DNA from: Streptoalloteichus hindustanus
Lineage (GTDB): Bacteria; Actinomycetota; Actinomycetes; Mycobacteriales; Pseudonocardiaceae
Assembly (NCBI RefSeq): GCF_900129375.1
Contig: NZ_FQVN01000003.1
Span: 558,001-622,000 of the forward strand
DNA: 64,000 nt
Direction: 5' to 3'
This document shows, in pieces, positions 1-64,000 of the stretch (positions are counted from its first letter, which is position 1; the number at the start of each line of letters is the position of its first letter). A program made the translations under genes and the position numbers. Below the pieces are notes generated by a model. It was not told the DNA's origin, searched no databases, and was given only the letters and a program-made list of their open reading frames with translations.

Positions 1-995
1 GAACACCACCGGGTGGAACACCCGCGCCCGGCGCCGTCCAGCCGGACCGGGCCGCCGAGCGGAACGGGAAGAAGCCGGGCGGGGCGAAGGCCGCCGCGCG
101 CAGGCGGCCGAGCCGGCGTCTGTTCACGCTGTGGATCGTCGTCGTGCTCGTGCTGGCCTCGCTCGTCGGCGGGGTGGCCTGGTGGTTGGGCAGCGGGCGG
201 TGGGCCACCATCCCGAAGGTCGCCAACTTCGAGCGCGCCACCGCCGAGAACGTGCTGCGCGGGGCCGACCTGGTGCCGCGCGTGCGGGAGGAGAACGACG
301 ACTCGGTCGAGCAGGGCAAGGTCGTGCGCACCGACCCGGACACCGGCGTCCAGGTGCTGCGCGGGGCCGAGGTGACGGTCGTGGTGTCCAAGGGCCGGCC
401 GAAGGTGCCGGAGGTCCCCGCCGGCGCCGCGCTCCAGGACGCCGAGACCGCGATCCGCGACGCCAAGCTCCAGCCCCGCACCGACAAGGGCCTGGACGAG
501 TTCCACGAGTCCGTGCCCGAGGGCAGGGTGATCCGGCTCAACCCGGAGCCGGGGACGCCCGCGCCGGCCGGCACCCCGGTGACGATCATCCTCAGCAAGG
601 GCGCCAAGCCGACCCCGGTGCCCGACGTCAGGGGCATGAGCCGGGACGACGCGTTCGCCGCGCTGCGCAAGGAGGGCTTCGAGCCCTACGACGCCGGCGC
701 GGAGTTCTCCGAGCAGCACGACAACGGCAAGGTCATCACCACCAAGCCCGGCCCCGGCGAGACCCTGACGAAGCAGAACCGCCGCGTGGGCGTGGTGGTG
801 TCCAACGCCGTCACCGTGCCGAGGTTCCAGGGCTCCACGCTCCAGGACGCCAAGAAGACGGCGGAGGAGCTCAAGCTGAAGCTGAAGGCGCGGGGCCTGC
901 GCCCGGACAAGCACAGCCTGGTGCTGGACCAGTCGGTGGACCCGGGCACCAAGGTCAAGCCCGGCACCGAGATCGAGGTCGAGACCTTCCCCTGA
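1..995 (+). CDS. pknL: Ser/Thr protein kinase C-terminal part with PASTA repeats (partial)
   Basis: The reading frame is open from the left edge, so the N-terminal kinase domain lies outside the window. What remains is a short Pro/Arg-rich juxtamembrane stretch, one transmembrane helix (about bases 115-195, residues like LFTLWIVVVLVLASLVGG), then about four extracellular PASTA repeats of 65-70 residues, each with Pro-Gly-xx-Val type turns. PASTA kinases sense muropeptides/lipid II and phosphorylate cell-wall and division proteins. The next gene is class II DAHP synthase, as for M. tuberculosis pknL-aroG, so PknL is the likely orthologue, although mycobacterial PknL itself lacks PASTA repeats. 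Assignment as a PASTA kinase is secure; the pknL name rests on synteny. Confidence 0.88.
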   Translation, partial: TPPGGTPAPGAVQPDRAAERNGKKPGGAKAAARRRPSRRLFTLWIVVVLVLASLVGGVAWWLGSGRWATIPKVANFERATAENVLRGADLVPRVREENDDSVEQGKVVRTDPDTGVQVLRGAEVTVVVSKGRPKVPEVPAGAALQDAETAIRDAKLQPRTDKGLDEFHESVPEGRVIRLNPEPGTPAPAGTPVTIILSKGAKPTPVPDVRGMSRDDAFAALRKEGFEPYDAGAEFSEQHDNGKVITTKPGPGETLTKQNRRVGVVVSNAVTVPRFQGSTLQDAKKTAEELKLKLKARGLRPDKHSLVLDQSVDPGTKVKPGTEIEVETFP

Positions 996-996
996 T

Positions 997-1056
997 CCCG
1001 AGCCCGGCCGGACCGGCCGTCACGTCCTGACCCTCCTGGGGCGTCGGCGGCTCGGG
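997..1056 (+). terminator. Terminator-like hairpin after the PASTA kinase
   Basis: Directly after the kinase stop codon, CCCGAGCC (997-1004) pairs with GGCTCGGG (1049-1056), and CGGCC/GGCCG (1005-1019) makes a nested stem. There is no U-tract, as is usual in actinobacteria. Confidence 0.4.
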
Positions 1057-1074
1057 TCCTGCATATCGCACAAG

Positions 1075-1216
1075 CACTTTCGTATACGAAGTGCCCTCTA
1101 GGAGCAGTACGCGACCCTGCATTTCGTATACGAAGTGCCATCCAGGACAGCGGCACCGCGCACTTCGTATACGAAGTACCAGACAAAGATGTTGGCGTAC
1201 TTCGTATACGAAATAC
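1075..1216. repeat. Array of four TTCGTATACGAA palindromes
   Basis: The 12-bp perfect palindrome TTCGTATACGAA occurs at 1079-1090, 1123-1134, 1164-1175 and 1201-1212. Flanks extend it in most copies to GCACTTCGTATACGAAGTGC. Centre-to-centre spacings are 44, 41 and 37 bp, roughly four helical turns. The spacers after copies 1 and 2 also resemble each other (GTGCCCTCTAGGA, GTGCCATCCAGGA), so the array looks like a decayed tandem repeat of about 41 bp. It lies between two convergent genes, and a terminator-like hairpin sits on each side. The half-sites resemble a GntR-type TNGT..ACNA operator, but no promoter is nearby. I did not see the 12-mer elsewhere in the window. Confidence 0.85.
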
Positions 1217-1257
1217 TTCGAACCGCTCGGGCCGGACCGGGGAGAGACCGGCAACGC

Positions 1258-1297
1258 GAAGGGCGGGGCCGGCGTGACACGCCAACCCCGCCCCTTC
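1258..1297. terminator. Bidirectional terminator hairpin, aroG side
   Basis: GAAGGGCGGGG (1258-1268) pairs with CCCCGCCCCTTC (1286-1297) with a one-base bulge, and GGCG/CGCC forms an inner stem. It sits about 50 bases beyond the DAHP synthase stop codon and bounds the palindrome array on the right. Confidence 0.6.
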
Positions 1298-1348
1298 ACG
1301 TGCTTCGGAGCCCTGCCGTCACCCCGTTCCCGGAAACGGCCAGACCGC

Positions 1349-3984
<2,636 letters not shown>

Positions 3985-4160
3985 TCGCGGACCGGCCGCG
4001 CCTTCCCCGGCGCGACCGGCCCGCCCGGCGGGGTTCCCGTGCCGACCACACCGGCCGGGAACCCGGGTCTGGGGTGGGGGCGACGAGCCGGCCGGCCCCG
4101 GCGTACCGCGCGCCGTGGGCCGGCCGACCGTCAGCCGGACCGAAGCAGAATGATCAAGGT

Positions 4161-4278
4161 CGACGAGGGCGCAGCCCGCTCTGCCGCTGAGCTACGGGCC
4201 CCGGCGCCGTCACCGCCAGCGGCCGGGCCCGGCGGGAGTCGAACCCGCGACCCGCTGCCCGAGATTCCGCCCTCGTCG
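4161..4278 (-). tRNA. Candidate circularly permuted tRNA (3' half precedes 5' half)
   Basis: Read on the minus strand, a tRNA 3' half comes first: variable loop GGGTC, T-stem GCGGG/CCCGC with loop TTCGACT, acceptor strand CGGGCCC (4231-4225). After a 23-nt linker (4224-4202) comes a 5' half: acceptor GGGCCCG (4201-4195), TA, D-stem GCTC/GAGC with loop AGCGGCA. The two acceptor strands pair over 7 of 7 bases. GCTGC (4175-4171) can pair with GCAGC (4258-4254) as an anticodon stem, then GCCCTCGTCG (4170-4161) pairs perfectly with CGACGAGGGC (4278-4269). T8-A14, G15-C48, G18G19 and the T-loop consensus are all present. If GCTGC/GCAGC is the anticodon stem, the 3' half supplies loop ATCTCGG with U33 and anticodon CUC. 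Oddities: one extra G between D and anticodon stems, no encoded CCA. It could also act unspliced as a two-piece RNA, or be a decayed tandem tRNA pair. Confidence 0.6.
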
Positions 4279-4328
4279 GCGTACCGCCCCGATCCGGCCG
4301 CCCCTGACGCGGCCGTCCGGCTCGTCGA

Positions 4329-4347
4329 CCGGGTGGAACCCACCCGG
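4329..4347. repeat. Small hairpin upstream of the permuted tRNA
   Basis: CCGGGTGG (4329-4336) and CCACCCGG (4340-4347) form an 8-bp stem with a 3-base loop. On the minus strand it lies about 50 bases before the 3'-half element. It could be part of the precursor RNA or an unrelated terminator; I cannot tell which. Confidence 0.35.
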
Positions 4348-4574
4348 GGAGCCGGTCCCGGTCGGTCAGGGACGCATGGGCAAGTCCGGAGACCGCCGGC
4401 CGAGCCGACACGCTCTCGCAGTAGCCCCGCTCTTCACCCCGGTGATGTTGCCAGCGGAGCTTCCTTGCGCGCCAACGGTTTTTCACCGCGACGAACGGGA
4501 GGCGCGCCGCGGGGACCACCGCGGGGCTGGGCCGATATGAGCAGGCCCACAGCGCCCGATCAGCCCATGATCGC

Positions 4575-4593
4575 TTAGGCAAGGCTAACCTTC
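4575..4593 (+). promoter_or_regulatory. IdeR/DmdR-type iron box upstream of fprA
   Basis: TTAGGCAAGGCTAACCTTC matches 15 of 19 positions of the actinobacterial iron-box consensus TTAGGTTAGGCTAACCTAA, including the central AGGCTAACCT. It ends 74 bases before the fprA start codon, a usual distance for an iron-dependent repressor site over a promoter. It predicts induction of fprA, and perhaps of the divergent RNA, under iron limitation. Confidence 0.7.
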
Positions 4594-4667
4594 ACGAGGA
4601 GTTCCCTGCCCGCGCCCCGGGACCGACCGATGCGGGCGCGCACCACCCCAGACACGGAGGAACGTCT

Positions 4668-6011
4668 ATGAGTCGCCCGCTGCGGGTGGCGGTCGTCGGC
4701 GCGGGTCCCGCGGGCATCTACGCGGCCGACATCCTGACCAAGTCGGACACGCCGGTGAGCATCGACCTGATCGAGCGACTGCCCGCACCCTACGGCCTGA
4801 TCCGCTACGGCGTCGCACCGGACCACCCGCGGATCAAGCAGATCGTCAACGCCCTCCAGCGGGTGCTTGAGCGGCCGGAGATCCGCCTCCTCGGCAACGT
4901 CGACTACGGCGTCGACCTGAAGCTGGAGGACCTGCGGCAGCACTACGACGCGGTCATCTTCGCCACCGGGGCCGACCGGGACCGCGACCTCGCGGTGCCC
5001 GGCGTCGACCTGCCGGGCAGCTTCGGCGCCGCCGACTTCGTGTCCTGGTACGACGGGCACCCCGACGCGCCGCGCGACTGGCCGCTGACCGCGCGCAGCG
5101 TGGCCGTGATCGGCGCCGGGAACGTGGCGCTGGACGTCGCCCGCGTCCTCGCCAAGACCGCCGACGAGATGCTGACCACCGAGATCCCGGACAACGTCTA
5201 CCGGGGTCTGGCCGCCAGCCAGGTGACCGACGTGCACGTCTTCGGCCGCCGCGGCCCCGCGCAGGCCAAGTTCACCCCGCTGGAGCTGCGGGAGCTGGAC
5301 CACTCCCCCAACGTCGAGGTGATCGTCCACCCGGAGGACATCGAGTTCGACGAGGGCAGCATGCGCGCCATCAACGGCAGCAACCAGGTGAAGATGGTCG
5401 TCAAGACCCTCCAGGACTGGGCGCTGCGCGACCCGGGCACCCGCCCGCGCCGGCTGCACCTGCACTTCCTGCACAGCCCCGCCGAGATCCTCGGCGAGAC
5501 CGAGGTCACCGGCCTGCGCACCGAGCGGATGGAGCTGGACGGCGACGGCGGCGCGCGCGGCACCGGCGAGTTCCACGACTGGGACGTCCAGGCCGTCTAC
5601 CGCGCGGTGGGCTACCTCAGCACCCACCTGGCCGACCTGCCGTTCGACCACGACGCCGGCACCGTGCCGCACGACGCCGGCCGCGTGCTCGACCTCGACG
5701 GCCAGCACATGCCGGGCGTCTACGTGACGGGCTGGATCAAGCGCGGCCCGGTCGGCCTGATCGGCCACACCAAGGGCGACGCGCTGGAGACCGTGGGCAG
5801 CCTGCTCGCCGACCAGCCGACGCTGCCCACCCCGGCCGAGCCGGACCCCGACGCCGTGCTCGACCTGCTGCGCGAGCGGGGCGTCGCGTTCACCACGCTC
5901 ACCGGCTGGAACCAGCTCGACCAGCACGAGCGGGCGCTGGGCGAGGCCAGGGGCCGCGAGCGGATCAAGGTCGTGTCGCGCGAGGAGATGCTGGACATCT
6001 CCACGCGCTGA
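4668..6011 (+). CDS. fprA: NADPH-ferredoxin reductase, adrenodoxin-reductase type
   Basis: FAD enzyme that passes electrons from NADPH to ferredoxin, supporting P450s, iron metabolism or Fe-S assembly; cytoplasmic. At 447 residues it matches mycobacterial FprA (about 456). The N-terminal FAD motif is VVGAGPAGIYAAD (residues 8-20), followed by the family block APYGLIRYGVAPDHP; the NADPH motif is VIGAGNVALDVARVL near 147-161; the FGRRGPAQAKFTPLELREL block follows; the C-terminal VTGWIKRGPVGLIGHTKGDA segment contacts FAD/NADPH. Start: ATG at 4668 with GGAGGA about seven bases upstream. Expression is probably iron-controlled through the box at 4575-4593. Confidence 0.95.
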   Translation: MSRPLRVAVVGAGPAGIYAADILTKSDTPVSIDLIERLPAPYGLIRYGVAPDHPRIKQIVNALQRVLERPEIRLLGNVDYGVDLKLEDLRQHYDAVIFATGADRDRDLAVPGVDLPGSFGAADFVSWYDGHPDAPRDWPLTARSVAVIGAGNVALDVARVLAKTADEMLTTEIPDNVYRGLAASQVTDVHVFGRRGPAQAKFTPLELRELDHSPNVEVIVHPEDIEFDEGSMRAINGSNQVKMVVKTLQDWALRDPGTRPRRLHLHFLHSPAEILGETEVTGLRTERMELDGDGGARGTGEFHDWDVQAVYRAVGYLSTHLADLPFDHDAGTVPHDAGRVLDLDGQHMPGVYVTGWIKRGPVGLIGHTKGDALETVGSLLADQPTLPTPAEPDPDAVLDLLRERGVAFTTLTGWNQLDQHERALGEARGRERIKVVSREEMLDISTR

Positions 6012-6021
6012 CGTGCGGACC

Positions 6022-6064
6022 GGTACCCATGCGGCGCCCCCTGCCTCCGCGCCGCATGGGTACC
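6022..6064. terminator. Perfect bidirectional terminator between fprA and pfkA
   Basis: GGTACCCATGCGGCGC (6022-6037) and its exact reverse complement (6049-6064) form a 16-bp stem with an 11-base loop, lying between the convergent stops of fprA and the phosphofructokinase. Confidence 0.85.
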
Positions 6065-6132
6065 TCCCACCCGTCCAGCGTTCCCCCCGGGCGACCGGCC
6101 GGACCGGCCGACCGGACGCCGGGATCAGCCGA

Positions 6133-7158
6133 TCAACCGAAGAAGACCTCGGCCTCGGCGTAGCGCTCCAGCGGCACGGTCTTCAGCTCCGCCGTGGCCT
6201 CGGCCAGCTTGACCCGCGTGATCTCCGTGCCGCGCAGCGCGACCATCACGCCGAAGTCGCCCTCGTGCACCGCGTCCACCGCGTGCAGGCCGAACCGCGT
6301 GGCCAGTACCCGGTCGTAGGCGGTCGGGGTGCCGCCGCGCTGGGTGTGGCCCAGCACGACCGCCCTGGACTCCTTGCCGGTGCGCGCCGCGAGCTCGTCG
6401 GCCAGCCAGGTGCCGACGCCGCCCAGCCGGACGTGCCCGAACGCGTCCGTCTCCCCGGTCTGCAGCACCTCGGCGCCGCCCTCGGGCACCGCGCCCTCGG
6501 CGACCACGATGATCGGCGCGTACTCGCGCTCGAACCGGCGCCGCACCCACTCGCAGACCTTGGCCACCGAGAACGGCCGCTCCGGCACGAGGATCACGTT
6601 CGCGCCGCCGGCCAGGCCGGAGTGCAGCGCGATCCACCCCGCGTGCCGGCCCATCACCTCGACGACCAGCGCCCGGTGGTGCGACTCGGCCGTGGTCCGC
6701 AGGCGGTCGATCGCCTCGGTCGCGATGTGCACCGCGGTGTCGAAGCCGAACGTGTAGTCGGTCGCGGACAGGTCGTTGTCGATCGTCTTCGGCACGCCGA
6801 CGACGCCGATGCCCTCGTCGACCAGCCGCCTGGCCACGCCGAGGGTGTCCTCGCCGCCGATGGCGACCAGCGCGTCCACCCCGTACCTGGCCAGGTTCTC
6901 CCGAATGCGCTCCACCCCACCGTCGATCTTGTACGGGTTGGTCCGGGACGACCGGAGAACGGTGCCGCCCCTGGTGAGGATGTCCTCCACGTCGTCGAGC
7001 CCCAGCGGGCGGACCTGCCCCTCGACCGGACCGCGCCAGCCGTTGAGGAACCCGACGACCTCGTGGCCGTACACCTCGATGCCCTTGCGGACGACCGCCC
7101 TGATCACCGCGTTCAGGCCGGGGCAGTCACCGCCGCCCGTGAGCACGCCGATGCGCAT
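6133..7158 (-). CDS. pfkA: 6-phosphofructokinase, pyrophosphate-type signature
   Basis: Phosphorylates fructose 6-phosphate at C1 in glycolysis; cytoplasmic. The 341-residue protein starts GVLTGGGDCPGLNAVIRA. The phosphoryl-donor determinants read GGEDT (Asp at the E. coli Gly104 position) and PKTIDND (Lys at the Gly124 position). Asp plus Lys is the pattern linked to PPi use in the actinobacterial group III enzymes such as the Amycolatopsis methanolica PPi-PFK, whereas ATP enzymes of this group carry Gly at 104. MGRHAGW and the later PERPF substrate motifs are intact. Start: ATG at 7158, with GGAGG 11 bases upstream; an upstream in-frame start at 7194 would add 12 unconserved residues. Donor specificity is inferred from residues only. 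Confidence 0.93.
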   Translation of the reverse strand: MRIGVLTGGGDCPGLNAVIRAVVRKGIEVYGHEVVGFLNGWRGPVEGQVRPLGLDDVEDILTRGGTVLRSSRTNPYKIDGGVERIRENLARYGVDALVAIGGEDTLGVARRLVDEGIGVVGVPKTIDNDLSATDYTFGFDTAVHIATEAIDRLRTTAESHHRALVVEVMGRHAGWIALHSGLAGGANVILVPERPFSVAKVCEWVRRRFEREYAPIIVVAEGAVPEGGAEVLQTGETDAFGHVRLGGVGTWLADELAARTGKESRAVVLGHTQRGGTPTAYDRVLATRFGLHAVDAVHEGDFGVMVALRGTEITRVKLAEATAELKTVPLERYAEAEVFFG

Positions 7159-7403
7159 CTGCTCGCTCGCCTCCGTTCTGCGGGACGCCCGCACCCGAGA
7201 TCACTTCGGGACACCCGCGCCCGACCGCCGCTCGCGGGCGGAGGAACACCGCGCCTCACCCACGGGCAGCTCCTGTTCGCCGAGCCGGCCGCTGTGACCG
7301 GCGTCGCATACCACGGGGTCGAGCCTGCCACGCTCTGGATCGGTGCAGCAACGGGGGGTGTCGAATTGCCCACATGGCGAGCGGGATTCGGCCGGCGGAC
7401 GGC

Positions 7404-7441
7404 GGGGCGTGCCCGGACCGGACGCGGTCCGGGCACGCCCC
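7404..7441 (-). terminator. Terminator after RNase AS gene
   Basis: GGGGCGTGCCCGGACCG (7404-7420) and its exact complement (7425-7441) form a 17-bp stem with a GACG tetraloop, 28 bases beyond the stop codon of the gene at 7470-7967. The remaining 245 bases to the pfkA start hold the pfkA promoter; I see no other gene there. Confidence 0.85.
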
Positions 7442-7469
7442 GGGGACGAACGGGTGGCGGCCGGGTGGC

Positions 7470-7967
7470 TCAGCGCTGGCCGAGGCGGCGCCGGTGCTCC
7501 TCGATCACCCGCCAGCGCGCGAGGTTGTGCCGCGCGTCGGCCAGCGCGTCGTGCGCGTCGAGCGGGGCCGGCGGCAGCTTCGGCTTGCCCGTGTCCTCCC
7601 AGCGCTGCCGCAGGTCGCGGGTGAACCGGGGGATCGGCTGGGGCAGGGCGGGCATCGCGCCCCAGAGCTGGGCCAGCGCCACGTGGTCGTAGGCGGCGAA
7701 CCAGGCCCACAGCTCGACCTCGCCGCCGTGGGCGGTCAGGAACTCGAACAGCTCGTCGCGGATGCGCGAGCGGCCGCGCCAGGTCGGGTCGGACGGTGGA
7801 GGGAGCTTGGGCAGGACGTGCTGCCGCACCCACGGCCCCGCCCGGTCCGGGTCGAACTCGGTGGACACGGCGTAGAACTCGCGGCCCTCCTCGTCCACGA
7901 CCCCGATCGACACCAGGTCGATGGTCCTACCATCCTCGATGAACTCGCAGTCGTAGAAGAACCGCAC
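7470..7967 (-). CDS. 3'-5' exoribonuclease, RNase AS type (Rv2179c-like)
   Basis: Predicted polyadenylate-specific DEDDh exonuclease that trims adenylate-containing RNA 3' ends; cytoplasmic. It has 165 residues, like Rv2179c. Visible motifs: FFYDCEFIEDG at the N terminus (DxE), LWAWFAAYDHVAL in the middle (Asp motif), and HDALADARHNLARW at the end (HxxxxD). The GTG start at 7967 is preceded by TAGGCT (7979-7974) with six bases between, so the transcript is probably leaderless. In mycobacteria the gene sits beside aroG. Catalytic residues look complete. Confidence 0.88.
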   Translation of the reverse strand: MRFFYDCEFIEDGRTIDLVSIGVVDEEGREFYAVSTEFDPDRAGPWVRQHVLPKLPPPSDPTWRGRSRIRDELFEFLTAHGGEVELWAWFAAYDHVALAQLWGAMPALPQPIPRFTRDLRQRWEDTGKPKLPPAPLDAHDALADARHNLARWRVIEEHRRRLGQR

Positions 7968-7973
7968 CGACCA

Positions 7974-7979
7974 AGCCTA
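7974..7979 (-). promoter_or_regulatory. -10 element for leaderless RNase AS transcript
   Basis: TAGGCT fits the actinobacterial TANNNT -10 consensus and lies six bases before the GTG start, with no Shine-Dalgarno sequence available. Confidence 0.5.
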
Positions 7980-8037
7980 AAAGGCCCCGATCGGCGGCTT
8001 GTCAACGCCCACCCGAACGCCTCCGAACGGCGGCCGG

Positions 8038-8760
8038 TCAGGCCGCCGGGCGGTCCCGCCAGTCCCCGCCGTCCCCGCCCGACGCGGCGAGCTCGTCCTT
8101 GACCTTGGCGGCGTAGACGTCGACGTACTCGCGCCCGGTCAGCTCCATCAGCGCGTACATGATCTCGTCAGTGATCGACCGCTCGACGAACCGGTCGCCG
8201 GCCAGCCCCTCGTACCGGGAGAAGTCCAGCGGCTCGCCCACGACGATCCGCACCGGGCGGGGCCGCCACATCCGCGACCCGATGGGGTTGACCTCCTCGG
8301 TGCCGAACATCGCCACCGGGATGACCGGGACGCCGGCCTCCAGTGCCATCCGGGCCACGCCGGTCTTGCCCTTGTACAGCCGGCCGTCCGGGGAGCGCGT
8401 GCCCTCCGGGTAGATGCCGAGCAGCCGGCCCTCGCTCAGCAGCCGCACCCCGGTGTCCAGCGCGGCCTGGGCGGCCAGCGCGCTGGACCGGTCGATCGGC
8501 ACCTGCCCGACGCCGGAGAAGAAGTACTTCTTGAACCGGCCCTTCAGGCCGCGCCCGGTGAAGTACTCGCGCTTGGCCAGGAAGGTGACCCGGCGCGGCA
8601 CCATCAGCGGGAGGAAGAACGAGTCCGCGACCGCGACGTGGTTGCTGGCCAGGATGGCGCCACCGGTGCCCGGGATGTGCTCCAGCCCCTCGATCCGCGG
8701 CCGGCACGCAGCCCGCATCAGCGGACCGAGCAGGACGTACTTCATCAGCCAGTACAGCAC
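8038..8760 (-). CDS. plsC: 1-acyl-sn-glycerol-3-phosphate acyltransferase
   Basis: Membrane-associated acyltransferase that adds the second acyl chain to lysophosphatidic acid in phospholipid synthesis. Catalytic NHVAVAD (NHx4D) lies near residue 45 and the substrate motif YPEGTRS near 120; FLAKREYF lies between them. About 240 residues, normal for the family, with a hydrophobic N-terminal patch and a charged tail. The GTG at 8760 was chosen because GGAGGGAGG (8779-8771) is ten bases upstream; a GTG at 8784 would be upstream of that ribosome site. It occupies the position of Rv2182c in the conserved block. Confidence 0.9.
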   Translation of the reverse strand: MLYWLMKYVLLGPLMRAACRPRIEGLEHIPGTGGAILASNHVAVADSFFLPLMVPRRVTFLAKREYFTGRGLKGRFKKYFFSGVGQVPIDRSSALAAQAALDTGVRLLSEGRLLGIYPEGTRSPDGRLYKGKTGVARMALEAGVPVIPVAMFGTEEVNPIGSRMWRPRPVRIVVGEPLDFSRYEGLAGDRFVERSITDEIMYALMELTGREYVDVYAAKVKDELAASGGDGGDWRDRPAA

Positions 8761-8970
8761 TCGCGGAGCGCCTCCCTCCAGCACACACTCGGTAACCAGC
8801 GTACGGAGCGCCGGACGGCCGGCACAACGTCGGCCCCGGCAGGCGGGTGAGCCGCCCGCGTGACGCGGCCCCGCCCGCCGGCATCCGGGTGGTCGCTCGG
8901 TGCCGCGGGGCCGGACCCCCTGCCATCATGGCGGGACACCTTTCGGCGCGAGGCAAGGGAGGCCGGGGGA

Positions 8971-9516
8971 ATGACCGGACGCACCCCCAGCCAGGACGGC
9001 CCGGAGGACGTCGACGCGGCGTTCGCCGAGATCGTCGCGGACCTCGAACGGGAGGGCGGCCTGCGCTGGCCCGACGAGGCCGAGCTCGACCAACGCCCGG
9101 ACCGGCCCGTCCGCCCCGACGCCGCCTCGCCCGACGCCGCGGGCGCGGTCGACCGGCCAGGGGGCGGCGTGGGGACGGCGCCGGAGCCACCGGCTCCGTC
9201 CACTGTGTCCGGTCAGGGGATGGCTCGGGGCGCGTCCCCCGAAGCCGGGTCGCCCCCGGCGGACTCGCCGGACGACCACTACGTGCCGCCGGAGCCGCCG
9301 CCCCTCCCGCCGCTGCGGGCGCCGACCGTGGGGGCGTTGGCGCTGCTGGTGGTGGGGGTGCTGCTGCTCGTCGTCCCCTCGCTCGTCGGGCTGAGCCACC
9401 AGCTCGCCATGCCGCTGGCGCTGATCGCCCTGACCAGCGGCATCGCCTGGCTGGTGCTGCGGATGCGCCAGGGGCCGCCCCCGGACTCGGGATGGGACGA
9501 CGGCGCCCAGGTCTGA
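8971..9516 (+). CDS. Acidic N-terminus plus two-helix membrane protein
   Basis: A 181-residue protein I cannot assign to a characterised family. The first 110 residues are acidic and Pro/Ala/Asp-rich, starting DVDAAFAEIVADLEREGGLRWPDE; two transmembrane helices follow (about residues 123-142 and 146-163), with a short charged C-terminal tail. This architecture is common in actinobacterial hypothetical proteins of the DUF308-like kind. The ATG at 8971 was chosen because GGGAGG lies about ten bases upstream. It diverges from plsC. Confidence 0.7.
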   Translation: MTGRTPSQDGPEDVDAAFAEIVADLEREGGLRWPDEAELDQRPDRPVRPDAASPDAAGAVDRPGGGVGTAPEPPAPSTVSGQGMARGASPEAGSPPADSPDDHYVPPEPPPLPPLRAPTVGALALLVVGVLLLVVPSLVGLSHQLAMPLALIALTSGIAWLVLRMRQGPPPDSGWDDGAQV

Positions 9517-9535
9517 GGGCGCGGCTCCGGGCTCG

Positions 9536-9561
9536 CTCCGCCACCGGCCCGGCCGGCGGAG
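9536..9561. terminator. Terminator between membrane protein and ROK kinase genes
   Basis: CTCCGCC (9536-9542) pairs with GGCGGAG (9555-9561), with additional GC pairing inside, between two convergent stop codons 46 bases apart. Confidence 0.5.
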
Positions 9562-9562
9562 G

Positions 9563-10537
9563 TCAGCGCGCGGGGCGGCCGTTGCGCACGACGTCCACGG
9601 CGAGGTCGTGGGCCATGGCCGCGGCGCCGACGATGCCGGCGTCGTCGCCGAGCTGGGCGGTGCGGATGCGGGCGAGCGGGCGGTGCCCGGCCCCGGTGAC
9701 CACCGAGGCGTAGTGCTGCCGCGCGTCGTCGAGGAACAGCGGGGCCGACGCGGAGACGCCGCCGCCGATCACCACGACCTCCGGGTCGTAGACGTCGGCG
9801 ACCAGCGCCAGGCCCTCCCCCAGCCAGCGGGCGAGGTCGGCGACGGCGCGCTGGGCGAGCGGGTCGCCGTCCCTGGCCGCGCCGGCGACGCGGCGACCGG
9901 TGACCGCGCCCGGATCGCCGGCCGCCTCCCTGCCGAGCACGGTCGACGATCCGGGGTACTCGGCGAGCAGTTCGACGGCGGTCGCGGCCAACGCCGTGCC
10001 GCTGCAGTACCGCTCCCAGCAACCCCGCTTGCCGCACGCGCAGGCGCGGCCGTCCGGTACCAGCCGGAGGTGCCCCAGCTCGGGCGCGACGCCGTGCGCG
10101 CCCCGGAACACCCGCCCGTCGACCAGCAGCGCGCCGCCGATCCCGGTGCCCAGGGCCACCAGCACGGCGACGTGCGCGCCGCGGGCCGCGCCGAACCGGT
10201 ACTCGGCGAGCGCCGCGGCGTTCGCGTCGTGTTCGAGCACCGCCGGCAGCCCCAGCCGCGCCGAGACGCGGTCGGCCACCGGCACACCCCGCCAGGCCAG
10301 GTGCGGGGCGAACCGGACGCTCCGCCGGTCGGCGGTGACGAACCCGGCGACGGCCAGGCCCACGGCGGCCACGTCGTGCCGCCCGGCCAGCTCCTCGACG
10401 GCGTGCACGATGGCGTCCTCCAACGCCTCGGCGCCGGGCGGGGTGGGCGCCCTGGTCGTGTCGAGCACGGCGCCCCGCGCGTCGACGACGCCGGCGCGGA
10501 CGCTGGTGCCGCCGACGTCGATGCCGACAGTCAGCAC
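9563..10537 (-). CDS. glk: ROK family glucokinase
   Basis: Phosphorylates glucose to glucose 6-phosphate; ROK proteins may also act as regulators, but no helix-turn-helix domain is present in these 324 residues. Motifs in order: GIDVGGTSVRAG (ATP phosphate site, residues 5-16), EHDANAAALAEYRFG (catalytic Asp near 104), ALGTGIGGALLVDG, ELGHL, and the zinc motif CACGKRGCWE near 173, which fits CxCGxxGCxE. The GTG at 10537 has GGAGGGG eight bases upstream and overlaps the stop codon of the next upstream gene, so the two are probably co-translated. It resembles Streptomyces GlkA. Confidence 0.92.
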   Translation of the reverse strand: MLTVGIDVGGTSVRAGVVDARGAVLDTTRAPTPPGAEALEDAIVHAVEELAGRHDVAAVGLAVAGFVTADRRSVRFAPHLAWRGVPVADRVSARLGLPAVLEHDANAAALAEYRFGAARGAHVAVLVALGTGIGGALLVDGRVFRGAHGVAPELGHLRLVPDGRACACGKRGCWERYCSGTALAATAVELLAEYPGSSTVLGREAAGDPGAVTGRRVAGAARDGDPLAQRAVADLARWLGEGLALVADVYDPEVVVIGGGVSASAPLFLDDARQHYASVVTGAGHRPLARIRTAQLGDDAGIVGAAAMAHDLAVDVVRNGRPAR

Positions 10538-11001
10538 TCGGCCCCTCCGTCCCCGGTCGGGGCGGCGCGGCGCACGGTGATCCGACGCACCCGGGGCTCC
10601 GCCGCGGCCTGGTCGGCGGCCGGCGCCCGGTCAGCCGGCGTCGGGTCAGCCGCCACCGGGTCGGCCGACGTCGGATCAGCTGGCGTCGGCGGCTCCTCCC
10701 GCCGCTGCCCCGTGCCGCCGCCCTGCTCGACCACGGCCCGCAGCGTCGCCACCAGGCCGGTCACCTGCTCGGTGATCCGCCCGGCGAGCTCGGGGCGCTC
10801 GCCCCGCAGCAGCGCGAGGCCCTGGCAGACCGGGCACCAGCCGCAGGCCCCGGCGTCGTGGCCGGCCTCCGCGCCGGCGCGCATCCGCTCCAGCCACGGC
10901 TCCGCGCGCTCGGCGACGGCGTCGACCAACGAGCGCAGCTCCTCGGCCAGCCGGCCGCCGGCGTCCCCGTGCTCCCCTCCCGGGTTCCTGTTCGCGTTCA
11001 T
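10531..11001 (-). CDS. Small protein with CGWCPVC cysteine motif
   Basis: A 156-residue protein with an N-terminal helical part (LAEELRSLVDAVAERAEPWLERM), a CGWCPVC double CxxC element near residue 52 that may bind zinc, another helix (RPELAGRITEQVTGLVATLRAVVEQ), then a low-complexity PTPADPTSADP tail ending in basic residues. It occupies the Rv2183c slot of the conserved block; function unknown. ATG at 11001 is preferred because GGAG lies five bases upstream; a GTG at 11007 is possible. Its stop overlaps the glucokinase start. The 208 bases between it and the ArsA-type gene contain only the presumed promoter. Confidence 0.75.
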   Translation of the reverse strand: MNANRNPGGEHGDAGGRLAEELRSLVDAVAERAEPWLERMRAGAEAGHDAGACGWCPVCQGLALLRGERPELAGRITEQVTGLVATLRAVVEQGGGTGQRREEPPTPADPTSADPVAADPTPADRAPAADQAAAEPRVRRITVRRAAPTGDGGAEC

Positions 11002-11209
11002 CGACACTCCAATCGGCGGGCGGCCACGGCCGGCGGCCGCAGGAGGGCGGCGGTGCTGGCGGCGGCGCTGGGCAGCGACAGAGTTTGGCGGAACGGCAGG
11101 CTGGCGCCGGGGACGGGAGTGCGTGCCCGAAACGCCGAGTCCACCCCACGCCTCCCTCCGCCACGTCGGTGAGCCGCGCGCCCCCGCCCTCTCCGCGTCG
11201 GGGCGGACG

Positions 11210-12451
11210 TCACCGCATCCACAGCCGGGGATCGGGCCGGAAGGACACCAGCAGGCCGGCCTCGTCGGCGGTGGCGTCGCTGACCTCGCAGCGGCGCAGC
11301 ACCGCCGGCAGCGCGACGAGCCGGCGCCGGCCGTCGACGGTCACCGCCAGTTCGTCGCCGACCCTGGCCAGGTCGATCTCGGCCTCGGCCGGCAGCGGCA
11401 CCGCCAGCCGCAGGTGGAACTCGGAGTCCAGCGCCCGGCCGCCGCCGGTGACCGACACCAGGGGCTGGCCGGCGGGCCCGGCCAACGGGTCGTCGTCGCC
11501 GTAGAGCTGGGCGGCCAGCTCGACCAGGGCGGGGACACCGACGGGCTCCGCGGCCCGGTGCTCCACCACGCGCAGCGGCGCGTCGCCCACGACCGCCAGC
11601 TCCGCCGCGCCGCGCAGCTCGGCGAGCACCGCGTCCTGCTCGGCGCGCCGGGTCCGCATCCACCGGGCGGCCGGCGAGTCCTCGGCGCCGGGGTCGGGCA
11701 GCAGTCGGTTGACGACCAGCCCGTCGACCCGGATTCCGTGCAGGGCCAGGGCGGTCAGGGTGCGGCGGGCCTCGGCCGCGACCACCCGCTCCGGCGTGAG
11801 CACCAGGCGCACGCTCGTGCCCTCGCGCTCGGTGAGCAGGGCCCGCAGCTCGGCCAGCCGCCCCGCCAGGCGGCCGAGGGCGTCCGCGGCGGCGTCCCAC
11901 CGCTCGACGGAGCCGCCGGCCAAGCCGGCGAGCAGGCCCCGCACCACCCGCCGGTGGGTGGGGAACAGCCGCTCCAGGTAGGTGGCGAACGCCTCGGGCA
12001 CGGCGAGCAGCCGCACCGTCTCGGCCGTCGGCGCGCAGTCCACGACCACGGTGTCCCACGGGCCGCCGCGGCTGAGCCGCTCCACCTCGGCCAGGGCGAG
12101 CAGCTCCTCCACGCCGGGCAGGACGGTCAGCTCCTCGGCGGCCAGCTCGTCCACGCCGGCGCCGGCGAGCACGGTGCCCAGGTGGCGGCGCAGCTCGCGC
12201 CACGCGTCGTCGACCAGCCGCCGGGTGTCCACATGGGACACGAACAGGCCGCCGCCGGCCTCACTGTCCACTTCGGACGGTTCGGGGCCGGCGGGCGTCC
12301 CGAGGACGTCGGCCAGCGAGTGCGCGGGGTCGGTGGAGACGACCAGGACCTTGCGCCCGGAGCGGGCCAGGTGTGCGGCGGTGGCGGCGGCGAGGGTCGT
12401 CTTGCCCACGCCGCCCTTGCCGGTGAACAGCAGGACGCGCACGCGTCGCAT
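11210..12451 (-). CDS. ArsA/GET3-family ATPase
   Basis: Deviant-Walker P-loop ATPase of the anion-transporter/GET3 family, cytoplasmic dimer. FTGKGGVGKTTLAAATA forms the P-loop near residues 9-25; STDPAHSLADVLG is the switch I region; VVVDCAPTAETVRLL is switch II. The 413 residues end in a beta-rich C-terminal domain as in actinobacterial members (Rv2184c). No arsenite-binding Cys triad or arsenical genes are present, so a role in arsenic resistance is unlikely; membrane-protein targeting or envelope biogenesis is more plausible but unproven. Start ATG at 12451, with an alternative GTG three codons in. Confidence 0.85.
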   Translation of the reverse strand: MRRVRVLLFTGKGGVGKTTLAAATAAHLARSGRKVLVVSTDPAHSLADVLGTPAGPEPSEVDSEAGGGLFVSHVDTRRLVDDAWRELRRHLGTVLAGAGVDELAAEELTVLPGVEELLALAEVERLSRGGPWDTVVVDCAPTAETVRLLAVPEAFATYLERLFPTHRRVVRGLLAGLAGGSVERWDAAADALGRLAGRLAELRALLTEREGTSVRLVLTPERVVAAEARRTLTALALHGIRVDGLVVNRLLPDPGAEDSPAARWMRTRRAEQDAVLAELRGAAELAVVGDAPLRVVEHRAAEPVGVPALVELAAQLYGDDDPLAGPAGQPLVSVTGGGRALDSEFHLRLAVPLPAEAEIDLARVGDELAVTVDGRRRLVALPAVLRRCEVSDATADEAGLLVSFRPDPRLWMR

Positions 12452-12530
12452 CTTCCGCCACGGCCACCCGTCCGTGCCATTCGGGTCGCCCCGGTGGCGG
12501 TCGGACCGATCACCGGGCCCGCGTGACGGG

Positions 12531-12563
12531 CCCCGCTGACAGGCAGGGCCGACAGGCGGGGCC
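12531..12563 (-). terminator. Terminator-like hairpin after SRPBCC gene
   Basis: GGCCCCGC (12531-12538) pairs with GCGGGGCC (12556-12563), just downstream of the SRPBCC gene stop at 12575. Confidence 0.5.
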
Positions 12564-12574
12564 GGCGGCGGGGG

Positions 12575-13015
12575 TCAGGCGGCCCGCTCGACGTGCCGGC
12601 GCAGCTCCCTGAGCGCGGAGTCCATGATCATCTTTTCCGCCTTGCGCTTGAACAGGCCGATCATCGGGATCGCCAGCTCGACCGACAGCGAGTAGGTCAC
12701 CCTGGTCACCCCGGCCTGCGGCTCCAGCACGTAACTGCCCCGCTGTGCCTTCTGCATCTGGCCCTTCACCAGCTGCCAGCTCACCGCCAGCCCGTCGGCC
12801 GACCACTCGTAGGCCAGCACGTACTCGTCCTTGACCACCCCGGCGTCCAGCTCGAACCGGACCCGCGCCGGCCGGCCGTCCGGGCCCGTCTCCAGCACCT
12901 CGGTCCGCCGCACGCCGTTGGCCCACTCCGGGTACGCCGCGAAGTCCGCGATCACCGCCATGATCTTCTCCGGCTCGGCGTCGATGACGATGGACTGGGT
13001 GGACTGGTCGGCCAT
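12575..13015 (-). CDS. SRPBCC (START-like) family protein
   Basis: A 146-residue single-domain polyketide-cyclase/START-like protein with a hydrophobic pocket. The family pattern is clear: IVIDAEPEKIMAVIADFAAYPEWANGVRRTEVL at the start, central beta strands, and the long C-terminal helix KAEKMIMDSALRELRRHVE. It is the equivalent of Rv2185c and lies beside the ArsA-type ATPase as in mycobacteria, suggesting a shared but unknown task. Start ATG at 13015. Confidence 0.85.
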   Translation of the reverse strand: MADQSTQSIVIDAEPEKIMAVIADFAAYPEWANGVRRTEVLETGPDGRPARVRFELDAGVVKDEYVLAYEWSADGLAVSWQLVKGQMQKAQRGSYVLEPQAGVTRVTYSLSVELAIPMIGLFKRKAEKMIMDSALRELRRHVERAA

Positions 13016-13089
13016 GTCCGCAGGCTACCGCGCCGCTCCCGCCCCGGGAGTCGTGCGGCGAGGCACGCCACGGAGCCGGTTCTCCGCGC

Positions 13090-13878
13090 TCACCAGTGCA
13101 GGACGAACGGCTCCCCGCTGCGGCGGAAGTGCCCCACGTTGACGCACTCGGTGTGCCCGATCCGCACCCGCCGGGCCAACGGCTGGTGCACGTGGCCGAA
13201 CAGCGACCACCGCGGCCGCTGCCGGTGGATCAGCTCCAGCAGGTGCGTCGAGCCCAGCTCGTCCTTGCGCGCCCGCACGTCGTAGGTCAGTTCGGCGACC
13301 GCCGGCGGGATGTGGCTGCACAGCACGTCGACCGCGTGCAGACCGGCCACGGCCTCCGCGTAGTCCTCCGCCGTGCGCAGGTGCGGCGCCCACGGCGAGT
13401 TCCGCCGCCACAGCTGGCCGCCCGGCGGCAGCAGCGCGCCCCCGACGAAGCCGACCCGCAGGCCGCCGATCTCGGTGACCTCGCCGTCGAGCACGTGGAT
13501 GTGGTCGGTGAACTCCGGCCACAGCGCCGGCGCGTCGACGTTGCCCGGGGTGGCGTAGGTGGGCGCGGTCAGGGCGCCGAACATCGCCGCGTACTGCTCG
13601 CGGGCCGCGGCCTCGACCACCGCGCCCGGGTCGTCCAGCTCGGCCCACAGCGACCGCGCGTACCGCCCGGCCTCCCCCGGCGCGCCGTGGTTGCGCAGGT
13701 GGGCGAACCGGGCCACCCGCTCCGGGCCGAACACCGCGCCGAGGATGCCCTTCGAGTGGTCCTCGTAGTCGACGAACTCCAGCAGGTCGCCCAGCACGAG
13801 CAGGGCGTCCGCGCCGTCGCCCGCCCTGGCCAGCGCCTCGGCGTTGCCGTGCACGTCCGACACCACATGGATCCGCAC
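13090..13878 (-). CDS. Calcineurin-like metallophosphoesterase
   Basis: Predicted dinuclear-metal phosphoesterase of 262 residues. Metal ligands are visible in order: SDVHGN (D, H near 8-10), GDLLE (D near 31), GNVD (N near 112), CSHIPP (H near 195) and FGHVHQPLA (HxH near 232). It is soluble, without signal peptide. The substrate is not predictable. The GTG start at 13878 is preceded by TAGGGT (13890-13885) at six bases, so translation is probably leaderless. This gene is an insertion relative to the mycobacterial order. Confidence 0.88.
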   Translation of the reverse strand: MRIHVVSDVHGNAEALARAGDGADALLVLGDLLEFVDYEDHSKGILGAVFGPERVARFAHLRNHGAPGEAGRYARSLWAELDDPGAVVEAAAREQYAAMFGALTAPTYATPGNVDAPALWPEFTDHIHVLDGEVTEIGGLRVGFVGGALLPPGGQLWRRNSPWAPHLRTAEDYAEAVAGLHAVDVLCSHIPPAVAELTYDVRARKDELGSTHLLELIHRQRPRWSLFGHVHQPLARRVRIGHTECVNVGHFRRSGEPFVLHW

Positions 13879-13884
13879 TCCCCC

Positions 13885-13914
13885 ACCCTAGGGCCGGACG
13901 GGGGAGTGATCACC
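13885..13914 (-). promoter_or_regulatory. -10 element and GTGATCAC palindrome before phosphoesterase gene
   Basis: TAGGGT (13890-13885, minus strand) matches TANNNT six bases from the GTG start. The palindrome GTGATCAC (13906-13913) sits about where a -35 region would be. The same word recurs in other intergenic regions of the window. Confidence 0.4.
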
Positions 13915-13935
13915 CGCCGGTGGGACGGCGACGGG

Positions 13936-14391
13936 TCAGCCGTCCGCCCCCGACCCGGGCGTCGCCGACCCGGGCGTCGCCGACCCGGGCGTCGCCGACC
14001 CGGCGGGCGGGCAGCCGGCCGGGCGGCCGGCCTCCAGCGCGGCCTTGACCTCGAACGCGACCGCCTTGGCCGCCAGCAGCCGGCGACGCGCCTCGCGCGC
14101 GGCGGCCTTCGGCGGCAGCGGGGCCGGCTGACCGCCGGGGCCGGCGCCGTCGGCGCGCAGGAAGTAGTGCAGGACGGTGCCGTCCAGCACCGGCTCCAGC
14201 CAGACCTCCATGGTGCCGACCAGCGCGCCCCGCACCGCCCAGCGCACGCCCTCGGCGCCCCGGTCCGCGTAGACCTCCAGGACCAGATCCGGCCAGAAAC
14301 GACGGCAGGCGGCCGAATCCGCGAACACCGCGGCCACCGCGGCCGGGGGCACGGCGACGAACGTCTCGTCCATGAGGTCGACAGAAGGCAC
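13936..14391 (-). CDS. SRPBCC-like protein with short C-terminal repeat (Rv2186c position)
   Basis: A 151-residue protein whose first 120 residues resemble a polyketide-cyclase/START-like fold (VDLMDETFVAVPPAAVAAVFADSAACRRFWPDLVLEVY; then GTMEVWLEPVLDGTVLHYFLRAD). The C terminus carries three copies of PGSAT encoded by a 15-bp direct repeat (about 13955-13995), which may vary in copy number. It lies where Rv2186c lies in M. tuberculosis, between the ArsA/SRPBCC pair and fadD15. The start is GTG at 14391; an ATG seven codons in (14373) is possible. Function unknown. Confidence 0.75.
   Translation of the reverse strand: MPSVDLMDETFVAVPPAAVAAVFADSAACRRFWPDLVLEVYADRGAEGVRWAVRGALVGTMEVWLEPVLDGTVLHYFLRADGAGPGGQPAPLPPKAAAREARRRLLAAKAVAFEVKAALEAGRPAGCPPAGSATPGSATPGSATPGSGADG
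13955..13995. repeat. 15-bp tandem repeat (GACCCGGGCGTCGCC) x3
   Basis: Three consecutive copies of a 15-bp unit encode PGSAT repeats at the C terminus of the SRPBCC-like protein. The unit is in phase with codons, so copy-number change would not shift the frame. Confidence 0.8.
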
Positions 14392-14495
14392 GCGCGAAGG
14401 GTGCCACCCTCGCTTTCCATGCCTGGCGAGGCCTATCGTCTGCGGGTCCCCGCACGCTAAGTTTCCCGCCAGTAACCCACCGCTCGGAGGTTGAC

Positions 14496-16298
14496 GTGCG
14501 TGAGTTCAGCGTCCCGGCCACCACACCGGTGGCCGACGAGGAGAACCTCACCGACATGGTGTGGGCCAACGCGGAACGCTTCGGCACCGCCGTGAGCTTC
14601 CGCCGGCGGATCGACGGCGCGTGGGTGGACGTCACCGCCCGCGAGTTCGCCGACCAGGTCCTCGCCGTGGCGAAGGGCCTGGTCGCGGCGGGGATCGCGC
14701 CCGGGGAGCGGATCGCGCTGATGGCCCGCACCCGCTACGAGTGGACGCTGCTCGACTTCGCGATCTGGGCGGCGGGCTGCGCCAGCGTCCCCGTCTACGA
14801 GACCTCCTCCGCCGAGCAGGTGCAGTGGATCCTGTCCGACTCCGGGGCCTCGGCCGTCCTGGTCGAGACGGACGCGCACCGCGCCACGCTGGACGGCGTG
14901 CGGGACCGGCTGCCCGACGTGCGGCACGTCTGGCAGATCGAGGGCGGGGACCGCCACGACGCCGTCGAGGAGCTGCGGGCGCTGGGCGCCGAGCTGCCCG
15001 ACGCCGAGGTGCGCTCCCGCAGCCGCGCCGTGCGCGCCGACGACCTCGCCACGATCATCTACACCTCCGGCACCACCGGCCGCCCCAAGGGCTGCGAGCT
15101 GAGCCACCGCAACCTGCTGGGCGAGGTCCGCTCCGACGTCGCGGCGTTCCCGCAGCTCATGGCGCCGGGCAGCTCACTGCTGATGTTCCTGCCGCTGGCC
15201 CACGTCCTGGCCAGGGCGATCACCATCTGCTGCGTCTACGCCAGGGCCACGATCGGCCACACCCCCGACATCAAGAACCTGGTCACCGACCTCAGCACCT
15301 TCCGCCCCAACTTCGTCGTCGCGGTGCCGAGGGTGTTCGAGAAGGTCTACAACGGCGCGAAGCAGAAGGCGCACTCCACCGGCAAGGGCCGGATCTTCGA
15401 CATCGCCGAGGAGACCGCGGTCGGCTACAGCGAGGCGCGGGACCGCGGCTCGGTCGGCCTGGGCCTCAAGCTCAAGCACCTGCTGTTCGACAAGCTCGTC
15501 TTCAGCAAGCTGCGGGCGGCGCTGGGCGGCCGGTGCATCGCGGCGGTCTCCGGCGGCGCGCCGCTGGGCGACCGGCTGGCGCACTTCTTCCGCGGCGCGG
15601 GCGTGACCGTCTTCGAGGGCTACGGCCTGACCGAGACCAGCGCCGCGGCCTGCGTGAACACCGCCGACGCGCTGCGGATCGGGACGGTGGGCCGGCCGAT
15701 CGCCGGCACGTCGGTGCGCATCGCCGAGGACGGCGAGGTCCTGGTCAAGGGCGAGGTCGTGTTCCGCTCGTACCGCAACAACGAGGCGGCGACCAGGGAC
15801 GCCCTGGAGGACGGCTGGTTCCACACCGGCGACCTCGGGGAGCTGGACGACGAGGGCTTCCTGCGCATCACCGGTCGCAAGAAGGAGATCATCGTCACCG
15901 CCGGCGGCAAGAACGTCGCGCCCGCGGTGCTGGAGGACCGGCTGCGGGTGCACCCGCTGATCAGCCAGTGCATGGTCGTCGGCGACAAGCAGCCCTTCAT
16001 CGGCGCGCTGATCACCGTCGACCCGGAGTTCTTCCCGGCGTGGAAGGCCCAGCACGGCAAACCGGCCGAGGCCGAGGTGTCCGACCTGGTCGACGACCCC
16101 GACCTGCGGGCGGAGATCCAGGCCGCGGTGGACGAGGCCAACAAGGCCGTCTCGCACGCCGAGTCGATCAAGAAGTTCCGCATCCTGCCGGTCGACTTCA
16201 CCGAGACCGGCGGGGAGCTCACGCCCAGCCTGAAGCTGCGGCGCAACGTGGTGGCCTCGACCTACGCCGAGGACATCGCCGCGATCTACACGAGGTGA
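14496..16298 (+). CDS. fadD15: Long-chain fatty-acid-CoA ligase (FadD15-like)
   Basis: Activates long-chain fatty acids as acyl-CoA through an acyl-AMP intermediate. The 600-residue protein shows the AMP-binding P-loop IIYTSGTTGRPKGCELSHRN near residue 188, the GYGLTETSAA motif near 375, the YRNNEAATRDAL/GWFHTGDLGELDDEGFLRITGRKKEIIVTAGGKNVAP hinge near 430-475, and a normal C-terminal cap. Start: GTG at 14496 with GGAGG five bases upstream. It closes the block matching Rv2176-Rv2187. Confidence 0.95.
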   Translation: MREFSVPATTPVADEENLTDMVWANAERFGTAVSFRRRIDGAWVDVTAREFADQVLAVAKGLVAAGIAPGERIALMARTRYEWTLLDFAIWAAGCASVPVYETSSAEQVQWILSDSGASAVLVETDAHRATLDGVRDRLPDVRHVWQIEGGDRHDAVEELRALGAELPDAEVRSRSRAVRADDLATIIYTSGTTGRPKGCELSHRNLLGEVRSDVAAFPQLMAPGSSLLMFLPLAHVLARAITICCVYARATIGHTPDIKNLVTDLSTFRPNFVVAVPRVFEKVYNGAKQKAHSTGKGRIFDIAEETAVGYSEARDRGSVGLGLKLKHLLFDKLVFSKLRAALGGRCIAAVSGGAPLGDRLAHFFRGAGVTVFEGYGLTETSAAACVNTADALRIGTVGRPIAGTSVRIAEDGEVLVKGEVVFRSYRNNEAATRDALEDGWFHTGDLGELDDEGFLRITGRKKEIIVTAGGKNVAPAVLEDRLRVHPLISQCMVVGDKQPFIGALITVDPEFFPAWKAQHGKPAEAEVSDLVDDPDLRAEIQAAVDEANKAVSHAESIKKFRILPVDFTETGGELTPSLKLRRNVVASTYAEDIAAIYTR

Positions 16299-16307
16299 CG
16301 CCCGGCC

Positions 16308-16339
16308 GGGCCGTGCGGCACGTCGCTGCCGCACGGCCC
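16308..16339. terminator. Bidirectional terminator after fadD15
   Basis: GGGCCGTGCGGCA (16308-16320) and its exact complement (16327-16339) form a 13-bp stem with a 6-base loop between convergent genes. Confidence 0.8.
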
Positions 16340-16349
16340 CGGAACGCGA

Positions 16350-17114
16350 CTAGCGCTTGTGGGCCACCACCCGCGTGAAGCCGAAGGTGCGGCCGGCGTC
16401 GGCCCGCAACATCTCCACCTCACGCCCGGTGAGGTCCGGCCGCACGCCCGCGTTGGTCTCCACGCACACCTCGGCCCACCGGAGCCAGTGCCGCCAGCCG
16501 TCCGGGAGCATGTCCGCCCGCCGCACGTCCACCTGCCCGCCGCGCGTCCAGTGCCGCCGCCACCACTCCGGGGAGTGGAAGCACCAGAAGTCGGGCTCGA
16601 AGTGCGGTTCGAGCCACTCGGGCACCGTCTCCAGCTCCTCGGTCAGCCCGGGGACGACGATGCCCAGCTGCCCGCCCGGCCGCAGGAACTGGAGCAGGTA
16701 CCCCAGGTACAGGTCGTCGGTCCCGAAGTACTGGTAGGCGTCCAGGCTGACGATCGCGTCGAAGAACCCGTGCGGGAAGGGCAGATCGTGGGCCTCGACG
16801 TGGACCGGGTAGACGCTGTCGGCCAGCCCGGCCTCGCGCACGCGCTCCCAGTTCTCCGTCGGCCGGACCCACAGGTCCGCCGCCCACACCCGCGCGCCGA
16901 ACTCCCTGGCCAGGAAGACCGAGGACATCGCCCGCCCGCAACCGAGGTCGAGCACCCGCATCCCGGGCGTCCACGTCAGGACCTCGCCCAGCGCCTCGGT
17001 GAGCCAGAGGGCGTTCGGCCCCATCATGTTGTCGAGCTGCCACTGCGGGTCGTAGCCCGCCGAGCGCGGATAGGCGGTCAGGCGCAGCCGGTCCGCGATG
17101 TCCGGTTCCGTCAC
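16350..17114 (-). CDS. SAM-dependent methyltransferase, class I
   Basis: A 254-residue Rossmann-fold methyltransferase. The SAM motif VLDLGCGRAMSSVFLAREFG lies near residue 53, followed by the acidic VWAADLWV strand, HDLPFPHGFFDAIVSLDAYQYFG (motif II/III) and LRPGGQLGIVVPG. The C-terminal half is Trp-rich (FWCFHSPEWWRRHW). The substrate is unknown; the overall look is that of small-molecule or lipid methyltransferases. It starts with GTG at 17114 and lacks an evident Shine-Dalgarno sequence. Confidence 0.85.
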   Translation of the reverse strand: MTEPDIADRLRLTAYPRSAGYDPQWQLDNMMGPNALWLTEALGEVLTWTPGMRVLDLGCGRAMSSVFLAREFGARVWAADLWVRPTENWERVREAGLADSVYPVHVEAHDLPFPHGFFDAIVSLDAYQYFGTDDLYLGYLLQFLRPGGQLGIVVPGLTEELETVPEWLEPHFEPDFWCFHSPEWWRRHWTRGGQVDVRRADMLPDGWRHWLRWAEVCVETNAGVRPDLTGREVEMLRADAGRTFGFTRVVAHKR

Positions 17115-17168
17115 GGACGCGACGATTCCAAGCGCCGGACGGGTTTCGCCAACTGATTTCGCCGCGGT

Positions 17169-17206
17169 GCGGCGGCCTCGGGGAAGTCGTGCCCCGAGGC
17201 CGCCGC
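17169..17206 (-). terminator. Terminator after M14 peptidase gene
   Basis: GCGGCGGCCTCGGGG (17169-17183) and its exact complement (17192-17206) form a 15-bp stem with an 8-base loop, ending 8 bases before the stop codon of the gene at 17215. Confidence 0.8.
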
Positions 17207-17214
17207 GCGCGGGG

Positions 17215-18540
17215 TCAGCAGCGGACGAGCTCCGCCTCGGTCAGGTGGAACTTGGCCCGGGCGTCGAGCAGCAGCGGCACCAGTCGACGGGCCGGCTGGT
17301 GCATCGGCACGAACCGCCTGCCGCCGCCGGCCGGGACGCTGCGCACGCCGTGCAGCTCCAGCTCGTCGCCGACCTCGGCGACCTGCTCCCCGGTGAGCCG
17401 GTAGCCGCACGGCGGGTTCGTCTCGACCTGGTCCGGGGCGGGCTGCTCGTTGTCCGCGCCGGCGAACGAGATCGGCCCGCGGTTGGTCGCCGCCGACGCG
17501 CGGCTCAGCCCGGTCGCCAGCGCGATGCTGGTCCGGCGCTCGTCCACCATCCGCAGGGTGCTGCGCAGGGTGATGAGCTGGGAGTCCACCCGGCGCCGGG
17601 CGTTGAGCGCGGGGTCGGCCTCCTCGGCGGCGTCCCTCGGGTCGACCTTGCTCTCCAGCAGCATGCCGACCGCGTGCTTGAGGCCCACGGTGTTGCGCAG
17701 GATGCGCTCCTGGCCGTCCCCGGCAACCTGCTTGGTCGGCTCGCCGGTCTCGGGGTCCGTCCAGATCCCGTAGTCACCGACGGTGTAGCCGGCGCGCTCC
17801 ACGTCGGGCTTGACGAACTCCCGCGACAGCCGGACCGACTCGTCGTGCACGCCGTCCGCCACGTTGCGGTTCCTCGGCCAGAGCGCGGTGACGTCCTTCT
17901 CGTAGTAGTGCGGCGTGGCGCTGTACTCGTGCAGGTCGTGGATGACGTCCGGCCGGTGGTCGCGCATGACCGCGGCGAGCGCCCGGGTCTCGGGCGTGGC
18001 CAGGGCGAGGTGGTCGCGGTTGAGGTCGACGCCCGAGCCGTTCTCGCGGGTGTTGGCCTCGCGGCCGTCGGGGTTGGCCGTCGGCACGAACAGCACGGTC
18101 GTGCGCCGCAGCAGCTGGGTGGTCCGCTGGTCGCGGGCGAAGGCGAGGTCGCGCAGGGTGGACAGGCAGCCCTCGCGGCCGGCGGGCTCGTCGCCGTGCT
18201 GGGAGCAGACGAACAGCACCGTGGTCCCCGAGCCGGCCGGGCGGGGCGCGGGAGCGCCGATCCGCACCAGGCGCAGCGGCCGACCCCGGGTCGTGGTCCC
18301 GATCCGCTCGACCGCGACCCGGTCGCTGGCGGCGTCGACGCGCCGGAGGAACTCGTCCTCCTCGGCGGCGCTGGTCCAGCGGGTGCCCCGGGACAGCTCG
18401 AACCCCGTGCGGAGCGCGGGCGCCGCGGCGGCGGGCTCGGCCGGCTCGGCCGCGGCCGCCGCGGGCGTCACCGCGCCGAGGAGGCCGGCCCCGACCGAGG
18501 TGAGCAGGGCGAGCGTGACGAGACGACGTGACGATGTCAC
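17215..18540 (-). CDS. Secreted M14-family zinc carboxypeptidase
   Basis: Predicted exported metallocarboxypeptidase. An N-terminal signal peptide (SSRRLVTLALLTSVGAGLLG then TPAAAAA) covers about residues 2-31. The zinc site begins with SQHGDEPAGRE (HxxE, near 115), includes the substrate Arg-rich GVDLNRDHL segment, and the third ligand is in VIHDLHEY. The C-terminal third (with ETNPPCGYRLTGEQ) is a beta-rich accessory domain seen in actinobacterial members. At 441 residues its length is normal. The GTG at 18540 was chosen because AAAGGAG lies just upstream and the signal peptide then begins directly. Confidence 0.88.
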   Translation of the reverse strand: MTSSRRLVTLALLTSVGAGLLGAVTPAAAAAEPAEPAAAAPALRTGFELSRGTRWTSAAEEDEFLRRVDAASDRVAVERIGTTTRGRPLRLVRIGAPAPRPAGSGTTVLFVCSQHGDEPAGREGCLSTLRDLAFARDQRTTQLLRRTTVLFVPTANPDGREANTRENGSGVDLNRDHLALATPETRALAAVMRDHRPDVIHDLHEYSATPHYYEKDVTALWPRNRNVADGVHDESVRLSREFVKPDVERAGYTVGDYGIWTDPETGEPTKQVAGDGQERILRNTVGLKHAVGMLLESKVDPRDAAEEADPALNARRRVDSQLITLRSTLRMVDERRTSIALATGLSRASAATNRGPISFAGADNEQPAPDQVETNPPCGYRLTGEQVAEVGDELELHGVRSVPAGGGRRFVPMHQPARRLVPLLLDARAKFHLTEAELVRC

Positions 18541-18541
18541 T

Positions 18542-18600
18542 GGTGATCTCCTTTCGGTGATCACCCCGTCGTGCGGATGATCACCAGGTGAACTCACCAG
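18542..18600. promoter_or_regulatory. Cluster of GGTGATC/GATCACC words upstream of the M14 gene
   Basis: GGTGATC at 18542, the palindrome GGTGATCACC at 18556-18565, GATCACC at 18579-18585 and a GGTGAactCACC repeat follow one another in the leader of the M14 gene and partly overlap its ribosome site. They could be operators or RNA structure; no regulator is known to me. Confidence 0.35.
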
Positions 18601-18689
18601 TAGGTCGTTGCACAGTCAACCGCTAACCGGACTAGTGGTCACTCCCGTCCCGCCGCCCGTGCGGCGAGAAAGCCCAGCGAGAACACGAC

Positions 18690-18720
18690 GACGGCCCGCC
18701 GAATCCTTCGGCGGGCCGTC
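18690..18720 (-). terminator. Terminator after pnuX
   Basis: GACGGCCCGCCGAA (18690-18703) and its exact complement (18707-18720) make a 14-bp stem closed by a 3-base loop, 34 bases beyond the transporter stop codon. Confidence 0.85.
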
Positions 18721-18754
18721 GCGATCACGAGGCGGCGGGGAAGCGGGCCTGGCG

Positions 18755-19396
18755 TCAGCCGCTCACCGGGTCGATCACCGGCCGGCTCGACCGGGCGAGC
18801 GCGGCGGTGCGCGTCCAGTGGCTCCAGCCTCGCAGCACCAGGACGGCGAAGACGACGTAGATGGCGGCGCTGAACCACAGGCCCGACGCGAGCTGCAAGG
18901 GAACGCCCACCGCGTCGACCGCCAGCCACACCAGCCAGAACTCGACCAGCCCCATGCCCTGCGCGGCGAACGCCACCAGCGTGCCGACGAAGATCCACGC
19001 GTCCGGCCACGGCGCCCACGAGGCGTCCAGCGCCGTCAACAGCCACGCCACGGCGGCTGTGCCCAGCACCATGGCCCCGACCAGCACCCCGCGTTCCACC
19101 CCGCTGGCCCGGCGCACGACGACGCCGTAGACCGGATCACGCCGCCGGGTCCACGCCCACCAGCCGTAGACGGAGATCACCAGGATGACGACCTGCCTGG
19201 TCGCCAGCCCGCCGAGGTGCGCGGAGGAGTAGACCGCGAACAACAGGACGGTCGCCCCCACCTGGACCGGCCAGGTCCACAGCGTGCGCCGGTCGGCGAG
19301 GAAGACCACCGCCAGGGCGCAGAGCTGGCCGATCAGCTCGGCCCACGCCACCCGCTGCCCGAACACCACCACCCCGTGCTGGAGCAGAGCCTCCAC
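18755..19396 (-). CDS. pnuX: PnuC-family transporter, probably riboflavin (PnuX/RibM type)
   Basis: Integral membrane protein of 213 residues with about seven transmembrane helices, belonging to the PnuC family of vitamin facilitators. Family features include WPVQVGATVLLFAVY, a VISVYGWWAWTRRRDPV core with the typical Trp-rich binding segment, and a late GMGLVEFWLVWLAVDAVGVPL helix. PnuC proteins usually carry nicotinamide riboside, but an FMN riboswitch directly upstream argues for riboflavin/FMN, as for RibM/PnuX of other actinobacteria. Start: GTG at 19396 with GGGAGG about six bases upstream; a longer frame to 19483 would run into the riboswitch. Confidence 0.88.
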   Translation of the reverse strand: MEALLQHGVVVFGQRVAWAELIGQLCALAVVFLADRRTLWTWPVQVGATVLLFAVYSSAHLGGLATRQVVILVISVYGWWAWTRRRDPVYGVVVRRASGVERGVLVGAMVLGTAAVAWLLTALDASWAPWPDAWIFVGTLVAFAAQGMGLVEFWLVWLAVDAVGVPLQLASGLWFSAAIYVVFAVLVLRGWSHWTRTAALARSSRPVIDPVSG

Positions 19397-19437
19397 CGCG
19401 TCCTCCCTTCCCGACGACCGGGGCGGGGTAGGACGCG

Positions 19438-19470
19438 GCCGGCGGAAGGCGCGCAGCACCGACCGCCGGC
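19438..19470 (-). promoter_or_regulatory. Expression-platform hairpin of the FMN riboswitch
   Basis: On the minus strand GCCGGCGG (19470-19463) pairs with CCGCCGGC (19445-19438) between the aptamer and the pnuX ribosome site. It may terminate transcription or compete with the aptamer P1 stem. Confidence 0.45.
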
Positions 19471-19474
19471 ACGC

Positions 19475-19602
19475 GTGCGCCACCTACCATCCGGACTTTC
19501 ACCGTCGGCCCCGGAGTTCCACCGGGTCAGCCGCCAACTGGACGTTGACGGGTCGCGGGCTGTCACCGCCGGTTCGGACTTCCACCGAGCCCCGGAGCGC
19601 AC
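19475..19602 (-). promoter_or_regulatory. FMN riboswitch (RFN element)
   Basis: The minus-strand RNA contains the hallmark RFN segments in order: CTCGGTGGAAGTCCGAACC, GGCGGTGACAGCCCGCGA, GACCCGGTGGAACTCCGG, GGCCGACGGTGAAAGTCC and GGATGG. The closing P1 stem is GTGCGC (19602-19597) with GCGCAC (19480-19475). It precedes the PnuC-type gene by about 80 bases, so FMN should repress the transporter. Confidence 0.95.
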
Positions 19603-20001
19603 GATCACCTGGTTCGCACAACATCCTCCGCCCGGCGCGCATTCCGCTCCCAGCGTCCAGCCCGGTGAACTGCACCACAGCTGACCAGCGGCGTTGCCGA
19701 CCAGCACCGCGTCCAGCGCGGTCGAGCGAGACGTCAGTCACGAGCCGGCCGCCGTCGAGGGGCAGTCGAGTCAACCGCGACCACGTCTCCAGCCGCCCGC
19801 GCGTGATGACCACGCGCGCCCGCAAGATCATTTCCGCTGTGAGCGAGAGCTGGGGGGACCCCCGATTTCATCGTCTCGTTCGGGTCTGACAGAAACGGGC
19901 CCTCGCGGCCAACCCGGACGGGTGGTGATCGGAACCCGCCGAGTGGGTGATGGCGCCCGGCGCACAACGCCCGCGCGGTGACAGGAGGCGGCGACAGGAA
20001 A
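19603..20001. other. Intergenic region upstream of the FMN riboswitch
   Basis: About 400 bases without a supportable gene. It must hold the promoter for the riboswitch transcript near its left end. Open frames on both strands have no protein-like composition. I see nothing else. Confidence 0.6.
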
Positions 20002-20031
20002 GGGCCCGGCGGTTGGAGGTCCGCCGGGCCC
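20002..20031 (-). terminator. Terminator after MscS-like gene
   Basis: GGGCCCGGCGG (20002-20012) and CCGCCGGGCCC (20021-20031) form an 11-bp stem with an 8-base loop, 40 bases beyond the stop codon at 20072. Confidence 0.8.
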
Positions 20032-20071
20032 GGGGTGATGGTGGCCTGGATGCGTCAGCGTCAGCAGGAGG

Positions 20072-20956
20072 TCAGTAGTAGCCCTGGGGTGGCGGCCCGC
20101 CCAGGGGGCCGGCGCCCGGGGGCGGTGGCCCCGGCGGGCCGGACGGCGGCGGGGGCGGCGCCTGCGGCGGAGCGTGGGGCGGCGCCGGGGGCTGGGCCTG
20201 CGGGTACCCCTGCTGCGCCTGGGGGTGCCCCTGGGACGGAGGCGGTGGCGGCGCCGCCCGGTGCGCGCCGCTGCTCTGGGCCTGCTGCCGGGCGTCGCGC
20301 GCCTGCTCCTGGATGTTCTCCAGCCAGCGCCCCCACCGCTGCTGCATCGGCTGGATCAGCCCACCGCCGACGCCCACGACGAGGATCCCGCCGACGGTCG
20401 CCAGCACGGTGATCAGCACCGGCAGGGTGACCGAGGTGGCGATGCCGAGCTGGTTGAGCGCCGCGATCACGCCGAGCGCGACCAGGAAGACGTAGGTCAG
20501 GGTGCCGACCCACCGGCCGAACGGCCGCCCGCCCAGGGCCTGGGTCACCAGGTCGCGCACGGCGCCGGCCACCGCGGCGGCGATCAGCACCAGGATGATC
20601 GCGACGACGATCCTCGGCAGGTAGCCGACGATGTCGTTGAGCAGGTCGCTCACCGGGTTGGGCCCGAAGGCGCCGAAGGCGACCTGCAGCGCGATCAGCA
20701 GGATGAAGTAGTAGACCAGCTTGACGATCAGCGTCGTGACGTCGAGCCGGGAGCGCGCCAGCACCGTGCCCAGGCCGGACCGCTCGACGAGCCGGGGGAA
20801 CCCGGTCCTGGTCAGCAGCACGTGGACCGCCTTGGACAGCCCCTTGGCGACCAGCCAGCCGATGAGCAGGACCAGCAGGAAGCCGATCAGCTTCGGGACG
20901 AACGTGATCACGGCGGACCACGCGTCGCCGAAGCCCCGGCGCAGTTCCTCGCCCAC
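20072..20956 (-). CDS. MscS-like/TM-helix membrane protein with proline-rich tail
   Basis: A 294-residue membrane protein with about five transmembrane helices in the first 210 residues. Two copies of the conserved TM-helix repeat (PF05552-like) are visible: LPKLIGFLLVLLIGWLVAKG-type near residue 22 and YLPRIVVAIILVLIAAAVAG near 107, each followed by a Phe/Gly-rich loop. This is the N-terminal architecture of small-conductance mechanosensitive channel relatives, but the MscS beta-domain is absent, so channel activity is uncertain. The last 80 residues are Pro/Gln/Gly-rich and probably disordered and cytoplasmic. GTG start at 20956 with GAGGAG seven bases upstream. Confidence 0.82.
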   Translation of the reverse strand: MGEELRRGFGDAWSAVITFVPKLIGFLLVLLIGWLVAKGLSKAVHVLLTRTGFPRLVERSGLGTVLARSRLDVTTLIVKLVYYFILLIALQVAFGAFGPNPVSDLLNDIVGYLPRIVVAIILVLIAAAVAGAVRDLVTQALGGRPFGRWVGTLTYVFLVALGVIAALNQLGIATSVTLPVLITVLATVGGILVVGVGGGLIQPMQQRWGRWLENIQEQARDARQQAQSSGAHRAAPPPPPSQGHPQAQQGYPQAQPPAPPHAPPQAPPPPPSGPPGPPPPGAGPLGGPPPQGYY

Positions 20957-21105
20957 GGTGCGCTCCTCACCAGGCAGATGTGTCCGTCCTCACGTTTGAT
21001 CGTTTCTCAGGCCCGGTGAGCCGGCAATTCGAAGTGGGTGCCACAAACGGGCGAAACCTCCGGTGAGTGTCCACAGTGGACCCGCTCCCGGCCCGGAACG
21101 GCACA

Positions 21106-21143
21106 GCTCCCCGTCGCCTGCCCGGTGGGCGGCGACGGGGAGC
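21106..21143 (-). terminator. Terminator after first tripeptidyl aminopeptidase gene
   Basis: GCTCCCCGTCGCC (21106-21118) and its complement (21131-21143) form a 13-bp stem with a 12-base loop, just past the stop codon at 21167. Confidence 0.8.
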
Positions 21144-21166
21144 GGGCCACTCGCTCCGGCGGGCGG

Positions 21167-22930
21167 TCAGAAGGCGCGTTCGACGATGCGGCCGGCGTCC
21201 AGGTAGTTCCGCACCGACTCCTCGATCGACCCCTCCGGCGTCAGCTCGGTGGCGGGCTTGGGCGGCTGCCCGCCCTGCGGCGGGTCCTCCGGCACCTCCG
21301 GCCGCGCCCGCCCCGGGCACTCCGACCTCGTCGGCGGGAGCATGCCATCCACCAGGTAGGCGTTGACCTGCTGGTCGACACAGGCGTTGCCGAACCCGTA
21401 CATGCCGTGCTCGCCCTCGTCGGACACCGTGATCAGGTGGTGGGCCAGGCGCGCGGCCATCGCCGGGCCGCCGGCGTACTGGGTCTGCGTGTCCCCCGCC
21501 GCCTGCACGACCAGGCCGACCGGGTAGCCGGCGCGCCGCAGCGGCACCGGGCGCTCCGGCGGGGCGAAGCTGCGGAACGTGCACGGCCACGGCACGGCCC
21601 GCATCACGCCGTAGCCGTAGGGGTAGCGCTCGCGGAAGACCCGCATGTCCTCCAGGTAGGCGGCGGTGTCCTGCGGCCAGTCCGCCTCGCAGGTCACGGT
21701 GTCGAACACCCCGGCGCGCAGCTCGGCCAGCGCCACGTCGGTCATCAGCTGGCCGGCCCGCACGGCGTCCTGGGTGGCCGCCAGCGAGTTGCCGTCCCGC
21801 AGCGACCGGACCACCTTGGCCAGGTCCGCCCACAGCGGGCGGTACCGGGCGCCGACGCCGACGGCGCCGTCCAGCGACGAGCGGTCGTAGCCGGCCACCG
21901 GCTGGCCGGACAGCTTCCTGGCGAGCTGCTCCACCGTGCCCAGCACCGCGTCCCTGGAGTCGCCGAGGCCGAGGGTGGCGTTCCGCTTCGCGGCCCACTC
22001 GGCCCACAGGTCGACGTTGTCCCGGTAGGCCGTGCCCTGGCGCTTGAACTGCTCGCGCCAGATCCAGTCCGGGTGCACCGAGGAGTCGAGCACGCTGCGG
22101 TCCAGCCGCTCCGGGAACAGGCTGCCGTACACCGCCCCCAGGTAGGTGCCGTACGAGTACCCGACGTAGTTGATCTTCTCCTCGCCGAGCACCGACCGGA
22201 TGAGGTCCATGTCCCTGGCGGTGTTCGGGGTGTTCACGTGCGGGCGCAGGGCGCCGCCCGCCCGCGCGCACGCCTCCTCGGACTCCCTGGCCGAGGCCAC
22301 CCACCACGGGAAGACGTCGTCGGTGGGCCGGGACTCCGGCTTGTACAGCATCGGCGTCTGCTCGCACGCCAGCGCCGTGGAGCGCCCCACCCCGCGCGGG
22401 TCGAACCCGACCAGGTCGTAGACCTGCGCGGTGGGTTGGTCGAGGAGCAGCTTGGGCATCTGCAGCCCGCTGCCGCCGGGGCCGCCCGGGTTGAGCAGCA
22501 GCACGCCCCGCCGTCGGGCGGGGTCGGCGGCCCGGCGTCGGCTGACCGCCAGCGTGATCCGCTCCGCCTCCGGGTGCCGGTAGTCCATCGGCGCCATGAC
22601 CGTCGCGCACTCCAGCGCCCCGTTGAACGAGCACGGCGCCCAGGTCGGCTGCTGCCGGCGGAACTGCGCGAGCGGGTCGTGGGCGGCGTCGCCGTCGGCG
22701 GGCGGACGGGCCGGCGGCGGGCTCGTCGTCTCCGACGGGCTCCCGAGGTCGGGGTCGGTGGCGGACGCCCGGGATACGCCGGCGAGCACCGCGTTCGCGC
22801 CGGTCGACGAGGGTGAGCCGGCCGGAACCGCCCCGGGCACGAGTGAGAACGTCGCCGCGAACACGGCCAGGCCGGCGGCGCCGAGGGTCAGGGAGCGACG
22901 TGGCCTCCGGGACGAGGGGTGGGAACGCAC
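21167..22930 (-). CDS. Secreted alpha/beta-hydrolase, tripeptidyl aminopeptidase (Tap/SlpD) family
   Basis: Exported serine aminopeptidase of 587 residues. A signal peptide (RRSLTLGAAGLAVFAATFSLVPG) is followed by a Ser/Pro/Thr-rich linker to about residue 90. Oxyanion segment LLNPGGPGGSGLQ lies near 150, nucleophile elbow GYSYGTYLGAVYGS near 265, the acidic residue follows QAAGDTQTQY and the His lies in VSDEGEHGMYGFGNACV. Start: GTG at 22930, with the very strong AAGGAGGT five bases upstream. It is a tandem paralogue of the next gene; the two share long identical blocks such as LRPHVNTPNTARDMD. The linker distinguishes this copy. Confidence 0.9.
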   Translation of the reverse strand: MRSHPSSRRPRRSLTLGAAGLAVFAATFSLVPGAVPAGSPSSTGANAVLAGVSRASATDPDLGSPSETTSPPPARPPADGDAAHDPLAQFRRQQPTWAPCSFNGALECATVMAPMDYRHPEAERITLAVSRRRAADPARRRGVLLLNPGGPGGSGLQMPKLLLDQPTAQVYDLVGFDPRGVGRSTALACEQTPMLYKPESRPTDDVFPWWVASARESEEACARAGGALRPHVNTPNTARDMDLIRSVLGEEKINYVGYSYGTYLGAVYGSLFPERLDRSVLDSSVHPDWIWREQFKRQGTAYRDNVDLWAEWAAKRNATLGLGDSRDAVLGTVEQLARKLSGQPVAGYDRSSLDGAVGVGARYRPLWADLAKVVRSLRDGNSLAATQDAVRAGQLMTDVALAELRAGVFDTVTCEADWPQDTAAYLEDMRVFRERYPYGYGVMRAVPWPCTFRSFAPPERPVPLRRAGYPVGLVVQAAGDTQTQYAGGPAMAARLAHHLITVSDEGEHGMYGFGNACVDQQVNAYLVDGMLPPTRSECPGRARPEVPEDPPQGGQPPKPATELTPEGSIEESVRNYLDAGRIVERAF

Positions 22931-23050
22931 AGCGGACCTCCTTGCCGCCCACGGGGAGGGTGCTCTGCGAACGTATGCCGTGGTGACGGCCGTGGTCAGT
23001 CCCGCGATGGCATGGTTGGCGACCACTCGCCGTGATCGGTTCAGCCAGGG

Positions 23051-23080
23051 GTTCCCGATCGGGGCGGGCGATCGGGGAAC
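23051..23080. repeat. Inverted repeat upstream of first aminopeptidase gene
   Basis: GTTCCCGATCG (23051-23061) and CGATCGGGGAAC (23069-23080) are complementary with one bulged base, about 120 bases upstream of the GTG start. It could be an operator or a leader hairpin. Confidence 0.4.
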
Positions 23081-23148
23081 TGATCATGCGGACGAGTGGC
23101 GAGGCCCGTGACCGGCGCCCCGGCCGGAGCCCCGGAACCCCGCACGGC

Positions 23149-23188
23149 GTCGCCGCCGCGCCCCGGGGAACGGGAACGCGGCGGCGAC
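23149..23188 (-). terminator. Terminator after second aminopeptidase gene
   Basis: GTCGCCGCCGCG (23149-23160) pairs with CGCGGCGGCGAC (23177-23188); the loop itself contains CCCCGGGG. It lies 32 bases beyond the stop at 23221. Confidence 0.75.
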
Positions 23189-23220
23189 GGGGAGGACAGC
23201 CTCCCTGAGCGGGTGTCAGG

Positions 23221-24882
23221 TCAGCCCGCGACCTTCTCCATCAGCCGGTTGGCGGCGATGTACTGCCGGACCGAGTCGGCGAGGGAGCCGCGCTCCGCGC
23301 CGACCGCCAGGCCCTGCGTGGTGGCCGCGGTGGCGTCGACGGCCTCCAGCCCGGCCGGCACGTTCGGCCGCGCCTCGCCCGCGCAGGTGACGCGGGTCGG
23401 CGGCAGCACACCGTCGATCAGGTACCGCTCGACGTGCCGGTTCACGCAGGCGTTGCCGAAGCCGTAGAAGCCGTGGGTGCCCTCGTCCGCCACGGAGATC
23501 AGGTGGCCGCGCAGGCGCTCCGCCATCGCCGGGCCACCGTCGTACTGGGTCTGCGTGTCGCCATCGGCCTGGATCACCAGGCCCGTCTGGTAGCCGTCAC
23601 GCTTGAGGTCCACCGGGCGCTCCGGCGGCGTGAACGAGCGGAAGGTGCACGTCGTCGGAGCGGCACGCAGCACACCGAAGCCGTACGGGTACTTCTCGCG
23701 GAACAGCTTCATGTCGCTGTAGTAGCCGTTCAGGTCGCGCTGCCAGTCGGCCTCGCAGGTGACGGTGTCGAAGACGCCGCTGCGCGTCTCGGCGATGCCC
23801 AGCTCGCGGATCAGCCCGGCGGCGGTCAGCGCGTCGGACGGCGTCGGGACCGGCTTGTCGGTCGTCGCGCTGTTCTTGACGTCGAGCAGGATGTACCCGA
23901 GGTCGTCCCAGAGCTGCCGGTACCGGGCGCCCGTGCCGACGACCAGGTCCAGCGAGTTGCGGTCGAAGCCCCCGACCGGCTTCTTGGCGAGCTTCGCCGC
24001 CAGGTCCTCGACCGTGGCCAGCACCTCGGCCTGGGTCTTGCCGAGGCGGAAGGTGGCGTTGCGCTGGCCGACCCAGCCGGCCCACAGGTCCACGTTCTGG
24101 CGCAGGGCGACCGCCTGCTGCTTGAACTGCTCGTGCCAGATCCACTCGGGGTGCACCGCGGAGTCGAGGACGCTGCGGTGCAGGTTCTTCGGGAAGAGGC
24201 TGCCGTAGACCGCGCCCAGGTAGGTGCCGTACGAGTAGCCCAGGTAGTTGATCTTCTTCTCGCCCAGGACGCCCCGGATGACGTCCATGTCCCGCGCGGT
24301 GTTCGGGGTGTTGACGTGCGGCCGCAGCCCGCCGGCCGACCGCTCGCAGCCGGCCTCGCTGGCCCGCGCGTCGGCCGCCCAGCCCGCCAGCTCCGCGTCG
24401 CCGGGGCGGGTGTTGAGCCGGACCAGCGCCGGCGCCACCTCGCACAGCAGCGCGGTCGACTTGCCGACGCCGCGCGGGTCGAAGCCGATCAGGTCGTAGA
24501 CCTTGCCGACCGGGGTCTTGCCCAGGATGTCCGGCCACTGCAGGCCGGAGCCGCCGGGCCCGCCGGGGTTGAGCAGCAGGACGCCGCGCCGGTTGGCCTG
24601 GTCCGCCGCCTTCTTCCTGCTGATCGTGACCGCGATCCGCTCCCCGTCGGGGGCGCGGTAGTCCAGCGGGACCGAGATCGTCGCGCACTCCAGCGTGGCG
24701 TAGGGCCGGTCACACGCCGCCCACGACACCTTCTGGCCGTAGAACTCCTCCAACCCGGCCGGCGTCGACGACGGCTCCGCCGCCGCGGTCCCGACCGAGA
24801 GCTGTGTCCCCACTAACGCCGCGAGACCCGCGACCACCGCCGCGCCGCGCCTGAACCCGGATGATCCGAAGCCAGTCCGCAA
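23221..24882 (-). CDS. Secreted alpha/beta-hydrolase, tripeptidyl aminopeptidase family (paralogue)
   Basis: A 553-residue exported serine peptidase, tandem paralogue of the gene at 21167-22930. The signal peptide (AAVVAGLAALVGTQLSVGTAAA) ends near residue 35 and the catalytic domain follows with no long linker. LLNPGGPGGSGLQW near 103, GYSYGTYLGAVYGS near 215, DGDTQTQYDGG near 440 and ADEGTHGFYGFGNACV near 465 supply the oxyanion, Ser, Asp and His elements. The start is TTG at 24882; GGGAGGT lies about five bases upstream, and the same GGAGGTCCG leader also precedes the paralogue, supporting both starts. Confidence 0.9.
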   Translation of the reverse strand: MRTGFGSSGFRRGAAVVAGLAALVGTQLSVGTAAAEPSSTPAGLEEFYGQKVSWAACDRPYATLECATISVPLDYRAPDGERIAVTISRKKAADQANRRGVLLLNPGGPGGSGLQWPDILGKTPVGKVYDLIGFDPRGVGKSTALLCEVAPALVRLNTRPGDAELAGWAADARASEAGCERSAGGLRPHVNTPNTARDMDVIRGVLGEKKINYLGYSYGTYLGAVYGSLFPKNLHRSVLDSAVHPEWIWHEQFKQQAVALRQNVDLWAGWVGQRNATFRLGKTQAEVLATVEDLAAKLAKKPVGGFDRNSLDLVVGTGARYRQLWDDLGYILLDVKNSATTDKPVPTPSDALTAAGLIRELGIAETRSGVFDTVTCEADWQRDLNGYYSDMKLFREKYPYGFGVLRAAPTTCTFRSFTPPERPVDLKRDGYQTGLVIQADGDTQTQYDGGPAMAERLRGHLISVADEGTHGFYGFGNACVNRHVERYLIDGVLPPTRVTCAGEARPNVPAGLEAVDATAATTQGLAVGAERGSLADSVRQYIAANRLMEKVAG

Positions 24883-25575
24883 AACGGACCTCCCTCTCTG
24901 GCAGGGAATGCACGGGATCCGTGCGGACGCAATCTATGTGCTATTTCGGGGTGCGGTCACTCGGAAAATCAAGCAAATCTGTCGACACCCTCCGCCACGA
25001 AACAGAGGCAATTCGACAGGTTTCCGACCATCGGGCTGGGACATGCGGGTAGCGGGGTGACGGCGCGGCTCGCGCGTCGAGCACTACCCGTGTCCAGGGC
25101 GCTCGCCGCGGCGGTCGAGCCGCTCCCCCGCCCCGGAACCGAGCCGCCGACCCCGCCACGACCACCGCCGGATCGCCGGAGCACGCGTCGTAGTCCGTTC
25201 GGAGCGCGTCCGCGTTGTCCACAATGGCGGACAAATAGCTCGTCCACGCGCGGAACGCCTCGGTGACGCAACCGCGACCCCAACAGGTCCCGTCGAAGAC
25301 CACGACGGGGAGTCGGCGCCAATCGGTTGCACGACATTCCCAATACCCACTGATCTCCCCCGCGAGCGAGTCCGGTGGGCCCCAGCCATCGCGGGCGGCG
25401 GGCGCGTGCGGGCAGGTGGAGCGCGGCGGCCGGCGAGGGGGGCGGATTCTTCCCGAGCCGGCATGTGGCGACAAGTGGAGACAAGCTACAGACAACACCG
25501 GACGACTCGGGACGACGCCGACTACCGGCCGGCACCTGCGCGGGACCGCCCCCGCGACGTGCGATGCTGGCCGTC
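24883..25575. other. Long intergenic region with a possible decayed minus-strand ORF
   Basis: About 690 bases between divergent genes. On the minus strand, roughly 25381-25139 codes for protein-like sequence (EISGYWECRATDWRRLPVVV, then FDGTCWGRGCVTEAFRAW and IVDNADALRTDYDACSGDP) with actinobacterial codon use, but the frame degenerates into Arg/Pro-rich sequence on both ends and no start can be supported. It may be a gene remnant. A TTGTCCACA word lies at 25215-25223. Promoters for the aminopeptidase and for fasR must lie at the two ends. Confidence 0.4.
25139..25381 (-). pseudogene. Possible remnant of a Cys/Trp-containing protein gene
   Basis: About 80 residues of plausible protein sequence (four Cys, several Trp) with good third-position GC sit in an otherwise gene-free region, without supportable start or stop. 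I do not recognise the family. It could be chance; there is no similarity I can name. Confidence 0.25.
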
Positions 25576-26787
25576 ATGAGCAGCGCGGCTGCCCACGAAC
25601 GGAGCAGCGACCACCCCGACCTGTCCGCCACGACTCTGCGCAAGCTGGAGCGGGCCTCGGGTGGCATGGCCGCGGCCAGCATCACGGCGATGGAGCGGCA
25701 GCTCCCGTGGTTCCGCCGGCTGTCGGCCGACCAGCGTTCCGGCGTCCTGCTGGTGACGCAGAACGGCGTCGCCGGCTTCGTGGCGTGGCTGCGCGACCCG
25801 CAGCAGGCGCTCCGGCTCACCGCCGAGGCGTTCCGGGGCGCGCCCAGGGACCTGGCCCGGTGGGTGAGCCTGCGGCAGACCGTCGAGCTGGTGCGGATCG
25901 CGATCGAGGTGTTCGAGCAGCAGTTGCCGACCCTGGCCGCCGACGACGCCGAGCGCGCGGTGCTCACCGAGGCCGTGCTCCGCTACGGGCGCGAGATCGC
26001 CTTCGCCGCCGCGACCTCCTACGCGGCCGCCGCCGAGGCGCGCGGCGCGTGGGACGCGCGGCTGGAGGCGCTGGTCGTGGACGGCATCGTCCGCGGCGAC
26101 GCCGAGGAGTCCCTGTTGTCCCGCGCGGCGGCGCTCGGCTGGGACCCGGCCGCGGAGGCCACCGTGCTGGTCGGCAACCCGACGTCGGACGACCCGCCGG
26201 CGGTCCTCTACGAGGTGCGCAGCCGCGCGGCCAGGGCCGGGCGCCCGGTGCTGATCGGCGTGCAGGGCTCCCGGCTGGTGGTCGTGCTGGCCGGACCGGT
26301 CGACGGGCCGGCCGGCGCCGACGTGCTGACCAGGATGGCCGCCGCGTTCGGCGCCGGCCCGGTGGTGGCGGGGCCCACGTTGTCCAGCCTGGCCGAGGCG
26401 CACCGCAGCGCCCAGGACGCGTTGTCCGGGCTGCGGGCGGTGGTCGCCTGGCCGGCGGCGCCGCGCCCGGTGCGCTCCACCGACCTGCTGCCGGAGCGCG
26501 CGTTGGCCGGCGACCCGGAGGCCGAGCGTCAGCTCGTGGACAACGTGGTGCGGCCGCTGGTGGACGCCGGCGGCTCGCTGCTGGAGACGGTGGACGCCTA
26601 CCTGGAGGTGGGCGGCGTGCTGGAGAGCTGCGCCCGGCAGCTCTTCGTCCACCCCAACACCGTGCGGTACCGGCTCCGCAGGGTCACCGAGCTGACCGGC
26701 CGCAACGCGTCCGACCCCCGGGACGCCCTCGTCCTGCGGGTGGCCCTCGCCGTCGGCCGGCTCGCCCGCTCGCGCGGCTTCTGGTGA
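25576..26787 (+). CDS. fasR: PucR-family activator of fatty-acid synthesis (FasR type)
   Basis: DNA-binding regulator of about 403 residues, probably cytoplasmic. The N terminus carries a RsbRD-like helical domain (LRKLERASGGMAAASITAMERQLPWFRRL, LLVTQNGVAGFVAWLRDP). The C terminus has the PucR helix-turn-helix LEVGGVLESCARQLFVHPNTVRYRLRRVTELTG. In Streptomyces the equivalent gene, FasR, stands directly before fabD-fabH-acpP-fabF and activates it; here the same operon begins 1.3 kb downstream with one small gene between. No Shine-Dalgarno sequence is visible; ATG at 25576 may be leaderless, with ATG at 25564 as alternative. Confidence 0.88.
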   Translation: MSSAAAHERSSDHPDLSATTLRKLERASGGMAAASITAMERQLPWFRRLSADQRSGVLLVTQNGVAGFVAWLRDPQQALRLTAEAFRGAPRDLARWVSLRQTVELVRIAIEVFEQQLPTLAADDAERAVLTEAVLRYGREIAFAAATSYAAAAEARGAWDARLEALVVDGIVRGDAEESLLSRAAALGWDPAAEATVLVGNPTSDDPPAVLYEVRSRAARAGRPVLIGVQGSRLVVVLAGPVDGPAGADVLTRMAAAFGAGPVVAGPTLSSLAEAHRSAQDALSGLRAVVAWPAAPRPVRSTDLLPERALAGDPEAERQLVDNVVRPLVDAGGSLLETVDAYLEVGGVLESCARQLFVHPNTVRYRLRRVTELTGRNASDPRDALVLRVALAVGRLARSRGFW

Positions 26788-26965
26788 CCCGTCGGCCGCG
26801 CTGGTCCGCCGCGCCGCGCCGCCCGGGAGCCGATCGCGGCGGCTGGTGACAGCCCGCGTCCCGGGGCGGCCGTGGTCGCCCGGGGGTGGGGCTCCTGATC
26901 GCCCGCGCGAGTGGGAATCGTCGGCACGGCGCGTGGCGGGGCGGTGGCGTGGTCACGATCGCTGG

Positions 26966-27568
26966 GTGAGCGTGCACGCCTTCGTCGACGAGTCCCACCG
27001 GGGCGCCTACCTGCTGGTGGTGACGCTGCTGAAGCCCACCGAGCTGGAACGCACCCGCAGGTTGCTGCGCAGCATGCGGGTCGGCGGCGAGCGGCGGCTC
27101 CACTTCAAGCACGAGAGCGACGCGGTGAAGCGGATGATCGCCGCGCGGCTCGCCCAGAGCGGCGTCCGCACCCGCGTCTACACCGGCCGCGGCGGGACCG
27201 AGGGCGTCCGCCGCTCGTGCCTGGCCCACCTGGTGGACGACCTGATCAAGCTGGACGCGCGGCGGCTGGTGCTGGAGGCGCGCGGGCGCGAGGAGGACCG
27301 CCGCGACCGCAGGACGATCGGACCGCTGCTGCGCCGCGCCGGCGGGGACGGCCGGCTGGTCTACGAGCACCTGCGCCCGCACGAGGAGCCGTCGCTGTGG
27401 ATCAGCGACGCGGTGGCGTGGTGCCACGGCGCCGGCGGCGGCTGGCGGCGGCGCGTCGCGCCGATCATCGAGCAGGTGCTCGACGTCGGCGGTTCCGGGC
27501 ACGACTCCCGGGGTCGGCCGTGGTGGGGCGACCTGCGGCTGTGGGGCGCGCGGCGCGGTTCCCGGTGA
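26966..27568 (+). CDS. DUF3800-like protein of unknown function
   Basis: A 200-residue basic protein beginning SVHAFVDESHRGAYLLVVTLL. The early VDES followed by a hydrophobic strand resembles DUF3800, a predicted RNase H-fold family with Asp/Glu active sites. Later conserved-looking pieces are RLHFKHESDAVKRMIAARL, a Arg-rich segment (RREEDRRDRRTIGPLLRR) and a C-terminal WISDAVAWCHGAGGGWRRR that fits a second acidic/His cluster. Start: GTG at 26966; no ribosome site, possibly leaderless. It is inserted between fasR and fabD. Function not established. Confidence 0.65.
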   Translation: MSVHAFVDESHRGAYLLVVTLLKPTELERTRRLLRSMRVGGERRLHFKHESDAVKRMIAARLAQSGVRTRVYTGRGGTEGVRRSCLAHLVDDLIKLDARRLVLEARGREEDRRDRRTIGPLLRRAGGDGRLVYEHLRPHEEPSLWISDAVAWCHGAGGGWRRRVAPIIEQVLDVGGSGHDSRGRPWWGDLRLWGARRGSR

Positions 27569-28078
27569 CCGCGCGGGCCGGGGACGGGACCACCGGACGA
27601 TCACCCGAGCCGACGGGAGCTGGTCGGAGCCGGGGTCCGGCCAGCGCCACTCGTGGCCCGGTCCGAGATCCCCGGGACCGGCGAGCGCCGGAACCGTGAT
27701 CAGGTGGAGTCCCGGCGCCTTCCCCGAACGAGCACGGACAACGCCGACCACAGGGAACTACCCGGACAACGCGAAGCCCGGGCGGCCGCCGTCCGACGGC
27801 CCCTTCCCGGGCTCACTTCCCCGACCCGAGCGGCCGGAGCACTGTCCAGGTTAACCGCCCCAAGTGACGTGGACCACGGCACAACCGGGTGATCGTCGCG
27901 CTCGGAACCCGCCGATGTGACCGGAGCAACAGGACGGAACGGGCGACGGCGCCACAACGATTTCCCCGCCCTGGCCCGGGATTCGGGGCGCGGCTTGTAG
28001 ACACTCCACAACGTCGCCCGCCGGACTTCGTCCGTGTCGGCATCCCGACCACCACGGGCGACCGTGTTCAGTGAACGG
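27569..28078. other. fab operon promoter region
   Basis: About 510 bases without a gene. It contains the promoter of the fatty-acid synthase operon and presumably FasR sites. TTGTAGACACTCCACAA (27995-28011) is an imperfect inverted repeat about 70 bases before fabD. GATCACC/GTGATC words occur at 27599, 27696 and 27889. None of these can be assigned to a regulator from sequence alone. Confidence 0.5.
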
Positions 28079-29011
28079 GTGATCGCCCTACTCGCGCCGG
28101 GGCAGGGTTCGCAGACCCCCGGCATGCTCGCCCCCTGGCTGGAGTTGGACGGCGCCGCCGAACGGCTCGCCGCCTGGTCCGAGGCGACCGGCCTGGACCT
28201 CGTCCGCCTGGGCACCACCGCCGACGCCGAGGAGATCAAGGACACCGCGGTCACCCAGCCCCTCGTGGTGGCCTCGGCGCTGCTGGCGTTCGAGGAGCTG
28301 ACCCGCCGGGCCGAGCTGCCGGCCGACCTGCCGGTCGCCGGGCACTCCGTCGGCGAGCTCGCCGCCGCCGCCATGGCCGGCGTGCTGACCACCGACGACG
28401 CCGTCGCGCTCGCCGCGGTGCGGGGCCGGGAGATGGCCGCCGCCTGCGCGCTGGAGCCGACCGGCATGGCCGCGGTGATGGTGCTGCGCGGCGACGAGGA
28501 GCCGGTGCTGACCCGGCTCGCCGAGCTCGACCTGGTCCCGGCCAACCGCAACGGCGCCGGGCAGATCGTGGCCGCCGGCCCGGTCGCCGCGCTGGAGAAG
28601 CTGGCCGCCGAGCCGCCGGCGAGCACCAAGGTCATCGCCCTCAAGGTCGCCGGCGCGTTCCACACCCACTTCATGGCCCCGGCCGAGACGGCGATGCGGG
28701 AGCGCGCGGCCTCGGTGCGGGTCGCCGACGCGACCCGCCCGCTGCTGTCCAACGCCGACGGCGCCGTGGTCGCCGACGGCGCGGAGGTGCTGCGCCGCCT
28801 GGTCGGCCAGGTGACCCGCCCGGTCCGCTGGGACCTGTGCATGGCCGCCATGGCCGAGCGCGGCGTCACCGCGACCGTCGAGCTCACCCCGGCCAAGGCG
28901 CTGACCGGCCTGGTCAAGCGCGCGATCAAGGGCACCGCCACGGTGACCGTGAACAGCCCCGCCGACCTGGACCGGGTGGTCGAGCTGGTGGCCGAGGAGG
29001 GCGCCGCGTGA
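28079..29011 (+). CDS. fabD: Malonyl-CoA:ACP transacylase
   Basis: Transfers malonyl groups from CoA to acyl carrier protein for type II fatty-acid synthesis. The 310-residue enzyme has the N-terminal LLAPGQGSQTPGML block, nucleophile GHSVGEL (Ser90), the Arg of VRGREM near 116 that binds the malonyl carboxylate, catalytic His195 in AGAFHTHFM and GQVTRPVRW near the end. The GTG at 28079 aligns with the family start; upstream GTG at 28034 would add unconserved residues. The TGA overlaps the fabH GTG by three bases, so translation is coupled. Confidence 0.95.
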   Translation: MIALLAPGQGSQTPGMLAPWLELDGAAERLAAWSEATGLDLVRLGTTADAEEIKDTAVTQPLVVASALLAFEELTRRAELPADLPVAGHSVGELAAAAMAGVLTTDDAVALAAVRGREMAAACALEPTGMAAVMVLRGDEEPVLTRLAELDLVPANRNGAGQIVAAGPVAALEKLAAEPPASTKVIALKVAGAFHTHFMAPAETAMRERAASVRVADATRPLLSNADGAVVADGAEVLRRLVGQVTRPVRWDLCMAAMAERGVTATVELTPAKALTGLVKRAIKGTATVTVNSPADLDRVVELVAEEGAA

Positions 29012-29988
29012 GCCGGCCGCGTCTGCGACAGAACAGCGGCCCCGCCGCCACCCGCCTGCTGGGCTTCGGCAGCGCCCAGGGCAACCGGGTCGTCACCAAC
29101 GACGACCTCGCCCAGCGCGTCGACACCTCCGACGAGTGGATCCGGCAGCGGGTCGGCATCGTCGAGCGCCGGCTGGCCGACCCCGACCAGTCCCTGGTGG
29201 ACATGGCGGTGGAGGCCGGCTCCAAGGCGCTGGCCAACGCCGGGCTCACCCCGGCCGACGTCGACACCGTGATCGTGGCCACCTGCACGATGCCGGGCCA
29301 GATCCCCAACGCCGCGGCCCAGACCGCGGACCGGATCGGCGTCAAGGCCGCCGCGGCCTTCGACCTCAACGCCGCCTGCGCCGGCTTCTCCTACGCGCTG
29401 ACCGTGGCCTCGGAGCTGATCCGCGGCGGGTCGGCCGGCCGGGTGCTGGTGATCGGCGCGGAGCGGTTCACCGACTGGATCGACTGGGACGACCGGGCCA
29501 ACTGCATCATCTTCGCGGACGGCGCCGGCGCGGCCGTGGTCGGTCCCGCCGACGAGCCGGGCATCGGCCCGGTGGCCTGGGGCAGCGCCGGCGACCAGGT
29601 GGACCTGATCTACCTGCGCGACGGCCGCTACGTCTACCAGGAGGGGCGCACGGTCTTCCGGTGGGCCACCACCCAGATCGCGCCGGTCGCCGAGCAGGCC
29701 GTGGAGCTGGCCGGCCTTGAGCTGTCCGACATCGACGTGCTCGTGCCGCACCAGGCGAACCTGCGGATCGTGGAGGCGATCGCCAAGCGGCTGCGCGCCA
29801 GGGGCGCCCGCGAGGACCTCGTCGTGGCCAACGACATCGTCCACTCGGGCAACACGTCCTCCGGCTCCATCCCGTTGGCGCTGGACCACATGATCGCCGA
29901 GGGGCGCGTCTCCAGCGGCGACGTGATGTTGCTGGTCGGCTTCGGCGCCGGGTTGTCGTACTCGGCCCAGGTCGTGATCTGTCCCTAG
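29008..29988 (+). CDS. fabH: 3-oxoacyl-ACP synthase III
   Basis: Starts fatty-acid chains by condensing acyl-CoA (often branched starters in actinobacteria) with malonyl-ACP. The 326-residue thiolase-fold enzyme has the complete triad: Cys124 in NAACAGFSYA, His248 in VPHQANLRI, Asn282 in HSGNTSSGS. The substrate-binding RQRVGIVERR block near residue 46 is present. The GTG start overlaps the fabD stop (GTGA arrangement). Second gene of the fab operon. Confidence 0.96.
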   Translation: MSRPRLRQNSGPAATRLLGFGSAQGNRVVTNDDLAQRVDTSDEWIRQRVGIVERRLADPDQSLVDMAVEAGSKALANAGLTPADVDTVIVATCTMPGQIPNAAAQTADRIGVKAAAAFDLNAACAGFSYALTVASELIRGGSAGRVLVIGAERFTDWIDWDDRANCIIFADGAGAAVVGPADEPGIGPVAWGSAGDQVDLIYLRDGRYVYQEGRTVFRWATTQIAPVAEQAVELAGLELSDIDVLVPHQANLRIVEAIAKRLRARGAREDLVVANDIVHSGNTSSGSIPLALDHMIAEGRVSSGDVMLLVGFGAGLSYSAQVVICP

Positions 29989-30052
29989 GTGAGGACTCGC
30001 CGGGCGGGCAGGGGGCCGGTCCGGTCGGAAGCGAAACGAGAAAGGAATCACC

Positions 30053-30292
30053 GTGCCGAACGAGGACATCCTCAAGGAGCTCAAGGCGATCGTCGAGGAG
30101 GTCGCCGGCGTGGACCCCGAGGAGGTCACGGAGGAGAAGTCCTTCGTGGACGACCTGGACGTCGACTCGCTGTCCATGGTCGAGATCGCGGTGCAGGCCG
30201 AGGACAAGTTCGGGGTCAAGATCCCGGACGACCAGCTCGCCAACCTCAAGACCGTGGGCGATGCGGTGAGCTACATCGCCACCAACAAGTGA
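30053..30292 (+). CDS. acpP: Acyl carrier protein
   Basis: A 79-residue acidic carrier protein. The phosphopantetheine site is Ser39 in DVDSLSMVE. Helix I (EDILKELKAIVEEVAGV) and helix III are standard. GTG start at 30053, preceded by AAAGGAATCACC. It lies 64 bases after fabH and its stop overlaps the fabF start, which couples translation, so this is the dedicated fatty-acid ACP. Confidence 0.97.
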   Translation: MPNEDILKELKAIVEEVAGVDPEEVTEEKSFVDDLDVDSLSMVEIAVQAEDKFGVKIPDDQLANLKTVGDAVSYIATNK

Positions 30293-31530
30293 GCACTGCG
30301 AACGACGTCGTCGTCACCGGGTTGGGCGCCACCACGCCGCTCGGTGGCGACGTCACCACGACCTGGCAGGCGCTGCTCGACGGCCGCAGCGGCGTGGGGC
30401 GGCTCGAAGCCGACTGGCTCGACCGGTTCGACCTCCCGGTGCGGATCGCGGCGCAGCTCGCCGTGGAGCCCACCGAGGTGCTCGCCCGGGTCGAGGCCCG
30501 GCGGATGGACCGCTGCGAACAGGTCGCGATGGTCGCCGCGCGGCAGGCCTGGGCCGACGCCGGCCTGGCCGGCGAGGAGCCGCAGGTCGAGCCGGAGCGG
30601 CTGGCCGTGGTCGTCGGCACCGGCATCGGCGGCGCGATGACCATGCTCCAGCAGGACGACCTGCTGGAGACCGCCGGCCTGCGCAAGGTCTCGCCGCTGA
30701 CCGTGCCGATGCTGATGCCCAACGGCCCCGCCGCGTGGGTGGGCCTGGACCTGGGTTCGCGGGGCGGCGTGCACGCCCCCGTCTCGGCGTGCGCCTCCGG
30801 CGCCGAGGCCCTGGCCTGGGCGTGGCGGATGCTGCGGGCGGGCGAGGTGGACGTCGTCGTCGCCGGTGGCGCCGAGGCCTGCATCACGGCGTTGCCGCTG
30901 GCCGGCTTCGCCCAGGCCCGCACGATGAGCACGCGCAACGACGAGCCGGAGCGCGCGTCGCGGCCGTTCGACGCGGCGCGGGACGGCTTCGTGCTCGGTG
31001 AGGGCGCCGGGCTGATGGTGCTGGAACGGGCCGAGTTCGCCAGGGCGCGCGGCGCGCGCGTCCACGGCCGGCTGGCCGGTGTCGGCACCAGCGCCGACGC
31101 CTACCACATCACCGGGCCCGAGCCGGAGGGCAAGGGGGCGGCGCGCGCGATCGCGGCGGCCCTGCGCACCGGCGGCATCGACCCGAAGGACGTGGGGCAC
31201 GTCAACGCCCACGCCACCTCCACCCCGGTCGGCGACGTCGCCGAGGCCGCGGCGATCCGCTCGGCCGTCGGCGATCACCCGGTCGTGACCGCGCCCAAGT
31301 CGGCCCTCGGCCACCTGCTGGGCGCGGCCGGCGCGGTGGAGGCCATCGCCACGCTGCTCGCGGTGCGCGACGGCGTGGTGCCGCCCACGCTGAACCTGGA
31401 GAACCTCGACCCGGCGGTTCGACTGGACGTCGTGGCCGGCGAGGCACGTCGCGTCGAGCTGACCGCCGCCGTGAACGACTCGTTCGGCTTCGGTGGGCAC
31501 AACGTGGCGCTCGCCTTCACCTCGGCGTGA
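30289..31530 (+). CDS. fabF: 3-oxoacyl-ACP synthase II (KAS II)
   Basis: Elongating condensing enzyme of fatty-acid synthesis, 413 residues. The Cys-His-His triad is intact: Cys168 in VSACASGAEA, His308 in NAHATSTPVGD, His342 in KSALGHLLGAAG. GTGIGGAM and the C-terminal NDSFGFGGHNVALAF gating/CoA loop are also present. The GTG at 30289 overlaps the acpP stop (GTGA). A strong terminator follows, separating fabF from accD. Confidence 0.96.
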   Translation: MSTANDVVVTGLGATTPLGGDVTTTWQALLDGRSGVGRLEADWLDRFDLPVRIAAQLAVEPTEVLARVEARRMDRCEQVAMVAARQAWADAGLAGEEPQVEPERLAVVVGTGIGGAMTMLQQDDLLETAGLRKVSPLTVPMLMPNGPAAWVGLDLGSRGGVHAPVSACASGAEALAWAWRMLRAGEVDVVVAGGAEACITALPLAGFAQARTMSTRNDEPERASRPFDAARDGFVLGEGAGLMVLERAEFARARGARVHGRLAGVGTSADAYHITGPEPEGKGAARAIAAALRTGGIDPKDVGHVNAHATSTPVGDVAEAAAIRSAVGDHPVVTAPKSALGHLLGAAGAVEAIATLLAVRDGVVPPTLNLENLDPAVRLDVVAGEARRVELTAAVNDSFGFGGHNVALAFTSA

Positions 31531-31532
31531 GC

Positions 31533-31565
31533 GGGACGTGCCCGGTGGTCCACCGGGCACGTCCC
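31533..31565 (+). terminator. Terminator between fabF and accD
   Basis: GGGACGTGCCCGGTG (31533-31547) and its complement (31551-31565) form a 15-bp stem with a 3-base loop, three bases after the fabF stop and 53 bases before accD. It suggests attenuated or separate expression of accD. Confidence 0.8.
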
Positions 31566-31618
31566 CTCCCCCACCAGCGCGCCGCCGAGGCCCTGACACC
31601 GTCTCGGGAGGAGCCACG

Positions 31619-33061
31619 ATGACCGCCCTTGCCACCCGGCCCGGCACCCAGAACGCCGACGGCGAGCCCGATCCCCGTGATCCCGAGGTGCGGCTGGCCC
31701 ACCTGCTGGACCCGGACTCGGTGGCGCCGCTGCGGCCCGCGGACTCCAGCGGCGTGTACGCGGTGCGGGGGCGGATCGGCGGCGCGAAGGTGCTCGCCTA
31801 CTGCACAGACGCCACCAGGATGGGTGGCGCGATGGGCACCGAGGGGTGCCAGCGCATCGTCGAGGCCATCGACACCGCGGTGCGCGAGCGGGTGCCGGTG
31901 ATCGGTCTGTGGCACTCCGGCGGCGCGCGGCTGGCCGAGGGCGTCGAGGCGCTCGACGCGGTCGGCCAGGTGTTCGCGGCCATGACCAGGGCCTCCGGCC
32001 GGGTCCCGCAGATCTCGGTCGTGCTCGGCCCGGCGGCCGGCGGCGCGGCCTACGGCCCGGCGCTGACCGACGTGGTGGTCATGGCTCCGGCCGGCCGGGT
32101 GTTCGTGACCGGACCCGACGTGGTGCGCTCGGTCACCGGCGAGCAGATCGACATGGAGGGCCTCGGCGGGCCGGAGGCCCACGGCAGGCGCTCCGGCGTG
32201 GTGCACGTCGTGGCCGACGACGAGGCCGACGCCTACGCCCGCGCCCGCCGGCTGACCTCCCTGTTCGCCCGGCCGGGCGTGTTCGACCTGCACGCGGTGC
32301 GCGAGGACGTCGAGGACCTCAGGGCGATGCTGCCGGAGTCCCCGCGCCGCGCCTACGACGTGCGCCCGCTGGTCCGGCGCATCGTGGACCACGACGGGGC
32401 CGGCTCCAGCTTCGAGGAGCTGCAGCCCCGGTGGGCGGCCAACATCGTGGTCGGCCTGGGCCGGCTGGCCGGCCGGACGGTCGGCGTGATCGCCAACAAC
32501 CCGCTGCGCATGGGCGGCTGCCTGGACTCGGCGAGCGCGGAGAAGGCGTCCCGGTTCGTGCGGATGTGCGACGCCTTCGGCGTGCCGATGCTGGTCCTCA
32601 CCGACGTGCCCGGCTACCTGCCCGGCGTGGGCCAGGAGTGGGACGGCGTGGTGCGGCGCGGCGCGAAGCTGCTGCACGCGTTCGCCGAGGCCATCGTGCC
32701 GAGGGTGACGCTGGTGACCAGGAAGGCCTACGGCGGCGCCTACATCGCGATGAACGGCCGCTGCCTCGGGGCCACCGCGGTCTTCGCCTGGCCCGACGCG
32801 GAGGTGGCGGTCATGGGCGCCAGGGCCGCGGTGGGGATCCTGCACCGCAAGAAGCTGGCCGCCGCGCCGGAGGACGAGCGCGCGGCCCTGCACGACCAGC
32901 TCGCCGAGGAGCACGAGCGGATCGCCGGCGGGGTGAACCGCGCGCTGGCGATCGGCGTGGTGGACGAGGTCATCGACCCCGCGCACACCCGCTACCGCCT
33001 GGCCGAGGCCCTGGCGGCCGCGCCGGCCGGGCGGGGCGCGCACGGCAACATCCCGCTCTGA
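31619..33061 (+). CDS. accD: Acyl-CoA carboxylase beta (carboxyltransferase) subunit
   Basis: Transfers carboxyl groups from carboxybiotin to acetyl- or propionyl-CoA, supplying malonyl-CoA to the neighbouring fab genes; works with a biotinylated alpha subunit encoded elsewhere. The 480-residue protein carries both N- and C-terminal crotonase-like halves: GLWHSGGARLAEGVEALDAVG near 100, PAAGGAAYGPALTDVVVM near 140, DVPGYLPGVGQEWDGVVRRGAKLL near 335, and KAYGGAYIAMNGRCLGATAVFAWP near 370. The position after fabF matches AccD6 in mycobacteria. ATG at 31619 with GGAGGAG upstream. Confidence 0.94.
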   Translation: MTALATRPGTQNADGEPDPRDPEVRLAHLLDPDSVAPLRPADSSGVYAVRGRIGGAKVLAYCTDATRMGGAMGTEGCQRIVEAIDTAVRERVPVIGLWHSGGARLAEGVEALDAVGQVFAAMTRASGRVPQISVVLGPAAGGAAYGPALTDVVVMAPAGRVFVTGPDVVRSVTGEQIDMEGLGGPEAHGRRSGVVHVVADDEADAYARARRLTSLFARPGVFDLHAVREDVEDLRAMLPESPRRAYDVRPLVRRIVDHDGAGSSFEELQPRWAANIVVGLGRLAGRTVGVIANNPLRMGGCLDSASAEKASRFVRMCDAFGVPMLVLTDVPGYLPGVGQEWDGVVRRGAKLLHAFAEAIVPRVTLVTRKAYGGAYIAMNGRCLGATAVFAWPDAEVAVMGARAAVGILHRKKLAAAPEDERAALHDQLAEEHERIAGGVNRALAIGVVDEVIDPAHTRYRLAEALAAAPAGRGAHGNIPL

Positions 33062-33087
33062 GCCCGTCGTTCAGGCGGTCGAACTCA

Positions 33088-33123
33088 CGGGAGCCCGGCG
33101 CGACGACTCGCGCCGGGCTCCCG
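33088..33123. terminator. Bidirectional terminator after accD
   Basis: CGGGAGCCCGGCGCGA (33088-33103) and its exact complement (33108-33123) form a 16-bp stem closed by a CGAC tetraloop between convergent genes. Confidence 0.85.
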
Positions 33124-33191
33124 CGTCCCCAGGTCCGAAGTCTCGTCGACCACAGCGGTGATCTCGCCCGGGAGGCTTCGCACTTCCGGGA

Positions 33192-33761
33192 TCAGCAGGG
33201 CTCGCGCTGGGTGCTGCCGTTGATCGGGAGGTCCACCCTGGCCCGGCCGTCGTCGAAGGCGACCGGGTAGACGACCCGCCACCGCAGGCAGGACAGCTGG
33301 GTGCCGGCCGGGGCGTCGGCGGGGTCCTGGTTGCTGGTGAAGGTCAGCAGCACCCGCACGCCGTCCGCTGGCCCGGTCTCGATGCGCCGGACCACCACCG
33401 CGCTGTCGCGGGTGCTGCGGTAGGCCGCCCGCCACTGGTGCTCCGGCTCGGCCCACGCCCGCCGGTCCACGACCGTGTCCCGCCACGCCGGGTAGTTCCG
33501 GTCGTTGATCGCCCGGAAGTGGCGGTCGAGGAGATCCCGCACGGCCTGGCCGTCCGGGTGCTGGTACGCGTCCGGGCTGAGCTGGACCAGGGCGTCGCCG
33601 GGCCGCCCCGCGGCGTCGCTGTCCGCGACCCGGTGCGGATCGTCGGCGTTCTGGTAGGCGTTCCTGGCGAGCAGGCCCGCGTTGACCGCGAGCACCGCGG
33701 CGATGGCGAGCACCGGCACCAACCAGCGCGCGGTCGGTCGAGGGAATCTGCGTGCCCGCAC
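33192..33761 (-). CDS. Membrane-anchored hypothetical protein with NTF2-like domain
   Basis: About 189 residues: short Arg/Pro-rich cytoplasmic start, one transmembrane helix (WLVPVLAIAAVLAVNAGLLA), then an extracytoplasmic domain. The segment AVRDLLDRHFRAINDRNYPAWRDTVVDRRAW resembles the first helices of NTF2/SnoaL-like folds, and the rest is beta-rich (VVVRRIETGPADGVRVLLTF, LRWRVVYPVAF). This is a common actinobacterial type with no known activity. The GTG at 33761 is a likely start but its AGGAG abuts it, so the start is uncertain (the frame is open to 33899). Confidence 0.65.
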   Translation of the reverse strand: MRARRFPRPTARWLVPVLAIAAVLAVNAGLLARNAYQNADDPHRVADSDAAGRPGDALVQLSPDAYQHPDGQAVRDLLDRHFRAINDRNYPAWRDTVVDRRAWAEPEHQWRAAYRSTRDSAVVVRRIETGPADGVRVLLTFTSNQDPADAPAGTQLSCLRWRVVYPVAFDDGRARVDLPINGSTQREPC

Positions 33762-33909
33762 TCCTGGGAGGGTGCCACAACCGACCGTCCGAACCGGACG
33801 GAACGCGCCGAGGCCGCGACGACGGCGGCCCGGCGCGGGAGGCGTCCGGCGGGCGAGGCGGGTGCCCCGGCCCATCCCAGCCCAGCCCGGCCGGCCCAAC
33901 CCGCCCCAC

Positions 33910-34413
33910 TCAGCCCACGCGGTGCAGCCAGGTCACCGGAACTCCGTCGCCGGCCCGGCGGAACGGCTCCAACGCGTCGTCCCACGCCGCGCCGAGCAAC
34001 TCCTCGACCCGGTGGGCGAACGTCTCACCGCCCCGGCTGCTCGCGGCCAGGGCCCGCAACTGGTCCTCGGTCACCACGATGTCGCCGTTCGCGCTGGTGC
34101 GGGCCCGCCACAACCCCATGCCGGGGACGTAGCAGAACCGCTCGCCGTCCACGCCGGGACTCGGGTCCTCGGTGACCTCGAACCGGATCATCGGCCACGC
34201 GCGCAGCGCCGCGACCAGCTTGCCGGCGGTGCCGGCGTCACCGGTCCACGCGCACTCCGTGCGCAACTGCCCCGGAGCCGCCGGTTGCGCGGTCCAGCGC
34301 AACTCGGCGCGCGTCCCGAGGGTTCCCGAGATCGCCCACTCGACGTGCGGACAGACCGCAGACGGCGACGAGTGGACGTAAACCACGCCACTGGTGCTGC
34401 CACGGGTGCTCAC
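33910..34413 (-). CDS. DUF3145 family protein
   Basis: A 167-residue actinobacterial protein of family DUF3145, recognised by GVVYVHSSPSAVCPHVEWAISGTLG at the N terminus, CAWTGDAGTAGKLVAALRAWPMIRFEVTEDPSPG in the middle and EELLGAAWDDALEPFRRAGDGVPVTWLHRVG at the end. It is commonly found near fatty-acid synthesis genes in actinobacteria, as here. Function unknown; soluble, no signal peptide. GTG start at 34413 with GGAGG about six bases upstream. Confidence 0.88.
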   Translation of the reverse strand: MSTRGSTSGVVYVHSSPSAVCPHVEWAISGTLGTRAELRWTAQPAAPGQLRTECAWTGDAGTAGKLVAALRAWPMIRFEVTEDPSPGVDGERFCYVPGMGLWRARTSANGDIVVTEDQLRALAASSRGGETFAHRVEELLGAAWDDALEPFRRAGDGVPVTWLHRVG

Positions 34414-35033
34414 TGCTGACCTCCGCTACTCGACGAGGGACGTCTTCCCCTACGCCTCGCCGCCGCGGCCGTCGTGATCGGCGATCACCCGCGGGGCAAT
34501 TCTGCCCGGCTGCCTGGCGTTGCGCCACAAGAACGAACATCACACGACCGTGGCGGTGACCGCGCGTGATCACCGCGCCGACCGGCGGAGCCGATCACGA
34601 GCCGTGATCCCCCACTGCTCTGCCCGGGTGGTCGCGCGCCGTGACCGGCACGCCCCGCGCCTCCGTCGGACCGGTGAGCGGGACGCGCACCGGACGGCCC
34701 CGGTCGGGGGAAACCCGGGGTGGGCCGGGGGCTCGCGGACCTCGCGCCCCGCGCCCCGACGCCGCCGGCCGGCTGGTCGACGAACACCGCGCATGCCCTC
34801 GTCCCCCCACCTCGCCGCCGGTCGCCCGCTCCGGCGCCCGCACCCCGTCGGCGCGCCCGTGCGGGCCGGACGGACGCCGCTGAACGGCTCTGTCCCCTCC
34901 CCCAACGAGCCAGCCGACGTTCGGTGACGTGGGTCACATCGGGTGAGAGGCGCCGACAGCCGCGCACGATCGGGGGACGCGCGCTACCGTTGCCCGCCGA
35001 CAAGGGCGAACGGCGAGCCGGGAGGTAGGACGG
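34414..35033. other. 620-bp divergent intergenic region with GTGATC palindromes
   Basis: No supportable gene. Three palindromic arrangements of one word occur: GTGATCggcGATCAC (34474-34488), GTGATCAC (34564-34571) and GATCACgagccGTGATC (34591-34607). They lie between the divergent DUF3145 gene and the membrane protein at 35034 and could be operator sites. Frames in the region are Arg/Pro-rich noise. Confidence 0.5.
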
Positions 35034-36329
35034 GTGCGGTTGGTCCGGCTGGGTGCCGAGACGTCCGACGTCGGCGCGGACCTCCGCGCGACGCTGGCGG
35101 CCTGCGGCCCCGGGAGCGGGGTGCTCGGCGGGGTGGCCCTCCTGGGCGTCACGCCGCCGGACTGCCCCCGGCCGTTGGACGCCGTGCTCGTGCTGCCCCG
35201 GGGCGTGCTGGTGGTCTGCGGGGCCGACCTGCCCAACCCCGCGCTGCGCCTGGAGGCGCCGCTGCAGGGCTCGTGGCGGGTGGACGGCTGGGAGCTGGTG
35301 CGACCCGACGGCGCGGTGAACCCGGCCAGCGAGGCGCTGACCGCCGCCGCCGCGGTCTCCCAGCGGTTGCAGAAGCTGCGCGCCGAGCCCCTGCCGGTCA
35401 GCACGATCGTCGCGGTGGGCCCGTACGTCGAGCGGGTCGTCCAGCCCAGCGCCGACCTCCACCGGGGCGTGCGCGTGCTGTACCCGTCGGCGTCGGCACT
35501 GCTGGCCGCCGCCAGGGAGCTGTCCACCGCGGACCGGCCGTGCGGCGTCGACCAGGTCCAGCGGCTGCTGACCGCGCTGGGGATGCCCTTCGACGAGCTG
35601 GGCGTGGCCGCGCTCACCGGGGAGGGCTTCGCGGACGCGGTCAGCCCGGACCTGGCCACCAGCAGCACGGTGCTGATCCCGCGGGTCCTCGACACCGCCG
35701 ACGCTCCCCCGCCGTCCACGACGCCCGCGACGCCGGCGAAGGCCGGGCAGCGCCGGATTCCCCGGTGGCTGCCGATCGCGTCGATCGCCCTGGCCGGCCT
35801 GTTGCTGGTGGCGCTGGTGGTGACGGTCGCGACCGGCGACGACGAGCCGGCCCCGAGGGCGACGCCAACCACGAGCGCTCCCGCGTCCACTGTGGACGGT
35901 GTCCGGTTCGCGCGGCGGGCCACCGCCGCCGACGCGGACTGCGCCGCCAGGTCCTTCGGCGACGTCCAGGTCTGGCTGACCCAGAACCGCTGCTCCGGAC
36001 TGCGCAGGGCGCTGTTCGAGGTGGACGGGCCCGGCGGCCGGGCCGCCGTGTCGGTCGCCGTGCTCACCTTCCCGCAGGCGGCGACGGCCGAGCAGTTCCG
36101 GGGCGTGGCCGGAGCGCCGGGCACCGGCGGCGTGTCCGACCTGGTCCGGGAGGGCCGGGGATGGGACGGCGGGCCGAAGTCCTTCTCCGGAGCGGCGTTG
36201 GCCACCGCCCGCGACGGCGAGCGCGTGCGGCTGGCGCAGGCCGTCTGGCTGGACGAGCGGTCCCGCCCGGACGACGCCCGGCTGCGCGCGCTGGCCGAGC
36301 GGGCCCTGCGGGTTCCCCTGCCCGACTGA
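35034..36329 (+). CDS. Single-pass membrane protein of unknown function
   Basis: A 431-residue protein I do not recognise. Residues 1-200 form a soluble domain that opens with strands such as LDAVLVLPRGVLVVCGADL, loosely like NERD-type nuclease-related domains, but without clear catalytic residues. A Pro/Thr linker precedes one transmembrane helix (about 242-264, LPIASIALAGLLLVALVVTVA), then a Thr/Pro linker and an extracytoplasmic domain with two Cys (DADCAARSFG, LTQNRCSGL) that may form a disulfide. Start GTG at 35034 with GGAGGTAGGA upstream. It is next to a lipoprotein and thiol-redox genes on the opposite strand. Confidence 0.75.
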   Translation: MRLVRLGAETSDVGADLRATLAACGPGSGVLGGVALLGVTPPDCPRPLDAVLVLPRGVLVVCGADLPNPALRLEAPLQGSWRVDGWELVRPDGAVNPASEALTAAAAVSQRLQKLRAEPLPVSTIVAVGPYVERVVQPSADLHRGVRVLYPSASALLAAARELSTADRPCGVDQVQRLLTALGMPFDELGVAALTGEGFADAVSPDLATSSTVLIPRVLDTADAPPPSTTPATPAKAGQRRIPRWLPIASIALAGLLLVALVVTVATGDDEPAPRATPTTSAPASTVDGVRFARRATAADADCAARSFGDVQVWLTQNRCSGLRRALFEVDGPGGRAAVSVAVLTFPQAATAEQFRGVAGAPGTGGVSDLVREGRGWDGGPKSFSGAALATARDGERVRLAQAVWLDERSRPDDARLRALAERALRVPLPD

Positions 36330-36343
36330 GCGGCGGCGGGGGC

Positions 36344-37510
36344 TCAGCCGCGCCGGAACGCGAGGAAGCGGTCGCGGCCGCTGGGGTCGGCGACCGGAAC
36401 CAGGGTGACGCCGGAGCGCACCGCGGCCACCGGGAGCCGCCACCGTCCCCCGCCCCTGATCTCGCCCGTCCGCTCGTCGACGGCCACCGTGCGCGCGCCC
36501 ACCGTCCCGTAGGCCACGCCGCCCGCGGCGAAGGTGAAGCGGACCGGCTCCTGCCCGGCCGGGCGCCGCCACAACGTCCGGCGGCTCTCCCCGTCCACCG
36601 CCGTGACCAGGGTGTCGGCGGTCGGGCCGAAGAGCAGCGTCACGCCCGTCGTCCGGTCCACCATCGCCCTGGCGGCGGCGCCGCCGTGCGGGACGTCGCC
36701 GACCAGGGCGCCCGTGCGCACGTCGTGCGCGCTGTAGCCGAGGGCCCTCGGCGCGCCCGGGGTCCCCACGGTCCACTCCACGAAGAGCACCGCGTCGTCG
36801 CCCGGCTCGGCGCGGTAGCGCGGTTCCGCCCCGGTGCCGCCGAGCCGGTCCGGGGCGACCAACGCGGCCGGGCTCCAGCGCTCGACCCCGGTCGCCGCGT
36901 CGACCGCGAGCAGCCGGCCGTCCCGTTCCAGCACCACGGTGCCGTCGTGCTCCTGGAGCACGCGTGCGCCCGGCTCCTCGCGGACCGCGACCCGGCCGCT
37001 GCCCGCGTCGAGGGCGACCCGGCCGGACGGGCCGGCCAGGACCAGCCCCGGCCCGACCCACGCGCCGGGCACGTCCGTCGGCCCCCAGAGGCGGTCGCCG
37101 GACGCGGCCTCGTAGGCGGACGCGCTGGTGCGGTCGGCGGCGGTGTCCAGGACGACGACCACGTCGCGGTCGCCCACCCTGGTCACCGCGAACCGGCTGG
37201 GCTCCCGCTGGAGGGGGACGGACCAGCGGCTGTGGCCGGTGTCGTCGACGGCGGCTACCGCCCGCGACCCGTCGGGCGCGGCGACCACGCCGACGAAGAC
37301 CTGGCCGGCGACCTCCGGCGCGGCGACGAACGGCGCGGTCCACAGCGGCTCGGCGCGCAGCGTCGGGGGCACCACCGGCCCGACGGCGGGCGCCGAGCTC
37401 TGCGGGGTGGGCGCGACCAGCGACCCGCCGCGGCGGTCGACGTGGGCGCAGGCGGACACGGCGACGGCGGCGAGGACGCAGGCCAGGACCGTGCGGAACC
37501 GGGGCGACAT
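36344..37510 (-). CDS. Lipoprotein with PQQ/BamB-like beta-propeller
   Basis: A 388-residue secreted lipoprotein. The signal peptide VLACVLAAVAVSAC ends in a lipobox (AVSAC, Cys near 21). The mature part has repeated propeller blades with the WD/PQQ-like pattern (AVDDTGHSRWSVPL, AYEAASGDRLWGP, AVDAATGVERWSP, AVDGESRRTLWRRP, AVDERTGEIRGGGRW). Such proteins often act as extracytoplasmic scaffolds. The gene follows ccdA by 46 bases and probably shares its transcript, which suggests a role in envelope redox or assembly. ATG at 37510. Confidence 0.83.
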   Translation of the reverse strand: MSPRFRTVLACVLAAVAVSACAHVDRRGGSLVAPTPQSSAPAVGPVVPPTLRAEPLWTAPFVAAPEVAGQVFVGVVAAPDGSRAVAAVDDTGHSRWSVPLQREPSRFAVTRVGDRDVVVVLDTAADRTSASAYEAASGDRLWGPTDVPGAWVGPGLVLAGPSGRVALDAGSGRVAVREEPGARVLQEHDGTVVLERDGRLLAVDAATGVERWSPAALVAPDRLGGTGAEPRYRAEPGDDAVLFVEWTVGTPGAPRALGYSAHDVRTGALVGDVPHGGAAARAMVDRTTGVTLLFGPTADTLVTAVDGESRRTLWRRPAGQEPVRFTFAAGGVAYGTVGARTVAVDERTGEIRGGGRWRLPVAAVRSGVTLVPVADPSGRDRFLAFRRG

Positions 37511-37556
37511 CGTTCTCCAGAGCGGGGTCGTGTCCAGGACGGGGAGTGGGGCGGGG

Positions 37557-38453
37557 TCAGTCGCGGGGCGCTGACCCGTCCGCCGGCCGGTCTCCCGCCG
37601 GTCCGGGCTCGTCGTCGCCGCCGCGCCCCGGGGCCGGCCCGCGCCGCAACCGCCACACCAGCACGATCGCGGCCACCGCGGCGACACCGAGCAGCACGGC
37701 CGTCTGCGGCACCGCGTCGGCGACGCGACGGACCCAGACCTGCGCGGCGTACTGCTGGTCGACGTCGAACAGCCCGCCGAGGCCGCCGGTGCCGTCGGTG
37801 AGCAGGAACACCAGGCCGATGCCGACGAACAGCAGACCCGAGACCAGGGAGGTGCTGTGCGCCCGGAGCGGGCCGAGGCGCAGCTCGGTCCCGCGCAGCC
37901 AGCGCCGCCGGCCGAGCTGGAACCGGTCCCACAGCGCGGCCAGCAGGAACAGCGGGACCGCCATGCCCAGCGCGTAGACGGCCAGCAGCACCGCGCCGTA
38001 GAGCGGGTCGCCGCCGGTCGCGGAGAGGGTGAGCACGCTGCCGAGCACGGGGCCGGAGCAGAACCCGGCGAGCCCGTAGACGGCGCCGAGCGCGTACACG
38101 GAGGCCGCCGAGGCGACGCGGAACCGGCCGGCCACGCGTTGCGCCAGGCCACCGCCCACGCCGAAACCCCGGCCGAGGATCGTCATCAGTCCGAACAGGA
38201 CCAGCGCGACGCCGCCGACGAGGACCACGACGTCGCGGTTCCTGGCGAGCAGCCCGCCCACGGCCGAGGCCGCGGCGCCGAGCGGGACGAGGGTGGTCGC
38301 CAGGCCCAGGTAGAACATGCCGGTGCGGGCGGCGAGCCGGACCGGGTGGTCGAAGGCGTAGGCGAAGAAGGCCGGCAGGAGCAGCGCCGAGCACGGGCTG
38401 ACCAGGGCCAGCACGCCCCCGAGGAACGCGCCGAGGTAGCCGATCCCGGTCAA
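37557..38453 (-). CDS. ccdA: CcdA/DsbD-type thiol-disulfide transmembrane transporter
   Basis: Moves reducing equivalents from cytoplasmic thioredoxin across the membrane to extracytoplasmic thiol proteins. The 298-residue protein has about six transmembrane helices and the two essential Cys in VSPCSALLLPAFFAY (near 22) and GLAGFCSGPVLGSVL (near 133). A disordered acidic tail follows. The start appears to be TTG at 38453, overlapping the stop codon of the upstream DsbA-like gene (TTGA), so they are translationally coupled partners; the weak start may limit expression. Confidence 0.88.
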   Translation of the reverse strand: MTGIGYLGAFLGGVLALVSPCSALLLPAFFAYAFDHPVRLAARTGMFYLGLATTLVPLGAAASAVGGLLARNRDVVVLVGGVALVLFGLMTILGRGFGVGGGLAQRVAGRFRVASAASVYALGAVYGLAGFCSGPVLGSVLTLSATGGDPLYGAVLLAVYALGMAVPLFLLAALWDRFQLGRRRWLRGTELRLGPLRAHSTSLVSGLLFVGIGLVFLLTDGTGGLGGLFDVDQQYAAQVWVRRVADAVPQTAVLLGVAAVAAIVLVWRLRRGPAPGRGGDDEPGPAGDRPADGSAPRD

Positions 38454-39175
38454 CGCCCGCCCCGGGACCGCTCGATGAGCGCGACGAACTCGTCGAGGGG
38501 CTGGGCGCCGAGCAGCGGGAAGCCGTTGATCACGAAGGTCGGGGTGCTGCTCGCGCCGATGTCCTGGGCCTCGGCCGCGTCGGCGCGCACGCCGGCCAGC
38601 AGGGCCCGGTCGGCGAGGTCGGCCTCGAACCGGGCGAGGTCGGGCACGCCGGAGCGGCGCGCGAGGTCGAGCAGCCGCTCCTTCGGGAAGTCGCCGTGCC
38701 CGCTGCGGGGCGCCTCGGCGAAGGCCAGGTTGTGGTAGTCCCAGAACCGGCCCTGCCGGCCGGCCGCCCTCGCGGCGACGGCGGCGGCCTCAGACTCCTC
38801 GCCGAAGATCGGCATGTCCCGCCACTCGATGCGCAGCACGCCGCTGTCGACGTAGCGGCGGACCAGCTCCGGCTTGGTGTCGGTGCTGAACTTGGCGCAG
38901 AAGGGGCAGCGGTAGTCGGCGTACTCGACGAGGACCACCGGCGCGTCGACCCGGCCCACGGCGTACGGGTCGTCGGCCTTGCGGCGGGCGAGCCCCCTGG
39001 CCGGCCCCTCGGTGGCGGAGGCCGACGCGCGCGGCGTCGCGGTGGCCGCGCCCCCGCCGTCGGCGTTCCGGTCGCCGCGGCCCGCGCCCAGGTAGGCCAG
39101 CGTCACCGCGACCACCACCACGACGGCCGGCACCAGCCAGCGCAGGGTCTCCTTCCGCCCGCCCCGTGCAGCCAT
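38450..39175 (-). CDS. DsbA-like thioredoxin-fold protein, membrane anchored
   Basis: A 241-residue protein with one N-terminal transmembrane anchor (WLVPAVVVVVAVTLAYLGAG) and an extracytoplasmic DsbA/thioredoxin-like domain. The active site is YADYRCPFCAKFS (CPFC) near residue 96, and the cis-Pro loop is STPTFVINGFPLLG near 215. Such proteins oxidise or isomerise disulfides of exported proteins. It overlaps ccdA, which would keep it reduced; hence reductase/isomerase duty is plausible. Start ATG at 39175. Confidence 0.9.
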   Translation of the reverse strand: MAARGGRKETLRWLVPAVVVVVAVTLAYLGAGRGDRNADGGGAATATPRASASATEGPARGLARRKADDPYAVGRVDAPVVLVEYADYRCPFCAKFSTDTKPELVRRYVDSGVLRIEWRDMPIFGEESEAAAVAARAAGRQGRFWDYHNLAFAEAPRSGHGDFPKERLLDLARRSGVPDLARFEADLADRALLAGVRADAAEAQDIGASSTPTFVINGFPLLGAQPLDEFVALIERSRGGR

Positions 39176-39366
39176 CGCGTCCCATCGTCGTGATCTCGAA
39201 GGTCGCCGACCACCGTACCGACGGGTGCGCAGGGCGCAACGGCTGATCGGGTCTCCGGTGATCCCGACCACGCCTACCGGCGAGTAGGCCATCCGGGGCG
39301 GAACTACCCGAACGCGCTTCACGTTTTCCGCCGGCCCCGGTTACCGTCGGCGGGGAGGTGGACGCG

Positions 39367-41391
39367 ATGCCCGAACCCGTGGACCGTCCGCCCGCCACCC
39401 CGGTCAGACCCCCGCTCCCGGTCGGGCGCGGGTCGCTGACCAGGCGCGACGTTCTGGACGGGCACGGCTTCCTGGTCGGACGCGGCATCGCCGACATCAC
39501 CGGCGAGCCCGCCGAGGTCGGCATGATGGGGTACGCGAGCCCCGGCCAGCGCACGAGCGGGATCCACCTGCGTCAGCGCTCCCGCGCCTTCGTCTTCGTC
39601 GACCGGGAGAGCGGCCAGCGGGTCGCGCTGGTGACGGTCGACCTGGCGATGGTCTTCGCCGGCGTCCGCCACGCGGTCCTCGAAGCGCTCGCGCGGCGCT
39701 TCGGCGACCGCTACGACGACGACAGCCTGCTGATCGCCGCCACCCACACGCACGCGGGCCCCGGCGGCTTCGCGCACCACACCCTCTACAACATCACGTC
39801 GCTGGGGTTCCGCCCGAGAACCTTCGACGCGATCGTCGCCGGCGTCGTCGAGTCGGTCGCGCTGGCCGACCGGGACCTCGCGCCGGCCACGGTGTCGATC
39901 GCCAGGGGCGAGCTGACCGACGCCAGCGTCAACCGCTCGCGGCGGGCCTTCGAGCGCAACCCCGCCGCGGACCGGGCGGCCTTCCCGACCGGGATCGACC
40001 CGACCACCACCGTGCTCAGGGTGGACCGGGCAGGGCGGCCGGTCGGGATGATCAACTGGTTCGCCACCCACAACACCAGCATGACGGTGCGCAACACCCT
40101 GATCAGCGGGGACAACAAGGGGTACGCGGCCTACCACTGGGAGCGCGAGGTGGCGGGGGTGGACTACCGCGCCGACGCGCCCGGCTTCGTCGCGGCCTTC
40201 GCCCAGACCAACGCGGGCGACGCCTCCCCCAACCTCCACCTCCGGCCGGGCAGCGGGCCGACCGAGGACGAGGTCGAGAACACCCGGATCATCGGGCTGC
40301 GGCAGTTCGAGGCGGCCCGCCGGCTGTGGGCGGGCCCCCGACGGCCGCTCGCCGGCGGCGTCGCGACCCGGCGGGCGAACGTGGACATGAGCGCGCTCGC
40401 GGTGCGCCCCGAGTTCACCGGCTCCGGCCGGGTCGAGCACACCGGCGCCGCCACGCTGGGCGCCAGCTTCGCGGCCGGCAGCACCGAGGACGGCGGCGGC
40501 GGGCTGCCGGTCTTCGGCGAGGGGGTGGACGCCAACCCGGCCGTCCGGGCGGTCAGCCGGCTGCTCTACCGGGCCTGCCCGGACCTGCGCCGACGGCAGG
40601 CCCCCAAGGACGTGCTGCTCACCCCCGGTCTGCTCGGCTGGACGCCGAAGGTGCTCCCGCTGCACCTGGTCCGGCTCGGGTCGCTGCACCTGGTGGGCGT
40701 CCCGCACGAGGTGACGGCCGTCGCCGGGCTCCGGCTGCGCCGGACGGTCGCCGACGCGCTCGGCGTGTCGCCGGAGGACGTGCTGGTCGCCGGCTACGCC
40801 AACTCCTACGCCGGGTACCTGACCACGCCCGAGGAGTACGACCAGCAGGACTACGAGGGCGGGCACACGATGTACGGCCGCTGGCAGCTCCCCGCCTACC
40901 AGCAGGAGTTCGCGCGGCTCGCGGCCGACCTGCTGGCCGGCCGGCCCAGCGACCGGGGGCCGGCGCTGCCGGACCGCTCCGGCGAGCAGGTCCGGCTGCG
41001 GCCGGACGTGGTGCTCGACGCCCCGCCTCCCGGCCGCCGGTTCGGCGAGGTGGTCCGGGAGCCGGCGGCGCGGTACCGCCCAGGGCAACGGGTCCGCGTC
41101 GAGTTCGTCGGCGCGCACCCCAACAACGACCTGCACCGGGGCGGCACCTACCTGGAGGTCCAGCGCAGGGAGGGCGACGGCTGGCGCACGGTGGCCGACG
41201 ACGGCGACTGGTCGACCCGGTTCCGCTGGTCCCGGTGGGGCCTCGCCGCGTCGCGGATCGAGGTGAGCTGGGACGTTCCGCCGCGCGCCCGGCCGGGCGA
41301 GTACCGCGTGACCTACCACGGCGACGCGCGGGGCGTGAGCGGTCGGATCACCGCGTTCCACGGCGCCAGCCGGGTGTTCACGGTGGCCTGA
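39367..41391 (+). CDS. Neutral/alkaline ceramidase-family hydrolase
   Basis: Family of zinc N-acylsphingosine amidohydrolases. The 674-residue protein has VGRGIADITGEPAEVGMMGYASPGQ at the start, zinc motif THTHAGPGG near 132, the MINWFATHNTSM block near 225, the nucleophile motif NAGDASPNL near 278 (Ser of GDxSPN), and a C-terminal Ig-like domain (RYRPGQRVRVEFVGAHPNND). Unlike most bacterial ceramidases it shows no signal peptide: the N terminus is Pro-rich and polar. Start: ATG at 39367, eight bases after GGGGAGG. Substrate could be ceramide or another N-acyl amide. Confidence 0.88.
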   Translation: MPEPVDRPPATPVRPPLPVGRGSLTRRDVLDGHGFLVGRGIADITGEPAEVGMMGYASPGQRTSGIHLRQRSRAFVFVDRESGQRVALVTVDLAMVFAGVRHAVLEALARRFGDRYDDDSLLIAATHTHAGPGGFAHHTLYNITSLGFRPRTFDAIVAGVVESVALADRDLAPATVSIARGELTDASVNRSRRAFERNPAADRAAFPTGIDPTTTVLRVDRAGRPVGMINWFATHNTSMTVRNTLISGDNKGYAAYHWEREVAGVDYRADAPGFVAAFAQTNAGDASPNLHLRPGSGPTEDEVENTRIIGLRQFEAARRLWAGPRRPLAGGVATRRANVDMSALAVRPEFTGSGRVEHTGAATLGASFAAGSTEDGGGGLPVFGEGVDANPAVRAVSRLLYRACPDLRRRQAPKDVLLTPGLLGWTPKVLPLHLVRLGSLHLVGVPHEVTAVAGLRLRRTVADALGVSPEDVLVAGYANSYAGYLTTPEEYDQQDYEGGHTMYGRWQLPAYQQEFARLAADLLAGRPSDRGPALPDRSGEQVRLRPDVVLDAPPPGRRFGEVVREPAARYRPGQRVRVEFVGAHPNNDLHRGGTYLEVQRREGDGWRTVADDGDWSTRFRWSRWGLAASRIEVSWDVPPRARPGEYRVTYHGDARGVSGRITAFHGASRVFTVA

Positions 41392-41762
41392 GCGGCCTCG
41401 CGGCGATCGACCCCCGGACGTGGCGCGAGGGACCCCGGTTCTCGCCGAAGCCCCTCGTTGATCCACAAGGATCCGGATACGCGGGGTGAACGTCTACCGA
41501 CGAAAGTAGGACATCGAACCGACGCACGTAGGTATTGCCGAGCCCAGATCGTTACTTACCGTCCTCACACCCGGTCCGAGGCCACCGGAACGGCGTATGG
41601 GGAACGAGTGAGGGCACGTTCCCGTCCGCCCGTTCCGCTCCGGCGGCGACCGCCCTGCCCGTGGCGACGCGCCGCGTCGTCCACGCCGCCGCCGGACTCG
41701 GCCCACCGGCCGCCGCGCCCACCTCTCCCGCCGGGAGCGGCGGGCAGGCGCCGGGGCGCGCC
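41392..41762. other. 370-bp region between convergent genes with direct repeats
   Basis: No gene supported. Contents: a weak stem CCTCGCG/CGCGAGG (41396-41430) after the ceramidase; two direct repeats ACCGACGAAAGTAGG (41496-41510) and ACCGACGCACGTAGG (41518-41532), 22 bp apart and 13 of 15 identical; a small hairpin CTCCCGCCGGGAG near 41724. Tandem repeats two helical turns apart look like regulator half-sites, yet no gene start is near. Confidence 0.5.
41496..41532. repeat. Two 15-bp direct repeats, 22 bp apart
   Basis: ACCGACGAAAGTAGG and ACCGACGCACGTAGG differ at two positions and are phased by about two DNA turns. This is the layout of a tandem activator site, but it lies between two convergent stop codons. 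Confidence 0.6.
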
Positions 41763-42047
41763 CTAACCGGGCTCGCCCCGGCGCTTGCGGTGCACCACCC
41801 AAGCGAAGTCCACGACCCCGATGACCGCCAGCGCCACCAGGACCCACCCCAGCCAGGCCAGGCCGGCGGCGAAGGCCAGCACGGCCGCGCCGACGCAGAA
41901 CAGGACCCCGAAGGCGGCCAGCCACAACCGCAACGTCAGGGCGCTCAGCGCCGGGGACGCGCCGCCGACCCGGGCCGTCGGGTCGTGGTAGTCGTACAAC
42001 CCGCGCCGGTAGTCCTCCCGCGTGAGCCTGCGCCTGCCCCTCGCCAT
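41763..42047 (-). CDS. Small two-helix membrane protein
   Basis: A 94-residue protein with a basic N terminus (ARGRRRLTREDYRRGLYDYHDP), two transmembrane helices (about 37-58 and 61-80) separated by Ala/Gly, and a charged tail VVHRKRRGEPG. It resembles small actinobacterial DUF6343-type proteins. Function unknown. ATG at 42047; a TATCCC-like -10 seven bases upstream suggests a leaderless message. Confidence 0.65.
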   Translation of the reverse strand: MARGRRRLTREDYRRGLYDYHDPTARVGGASPALSALTLRLWLAAFGVLFCVGAAVLAFAAGLAWLGWVLVALAVIGVVDFAWVVHRKRRGEPG

Positions 42048-42211
42048 GCCAGCGGGATACCCGCTCCGGCCGCGCCGCGCACGCCGAACCGGGCACGCCG
42101 AACCGCGAGGTCAGGACCGGGTCGACCACACGGACCACGATCCGCCGACGAACGGGTGACAGCCCGTCGGGGGGCCGGGGCGCGACCCCGTGGCGCCGGA
42201 GCGCCCGTCGC

Positions 42212-42838
42212 TCACGCAGTGGCGAGGGTGGCCGCCATCGCGATCAGGGCGGCGCCGCAGCCCCGCTCGAACAGCCGACGCGGCCGCGGCCGCGACAGCC
42301 ACCCGGTGAGCAGCCGCACCGACGGCACGACCAGCACCCAGAACAACCCGAACAGGCCGATCACGGTGGCGCTCAGCACCATCGCCTGCGGCACCGGGTC
42401 GGCCGCCGGGTCCATGGCCTGCGGCACGACCGTGAGGAACAGCAGCATGACCTTGGGGTTCAGCACGTTGTTGGCCACGCCCCTGACGAAGGCCGCCCAG
42501 GGGGAGCGGACCGTCACCGGCGCGGCGGCGGACTCCTCCGGCGCGGCGCCCCTGCCGGCCTTCACGATCGAGCTGATCCCGAGGTAGACCAGGTAGGCCG
42601 CGCCCAGAACCTTGACCACGACGAACGCCGCCGGCATCGCCACGAGCACCGCCGACAGCCCGGCGGTCGCCGCGACCGCGTGCACGAGCAGACCGCTGGT
42701 GCACCCCGCCGCCGTCCACCACCCGGCGCGGCGGTCCACCACCGCGTTGCTCGTGACCAGCACGAAGTCGGGTCCCGGCACCACCAGGATCACCACGATC
42801 GCCACCAGGAACGAGCCCCAGTGGATGTCCCCCCACAT
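42212..42838 (-). CDS. LysE-family amino-acid exporter
   Basis: A 208-residue inner-membrane exporter with six predicted helices. Family hallmarks: LVVPGPDFVLVTSNAV near residue 18, TSGLLVHAVAATAGLSAV near 47, LGAAYLVYLGI near 78 and NNVLNPKVMLLFLTVVPQ near 123. It exports a basic or hydrophobic amino acid; the specific one is unknown. The divergent Lrp-type regulator next door (94 bp away) is the usual control partner. Start ATG at 42838, GGAGG 11 bases upstream. Confidence 0.9.
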   Translation of the reverse strand: MWGDIHWGSFLVAIVVILVVPGPDFVLVTSNAVVDRRAGWWTAAGCTSGLLVHAVAATAGLSAVLVAMPAAFVVVKVLGAAYLVYLGISSIVKAGRGAAPEESAAAPVTVRSPWAAFVRGVANNVLNPKVMLLFLTVVPQAMDPAADPVPQAMVLSATVIGLFGLFWVLVVPSVRLLTGWLSRPRPRRLFERGCGAALIAMAATLATA

Positions 42839-42931
42839 CGCTTCCCACGCCTCCGCTCGTGTCGCACGCCGCGCGGGAAGGATGCGAGGGAGAACCGGCG
42901 GAACGCCGCTTCCGCCGTATCGTGAACGGAT

Positions 42932-43444
42932 ATGAGCGAGTTCGTCGAACTGGATTCGGTCGACTGGCGAATCCTGGAGGAGTTGCAGAACGACGCGTCG
43001 GTCCCGAACAAGGAGCTGGCCGCGCGGGTCGGGCTCGCGCCGTCGACCTGCCTGGACCGGGTGCGCCGGCTGCGGGCGACCGGGGTGATCACCGCCTACC
43101 GCGCCGAGATCGACCCCAGGGTGGTCGGCCTCGGCCTGGAGGCGATCGTGGCGGTGAACGTCCGCCCGCACTCGCGGGAGGTGGTCGACCCGTTCCGCAC
43201 CTTCGTGCTGTCGCTGCCGGAGACCCGGGCCCTGTTCCACGTCAGCGGGCAGGCCGACTTCCTCATCCACATCGCGGTGGAGGACAGCCGGCACCTCCAG
43301 CGGTTCCTGGTGGACAAGGTCTCCAGCCGGCCCGAGGTGCGGAACCTGACCAGCTCGATCGTGCTGGAACGGGTGCGCACCAGCGCCCTCACCGTCCCGT
43401 CGGCCCGCCAGGGCGCCGCCCGCCGGCGCCGCGCCCCCCGCTGA
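42932..43444 (+). CDS. Lrp/AsnC-family transcriptional regulator
   Basis: A 170-residue regulator. The N-terminal winged helix-turn-helix is LDSVDWRILEELQNDASVPNKELAARVGLAPSTCLDRVRRL; the C-terminal RAM domain (effector binding) runs from IDPRVVGLGLEAIV to SSIVLERV with GQADFLIHIAVED. It probably senses the amino acid exported by the divergent LysE protein and switches that gene. A TATCGT eight bases before the ATG at 42932 suggests leaderless transcription. Basic C-terminal tail. Confidence 0.92.
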   Translation: MSEFVELDSVDWRILEELQNDASVPNKELAARVGLAPSTCLDRVRRLRATGVITAYRAEIDPRVVGLGLEAIVAVNVRPHSREVVDPFRTFVLSLPETRALFHVSGQADFLIHIAVEDSRHLQRFLVDKVSSRPEVRNLTSSIVLERVRTSALTVPSARQGAARRRRAPR

Positions 43445-43470
43445 TCCCACCCCGGTCGGCAGCAGCCAGC

Positions 43471-43489
43471 ACTGTCCGATGTGGACAGT
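43471..43489. repeat. Inverted repeat between lrp and bioF
   Basis: ACTGTCC (43471-43477) and GGACAGT (43483-43489) are perfect 7-bp arms around GATGT, located between convergent stop codons. This may be a weak terminator. Confidence 0.4.
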
Positions 43490-43533
43490 TGGCCTGAGTC
43501 GTGTTCCCAGGAGGCGCCGGGCGGTCCGGGCGG

Positions 43534-44715
43534 TCAGCGGCCGACAGCGGCGGCCGGGGCCGTCCTGGCGACGACCTCGACGGCGCGGTCGATCTCGGCG
43601 GGCGTGAGGTCGGCGCGCGCGGTGAGGCGCAGGCGGGAGAACCGGTCGGGCACCGACGGCGGGCGGAAGCAGCCGACGGCGACCTCCTCGGCCCGGCAGG
43701 CCGCCGCCCAGTCCACGGCCTCCCCCGGCGAGGGCGCGCGCACCGAGACGACGGCCGCCGCCGGCTCGCTCGCCGTCAGGCCGGCCGCGCGCAGCCGGGC
43801 GGCCAGCTCGCGCGCCACGGCGCGGGCGCGGCCCGGCAGCTCGGGGCGCTCCCGCACCAGCCGGAGCGCGGCCAGCGCCCCGGCCGCGGCGGCGGGGGCC
43901 AGGCCGGTGTCGAAGATGAAGCTGCGGGCGGTGTCCACCAGGTGGTCGATCACCCGGCGGGGGCCGAGCACCGCGCCGCCCTGCGCGCCCAGGGACTTCG
44001 ACAGGGTCGTGGTCACCACCACGTCCGGCGCGCCCGCGAGGCCGGCGGCCGCGACCGAGCCCCGACCGCCCTCCCCCACGACGCCCAGCCCGTGCGCGTC
44101 GTCCACCACCAGGCCGGCCCCGTGCTCCCTGGCGGCCCCGGCCAGCTCGGCCAGCGGCGCGAGGTCGCCGTCGACGGAGAACACCGCGTCGGTGACCACG
44201 AGGGCGCGGCGCCGGGTGCGGTCGGCCAGCGCCGCCCGCACCGCGGTCGGGTCGGCGTGCGGGACGACCTCGGTCTCCCCCCTGGCGAGCCGGCAGCCGT
44301 CGATCAGGGAGGCGTGGTTGGACTCGTCGGCGACCACGAGGGTGCCGGGGCCGCTCAACGCCGCCAGCGCGCCGAGGTTGGCCGCCCAGCCCGAGGAGAA
44401 GACCAGCGCGGCCTCCACCCCGCAGAACGCGGCCAGCTCGTCCTCCAGCTCGGCGTGCAGCTCGGTGGAGCCGGTGACGAGCCGGGACCCGGTGGCCCCC
44501 GCGCCCCAGCGGTGGGCGGCGTCGGCGGCGGCCGCGCGGACCAGCGGGTGCCGGGCGAGGCCGAGGTAGTCGTTGCTGGCCAGGTCCAGCGCGCCGGTGG
44601 TCGCGGCGCGGGGGCGCAGCCGCCGGGTGAGGCCGGCGCGGGCCCTGGCCGCCGACCGCACGTCGAGCCAGTCGAAGACGCCGGCCGGGTCGGCGGGGGG
44701 CCTGGTCGCGGTCAC
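43534..44715 (-). CDS. bioF: 8-amino-7-oxononanoate synthase (biotin synthesis) or related alpha-oxoamine synthase
   Basis: PLP enzyme of 393 residues that condenses pimeloyl thioester with alanine in biotin synthesis. Visible: ASNDYLGLARHPLVRAAA near 50, GSRLVTGSTELHAELE near 77, ESNHASLIDGCRLA near 130, DDAHGLGVVGEGGRG near 200 (Asp/His with PLP), and TLSKSLGAQGG with the PLP Lys near 233. Start: GTG at 44715. No other bio genes are nearby; instead a P450 is divergently oriented. A different acyl-oxoamine synthase role cannot be excluded. Confidence 0.85.
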   Translation of the reverse strand: MTATRPPADPAGVFDWLDVRSAARARAGLTRRLRPRAATTGALDLASNDYLGLARHPLVRAAAADAAHRWGAGATGSRLVTGSTELHAELEDELAAFCGVEAALVFSSGWAANLGALAALSGPGTLVVADESNHASLIDGCRLARGETEVVPHADPTAVRAALADRTRRRALVVTDAVFSVDGDLAPLAELAGAAREHGAGLVVDDAHGLGVVGEGGRGSVAAAGLAGAPDVVVTTTLSKSLGAQGGAVLGPRRVIDHLVDTARSFIFDTGLAPAAAAGALAALRLVRERPELPGRARAVARELAARLRAAGLTASEPAAAVVSVRAPSPGEAVDWAAACRAEEVAVGCFRPPSVPDRFSRLRLTARADLTPAEIDRAVEVVARTAPAAAVGR

Positions 44716-44789
44716 GCCCGGCAGTCTCGCACCCCACGAAGTCGCCGTGGCGTGTCGGGTGTCACGGCCGGAGCCGCCGGGGACCGGGT

Positions 44790-44795
44790 TACCGT
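44790..44795 (+). promoter_or_regulatory. -10 element for leaderless P450 transcript
   Basis: TACCGT matches TANNNT and ends seven bases before the GTG start at 44803; there is no ribosome-binding site. Confidence 0.6.
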
Positions 44796-44802
44796 CCCTG
44801 CC

Positions 44803-46035
44803 GTGCGGACCACGGAGCTGGCTGTCGATCTCTTCGGCGACGACTACGTCCGCGACCCGCACCCGACCCTGCGCGCGCTGCGGGAGCGGTCTGCGGCGCA
44901 CCACGACCCGACCACGGGGCTGTGGCTGGTCAGCCGGCACGCGGACGTCCGCGAGGTCCTGCTCGACGCCGAGACCTACCACCCGGACAACGCGCTGACC
45001 GCGGTCACGCCGCTGCCGATCCGGGCGCTGCGGGTGCTCGCCCGCGCCGGCTTCGCCCTGCCGCCCACGCTCGCCAACAACGGCACCCCCACCCACCCCG
45101 GACTGCGCCGCCTGGTCACGCGGTTCTTCACCGCGCGCCGCGTCGCCGAGGCGGTGCCGCTGGTCGAGCGGCTCGCCGACGAGCACGTCGCGGTCGCCGA
45201 GGCCGAGCTCGCCGCGACCGGCCGGACCGACCTCGTCGCCGCCGTCGCCCGCGACCTGCCGTGCCGGCTGCTGCTGGCGATGCTCGGCCTGCCCGACGTG
45301 GACGTGCCGACGCTCAAGGGGTGGAGCACCGCCTCGCTGGAGCTGTTCTGGGGCAACCCCGGGCCCGACCGGCAGGAGGAGCTGGCGCGGTCGGCCGGCG
45401 AGTTCCACCGCTGGCTCGCCGACCAGGTGCGCGCCGCCCGCCCGGACGGCGAGGACCTGTTCTCCGCGCTGGTGGCGCACCGCCGGCCCGACGGCGAGCC
45501 GCTCGACGTCGACGAGGCCGTCGGCGTCTGCTACTTCCTGCTGATCGCCGGGCAGGAGACCACGACCCAACTGCTGTCCACCGCGCTGCGCCGGCTGGTC
45601 GCCCGCCCCGAGCTGTGGCGGCGGCTGGCCGACGACGCCGAGCTGACCGCCGCCTGCGTGGAGGAGATCCTGCGGCACGAGCCGCCGCTGCCGACCTGGC
45701 GGCGGGTCGCGGCGCGGCCCGCCCGGCTGGGCGGGGTGGACCTGCCGGGCGGCGCGCACCTGCTGCTGATGCTCAACAGCGCCAACACCGACCCGGACGC
45801 GTACGCGGAGCCGGAGCGGTTCTGCCCCGGCCGCGCGGAGGGCCGCCGGCACCTGGCCTTCGGCCTCGGCCGGCACCTGTGCCTGGGCGCCGAGCTGGCC
45901 AGGACCGAGGCGGCGGTCGTCCTGCGGACCGCCGCCGCCCGGCTGCCCGACGTCCGGCTGGTCGAGGCCGACCCGCCCATGCTCGACCTGCTGTCGTTCC
46001 GCGCTCCGCTGCGGGTGCTCGTCGCCAGGGACTGA
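44803..46035 (+). CDS. Cytochrome P450
   Basis: Heme monooxygenase of 410 residues, soluble. The I-helix oxygen motif is AGQETTT near residue 250, the K-helix ExxR is EEILRHEPP near 288 and the heme loop FGLGRHLCLGAELAR holds the Cys ligand near 360. The N-terminal start VRTTELAVDLFGDDYVRDPHPTLRALR is typical of actinobacterial class I P450s, which need ferredoxin and a reductase such as FprA. It lies divergently 87 bp from bioF, recalling the BioI/biotin association, but no pimelate-forming function is shown. GTG start at 44803, leaderless. Confidence 0.92.
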   Translation: MRTTELAVDLFGDDYVRDPHPTLRALRERSAAHHDPTTGLWLVSRHADVREVLLDAETYHPDNALTAVTPLPIRALRVLARAGFALPPTLANNGTPTHPGLRRLVTRFFTARRVAEAVPLVERLADEHVAVAEAELAATGRTDLVAAVARDLPCRLLLAMLGLPDVDVPTLKGWSTASLELFWGNPGPDRQEELARSAGEFHRWLADQVRAARPDGEDLFSALVAHRRPDGEPLDVDEAVGVCYFLLIAGQETTTQLLSTALRRLVARPELWRRLADDAELTAACVEEILRHEPPLPTWRRVAARPARLGGVDLPGGAHLLLMLNSANTDPDAYAEPERFCPGRAEGRRHLAFGLGRHLCLGAELARTEAAVVLRTAAARLPDVRLVEADPPMLDLLSFRAPLRVLVARD

Positions 46036-46091
46036 CCGCGCCGGCGGCGAACGGCCGTTGACCACGCCCGACGTGGTCCACACTGGAGCCC

Positions 46092-47678
46092 GTGGTTGCG
46101 CTGCGGCGAGTGCTGGAGTCGGTGGGGCCGCCGCTGGCCACGGTGCTGGTCGAGCCGGCGGACCTGGACGCCCCGGTCGGCGATCTGGTGATCGCCGAAC
46201 CGGGGGTCGCCCCCGAGGCGCACCCCGGCGACCTCGTGCTCGGCGTCGCGGTCACCGCGGTCGAGCAGGCCACCCGCCTGGTGGAGCAGTGCGCCACCGC
46301 CGGCGCGCTCGTGCTCAAGGAGCCGGTCTGCGCCGACGAGTCGGTGCGCAGGGCCGCCGCCGACGCCGGCCTCGGCCTGCTGTCGGTCACCCGGCGGGCG
46401 GCGTGGACCCAGGTGCTGTGGCTGCTGCGCTCGGTGCTGGACCTGGAGTCCACGGCCGCGCCCGACCTGTCCGGCGGCGGCGAGTTCAGCGACCTGTTCA
46501 CGCTGGCCGACGCGATCGCCGCGGTGATCGACGCGCCGGTGACGATCGAGGACGCGGGCTCCCGCGTGCTGGCCTACTCCTCCCGGCAGGACCGGGCCGA
46601 CCCGGCGCGGGTGGCCACGATCATCGGCCGCCGGGTGCCGGACGCCACGCTCCAGCAGTTCCGGCGGCGGGGCGTGCTGCGCGAGGTGGGCAAGGGGGCC
46701 GAGCCGGTGTTCGTGCCCAGCCTGGAGGACGGCACCCTGCCCCGGCTGATCATGCCGGTGAAGGTCGGCGCCGAGCTGCTGGGCTCGATCTGGGCGGTGG
46801 TGCCGGGCCCGGTGTCCGCCGAGCGCGCCGCCGCGTTCGCCGACACCGCCGCCGTGGTCGCGCTGCACCTGCTGCGGTTGCGGGCCGGCACCGACGTGGA
46901 GCGGCGGCTCCTGCGCGACCTCGTCGCCACCGTCCTGCACGGCTCCGGCGACGTGGCCTCGGCCGCGGCCCGGCTCGGGCTGCGCGCCGTCCCGCACCGC
47001 GTCGTCGCGTTCGGCCTGCGCAGGACCGTCGACGGCGAGTCCGCGCCGGAGCGGGCCGAGGCGCTGCGGCTGGCCCTGTGGGAACGGCTGCGCTCGGCCA
47101 GCGGCCTGCCGGCGCGGACCCCGCTGGCCGAGGTCGGCGGCGCCGTCTACGCGGTGGTCGAGTGCGACCAGCCCACCGACGTCGTCCCCCGGTGGGAGTG
47201 GCTCTCGCGGGCGCTGGCCGAGCTCGCCCCCGGGGTCCAGGTGATCGCCGGGATCAGCGCGCCGGCCGCCGGGTTCGGCGACCTGGCCAGGGCCAGGACC
47301 CAGGCCGACGAGGTGCACGCCCTGCTGCACTCGTCGCCGGGGCTGGGGCGGTGGGCCCGGTTCGAGGAGGTCTGGGCCCGGCTCGTGGTGCGCCGCGTCG
47401 CCGGCTCGGACGCCCTGGCCGAGCTGCTGGAGTCCGGGCCGGTGCGGCTGCTGCGGGACCACGACGCCGCGCACGGCACCCGGTACGTGGAGACGCTGGC
47501 CGTCTGGCTGACCCACGCCGGCGACCAGGCCGCCGTGGCGCGCCGGCTGCACGTGCACCGCAACACCCTGCGCTACCGGATGCGGCGGATCGCCGAGATC
47601 GCCCCGGCCCGGCTGGACGACCCGGACGTGCGGCTGGCGCTCCAGCTCCAGCTCGTCGCGCTGGGCGCGGGGCGCTGA
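46092..47678 (+). CDS. PucR-family transcriptional regulator of ald (AdeR-like)
   Basis: A 528-residue regulator with an N-terminal PucR domain ([21 protein letters not shown]), a central GAF/GGDEF-like portion ([28 protein letters not shown]) and the C-terminal helix-turn-helix [36 protein letters not shown]. It sits 161 bp before alanine dehydrogenase in the same direction. In Bacillus the PucR-type AdeR activates ald, so the same control is likely here, probably in response to alanine. GTG at 46092, no ribosome site, possibly leaderless. Confidence 0.88.
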
Positions 47679-47839
47679 ACCCGCCGACCCGGCCCGCCCC
47701 GGTCCAGGCCGCTGACCGGCGCACCTGTGCACGCTGCACCAACGCCTCCGGGCAGCTTGGTGCGGTCACGCCGATGACACCTGTTCGGAGCAGGACCGAC
47801 CATCGGCTGCCAACAGCGTTGTCCCCCGAGGAGTCCGTG

Positions 47840-48958
47840 ATGAAGGTCGGCGTCCCCCGCGAAGTCAAGAACCACGAGTACCGGGTGGCCATCACCCCGG
47901 CCGGCGTGCTCGAGTTCGTGCGCAACGGCCACGAGGTGTACGTCGAGCAGGGCGCCGGCCTGGGCTCGTCGATCACCGACGCCGAGTACGTCGCCGCCGG
48001 CGCGCGGATCCTGCCCACCGCCGACGAGGTGTGGGCGACCGCGGACCTGATCCTCAAGGTCAAGGAGCCGATCGCCGAGGAGTACGGCCGGATGCGCGCC
48101 GGCCAGACCCTGTTCACCTACCTCCACCTCGCCGCGTCCCGCGAGTGCACCGACGCGCTGCTGGAGCGCAAGGTCACCGGCATCGCCTACGAGACGGTGC
48201 AGCTGCCCAACCGCGCGCTGCCGCTGCTCGCCCCGATGAGCGAGGTCGCCGGCCGGCTGGCGACCCAGGTCGGCGGCGAGACCCTGATGAAGTCCCGCGG
48301 CGGCCGGGGCGTGCTGCTCGGCGGCGTGCCCGGCGTGCACCCCGCCAAGGTCACCATCCTCGGCGCCGGCGTCTCCGGCATGAACGCCGCGATGATCGCC
48401 GTCGGCATGGGCGCCGACGTGACCGTGCTGGACCTGTCGGTGGACAAGCTGCGCGCCGCCGACGCCCAGTACCAGGGCCGGCTGCGCACCGTCGCGTCCA
48501 ACTCGTTCGAGGTCGAGCAGGCCGTGCTGGAGGCCGACCTGGTGATCGGCGCCGTGCTGGTGCCGGGCGCCAAGGCGCCGAAGCTGGTGAGCAACGACCT
48601 GGTCAAGCGGATGAAGCCGGGCAGCGTGCTCGTCGACATCGCCATCGACCAGGGCGGCTGCTTCGAGGACTCGCGGCCCACCACGCACGCCGAGCCGACC
48701 TTCGCCGTGCACGACACCGTGTTCTACTGCGTGGCCAACATGCCGGGCGCGGTGCCCCGCACCTCGACCTTCGCGCTGACCAACGTCACGCTGCCCTACG
48801 CCATCGCCCTGGCGAACAAGGGCTGGCGCGACGCCCTGCGCGACGACCAGGCGCTGGCCCTGGGCCTCAACACCCACGACGGCGTGCTCACCAACGCCCC
48901 CGTCGCCGAGGCGCACGGCCTGCCGCTGACCACCGTCGAGGACGTCCTCGCCGGCTGA
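47840..48958 (+). CDS. ald: Alanine dehydrogenase
   Basis: NAD-dependent enzyme interconverting L-alanine and pyruvate plus ammonia; cytoplasmic, usually hexameric. At 372 residues it matches the family. Conserved substrate residues are seen: [16 protein letters not shown] (Arg15), LKVKEP (Lys near 75), FTYLHLAA (His96) and DIAIDQGG (Asp near 270). The NAD site is [25 protein letters not shown] at 47840 with GAGGAG upstream; a GTG one codon earlier is possible. A strong terminator follows. Confidence 0.96.
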
Positions 48959-48977
48959 GTCCGCGCCGCCGCACCAC

Positions 48978-49015
48978 CCGAACGGGGCCAGCGCCACGGC
49001 GTTGGCCCCGTTCGG
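48978..49015. terminator. Bidirectional terminator after ald
   Basis: CCGAACGGGGCCA (48978-48990) pairs with TGGCCCCGTTCGG (49003-49015), and the inner bases continue the stem to a very small loop. Confidence 0.85.
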
Positions 49016-49029
49016 CGTTCTGCCCTCCG

Positions 49030-49734
49030 TCAGCGGCGCTTCACGTCCCGCCGGAGCGGCGCGTCCGCGTCCGCCCTCGGGGCGGGCAGCCGCACCGGGA
49101 GACGCCGGGGCGGCCTGGTGAGGTACGGGTGGCACACGGCGGCCACCACGAGTAGCGGGGCCGACAACGGCACCAGCACGGTGAGGGCCGCCGCACGCGC
49201 ACCGGCGACGAAGACGTCCCTGGGCAACAACCTGGCCCTGCGCACCACCGGCCGCCGGCGCAGCGGCACCGAGAGCGCCAGCAGCACGCCGACCACCACC
49301 GCGAAGCCGAGCCCCGCACTGCGCGCGGCGGCCTGGTAGCCGAGGGCGTCGGCCACCGTCAGCAGCAGCACCCAGCCAACGACGGCCGGAAGCACCCGCC
49401 GGCGGGCCGTGGCGGCCCACAGGACGCCCGCAGCCCACGCGGCCACTCCCACGACGGTCCGGCGGTGGGGCGCCGCCAACCAGGCCCTGGTCCCGTCGAG
49501 CCACGCGCCCGGCAGATCGGCCCAGGTCAGCCCGGCCCGCAGGACACCGAGCGGGCTGCGCGCGTCGCCGGCCTGGTCCACCAGCCAGCACAGCCAGAGC
49601 ACCGAGAGCAGGCCGGCCACGGCGAGCTGCCACCGGGGCGCGGAGCGGGCGTCGCGGGCGAGCTCGATCCACTCCGCCCAACCCAGTTCAACCCGGCCCG
49701 GTTCGACCCGGCCCCGCCGCCCGGACCACCCCAC
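49030..49734 (-). CDS. Multi-pass membrane protein, hypothetical
   Basis: About 234 residues with roughly five transmembrane helices (for example AVAGLLSVLWLCWLVDQAG, VVGVAAWAAGVLWAATARR, VLPAVVGWVLLLTVADALGY, FAVVVGVLLALSVPL, ALTVLVPLSAPLLVVAAVC), and a basic cytoplasmic tail PRRLPVRLPAPRADADAPLRR. I do not recognise the family. The start is uncertain: GTG at 49734 has no ribosome site and GTG codons at VEPGRVELGW are alternatives. The leader contains CCCGG-type short repeats. Confidence 0.6.
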   Translation of the reverse strand: MGWSGRRGRVEPGRVELGWAEWIELARDARSAPRWQLAVAGLLSVLWLCWLVDQAGDARSPLGVLRAGLTWADLPGAWLDGTRAWLAAPHRRTVVGVAAWAAGVLWAATARRRVLPAVVGWVLLLTVADALGYQAAARSAGLGFAVVVGVLLALSVPLRRRPVVRRARLLPRDVFVAGARAAALTVLVPLSAPLLVVAAVCHPYLTRPPRRLPVRLPAPRADADAPLRRDVKRR

Positions 49735-49927
49735 GCGCCACCCCCGACCGCATCGCCGCCGGAACCCCGGCGACCACTCGTCGCAGTCTGCCGGTCACCC
49801 AGGGGATCGGCACGGCGGCGACAGAGTGACGAAGGAGCGCCGCGCGACACCAGGTGCCCCGAGGAACCAGAGGAGCCCGAGGAACCACCCTCACGGCGCC
49901 GGGGTAGGTGCGGGGTTGCCGCGCCGG

Positions 49928-50704
49928 TCAGCTCCGGCGGCGCAGCGCCGCGCGAATTCTCGGCGAGGCCAGCAGCGCGCCGCCGCCAAGCAGCAACACC
50001 CCGCCGACCGCGACCAGCCAGCCGCCGTCGAACCCGGTCGACGCCAGGTCGCCGGGCTCCTTCGGCGCGGGGTCCTTCGCGGCCGGGGCCGCCTGGGCCG
50101 GGGAGGACGGCGGGCCGGGGTCGATCCGGCCCTGGGCGGAGCCGCCGGCGGCGCCGGGGGTGACCGCGGGGGGCGGCGACGTGGTCCGCGCCGGCGCGGG
50201 GGTGACCACCCGGCTCCTCGGCGCCGGCGCGACGGGTGTCGGGACGACGGCGCCGGAGGTCGGGGGGACGCCGGTGGGCGGGGCGGTCCGCTGCGCGCAG
50301 GCGAACCAGTGGCTGATCTGGGCCGGCTTGCCGCTCGGGTTGACCGGGGCGTGCAGGCCCCGCCACGGCAGCGGGCCCAGCGCCGACGGCAGGTAGCTGT
50401 TGTAGGCCGGGCCGCCCTTGACCACGACCCCGGTCACCGTGAGGCCCTCGGGGAGGCTGGTGACGTCGAGGGAGGCGCGGGACTCGTCCACGGTGTGGCC
50501 CAGGTCCACCAGCTCGCCGGCGAGGCTCACGTCGGAGCACTTGACGGCGTTGCCGGACGAGGCGACCGCGCGCGGGTCGCCGGAGGCGGGGGGTTCCTCC
50601 CGGCCGGCGGCCGCGGCCGTGCCGGCGGGGACCAGCGCGGCGAGCACGAGACCGGCCGCGCCCAGCGCGCGGCCGAGGACGGACAGCACGGGGCGGTGCT
50701 GCAT
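49928..50704 (-). CDS. Cell-wall anchored protein with LAxTG sortase motif
   Basis: A 258-residue exported surface protein. Signal peptide RALGAAGLVLAALVPAGTAAAA (to about 33), a small folded domain of about 100 residues (CSDVSLAGELVDLGHTVDESR to SHWFACAQ, two Cys), a long Pro/Ala/Thr-rich wall-spanning region, then LASTG followed by a hydrophobic helix (WLVAVGGVLLLGGGALL) and RIRAALRRR tail. LAxTG is the class E sortase signal of high-GC actinobacteria. The start ATG at 50704 has GGAG eight bases upstream. Confidence 0.88.
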   Translation of the reverse strand: MQHRPVLSVLGRALGAAGLVLAALVPAGTAAAAGREEPPASGDPRAVASSGNAVKCSDVSLAGELVDLGHTVDESRASLDVTSLPEGLTVTGVVVKGGPAYNSYLPSALGPLPWRGLHAPVNPSGKPAQISHWFACAQRTAPPTGVPPTSGAVVPTPVAPAPRSRVVTPAPARTTSPPPAVTPGAAGGSAQGRIDPGPPSSPAQAAPAAKDPAPKEPGDLASTGFDGGWLVAVGGVLLLGGGALLASPRIRAALRRRS

Positions 50705-50839
50705 GCGACGAACTCCAGGGGTCGGGGGAGGAGATCCGGCGGGATCCCGGGGAAGCTTTCCAACCCGCTAATGAGCGACGTCGCGGAAGGGTGCGGGCGG
50801 TGATCTCTTCGTTGCCGCTTCGTTAGTTCGGATGGCGCA

Positions 50840-50871
50840 CTCGCCCGGCCACCGCGGGGTGGCCGGGCGAG
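50840..50871 (-). terminator. Terminator after GH25 gene
   Basis: CTCGCCCGGCCACC (50840-50853) and its complement (50858-50871) form a 14-bp stem with a GCGG loop, 56 bases beyond the stop at 50928. Confidence 0.85.
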
Positions 50872-50927
50872 GTCGGGCCGGCGGCGGTGGCCCGGGGGGA
50901 GGCGCTCCCCCTGGCCACCAACCCGCG

Positions 50928-51980
50928 TCAGGCGCTCGGCTGCTCCGTCCGCTGCCCCTCCTGCGGTGGGGCCCCGGCCCCGTCCTGCTCCTGCGCGGGG
51001 GCGGGCTTGCGGCCCAGGCGCTCGGCGAGCTTGTTCACGATCTCGTCAGCCTGCTTGGCGTTGTCGTCGCCCAGCACCTCCCGGATCACCGCCGCGAGGT
51101 CCGGCTTGAGCGCCTCCGCCACGGCCTTCGGGTCCACCGCCCGCAGCTCGGCGACCAGCCGGCCGATGCTCTTGCCGCCGGAGATGGCGTAGGCGTCGCC
51201 GAGCACGGCGTTGCTCTCCAGCGTCTTCGCCCTGGTCTCCGCGCTGATCTTCTCGGTCTCCCGCAGGTAGTCCACGATGTTGCGGTTCTGACCGTCCACA
51301 AGGGACTCGAAGCGGTTGTTGAAAACGAAGTCGCGGATCGCGTTGTAGGCGTCCTCGTAGCTCACGTCGTCCTCCGAACCCGTGATGTCCTGCAGTGCCC
51401 GCATCGCGCGGTTCATGTCCACGTCGCCGGCGACCCCGGCCACCCGCCCGTGCCGCGTGTACTGGTGCATGACCACCCGGGGCGACTTGTAGCCCGGGTC
51501 ACCGGGGGAGCGGTCGTAGTGCGCCACCCACCACCGGATGTCGGTGGCGTTGGCCCACCCCTCGCCGAGGTGGCCGTTGATGTAGGAGGTCGAGGCGTAG
51601 ACCAGCACCGGGTGCCGGCCCAACCGCTCCCGGACCCGCGCCACGAACGCCGTGCACCAGTCGGCGACGCGCGGCGCGGCCTCCTCGATGTCCAGGCAGG
51701 GCGGCAGCAGCCCGGGACCGCTGGCGCCCAGCCGGAGCACCTCCCTGACGTAGTAGTCGGCCTCGGCCTGCGGCGAGTTGCCGTAGTCCGGACGGCCGTA
51801 GTGGTAGACGCCGACCACCAGTCCCGCGTCCCGCGCGCCTCGGAACTGCGCGTCACGGACGGGGTTCAGGTAACCGGTGCCCTCCGTTGTCTTGACGTAG
51901 GCGAACTCGACGCCGGCTCTGCGGACCGCACCCCAGTCCGGTTCGCCCTGCCACGAGGACACATCGACGCCCGTGGTCAC
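50928..51980 (-). CDS. GH25 muramidase (lysozyme) without signal peptide
   Basis: A 350-residue protein with an N-terminal glycoside hydrolase family 25 domain (about 1-195): TTGVDVSSWQGEPDW, FAYVKTTEGTGY, YHYGRPDYG, CLDIEEA (catalytic Asp-x-Glu near 98), ATDIRWWVAHYDRS, MHQYTRHGRVAGVAGDVDMNRAM. A second, helical and acidic domain follows (from EDDVSYEDAYNAIRDFVF to NKLAERLGRKP), a layout seen in actinophage endolysins. No signal peptide or transmembrane helix exists, so export would need lysis, a holin or a special route. The GTG at 51980 follows GGGGGAGG; the frame is open to 52058. Confidence 0.88.
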   Translation of the reverse strand: MTTGVDVSSWQGEPDWGAVRRAGVEFAYVKTTEGTGYLNPVRDAQFRGARDAGLVVGVYHYGRPDYGNSPQAEADYYVREVLRLGASGPGLLPPCLDIEEAAPRVADWCTAFVARVRERLGRHPVLVYASTSYINGHLGEGWANATDIRWWVAHYDRSPGDPGYKSPRVVMHQYTRHGRVAGVAGDVDMNRAMRALQDITGSEDDVSYEDAYNAIRDFVFNNRFESLVDGQNRNIVDYLRETEKISAETRAKTLESNAVLGDAYAISGGKSIGRLVAELRAVDPKAVAEALKPDLAAVIREVLGDDNAKQADEIVNKLAERLGRKPAPAQEQDGAGAPPQEGQRTEQPSA

Positions 51981-52234
51981 GGGCCCCACCTCCCCCTGTA
52001 AGTCGGGTTGCCCGGCCGCGTGCCGCGAGTCTGCACCCGTATTCGGCGACGCTCGCAACGAATACCGAGAATTCCGTCAGACGGCCCATCGGTGTAGCAC
52101 GGACAGCCGACCACACCGAGGCGACAGAAAGGTGGCGGCCGAACGAAGAACGGGAGACCGACCGGCGACGGCCCCTTTGTCCACTCAGGACTTCTCGGCC
52201 GTTCGGCGGTCACCGGAACGGCCGATCGGCGCAC

Positions 52235-52936
52235 TCAGTTGTTCGCGACGAACTTCCGCGCCAGCTCCCTGCCCAACCGGTCGGCGGCGCCCGAGTCCTC
52301 GACAGGTTCGGCCTTCCCGCCGCCGTTGAAGACGATGTAGGTCACCCCGGAGCCGACTCCCCCGGTCCTCGGGTCCGGATTGACGCCCAACTTCTTCGCC
52401 AGCGCGTAGGACGCCTCGCCGATGATGCTCTTCGGGCCGACGTCCCCGATGACGCCGTAGACCACCTTGTCCTTGTGGACCACCGCGCCGACGGTGCCGC
52501 AACCGATCCCGCTTTCCTTGTAGCTCCACCGACTGCTCACGCCGGGCACGACGATGTAGGGCAGCCTGCTGGCGACCAGCGGTCGGCCGTCGGACCGCAC
52601 GCAGGCGGTCTGGGGCTGGAACGACGGGTCGGTCCTCCCGTTGCACTCGGCGGTGGCCTGCCCGTCGCAGTCGATGTCCATGTCGGCCTTCCAGAACACC
52701 GCGCCCTTCTTGCCGCACACCGGGATGTCGGCCGTGCCGCCGGCATCCTTGGCGTACTTGCCTTGGGAGATCTGCTCGCAGCCGTTCACCTTGGCCAGCA
52801 ACTCCCGCGCGGTCGGGCCGTTGGCCACCGCACCGCCGGATTCCGTCACCGGACCCACGGCCGCGGCCGGCGTCATCGACAGGACCAGAGCGGACATCGC
52901 CACCAGTCCGGACACGAGCACGGAACGCACGCGCAT
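52235..52936 (-). CDS. Secreted GH75 chitosanase
   Basis: A 233-residue exported hydrolase, family GH75 (fungal-type chitosanase), cleaving beta-1,4-glucosamine polymers. Signal peptide RSVLVSGLVAMSALVLSMTPAAA ends near 26. The family centre is WKADMDIDCDGQATAECNGRTD near 80 with the catalytic Asp, followed by LPYIVVPG and VYGVIGDVGPKSIIGEASYALAKKLG (catalytic Glu). Four or more Cys probably form disulfides. ATG at 52936 with GGAGG six bases upstream. It lies beside other wall-acting genes. Confidence 0.9.
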   Translation of the reverse strand: MRVRSVLVSGLVAMSALVLSMTPAAAVGPVTESGGAVANGPTARELLAKVNGCEQISQGKYAKDAGGTADIPVCGKKGAVFWKADMDIDCDGQATAECNGRTDPSFQPQTACVRSDGRPLVASRLPYIVVPGVSSRWSYKESGIGCGTVGAVVHKDKVVYGVIGDVGPKSIIGEASYALAKKLGVNPDPRTGGVGSGVTYIVFNGGGKAEPVEDSGAADRLGRELARKFVANN

Positions 52937-53316
52937 TCGCCACCTCCGTGAAGCCGGAAGGATCTGTTCCGAGCGGGAACGGTGCCGGGCCACCCCGGTG
53001 TGGTCAACAACACCGGAGGAAATTCGATGCGAGCACGTCGGCCGCCCGGTTTCCCCGCTCCACGACGAAATCCCGCGCCGAGTTATACGCCCGCGCTCGA
53101 CCGCCAATACTCCGATTGCCTGCCAGGGGGGCGGCGGAACGCGATCACGGACGCGCGCGGCGGCGAACACGAGCAGTGAAGCCGAAGAAAGCAGCCAACC
53201 GGCGGGGCCAGCACATCCGGAAGAACGGAAACCAACCCTCGGACACGGGGCGGCCACCGGGAGAGGTGAGGAGCGAAGGGGCCCACGATCTCGCGAACCC
53301 GCGCCCGCCCGACGAG
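52937..53316. other. Intergenic region between chitosanase and tRNA genes
   Basis: About 380 bases with no supportable gene. The chitosanase promoter must lie at its left end. I see nothing else of note. Confidence 0.55.
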
Positions 53317-53391
53317 TGGGGCAGGTGGGACTTGAACCCACGACCTGACGGATTATGAGTCCGCTGCTCTGACCGGCTGAGCTACTGCCCC
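53317..53391 (-). tRNA. tRNA with CAU anticodon (elongator Met or Ile2)
   Basis: Cloverleaf on the minus strand: acceptor GGGGCAG/CTGCCCC, D-arm with TAGCTCAGCCGGTCAGAGC, anticodon stem GCGGA/TCCGT (mostly paired) around CTCATAA with anticodon CAU at 53357-53355, T-arm GTGGG/CCCAC with TTCAAGT loop, discriminator A. CCA is not encoded. CAU serves Met or, after lysidine modification, Ile; sequence alone does not settle it. Confidence 0.93.
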
Positions 53392-53400
53392 GAAAAACGC

Positions 53401-53431
53401 GGTGGGGCCGGTCCTCCGGACCGGCCCCACC
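53401..53431 (-). terminator. Terminator between the two tRNA genes
   Basis: GGTGGGGCCGGTCC (53401-53414) and its complement (53418-53431) form a 14-bp stem with a 3-base loop, just downstream of tRNA-Asn, so the two tRNAs are probably separate transcripts. Confidence 0.8.
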
Positions 53432-53441
53432 GCCTCACGCG

Positions 53442-53514
<73 letters not shown>

Positions 53515-53677
53515 CCGTTCTTCGGTTTTCGCCGAGCGCCGCCCGACAGGAAGTAACTCTAGCGCATGCCGAAGGGTGCTCGCGCACACCCCCCTGCGGG
53601 GCGGGTCCGCCTGCGGGAGGATGGGCCGGGGAGCACGCAGTCCACCCGAGACCCGAGATCGCCCGAGGAGTGTCGTC

Positions 53678-53941
53678 ATGAAGGGGTTCCTGCTCGGCGT
53701 TGCCGCAGGTTACGTGCTTGGCGCGCGGGCCGGACGGGAGCGTTACGAGCAGATCGCCAGCACGTACCGCCGGTTCGTCGACCACCCGACGGTCCAGGGA
53801 CTGGCCGGCGTCGTCCGAGCGAAGGTGAGTGAGATCACAGGTTCGAGGTGGTCCGCGGCGGGTACGCGGCGTCAGCCGCCACCGCCCCGGTCCGCCCAGC
53901 GGCCGCCGGTGCAGCACCTGAGCGGTGTGGACCGGCCGTAG
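53678..53941 (+). CDS. Small YtxH-like protein
   Basis: An 87-residue protein starting KGFLLGVAAGYVLGARAGRERYEQIAS, a short Gly/Ala-rich membrane-like helix with a GxxxGxxxGxRAGRERYE pattern seen in many small actinobacterial YtxH-like proteins, followed by an amphipathic helix and a Pro-rich tail. Function unknown, possibly envelope stress. ATG at 53678 with GAGGAG about eight bases upstream. Confidence 0.75.
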   Translation: MKGFLLGVAAGYVLGARAGRERYEQIASTYRRFVDHPTVQGLAGVVRAKVSEITGSRWSAAGTRRQPPPPRSAQRPPVQHLSGVDRP

Positions 53942-53954
53942 CAGAACGAGCCGG

Positions 53955-54002
53955 AACGCCGGTGGCCCGCCCCGAGATCGACTGGGGCGGGCCACCGGCG
54001 TT
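53955..54002. terminator. 19-bp bidirectional terminator
   Basis: AACGCCGGTGGCCCGCCCC (53955-53973) and its exact complement (53984-54002) enclose a 10-base loop between convergent genes. Confidence 0.9.
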
Positions 54003-54052
54003 TCGCACGTGCCGCAATCGGTCTAGCGGCGCCCAACGGCGTCCAGCGGCGT

Positions 54053-54820
54053 TCAGCGCTTGTGGGCGACCGCGAAGACCCGTCGGAACGGCACCCAGGT
54101 GATCCCGTCGGCCTGACGCGGGTACGCCGCGCGCAACCGGGGCGCCAGTTCGGCGCGGAACCGCTCCCAACGCTCTCCGCCGCCCAGACGGGCGCGCACC
54201 GGACGCAGGGCGGTGCCGCTCACCCACTCCAGCACCGGGTCCTCGCCGGCGAGCTGGTGCGCGTAGGTCGTCTCCCACGCGTCGACCTCGCAGCCGGACT
54301 CGGCGAACACCTGGGCGTAGCCGGTCGGGTCGAGCACGCAGCCGGGCCGCAGCAGGTGGACCCCGTCCAGCTCACCGCGCCAGTGCTCGGCGTCGGCGAG
54401 CTCGACGAGCGCGTGGTGCGAGGGAGCCCGGAAGTTGCCGGGGACCTGCATGGCGAACCAGGCGCCGCTGGGCAGGGCGGCCAGCCACCGCCGGATCAGC
54501 TCGACGTGCTCGGGCACCCACTGGAGCACCGCGCTGGTGACCACCACGTCGGTGTCCGGCTCGGGCGTCCAGTCCCGCACGTCCGCGACCCGCGCGTCCA
54601 CCCCGTGCGCCCTGGCCTTCGCCACCATCTCCGGGGAGGAGTCGAACGCCTCGACGACCGCGGTGGGGAATCGTTCGATCAGCAGTCTGGTCAGGTTCCC
54701 CGCGCCGCAGCCAAGGTCCACCACCCGCCGGGGGTCCTTGGCCGCGACCCGCGCGACCAGGTCGTGGAACGGCCGGCCCCGGTAGTCGGCGAAGGTGAGG
54801 TAGACGTCGGGATCCCACAT
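54053..54820 (-). CDS. tam: Trans-aconitate 2-methyltransferase
   Basis: SAM-dependent enzyme that methylates trans-aconitate, a spontaneous by-product inhibiting the citric acid cycle; cytoplasmic. The 255-residue protein starts WDPDVYLTFADYRGRPFHDLVARV, carries SAM motif VVDLGCGAGNLTRLL near 36, DSSPEMVAKARAHG, the SAVLQWVPEH segment and LPSGAWFAMQVPGN, all typical of Tam. Start: ATG at 54820 after GGGGAGG. A palindrome ACCGTACGGT lies 36 bp upstream. Confidence 0.92.
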   Translation of the reverse strand: MWDPDVYLTFADYRGRPFHDLVARVAAKDPRRVVDLGCGAGNLTRLLIERFPTAVVEAFDSSPEMVAKARAHGVDARVADVRDWTPEPDTDVVVTSAVLQWVPEHVELIRRWLAALPSGAWFAMQVPGNFRAPSHHALVELADAEHWRGELDGVHLLRPGCVLDPTGYAQVFAESGCEVDAWETTYAHQLAGEDPVLEWVSGTALRPVRARLGGGERWERFRAELAPRLRAAYPRQADGITWVPFRRVFAVAHKR

Positions 54821-54850
54821 GGAGTTGCCTCCCCAGGCTCCTCTAAAACA

Positions 54851-54867
54851 GTACGACCGTACGGTAT
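54851..54867. promoter_or_regulatory. Palindrome in tam promoter (TetR-like)
   Basis: ACCGTACGGT (54856-54865), preceded by AGTACG, is a perfect 10-bp palindrome 36 bp upstream of tam. The shape is typical of TetR operators; no TetR gene is in the window. Confidence 0.4.
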
Positions 54868-54901
54868 GGGAAGCGGGCTTGTCGATCAAGCCACATCACA
54901 C

Positions 54902-54931
54902 CAGGGGGCGAGGCCCCTCGACAGTCCCCTG
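54902..54931 (-). terminator. Terminator after the gene at 54960
   Basis: CAGGGG (54902-54907) with CCCCTG (54926-54931) and inner CGAGG/CCTCG form a two-part stem 29 bases beyond the stop. Confidence 0.5.
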
Positions 54932-54959
54932 ATGCCATACGTAGGCGTGCGGTAGGTCC

Positions 54960-55505
54960 TCAGGGCCGGATTTCACGCAGTTGGCGGAGCCGCTGCGCCA
55001 CTTCGGCCGCCGTGTCGACGAGGACCACCCGATCGGCTCCCGGGTCCGGCCGCACCTGGAGCACGACCCCGTCCCGGCCCGGCACGCGCCGCTGCACGAA
55101 CCACGCGCCCCCGCCGGGGAACTCCTGCCGGTGCCGCGACCTGATCGACCCCGTCACCCTGGTGTGCACGACCTCGGGCAGCCGACCGGGCTCGGGCAGC
55201 GCGAACCGCCGCGCCGGCCGGTCGGCCAGCACCACCGCCTCGCCGGCCGGCTCGACCTCGTCCGCCTCGACCAGGGTGAGCGCCCCCTCGCCCCAGGTCG
55301 CCTTGCTGACCAGGTGCCAGCCGACCCGCCGCGTCGTCTCCCCCTCCGGCAGCCACAGCCCGAGCGAGGTCGCCACGAGGTGACCGCCGTCGCGGACCCC
55401 GGCCACGGCGAGCACGTTCTCCTCCGCGGCCAGCGCGCCGGCGAAGCCCTCGGGCAGCTGTCCCGCGCCGGACAGCCGGGCCCACAACCGACGCAGCCGC
55501 CCCAT
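54960..55505 (-). CDS. Conserved actinobacterial protein downstream of dnaG
   Basis: A 181-residue soluble protein, beta-rich, starting RLRRLWARLSGAGQLPEGFAGALAAEENVLAVAGV and ending with the helix VVLVDTAAEVAQRLRQLREIRP. It contains GGHLVATSLGLWLP and VGWHLVSKATWGEGALTLVEA, which recall PH-like or bPH small domains, but I cannot assign a function. Its ATG overlaps the dnaG stop by one base (TGATG), so it is translationally coupled to primase; this pairing is common in actinobacteria. Confidence 0.78.
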   Translation of the reverse strand: MGRLRRLWARLSGAGQLPEGFAGALAAEENVLAVAGVRDGGHLVATSLGLWLPEGETTRRVGWHLVSKATWGEGALTLVEADEVEPAGEAVVLADRPARRFALPEPGRLPEVVHTRVTGSIRSRHRQEFPGGGAWFVQRRVPGRDGVVLQVRPDPGADRVVLVDTAAEVAQRLRQLREIRP

Positions 55506-57415
55506 CAGTCCATCCCGCCCATCGCCTGCTCTCGCAGGACCTTGTGGTACTGCTCCAACGCCACCAGGTCGCCGAACTGCGCGTGGTACTCGTCAGCGTG
55601 CTCCAGCGGCGACAGGCGCTGCAACCGCGACTTGATCTCCGCGACCTGCCGGGCCACCATCCCGGCCTGCAGGCCGGCGAGCACCCCCGAGACGTAGCGG
55701 GTGTCCTCCTCCGACTTGACCTGCAGCGGCTCGACGGCCAGTTCGGTCAGCAGCGAGCGCACCACCGCGGCGTCGCAGTGCTGACCCACGGCGTCGACGA
55801 ACGAGGAACCGGCGAGCCCCGCGGACGTGCCGCCCGCCGCGAGCACCGCGCGGTGCAGCGCCTGGTAGGCGGGCTGGGTGAACGCCTCCTCCGGGATCGC
55901 GTCGTACATCGGCCCGGTCAGCCCCGGGAGCTGCAACGCGACCTTGAGCGCCTCCCGCTCCACCCGCAGCCTCGGCTCCCGGGGGTCCGGCCGCGGCGGA
56001 CCCCCCACCTCGACCGCCAACGCGCCCTGGTTCGGGTCGGCCGGGGCCGGGCGCCGGGTCCGCCGCGCGGGCGTCCCGGTCGGCGCGCCGGCCTCCTCGC
56101 GCACCCGGCGCACCACCGTCGACTCGTCCGGCCACCCGACCCAGTAGGCGAGCTTGGTGGCGTAGCCGTCCCGGCGGGCGCGGTCCTTGATCTGGGCGAC
56201 CAGCGGGACCGTGCGCTTGAGCGCCGCCACCTGGCCGTCGACCGAGTCCAGGTCGTACTCCTCCAGCAGGCTGCGGATGGCGAACTCGAACAGCGGCTGC
56301 CGGCGGGCCACCAGGTCCTGCACGGCCGCGTCGCCCTTGTTCTGCCGCAGCTCGCAGGGGTCCATCCCGTCCGGCGCGACCGCGACGTAGGTCTGCGCGG
56401 CGAACTCCTGCTCCCCCTCGAACGCCTTCATGGCCGCCTTCTGCCCGGCCGCGTCCCCGTCGAAGGTGAAGATCACCTCGCCGCGCAGGGCGTCGTCGTC
56501 CATGAGCAGCCGGCGCAGCAGCACGACGTGCTCCTCGCCGAAGGCCGTGCCGCAGGAGGCGACCGCGGTGGGCACCCCGGCCAGGTGCATGGCCATGACG
56601 TCGGTGTAGCCCTCGACGACGACCGCCTGCCGCCGCTTCGAGATCTCCCGCTTGGCGCGGTCGAGGCCGAACAGCACCTGCGACTTCTTGTAGACCGGGG
56701 TCTCCGGCGTGTTGACGTACTTGGCCTCGATCGGGTCGTCCGGGAAGATCCGCCGGGCGCCGAAGCCCACCACGTCGCCGCCCAGGTCCCTGATCGGCCA
56801 CAGCAGCCGGCGGTGGAACCGGTCGATCGGTCCCTGGCGGCCCGACCGGGACAGCCCGGCCCGCTCCAGCTCCGCGAACTCGAAGCCGCGGCCCTGCAGG
56901 TACCTGGTCAGCCGGTCCCACCCGGAGGGGGCGAAGCCGCAGCCGAAGCTGGCCGCGGCCGCCTCGTCGAAGCCGCGCTGGGCCAGGAACTCCCGCGCCG
57001 GCAGCGCCTCGGGCGAGCGCAGCTGCTCGGCGTAGAACTCCGCGGCGGCGCGCAGCGCCTCCACCAGGCGGGAGCGGGTGCCCCGGTCCCGCTGCACGCT
57101 GGGACCGCCGCCCTCATAGGTCAGCTGGAGCCCGGCCTGCTCGGCGAGCCGCTCGACCGCCTCCCGGAACTCCAGGTGCTCCATCTTCATGACGAAGGCG
57201 ATGACGTCGCCGCCCTCGCCGCAGCCGAAGCAGTGGAAGGTGCCGTGGCTGGGCCGCACGTTGAACGACGGGGTCTTCTCGTCGTGGAACGGGCACAGGC
57301 CCTTGAGCGCGCCGCCGCCGGCCCGCCGCAGGGCGACGTACTCCCCCACCACCTCGTCGATCCGGTTCCGCTCCCGTACCGCGGCGATGTCGCTCTCCCG
57401 GATCCTCCCTGCCAC
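55505..57415 (-). CDS. dnaG: DNA primase
   Basis: Makes RNA primers for replication. The 636-residue protein shows the N-terminal CHC2 zinc finger (CPFHDEKTPSF...HCFGCG, residues 40-65), the RNA polymerase domain, TOPRIM motifs VVVEGYTDVMAMH near 265 and FTFDGDAAGQKA near 308, and a helical C-terminal helicase-binding domain from about 450. The linker (TRRPAPADPNQGALA) is typical. The GTG at 57415 is preceded by TAGACT at seven bases, suggesting a leaderless transcript. It is co-transcribed with the coupled gene downstream. Confidence 0.97.
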   Translation of the reverse strand: MAGRIRESDIAAVRERNRIDEVVGEYVALRRAGGGALKGLCPFHDEKTPSFNVRPSHGTFHCFGCGEGGDVIAFVMKMEHLEFREAVERLAEQAGLQLTYEGGGPSVQRDRGTRSRLVEALRAAAEFYAEQLRSPEALPAREFLAQRGFDEAAAASFGCGFAPSGWDRLTRYLQGRGFEFAELERAGLSRSGRQGPIDRFHRRLLWPIRDLGGDVVGFGARRIFPDDPIEAKYVNTPETPVYKKSQVLFGLDRAKREISKRRQAVVVEGYTDVMAMHLAGVPTAVASCGTAFGEEHVVLLRRLLMDDDALRGEVIFTFDGDAAGQKAAMKAFEGEQEFAAQTYVAVAPDGMDPCELRQNKGDAAVQDLVARRQPLFEFAIRSLLEEYDLDSVDGQVAALKRTVPLVAQIKDRARRDGYATKLAYWVGWPDESTVVRRVREEAGAPTGTPARRTRRPAPADPNQGALAVEVGGPPRPDPREPRLRVEREALKVALQLPGLTGPMYDAIPEEAFTQPAYQALHRAVLAAGGTSAGLAGSSFVDAVGQHCDAAVVRSLLTELAVEPLQVKSEEDTRYVSGVLAGLQAGMVARQVAEIKSRLQRLSPLEHADEYHAQFGDLVALEQYHKVLREQAMGGMD

Positions 57416-57421
57416 GGACCC

Positions 57422-57427
57422 GAGTCT
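57422..57427 (-). promoter_or_regulatory. -10 element for leaderless dnaG transcript
   Basis: TAGACT (minus strand) fits TANNNT and lies six to seven bases before the dnaG GTG; no ribosome site is present. Confidence 0.5.
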
Positions 57428-57496
57428 AGTGACCCGCCGGAGGTGACCTCGCGCTCACCGGCAGGCGGCCGGCCGGGATGTGCTTTGCTGATCGCC

Positions 57497-58426
57497 ATGC
57501 CCGTCCCCGACGACCTCCTCGCCACCCGCTTCACCGAGCACCGGTCCCACCTGCTCGGGGTGGCCTACCGGCTCACCGGGCTGCTGGCCGACGCCGAGGA
57601 CGCGGTGCAGGAGGCGTGGCTGCGGCTGTCCCGGCTGGACGGGGCCAGCCGGGAGGGCATCGAGGACCTGCGCGCGTGGCTGACCACCGTGGTCGGCCGG
57701 ATCTGCCTGGACCGGCTGCGCTCGGCGGCGTCGCGGCGGGAGCGCTACGTCGGCCCGTGGCTGCCCGAGCCCGTGGTGACGCCGATCGGCGGAGCGCCGG
57801 GCGAGGACCCGCTGGACGTGGTCGTCCGCGACGACGGCGTGCGGATGGCGGCGCTGGCCGTGCTGCACCGGCTCACCCCGGAGCAACGGGTGGCGTTCGT
57901 GCTGCACGACGGCCTGGGGCTGCCGTTCGCGGAGATCGCCGAGGTGCTGGGCTGCTCGGTGGCGGCCGCCCGGCAGCACGCCTCGCGCGGGCGCAGGGCC
58001 GTCGCCGACGGCGACCCGCCGCCCAGGACCGCCCTGGCCGAGCAGCAGCAGGTCGTCGAGACGTTCCTCACCGCGCTGTCCACCGGCGACGTGCCGCTCA
58101 TGGTGCGGCTGCTGCACCCGGACGTGGTGGTCACCGGCGACGGCGGCGGGCGGATCCGCACGACGCTGCGCACGGTCGCCGGGGCGGAGAAGGTCGCGCG
58201 CTTCGCGCTCGGGCTGTGGCGGCGCTACTACAGCGAGGCCGCCTTCGCCGAGGCGCGCCCGGTGCTGGTCAACGGCGACTTCGGGCTGGTCGTCCCGCCC
58301 AGCCTCGACGCGGAGGGCCGGGAGACCGCGGCCCGCCGGGTCCTCACCTTCGCGGTGCGGGACGGCCGGTTGGCCGCGGTCTTCGACGTGGCGAACCCGG
58401 ACAAGCTCACCCGCGTGCCGTGGTAG
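57497..58426 (+). CDS. ECF sigma factor with C-terminal SnoaL-like domain (ECF41/SigJ type)
   Basis: A 309-residue extracytoplasmic-function sigma factor. Region 2 is FTEHRSHLLGVAYRLTGLLADAEDAVQEAWLRL; region 4 is LHRLTPEQRVAFVLHDGLGLPFAEIAEVLGCSVAAARQHASRGRR. The C-terminal 120 residues form an SnoaL/NTF2-like domain with the VTGDGGGR motif characteristic of ECF41, where it regulates activity in place of an anti-sigma factor. The usual adjacent oxidoreductase/carboxymuconolactone decarboxylase gene is absent. ATG at 57497 has no ribosome site. Confidence 0.9.
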   Translation: MPVPDDLLATRFTEHRSHLLGVAYRLTGLLADAEDAVQEAWLRLSRLDGASREGIEDLRAWLTTVVGRICLDRLRSAASRRERYVGPWLPEPVVTPIGGAPGEDPLDVVVRDDGVRMAALAVLHRLTPEQRVAFVLHDGLGLPFAEIAEVLGCSVAAARQHASRGRRAVADGDPPPRTALAEQQQVVETFLTALSTGDVPLMVRLLHPDVVVTGDGGGRIRTTLRTVAGAEKVARFALGLWRRYYSEAAFAEARPVLVNGDFGLVVPPSLDAEGRETAARRVLTFAVRDGRLAAVFDVANPDKLTRVPW

Positions 58427-58653
58427 CCGGCGCGTCGGCCGGCACCGCCGCCGCTCCGGCTCCGCGACCCGCTCGTCGGTGCCGAGGCCGCGCCGGGGTC
58501 AACCGGTAGACGAGCCGGGTCGCTCAGTCGGCCTGGCGGGTGGGCACTCCGGGGACGCGCTGCACCACGTCCTCCTCGCGGCGGGCCCGCCGGGCGCGGA
58601 GCCTTCACCGGGAGGACAACACGATCCCCGGAGGACGCGGCAGAGCGCGGTGA

Positions 58654-59784
58654 TCAGCCGCCGGCCGGGTCGGTCACCCTGGCCAGGAACAGCACGACGC
58701 CGGTGTCCCGGTGCCGGACGAGCAGCAGGAACGGGCGGTCGACCCGCACCACGACCGGCTCCTCCGGCTCCGCCAGCGACAGCGGGGCGAAGGTCACGGC
58801 GGTGGCCGCCGCCCCCTCCAGGCCCCGCTCGTCGAGCCGGAGCACGGCCTCGTGCGCCGCCGACCCCACGCGCAACGGCGGCTCGACGCTGATCCCCGAC
58901 AGGTCGGCCGCCGCACCGAAGGCGGCGCGCACGCCGAGCGCCGCCAGGGCCTGCTCCAGCCGGAACGCCGCGCGCACCCGCGTGACGGGGAGGTGGAGTT
59001 CGACCTCGCGTCCCGCGACCGCGGCGAGGAGCGCGCCGAGGTGGCGCGCGTCGAGCCCGCGCTCGGCCTCGGCGAGATCACCGTCCGGGAGCAGGACGTC
59101 GACGTCCACTCCGCCGTCGGCCGGCAGGCGCACGACGGTCCAGCCCCGGGTCGCCGTGTGCCCCATCCGGTGGGTCTGGCGCATCGTCGGGACCTCGTGC
59201 GTGCCGCGCGGTGTGTGGAACAGCGCAGGCGTGGTGTCGCCCCGGCTGAAGGCGTGCCGCCATCCCGCGCGGAGGTACAGCGCGTTGACCAGCGCCGCGA
59301 GGGTGTTGGCGTGGACGGCTCCGGGGCGCAGCAGCTCGGGGACCAGCCCCCGGGTCGTCTCCGCGACGGCACTGTTGATCTTCTGGCGGGCGGGCTCGGG
59401 ATCGGGGCGGAACGCGGCCGTCCGGACCGCGCCGGCGGGCCAGCGCCGCAGTTCCTCGACGAAGGCCGGCTCGACGTGGACGCTTTCGTCGGTCCAGAGG
59501 GTGTTGGCCACCGCGAGCACCGGCCGCTCGTCCGCGAAGCTCTCGGCGAGCGTCGTGGCCGAAGCGAGAAGACGGGCGTGGGCCGCCAGCTCGCCGTCCG
59601 GGGCGCCGGTGAGCGCCGTCGCCAGTTCGGCCCTGGTCTGCGCACGGGCGCCGGACGCGAGGAGGCCGAGCGCGCTGGCCAGTGAGAGCGGGGAGAGGCA
59701 GCTCTCCCGCGTGGCGTCGGGGTTCAGCGCCCGGTGCGCCGCGAGGGCGAACGCCAGGTGCTCGCCGAGAGCTCGGGAGGTCAC
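58654..59784 (-). CDS. Serpin-family protease inhibitor
   Basis: A 376-residue serpin without signal peptide. Family landmarks: LSPLSLASALGLLASGARAQTRAEL near 28, ANTLWTDESVHVEPAFVEEL, NALYLRAGWRHAFSRGDTTPALFH near 165, and the C-terminal VDRPFLLLVRHRDTGVVLFLARVTDP. The reactive-centre hinge reads GLEGAAATAVTFAP, with small residues at P15-P9 as in inhibitory serpins; the cleavage site would fall in the following FAPLSLAEPE loop. Target protease unknown. GTG at 59784; a small basic ORF ends 17 bases upstream. Confidence 0.9.
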   Translation of the reverse strand: MTSRALGEHLAFALAAHRALNPDATRESCLSPLSLASALGLLASGARAQTRAELATALTGAPDGELAAHARLLASATTLAESFADERPVLAVANTLWTDESVHVEPAFVEELRRWPAGAVRTAAFRPDPEPARQKINSAVAETTRGLVPELLRPGAVHANTLAALVNALYLRAGWRHAFSRGDTTPALFHTPRGTHEVPTMRQTHRMGHTATRGWTVVRLPADGGVDVDVLLPDGDLAEAERGLDARHLGALLAAVAGREVELHLPVTRVRAAFRLEQALAALGVRAAFGAAADLSGISVEPPLRVGSAAHEAVLRLDERGLEGAAATAVTFAPLSLAEPEEPVVVRVDRPFLLLVRHRDTGVVLFLARVTDPAGG

Positions 59785-59800
59785 CGTGTCGTCGCCGGTG

Positions 59801-60028
59801 TCAGCGGCGCGCGTCCGGCAACGTGGCGACCCGGGGCGGAGAGGGCGGAGTCGCCGCTCCCGCGCCGCTGACGGGACCGTGCGGTCGGGGGCGTCGGGGT
59901 TCCCGCACGCCCGAGCCGCCCTCGCCCAGGCCACCTCGCCGACCGTCGCCGTAGCCCCGCTCGCGTGCGCCGACCCCGGCAGGGACGCGCTTGCGGCCTA
60001 ACCGTCGTATCCACGCTCGAATGCCCAT
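59801..60028 (-). CDS. Small basic ORF upstream of the serpin gene
   Basis: A possible 75-residue protein starting MGIRAWIRRLGRKRVPAGVG, Arg/Gly/Pro-rich and strongly basic. The N-terminal amphipathic segment looks like real small actinobacterial proteins, but the rest is low complexity. Its stop lies 17 bases before the serpin start, so it would be the first gene of that transcript. An ACACT-type -10 lies seven bases before the ATG. I consider it uncertain. Confidence 0.35.
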   Translation of the reverse strand: MGIRAWIRRLGRKRVPAGVGARERGYGDGRRGGLGEGGSGVREPRRPRPHGPVSGAGAATPPSPPRVATLPDARR

Positions 60029-60104
60029 GGCCCGAGTGTGCCACCGATCACGCGTGGCCCGGTCCGGCATTCACCGTCAGCGGACGCTCGTCGGCGGCCA
60101 CCCG

Positions 60105-61394
60105 TCAGCGGACGCCCGTCAGCCGCGCGTGCCATTCCAGCGCCTGCGCGTCCGTCAGGAGGGCGGCCTGGTCGATGACGACGCGCAGCCGGTCGGCGTC
60201 CGAGGTCGCCGCGTGCCAGGCGGGGTGGAAGAGCGGGTCCAGCGCGTCCGGCGCGCGGTCGGCCAGCGCCGCGACGAGCTCGGCGAGCTGCTCGCGCTGG
60301 GTCCGCTGCATCGCCAACCGGCGCGGGTCGCTCATCACGTACCGCAGGGCCATCGCCTTGAGCACCGCCACCTCGGCGGCGACGCGCGGCAGCACGACGA
60401 GGTCGGCGGTGTACCGGCGCAACGGACCGTCGCCGTGGCTGCGCCGGGTCCCGGTCACGGCGGCCGCCGCGAACCGGCCGACCAGCTCGCTGGTGAGGCG
60501 CTTCAACGCGACCTGGGCGGCGAACGAGCCGTCGTGGTCGCGCGCGACGAGCTCGGCGACGGCCGGCAGCGCCACCAGCTCGGCCGCGGCCTCGGCCAGC
60601 GCGGCCACGGGTTCGGGGCTGAAGTGCGCGGCGGCCAGCTCCGCGATCGCCGCGCGCTCGTCCCGGTCGGTCAGCGAGCGCAGCGAGATCCGGCCGGACA
60701 GCACCCCGTCCTCGACGTCGTGCACCGAGTAGGCGACGTCGTCGGCCCAGTCCATGATCTGCGCCTCCAGGCAGCGGCGGTCGCCGGGCGCGCCGGCCCG
60801 CAGCCAGGTGAAGGTCGGCAGGTCGTCCGCGTAGACGCCGTACTTGGGCTGGCCGTCCCGGCGCGGCCACGGGTACTTGGTGGCGGCGTCCAGCGAGGCG
60901 CGGGTCAGGTTGAGCCCGAGGCTGCCGCCGTCCGGGCCGAGCACCTTGGGCTCCAGGCGGGTCAGGATGCGCAGCGTCTGGGCGTTGCCCTCGAACCCGC
61001 CGCAGGGCTGGGCGATCTCGTCCAGGGCCCGTTCGCCGTTGTGCCCGAACGGCGGGTGGCCGATGTCGTGGGCCAGACCGGCGGTGTCGACGACGTCCGG
61101 GTCGCAGCCCAGCTCCTCGCCGATGCCCCTGCCGATCTGGGCGACCTCCAACGAGTGGGTGAGCCGGGTGCGCGGCACGTCGCCCTCGCCGGGACCGACG
61201 ACCTGGGTCTTGCCGGCCAGCCGGCGGAGCGCCGCGCAGTGCAGCACGCGGGCCCGGTCCCTGGCGAACGGGCTGCGCCGCTCGGTGCGCGCGTCCGGCG
61301 GAGCGCCGCGCTTGGGCGGTTCGGGCAGCAACCTCGCCGCGTCGTGGTCGGAGTAGCCGGGCCTCACCCTGACGAGGGTATGTGTCCGGCCCAT
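60105..61394 (-). CDS. dgt: Deoxyguanosinetriphosphate triphosphohydrolase
   Basis: HD-domain dNTPase that hydrolyses dGTP to deoxyguanosine and triphosphate, shaping dNTP pools. The 429-residue protein carries the metal site [19 protein letters not shown] (His), [18 protein letters not shown] (His-Asp, near 110) and the later [16 protein letters not shown] (Asp). Near dnaG here, as in M. tuberculosis (Rv2343c-Rv2344c). ATG at 61394. Two DnaA-box-like sequences lie 94-154 bp upstream. Confidence 0.95.
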
Positions 61395-61487
61395 CGGCGG
61401 GGGCGGCCGGCGTGTCCGTGTCGTGACCTCCGGCTCGTACCCCGGGGCGGGCTCGCGGCCGACCGGTTTTGCGGCGGCGCGGCGGAG

Positions 61488-61496
61488 TTGTCCACA
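61488..61496 (+). promoter_or_regulatory. DnaA-box-like TTGTCCACA
   Basis: TTGTCCACA equals the actinobacterial DnaA box. It lies 94 bp upstream of dgt and in the same orientation as a second box at 61540. Confidence 0.5.
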
Positions 61497-61539
61497 TCAC
61501 TCCGGTGAGCCACCGGGTGGGCGATGTGTTTTGCCGGGG

Positions 61540-61548
61540 TTATCCACA
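61540..61548 (+). promoter_or_regulatory. DnaA-box-like TTATCCACA
   Basis: TTATCCACA equals the canonical bacterial DnaA box, 52 bp from the first box and in the region between dgt and ydcF. Confidence 0.5.
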
Positions 61549-61607
61549 GGGGCGCGCCTGTGGGGTGCGGCGGGGTTGGGGTGGCCGATAGGCTGGAGCA
61601 GGGCTCG

Positions 61608-61617
61608 CCCCCCCCCC
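61608..61617. repeat. C10 homopolymer tract
   Basis: Ten consecutive C in the intergenic region beyond the YdcF-family gene. Long homopolymers are prone to slippage or sequencing error; it lies outside any gene. Confidence 0.8.
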
Positions 61618-61658
61618 AGGGCGGGTGGGGGCTGACCTGGGAGAAGGGGCGCGGGAGC

Positions 61659-62321
61659 TCAGTCGAGGCTGGTGCTGTTGTCGCCGGCCGGGGCGTGGGT
61701 CAGCCGGTAGTAGAGCAGCGCGCCGGTTTCCCGAATGATGTAGCGGCCCTGCGTCTCCCTGGTCTGCACGATCGGGCCGTGGCGGGTCGGCGAGGTCCAC
61801 GAGTCCAGGCCCGCGTCCCGCGCCATGGTGCGCGCCCGCAGCGAGTGCCACGGATCGCTGACGATCACCGCGGTCCGCCAGCCCCGGTCCCGCGCCACCG
61901 CCGCGACCGCCTTCATGCTGCCCAGGGTGTCACCGCCCTCGCCGACGGCGGTGACGTTGGCCGCCGGGACGTCGTGGTCGATCAGCCAGCGCCGGCCGGC
62001 CTCGCCCTCGGTGAAGTTGTCGCCGGGCAGCCCGCCGCCCACGGTCACGATCTGCTGGGCCACCCCCCGCCGGTAGAGCGCCCTGGCGTGCTCCAGGCGG
62101 GCCTCCAGCACCGGCGTGGGCCGGCCGTTGTACTGCGCGGCGCCGAGCACGACCACGATGTCCGCCTTGCTCCGGTCCTCGGTCCTGGCCACCTGCCACA
62201 CCCGGAAGGCGGTGCCCCCGACGACGAGCGCCGCCACCAACGCGGCGCCGAAGAGCACGCGCAGCAGCATCCGACGCAAGATCAACGGACGAGAAGGGCC
62301 GGTACCGGTCACAGCGCGCAT
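61659..62321 (-). CDS. YdcF/DUF218-family membrane protein
   Basis: A 220-residue protein with one N-terminal transmembrane helix (LLRVLFGAALVAALVVGGTAF) and an extracytoplasmic DUF218 domain: ADIVVVLGAAQYNGRPTPVLEARLEHARALYRRG, IVTVGGGLPGDNFTEGEAGRRWL, GGDTLGSMKAVA and VIVSDPWHSLRARTMARDAG. The family has an Asp/His/Gly-rich pocket and is linked to envelope glycan metabolism (SanA/ElyC relatives), without a settled reaction. ATG at 62321, no clear ribosome site. Confidence 0.87.
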   Translation of the reverse strand: MRAVTGTGPSRPLILRRMLLRVLFGAALVAALVVGGTAFRVWQVARTEDRSKADIVVVLGAAQYNGRPTPVLEARLEHARALYRRGVAQQIVTVGGGLPGDNFTEGEAGRRWLIDHDVPAANVTAVGEGGDTLGSMKAVAAVARDRGWRTAVIVSDPWHSLRARTMARDAGLDSWTSPTRHGPIVQTRETQGRYIIRETGALLYYRLTHAPAGDNSTSLD

Positions 62322-62475
62322 CGTTCCAGACCCGATCCGCGTTCCCCGTCCCCGCCCCGGTGCGTCACCGCCCCGAGGGGGGCCGCCGCCCTCCGGACAG
62401 GCGGGGAGGCGAGCCGGGCGCGGACCAGAAGGCCGACACACGGGGGCTTTTCGGGGGTGGGGGGAGGATGGTGGG

Positions 62476-63111
62476 GTGGCGAACGTGGAGGACACAGCTG
62501 TGACCGAGCGCGAGGACGTGACGGACGACGGGGTGACGCCGGCGCCGAGCCGGATCGTGCCGTGGGTGCTGGCCGTGGGCGGGCTCGTCGGGTGGGTCGC
62601 CTCGTTCGTGCTCACCCTGGAGCGGCTGGAGCTGCTGCGGAACCCGAACTACATCCCGACCTGCACGATCAACACCGTGCTCAGCTGCGGGTCGGTGATG
62701 CAGAGCCCGCAGGCGGCCGCCTTCGGGTTCCCCAACCCGCTCATCGGCATCGCCGCGTTCGCGGTGGTCACGACGATCGGCGTCGCCGCGCTCGGCGGGG
62801 TGCGGTTCCCCCGCTGGTTCTGGGCGGGCCTGCTCGCCGGCTCCGCTGCCGGCACGGTGTTCGTGCACTGGCTGATGGTGCAGAGCGTCTACGACATCGG
62901 GGCGTTGTGCCCGTACTGCATGGTCGTCTGGGTCGTGACCATCCCGATCTTCTGGTATACCCTGCTGCACGTCGTGGGCACCAGCCGGTCGCGCACCGTG
63001 CGGGAGGTCGGGACGGTCCCCGTGCGGCTGCACTGGGCCGTGCTCGGCCTCTGGTACCTGCTGATCGCCTTCGTGGTGCTGGAGCGGTTCTGGCTCAACG
63101 CGCCGAGCTAG
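62476..63111 (+). CDS. Vitamin K epoxide reductase (VKOR)-family protein
   Basis: Membrane oxidase that reoxidises DsbA-type proteins using quinone. The 211-residue protein has five helices; the active-site LCPYC (CxxC) lies near 140 and the loop Cys pair in CTINTVLSCGS near 60-70, so both redox pairs are present. FPNPLIGIAAFAVV and HWLMVQSVYDIGALCPYC are typical of bacterial VKOR. It would cooperate with the DsbA-like protein encoded at 38450-39175 or with others. GTG at 62476 after GGGAGG. It ends 7 bp from the convergent Nudix gene. Confidence 0.92.
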   Translation: MANVEDTAVTEREDVTDDGVTPAPSRIVPWVLAVGGLVGWVASFVLTLERLELLRNPNYIPTCTINTVLSCGSVMQSPQAAAFGFPNPLIGIAAFAVVTTIGVAALGGVRFPRWFWAGLLAGSAAGTVFVHWLMVQSVYDIGALCPYCMVVWVVTIPIFWYTLLHVVGTSRSRTVREVGTVPVRLHWAVLGLWYLLIAFVVLERFWLNAPS

Positions 63112-63118
63112 GGCCGAG

Positions 63119-63532
63119 CTAGGCGCCGCGCACCCGGCCGGTGGCCAGCAGGTGGTCCAGGATGACCTGGTTCACCGGCGACACGCGATCGCGGTCGGTG
63201 TGGTCGAGCCAGGCCAGCTCCGCGATCTCGCCGCTCGGCGTCAGGTCGCCGCGGTAGTCGGCGGTGTAGCAGGTCATCCGCACCACCACGCCGGACCGCT
63301 GGCCGTGGGCCTGCGCCTCGAAGGTGCCGAAGGGGGCCGCGGTGGTCGGGTCGATCTCCACCGCCAGCTCCTCGCGGACCTCCCGCACCAGCGTGTCCAG
63401 ATCGCTCTCCCCCGGCTCGCGCTTGCCGCCGGGGAAGTAGAAGACGTCCTTGCCGTGGGAGCGCGCGGCCAGGACCCGGCCGCCCTCCAGCCGCACCCAC
63501 GCCACCTTGTCGATCAGCCTGGTCGGGTCCAC
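63119..63532 (-). CDS. Nudix hydrolase
   Basis: A 137-residue hydrolase of nucleoside diphosphates linked to another group. The Nudix box is GGKREPGESDLDTLVREVREELAVEI, near residues 35-60, complete with the REVREEL metal helix. Substrate not predictable; MutT-like dNTP-pool or ADP-ribose enzymes are both possible. GTG at 63532 with AAGGAG seven bases upstream. It lies in the order dgt-ydcF-VKOR-Nudix-glyS. Confidence 0.92.
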   Translation of the reverse strand: MDPTRLIDKVAWVRLEGGRVLAARSHGKDVFYFPGGKREPGESDLDTLVREVREELAVEIDPTTAAPFGTFEAQAHGQRSGVVVRMTCYTADYRGDLTPSGEIAELAWLDHTDRDRVSPVNQVILDHLLATGRVRGA

Positions 63533-63575
63533 CCCGCCCGCTCCTTCCCCGTCGGCGCTCCGTCGGGACGACGAC

Positions 63576-63603
63576 GGAGGGGACCCGGTGCCGGGCCCCC
63601 TCC
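63576..63603 (-). terminator. Terminator after glyS
   Basis: GGAGGGGACCCGG (63576-63588) pairs with CCGGGCCCCCTCC (63591-63603) with one mismatch and a 2-base loop, 15 bases beyond the glycyl-tRNA synthetase stop. Confidence 0.6.
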
Positions 63604-63617
63604 GCGGTCGACGGTCG

Positions 63618-64000
63618 TCAGCAGCCCAGCAGGCGCTCGCCGAGGTAGCGCTCGATCTGGTCCATGGCCACCCGCTCCTGGGTCATCGTGTCGCGCTCCC
63701 GCACCGTGACGGCGTGGTCGGTGAGCGAGTCGAAGTCCACGGTGACGCAGAACGGCGTGCCGATCTCGTCCTGGCGGCGGTAGCGGCGGCCGATCGCACC
63801 GGCGTCGTCGAACTCGACGTTCCAGTTCCGCCGCAGCCGCTGCGCCAGGTCCCTGGCCTTCGGCGACAGCTCCGCGTTGCGGGACAGCGGCAGCACCGCC
63901 GCCTTCACCGGGGCGAGCCGCCGGTCCAGGCGCAGCACGACGCGCTTGTCCACGCCGCCCTTGGCGTTGGGCGCCTCGTCCTCGGCGTAGGCGTCGAGGA
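63618..64000 (-). CDS. glyS: Glycyl-tRNA synthetase, C-terminal part (partial)
   Basis: Charges tRNA-Gly. Only the last 127 or so residues are in the window and the frame runs past the right edge. Visible: [36 protein letters not shown] and [44 protein letters not shown], the conserved anticodon-binding domain of the alpha2-type GlyRS. The ATG at 63953 is internal. Its nearness to dgt/dnaG is as in M. tuberculosis. Confidence 0.95.

What the first reader, a model, noticed from the sequence alone, without database searches (positions are those of the whole stretch)
4161..4278. Circularly permuted tRNA-like gene on the minus strand
The sequence shows a full set of tRNA elements in the wrong order: T-arm and acceptor 3' strand first, then a 23-nt linker, then acceptor 5' strand and D-arm. 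The acceptor strands pair 7 of 7. The outer ends, which would be the anticodon side, pair perfectly over 10 bp (GCCCTCGTCG/CGACGAGGGC) next to a 5-bp GCTGC/GCAGC stem. Two random or decayed tRNA halves would give acceptor pairing but not the extra 10-bp helix, so this looks like a designed precursor. Permuted tRNA genes are established in some algae and archaea; two-piece permuted tmRNA is known in bacteria. A permuted ordinary-looking bacterial tRNA would be unusual. It might be ligated (for example by an RtcB-like ligase), act unligated as a two-piece RNA, or be a non-decoding tRNA mimic. The inferred CUC anticodon depends on one folding choice.
Basis: partly seen in the sequence, partly recalled or inferred. 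Interest (0 to 1): 0.92.

Follow-up and report, generated by a model that had tools for sequence, protein, structure and literature searches.

The report
Orphan bacterial Y RNA mimicking tRNA
The sequence is a real circularly permuted tRNA-shaped RNA gene; it is best read not as a scrambled tRNA but as a bacterial Y RNA, a known tRNA mimic that normally partners the Ro protein, kept here in a genome with no detectable Ro gene.

Summary
In detail: window 4278-4161 (-) carries T-arm, 7/7 capped acceptor and D-arm in permuted order, closed by a 5-bp stem and a perfect 10-bp helix, with further pairing to about 4299/4133. The reading as an unusual tRNA precursor is not supported: two ordinary tRNA-Glu(CUC) genes exist. 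The same permuted layout on a long stem lies upstream of a Ro (TROVE) match in 53 of 53 family genomes that have both: YrlA, the tRNA-mimicking bacterial Y RNA. A covariance model made from 29 such RNAs, without the window, matches it end to end (46.1 bits; caution: one tandem tRNA pair reaches 46.6), and both outer strands resemble the YrlA stem in register (0 of 20,000 shuffles, a test made after the likeness was noticed). Unusual: neither genome of this genus (Streptoalloteichus) has a detectable Ro gene, yet the RNA is kept in synteny, 92% identical against 73-83% in the flanking non-coding DNA, with one compensatory acceptor change. I read it as an orphan YrlA retained without Ro. Expression, function and partner are untested; a decaying relic is not excluded. 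By-product: DUF7873 genes of actinobacteria and phages are followed by permuted tRNA-like RNAs.

The parts
4133..4299 (-). whole RNA gene as inferred (167 nt), orphan YrlA-type Y RNA
   Evidence: fold/duplex, R1 match 4287-4144, element coordinates. Ends are inferred; no transcript data.
4284..4299 (-). outer helix, 5' strand (pairs with 4148-4133; 16 pairs with 5 G-U in the window, 11 kept in S. tenebrarius)
   Evidence: An alternative 8-bp pairing GATCGGGG 4294-4287 / CCTTGATC is also possible.
4279..4283 (-). internal loop, 5' side (TACGC; about TGCGCA in the YrlA consensus)
4269..4278 (-). inner 10-bp helix, 5' strand (the finding's extra helix); resembles the YrlA stem, e.g. GACGAGGGT in L048
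4259..4268 (-).
4254..4258 (-). 5-bp stem at the anticodon-stem position, 3' strand GCAGC
4232..4248 (-). T-arm, GCGGG-TTCGACT-CCCGC
4225..4231 (-). acceptor 3' strand CGGGCCC
   Evidence: compensatory G-C to A-T in S. tenebrarius
4202..4224 (-). 23-nt cap joining the acceptor strands; no CCA after the acceptor 3' strand
4195..4201 (-). acceptor 5' strand GGGCCCG
4178..4192 (-). D-arm GCTC-AGCGGCA-GAGC with the GG of the tRNA elbow
4171..4175 (-). 5-bp stem at the anticodon-stem position, 5' strand GCTGC
4161..4170 (-). inner 10-bp helix, 3' strand GCCCTCGTCG
4149..4160 (-). internal loop, 3' side ACCTTGATCATT (about GACTTTGATCT in the YrlA consensus)
4133..4148 (-). outer helix, 3' strand
2743..3984 (+). 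neighbour: DUF2891 gene, convergent with the RNA
   Evidence: Pfam PF11199
4668..6011 (+). neighbour: fprA-type ferredoxin/NADP reductase gene, divergent from the RNA
   Evidence: Pfam Pyr_redox_2; the name fprA is recalled

Best explanation
The locus is a stand-alone gene for a YrlA-type bacterial Y RNA of about 167 nt. Shown from sequence: the RNA can fold unspliced into a tRNA-like body (T-arm, acceptor stem closed by a 23-nt cap, D-arm with the elbow bases) whose anticodon side runs into a long stem with an internal loop, as in the YrlA RNAs of related genomes; neither genome of the genus has a detectable Ro gene. Inferred: it descends from a Ro-linked YrlA, Ro was lost, and the RNA was kept because its tRNA-like half works on its own or with another partner, for example by occupying proteins that read the tRNA elbow (modification enzymes, RNase P) or by tethering a nuclease such as PNPase. 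Also inferred: as long as the cap is not cut out, it has no free acceptor end and cannot be charged.
For: Permuted order and capped acceptor. Model R1, built from 29 family YrlAs (28 beside a TROVE match, one, L060 of G229, beside Ro remnants) without the window or its congener, matches 4287-4144 (-) over positions 1-131 at 46.1 bits and S. tenebrarius at 45.1. Stem strands: scores reached by 50 and 447 of 20,000 shuffles separately, summed and near the expected register by 0 of 20,000. Of 249 family genomes 56 have TROVE and 56 an R1 match of 45 bits or more, one tandem tRNA pair left out; 53 have both, and in 53 of 53 the RNA lies 157-2230 nt (median 839) upstream of the TROVE match on the same strand; 28 of these 53 supplied R1's rows. 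The three RNA-only genomes are the window's, its congener and G229, where only short Ro remnants are left. Ro: no PF05731 match in the window genome or its congener, none at E<=10 with a profile of 12 family Ro proteins. Identity 129 of 140 in 4160-4299 against 132 of 160 and 117 of 160 in the non-coding flanks. Changes between the species: one compensatory pair in the acceptor, one G-C to G-U in the 5-bp stem, none in T-arm, D-stem or 10-bp helix (D-arm placed by hand).
Against: R1's score does not separate it from tandem tRNAs: a tRNA-Val/tRNA-Ile pair in G155 scores 46.6 and the window's own tRNA pair 40.2. The 45-bit cut was set after seeing the scores. Rfam's YrlA gives 28.7, far below 69, though 0 of 249 family genomes reach 69. 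It lacks the TTAC motif common in the family copies. S. tenebrarius scores lower on the stem test (10.03 against 15.1; no shuffles run for it) and its outer helix keeps 11 of 16 pairs. Only two species are held; covariation is thin (233 of 500 shuffles as good). The RNA is about as conserved as the coding DNA around it (88-90% in blastn segments), not more. No promoter or terminator pattern. The empty Ro profile search had no positive control in it, so a very diverged Ro is not excluded.
Confidence: 0.66

Rival explanations
1. It is a relic: a YrlA that lost its Ro gene and is decaying without function.
For: No Ro detected; TTAC motif gone; outer helix partly broken in S. tenebrarius; no promoter pattern; G229 shows that Ro loss leaving YrlA behind does occur.
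Against: Core 92% identical against 73-83% in the non-coding flanks; the three substitutions at paired core positions keep pairing; elbow bases kept in both species. Two species only.
Confidence: 0.2
2. It is a permuted tRNA-like RNA of separate origin with a partner other than Ro, comparable to the RNAs beside DUF7873.
For: DUF7873 genes are followed by permuted tRNA-like RNAs in nearly all loci read, so such RNAs need not go with Ro. The window RNA has a 5-bp stem at the anticodon-stem position, as some of those seem to have by eye, and which the family YrlA consensus lacks.
Against: No DUF7873 in either genome; stem strands resemble family YrlA in register; the flanking genes are a reductase and a DUF2891 gene on the other strand.
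Confidence: 0.09
3. It is a permuted precursor that is processed and ligated into a working tRNA-Glu(CUC), as in some algae and archaea.
For: Full set of arms, variable region of 5 nt, U before CUC if 7 nt of the bulge are taken as the loop; RtcB present.
Against: Two regular tRNA-Glu(CUC) genes in each genome; the loop would need cuts at a continuous helix; resemblance of the outer stem to YrlA; a 2014 review lists permuted tRNAs in archaea and algae and none in bacteria (PMC4033280, passages). The missing CCA is weak evidence, since actinobacterial tRNA genes often do not encode it (recalled).
Confidence: 0.03
4. It is the chance remains of two tandem tRNAs or of tRNA halves.
For: Tandem tRNAs score like it with R1 and RF02553.
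Against: Closing helices rare in shuffles, same arrangement in a second species, no tRNA called here.
Confidence: 0.02

Closest known systems
YrlA bacterial Y RNA (Rfam RF02553; a bacterial Y RNA structure, PDB 6CU1, is named in PMC11472068)
   Same: Circularly permuted tRNA-like module with T-arm, capped acceptor and D-arm, joined at the anticodon side to a long stem with an internal loop; stem strands resemble those of family YrlAs.
   Different: No Ro gene detected in the genome; 23-nt cap instead of 3-8 nt in the Ro-linked copies listed by the scan; extra 5-bp stem at the anticodon position; TTAC motif missing; far below Rfam's gathering score.
Permuted tRNA genes of algae and archaea
   Same: 3' half before 5' half with a linker between the acceptor ends.
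   Different: Outer ends form a long helix; regular tRNA genes for the same codon exist; no sign of splicing in the sequence.
Permuted two-piece tmRNA
   Same: Acceptor strands in reversed order within one gene (recalled).
   Different: No Rfam tmRNA match here, no tmRNA called by ARAGORN.
Permuted tRNA-like RNAs downstream of DUF7873 (found here)
   Same: T-arm, capped acceptor, D-arm order; some with a 5-bp stem and an outer helix by eye.
   Different: Found beside DUF7873, mostly in tandem pairs; different stem sequence by eye.

Membership tests
YrlA / bacterial Y RNA | Circularly permuted tRNA-like module with elbow bases | tested here: met
YrlA / bacterial Y RNA | Ends paired into a stem with the conserved Ro-binding sequence | tested here: inconclusive
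   Stem present; strands resemble the family consensus near the register, 0 of 20,000 shuffles, but TTAC is missing and Ro binding is untested
YrlA / bacterial Y RNA | Matches the curated Rfam model at its gathering score | tested here: not met
   28.7 against 69 bits; 0 of 249 family genomes reach it either, so the score is a poor test in this family
YrlA / bacterial Y RNA | Ro/Rsr (TROVE) gene in the genome, usually beside the RNA | tested here: not met
   an association seen in relatives, not proven to define the RNA. For this reason I call it YrlA-type, an orphan, not a standard member.
YrlA / bacterial Y RNA | Bound to Ro protein in the cell | not testable with these tools
   needs experiment
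Permuted tRNA gene (decoding) | Yields a mature tRNA with a 7-nt anticodon loop and CCA | not testable with these tools
   no transcript data; bulge of 10 nt
Permuted tRNA gene (decoding) | Sole or needed source of its anticodon | tested here: not met
   two regular tRNA-Glu(CUC) genes in each genome
Tandem tRNA remnant | Two complete tRNAs at the orthologous locus | tested here: not met
   the one congener held has the same permuted RNA

The most novel reading that the evidence does not exclude
Y RNAs can outlive Ro: in Streptoalloteichus a YrlA-type permuted tRNA mimic works without Ro, alone or with a replacement protein. Together with the RNAs beside DUF7873 this would make permuted tRNA mimics a general class of bacterial and phage RNA that pairs with more than one protein family, Ro being only the best known.
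Probability: 0.35. Interest if true: 0.75.

Novelty: new variant of a known kind. Interest (0 to 1): 0.5.

Why it matters
What the tRNA-like half of YrlA does is, to my knowledge, an open question, usually asked with Ro present. A genome that keeps the tRNA mimic but has no Ro separates the two halves of the problem: whatever the RNA does there, it does without Ro. It is also a caution that permuted tRNA-like sequences in bacteria should be compared with Y RNAs before being called permuted tRNAs.

Tried and rejected
DNA-level search of 120 family genomes: 99 matched at E<=0.01. Beyond the congener (5.1e-48) the best was 5.6e-8; a structural scan of the loci fetched from that call found a permuted RNA only in the window, and, in Ro-linked YrlAs, in L018 and L019 (its strict D-arm rule missed the congener), so I took the rest as tRNA-like or chance without checking each. 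RF02553 across 249 genomes: 243 matched at E<=0.1 on a capped list. Many matches are 51 nt over positions 30-81, which I take for tRNA pairs but did not fetch; of 20 other loci read, ARAGORN calls tRNAs in 14. So no YrlA counts were taken from that search. Regions upstream of fprA: of 30 loci scanned the RNA was seen only in the window and its congener; a first pass had not turned minus-strand loci and was discarded. At first I judged the window RNA to lack the Ro-type stem (note); the strand comparison reversed this. The alternative 8-bp outer pairing would gain a compensatory change, but it conflicts with the YrlA-like arrangement, so it is left open. Pair statistics on two sequences carry no weight; MAFFT displaced the D-arm there, so changes were listed by element from the pairwise alignment. 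Phage search with the RNA: no match. Ro remnants in 60 kb up to and around the RNA: best tblastn E 0.006, taken as chance. DUF7873 fold: confident model (mean pLDDT 87.7) but no PDB match at E<=0.001 and none by sequence at E<=0.1.

Literature: Chen 2014, Sim and Wolin 2018, Sim 2020 and Burroughs and Aravind 2016 are not held; they and Wang 2018 were seen only in reference lists, and what I say of their content is recalled. Passages only were read of PMC9569102, PMC11472068, PMC7790460, PMC4033280, PMC7824862, PMC7765460, PMC8190616 and PMC6340977. I make no claim that a Ro-less Y RNA is absent from print: one paper says that several phages are reported to have YrlA, and others list predicted YrlA in mycobacteria and in a prophage.

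Full report
What is there. Reading the minus strand from 4299: outer helix strand, a short internal loop, the 10-bp helix strand, a 10-nt bulge, a 5-bp strand at the anticodon-stem position, T-arm, acceptor 3' strand, 23-nt cap, acceptor 5' strand, D-arm, and the partners back out to 4133. RNAfold gives the 10-bp helix, T-arm, capped acceptor and D-arm unprompted. Total fold energy is ordinary for such GC-rich DNA (19 of 200 shuffles as low), but the contiguous helix between the two flanks is not (5 of 2000 shuffles for 11 Watson-Crick pairs).

What it resembles. Standard tRNA and Rfam searches at curated cut-offs miss it. With relaxed limits the only match here that stands out is YrlA, a bacterial Y RNA. 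PMC11472068 describes a bacterial Y RNA structure, 6CU1, as superposing on tRNAs with a circular permutation (passages), and PMC7790460 says that YrlA has a tRNA-like domain (passage). I therefore asked what Y RNAs of this bacterial family look like.

The family. In 249 genomes of the family, 56 have a TROVE (Ro) match. Permuted tRNA-like RNAs with a conserved stem lie upstream of these, and they covary: 14 of 27 consensus pairs have at least one sequence changed on both sides. A covariance model, R1, was built from 29 of them: 28 beside a TROVE match and one from G229, where Ro has decayed; none from the window or its congener. It matches the window from end to end at 46.1 bits and S. tenebrarius at 45.1. 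Across the family, searched with filters that may lose weak matches, 53 genomes have both TROVE and an R1 match of 45 bits or more, three TROVE only (G026, G065, G093) and three the RNA only (the window's, its congener, G229). In all 53 the RNA is upstream of the TROVE match on the same strand, 157-2230 nt away, median 839; 28 of these are R1's own rows.

How strong is the link to YrlA. The score alone is not decisive: one tandem tRNA pair (G155) reaches 46.6 bits and was left out of the count by hand because ARAGORN calls two tRNAs there, and the window's own tRNA pair scores 40.2. The stem strands carry the argument. The 5' strand CGGTACGCCGACGAGGGC and the 3' strand GCCCTCGTCGACCTTGATCATT are the best fits in their flanks to the family consensus; alone their scores are reached by 50 and 447 of 20,000 shuffles and by 4 and 21 of 3434 other stretches of the window; summed, and within about 7 nt of the expected register, by 0 of 20,000. 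This test was made after I had noticed the likeness by eye. S. tenebrarius scores 10.03 against 15.1; I ran no shuffles for it. The TTAC motif common in the family copies is absent.

No Ro detected. PF05731 finds nothing in the window genome, 99.86% complete, or in its congener. A profile of 12 Ro proteins of the family finds nothing in either at E<=10; that search had no positive control within it. In G016 the Ro-YrlA pair lies between genes with matches in the window genome. There the nearest matching stretches are about 1.1 kb apart, but one of them is only 65 residues long and the other 50% identical; the better flanks (79% and 66% identical) are 5.0 kb apart there and 6.6 kb in G016. No R1 match above 12.4 bits and no convincing Ro remnant lies in between. 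The orphan RNA is about 34 kb from that place. Whether Ro was lost here or gained in G016 is not decided by this.

Is it kept by selection. Only two genomes of the genus are held; the congener is S. tenebrarius DSM 40477. The locus is syntenic. Identity is 129 of 140 in 4160-4299, against 132 of 160 in 4000-4159 and 117 of 160 in 4300-4459, and 88-90% in the blastn segments that hold the nearest genes. In the core, the acceptor has one compensatory G-C to A-T change and the 5-bp stem one G-C to G-U; the 10-bp helix, the T-arm and the D-stem do not vary. Unpaired core positions hold three substitutions and two deletions. The outermost helix is less well kept: 11 of 16 pairs in S. tenebrarius. 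This suggests selection on structure; it is no proof.

Not a tRNA. Two regular tRNA-Glu(CUC) genes lie elsewhere in each genome. RtcB is present in both, but also in 9 of 14 control genomes. The 'CUC' sits in a 10-nt bulge beside a continuous helix.

How it most likely works. Shown: a sequence that can fold into a capped tRNA-like body on a Y-RNA-like stem, with no Ro detected. Inferred from what is described for Y RNAs: in Deinococcus radiodurans a Y RNA tethers Rsr to PNPase (PMC7790460 and PMC6340977, passages). Without Ro, the simplest remaining role is that of the tRNA-like half: binding proteins that read the tRNA elbow, as a tether or decoy. I give 0.66 to an orphan YrlA that still works and 0.2 to a relic.

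By-product. While sorting non-Ro hits I found that DUF7873 genes (PF25283) are followed on the same strand by permuted tRNA-like RNAs. The scan asks for a T-arm followed at once by a capped 7-bp hairpin; the D-arm was judged by eye. In the family 24 of 25 loci have at least one within 400 nt and 22 of 25 two (6 of 7 hairpin pairs allowed). In a class-wide sample 36 of 394 genomes have the protein; of the 30 loci fetched, 30 have at least one such RNA and 22 two at 7 of 7 pairs, with 0 hits on the opposite strand in 111,714 nt. The same is seen in three of four phage records read (the fourth has a 6-of-7 candidate) and in 7 of 9 viral contigs, one of the 7 with a 6-of-7 candidate only (one of the two without has little downstream sequence). 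73 phage records, duplicates included, encode the protein. No paper of the held library contains the name DUF7873. Neither Streptoalloteichus genome has it, so it does not explain the window RNA, but it suggests that permuted tRNA mimics need not go with Ro.

Noticed in passing
L149-L173, L182-L211, L212-L214, L235-L238, L241-L243: DUF7873 (PF25283) genes in actinobacteria and phages are followed downstream by one or, mostly, two tandem permuted tRNA-like RNAs (24 of 25, 30 of 30, 3 of 4 and 7 of 9 loci read): a protein/RNA pair without Ro, for which I found no paper under that name. AlphaFold model mean pLDDT 87.7, no PDB match at E<=0.001.
   Followed up: partly
L112 (G229:C2:1171000-1180000): A relative with two YrlA-type RNA matches (123.9 and 64.1 bits) where 12 family Ro proteins find only stretches of 20-28 residues beside them, and no TROVE match in the genome: Ro loss with the RNAs left.
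   Followed up: partly
window 4460-4484: CTTCCTTGCGCGCCAACGGTTTTTC upstream of the reductase gene is identical in the window, S. tenebrarius and another genus (G010), where the RNA is missing at this place: a conserved regulatory site or small reading frame.
   Followed up: no
window 1078-1213: Four copies of the palindrome CTTCGTATACGAAG (0-1 mismatch) whose starts are 37-44 nt apart, expected 0.02 by chance: looks like an operator array.
   Followed up: no
window 30892-30985 and 38997-39085: ARAGORN tRNA-Leu and tRNA-Ala calls that Rfam's tRNA model does not support at its cut-off; probably false.
   Followed up: no
window 19475-19602 (-): FMN riboswitch, 96.7 bits.
   Followed up: no
e.g. 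L044:1758-1872 (-), L053:1180-1296 (+): Second, shorter Y-type RNA with the same outer motif upstream of YrlA in several genomes of genus g7.
   Followed up: no
L216-L218 (G016:C1:2932000-2983000): Ro-YrlA of G016 lies about 21 kb from its fprA-type gene, in a neighbourhood partly shared with the one in which the window holds the orphan RNA.
   Followed up: partly
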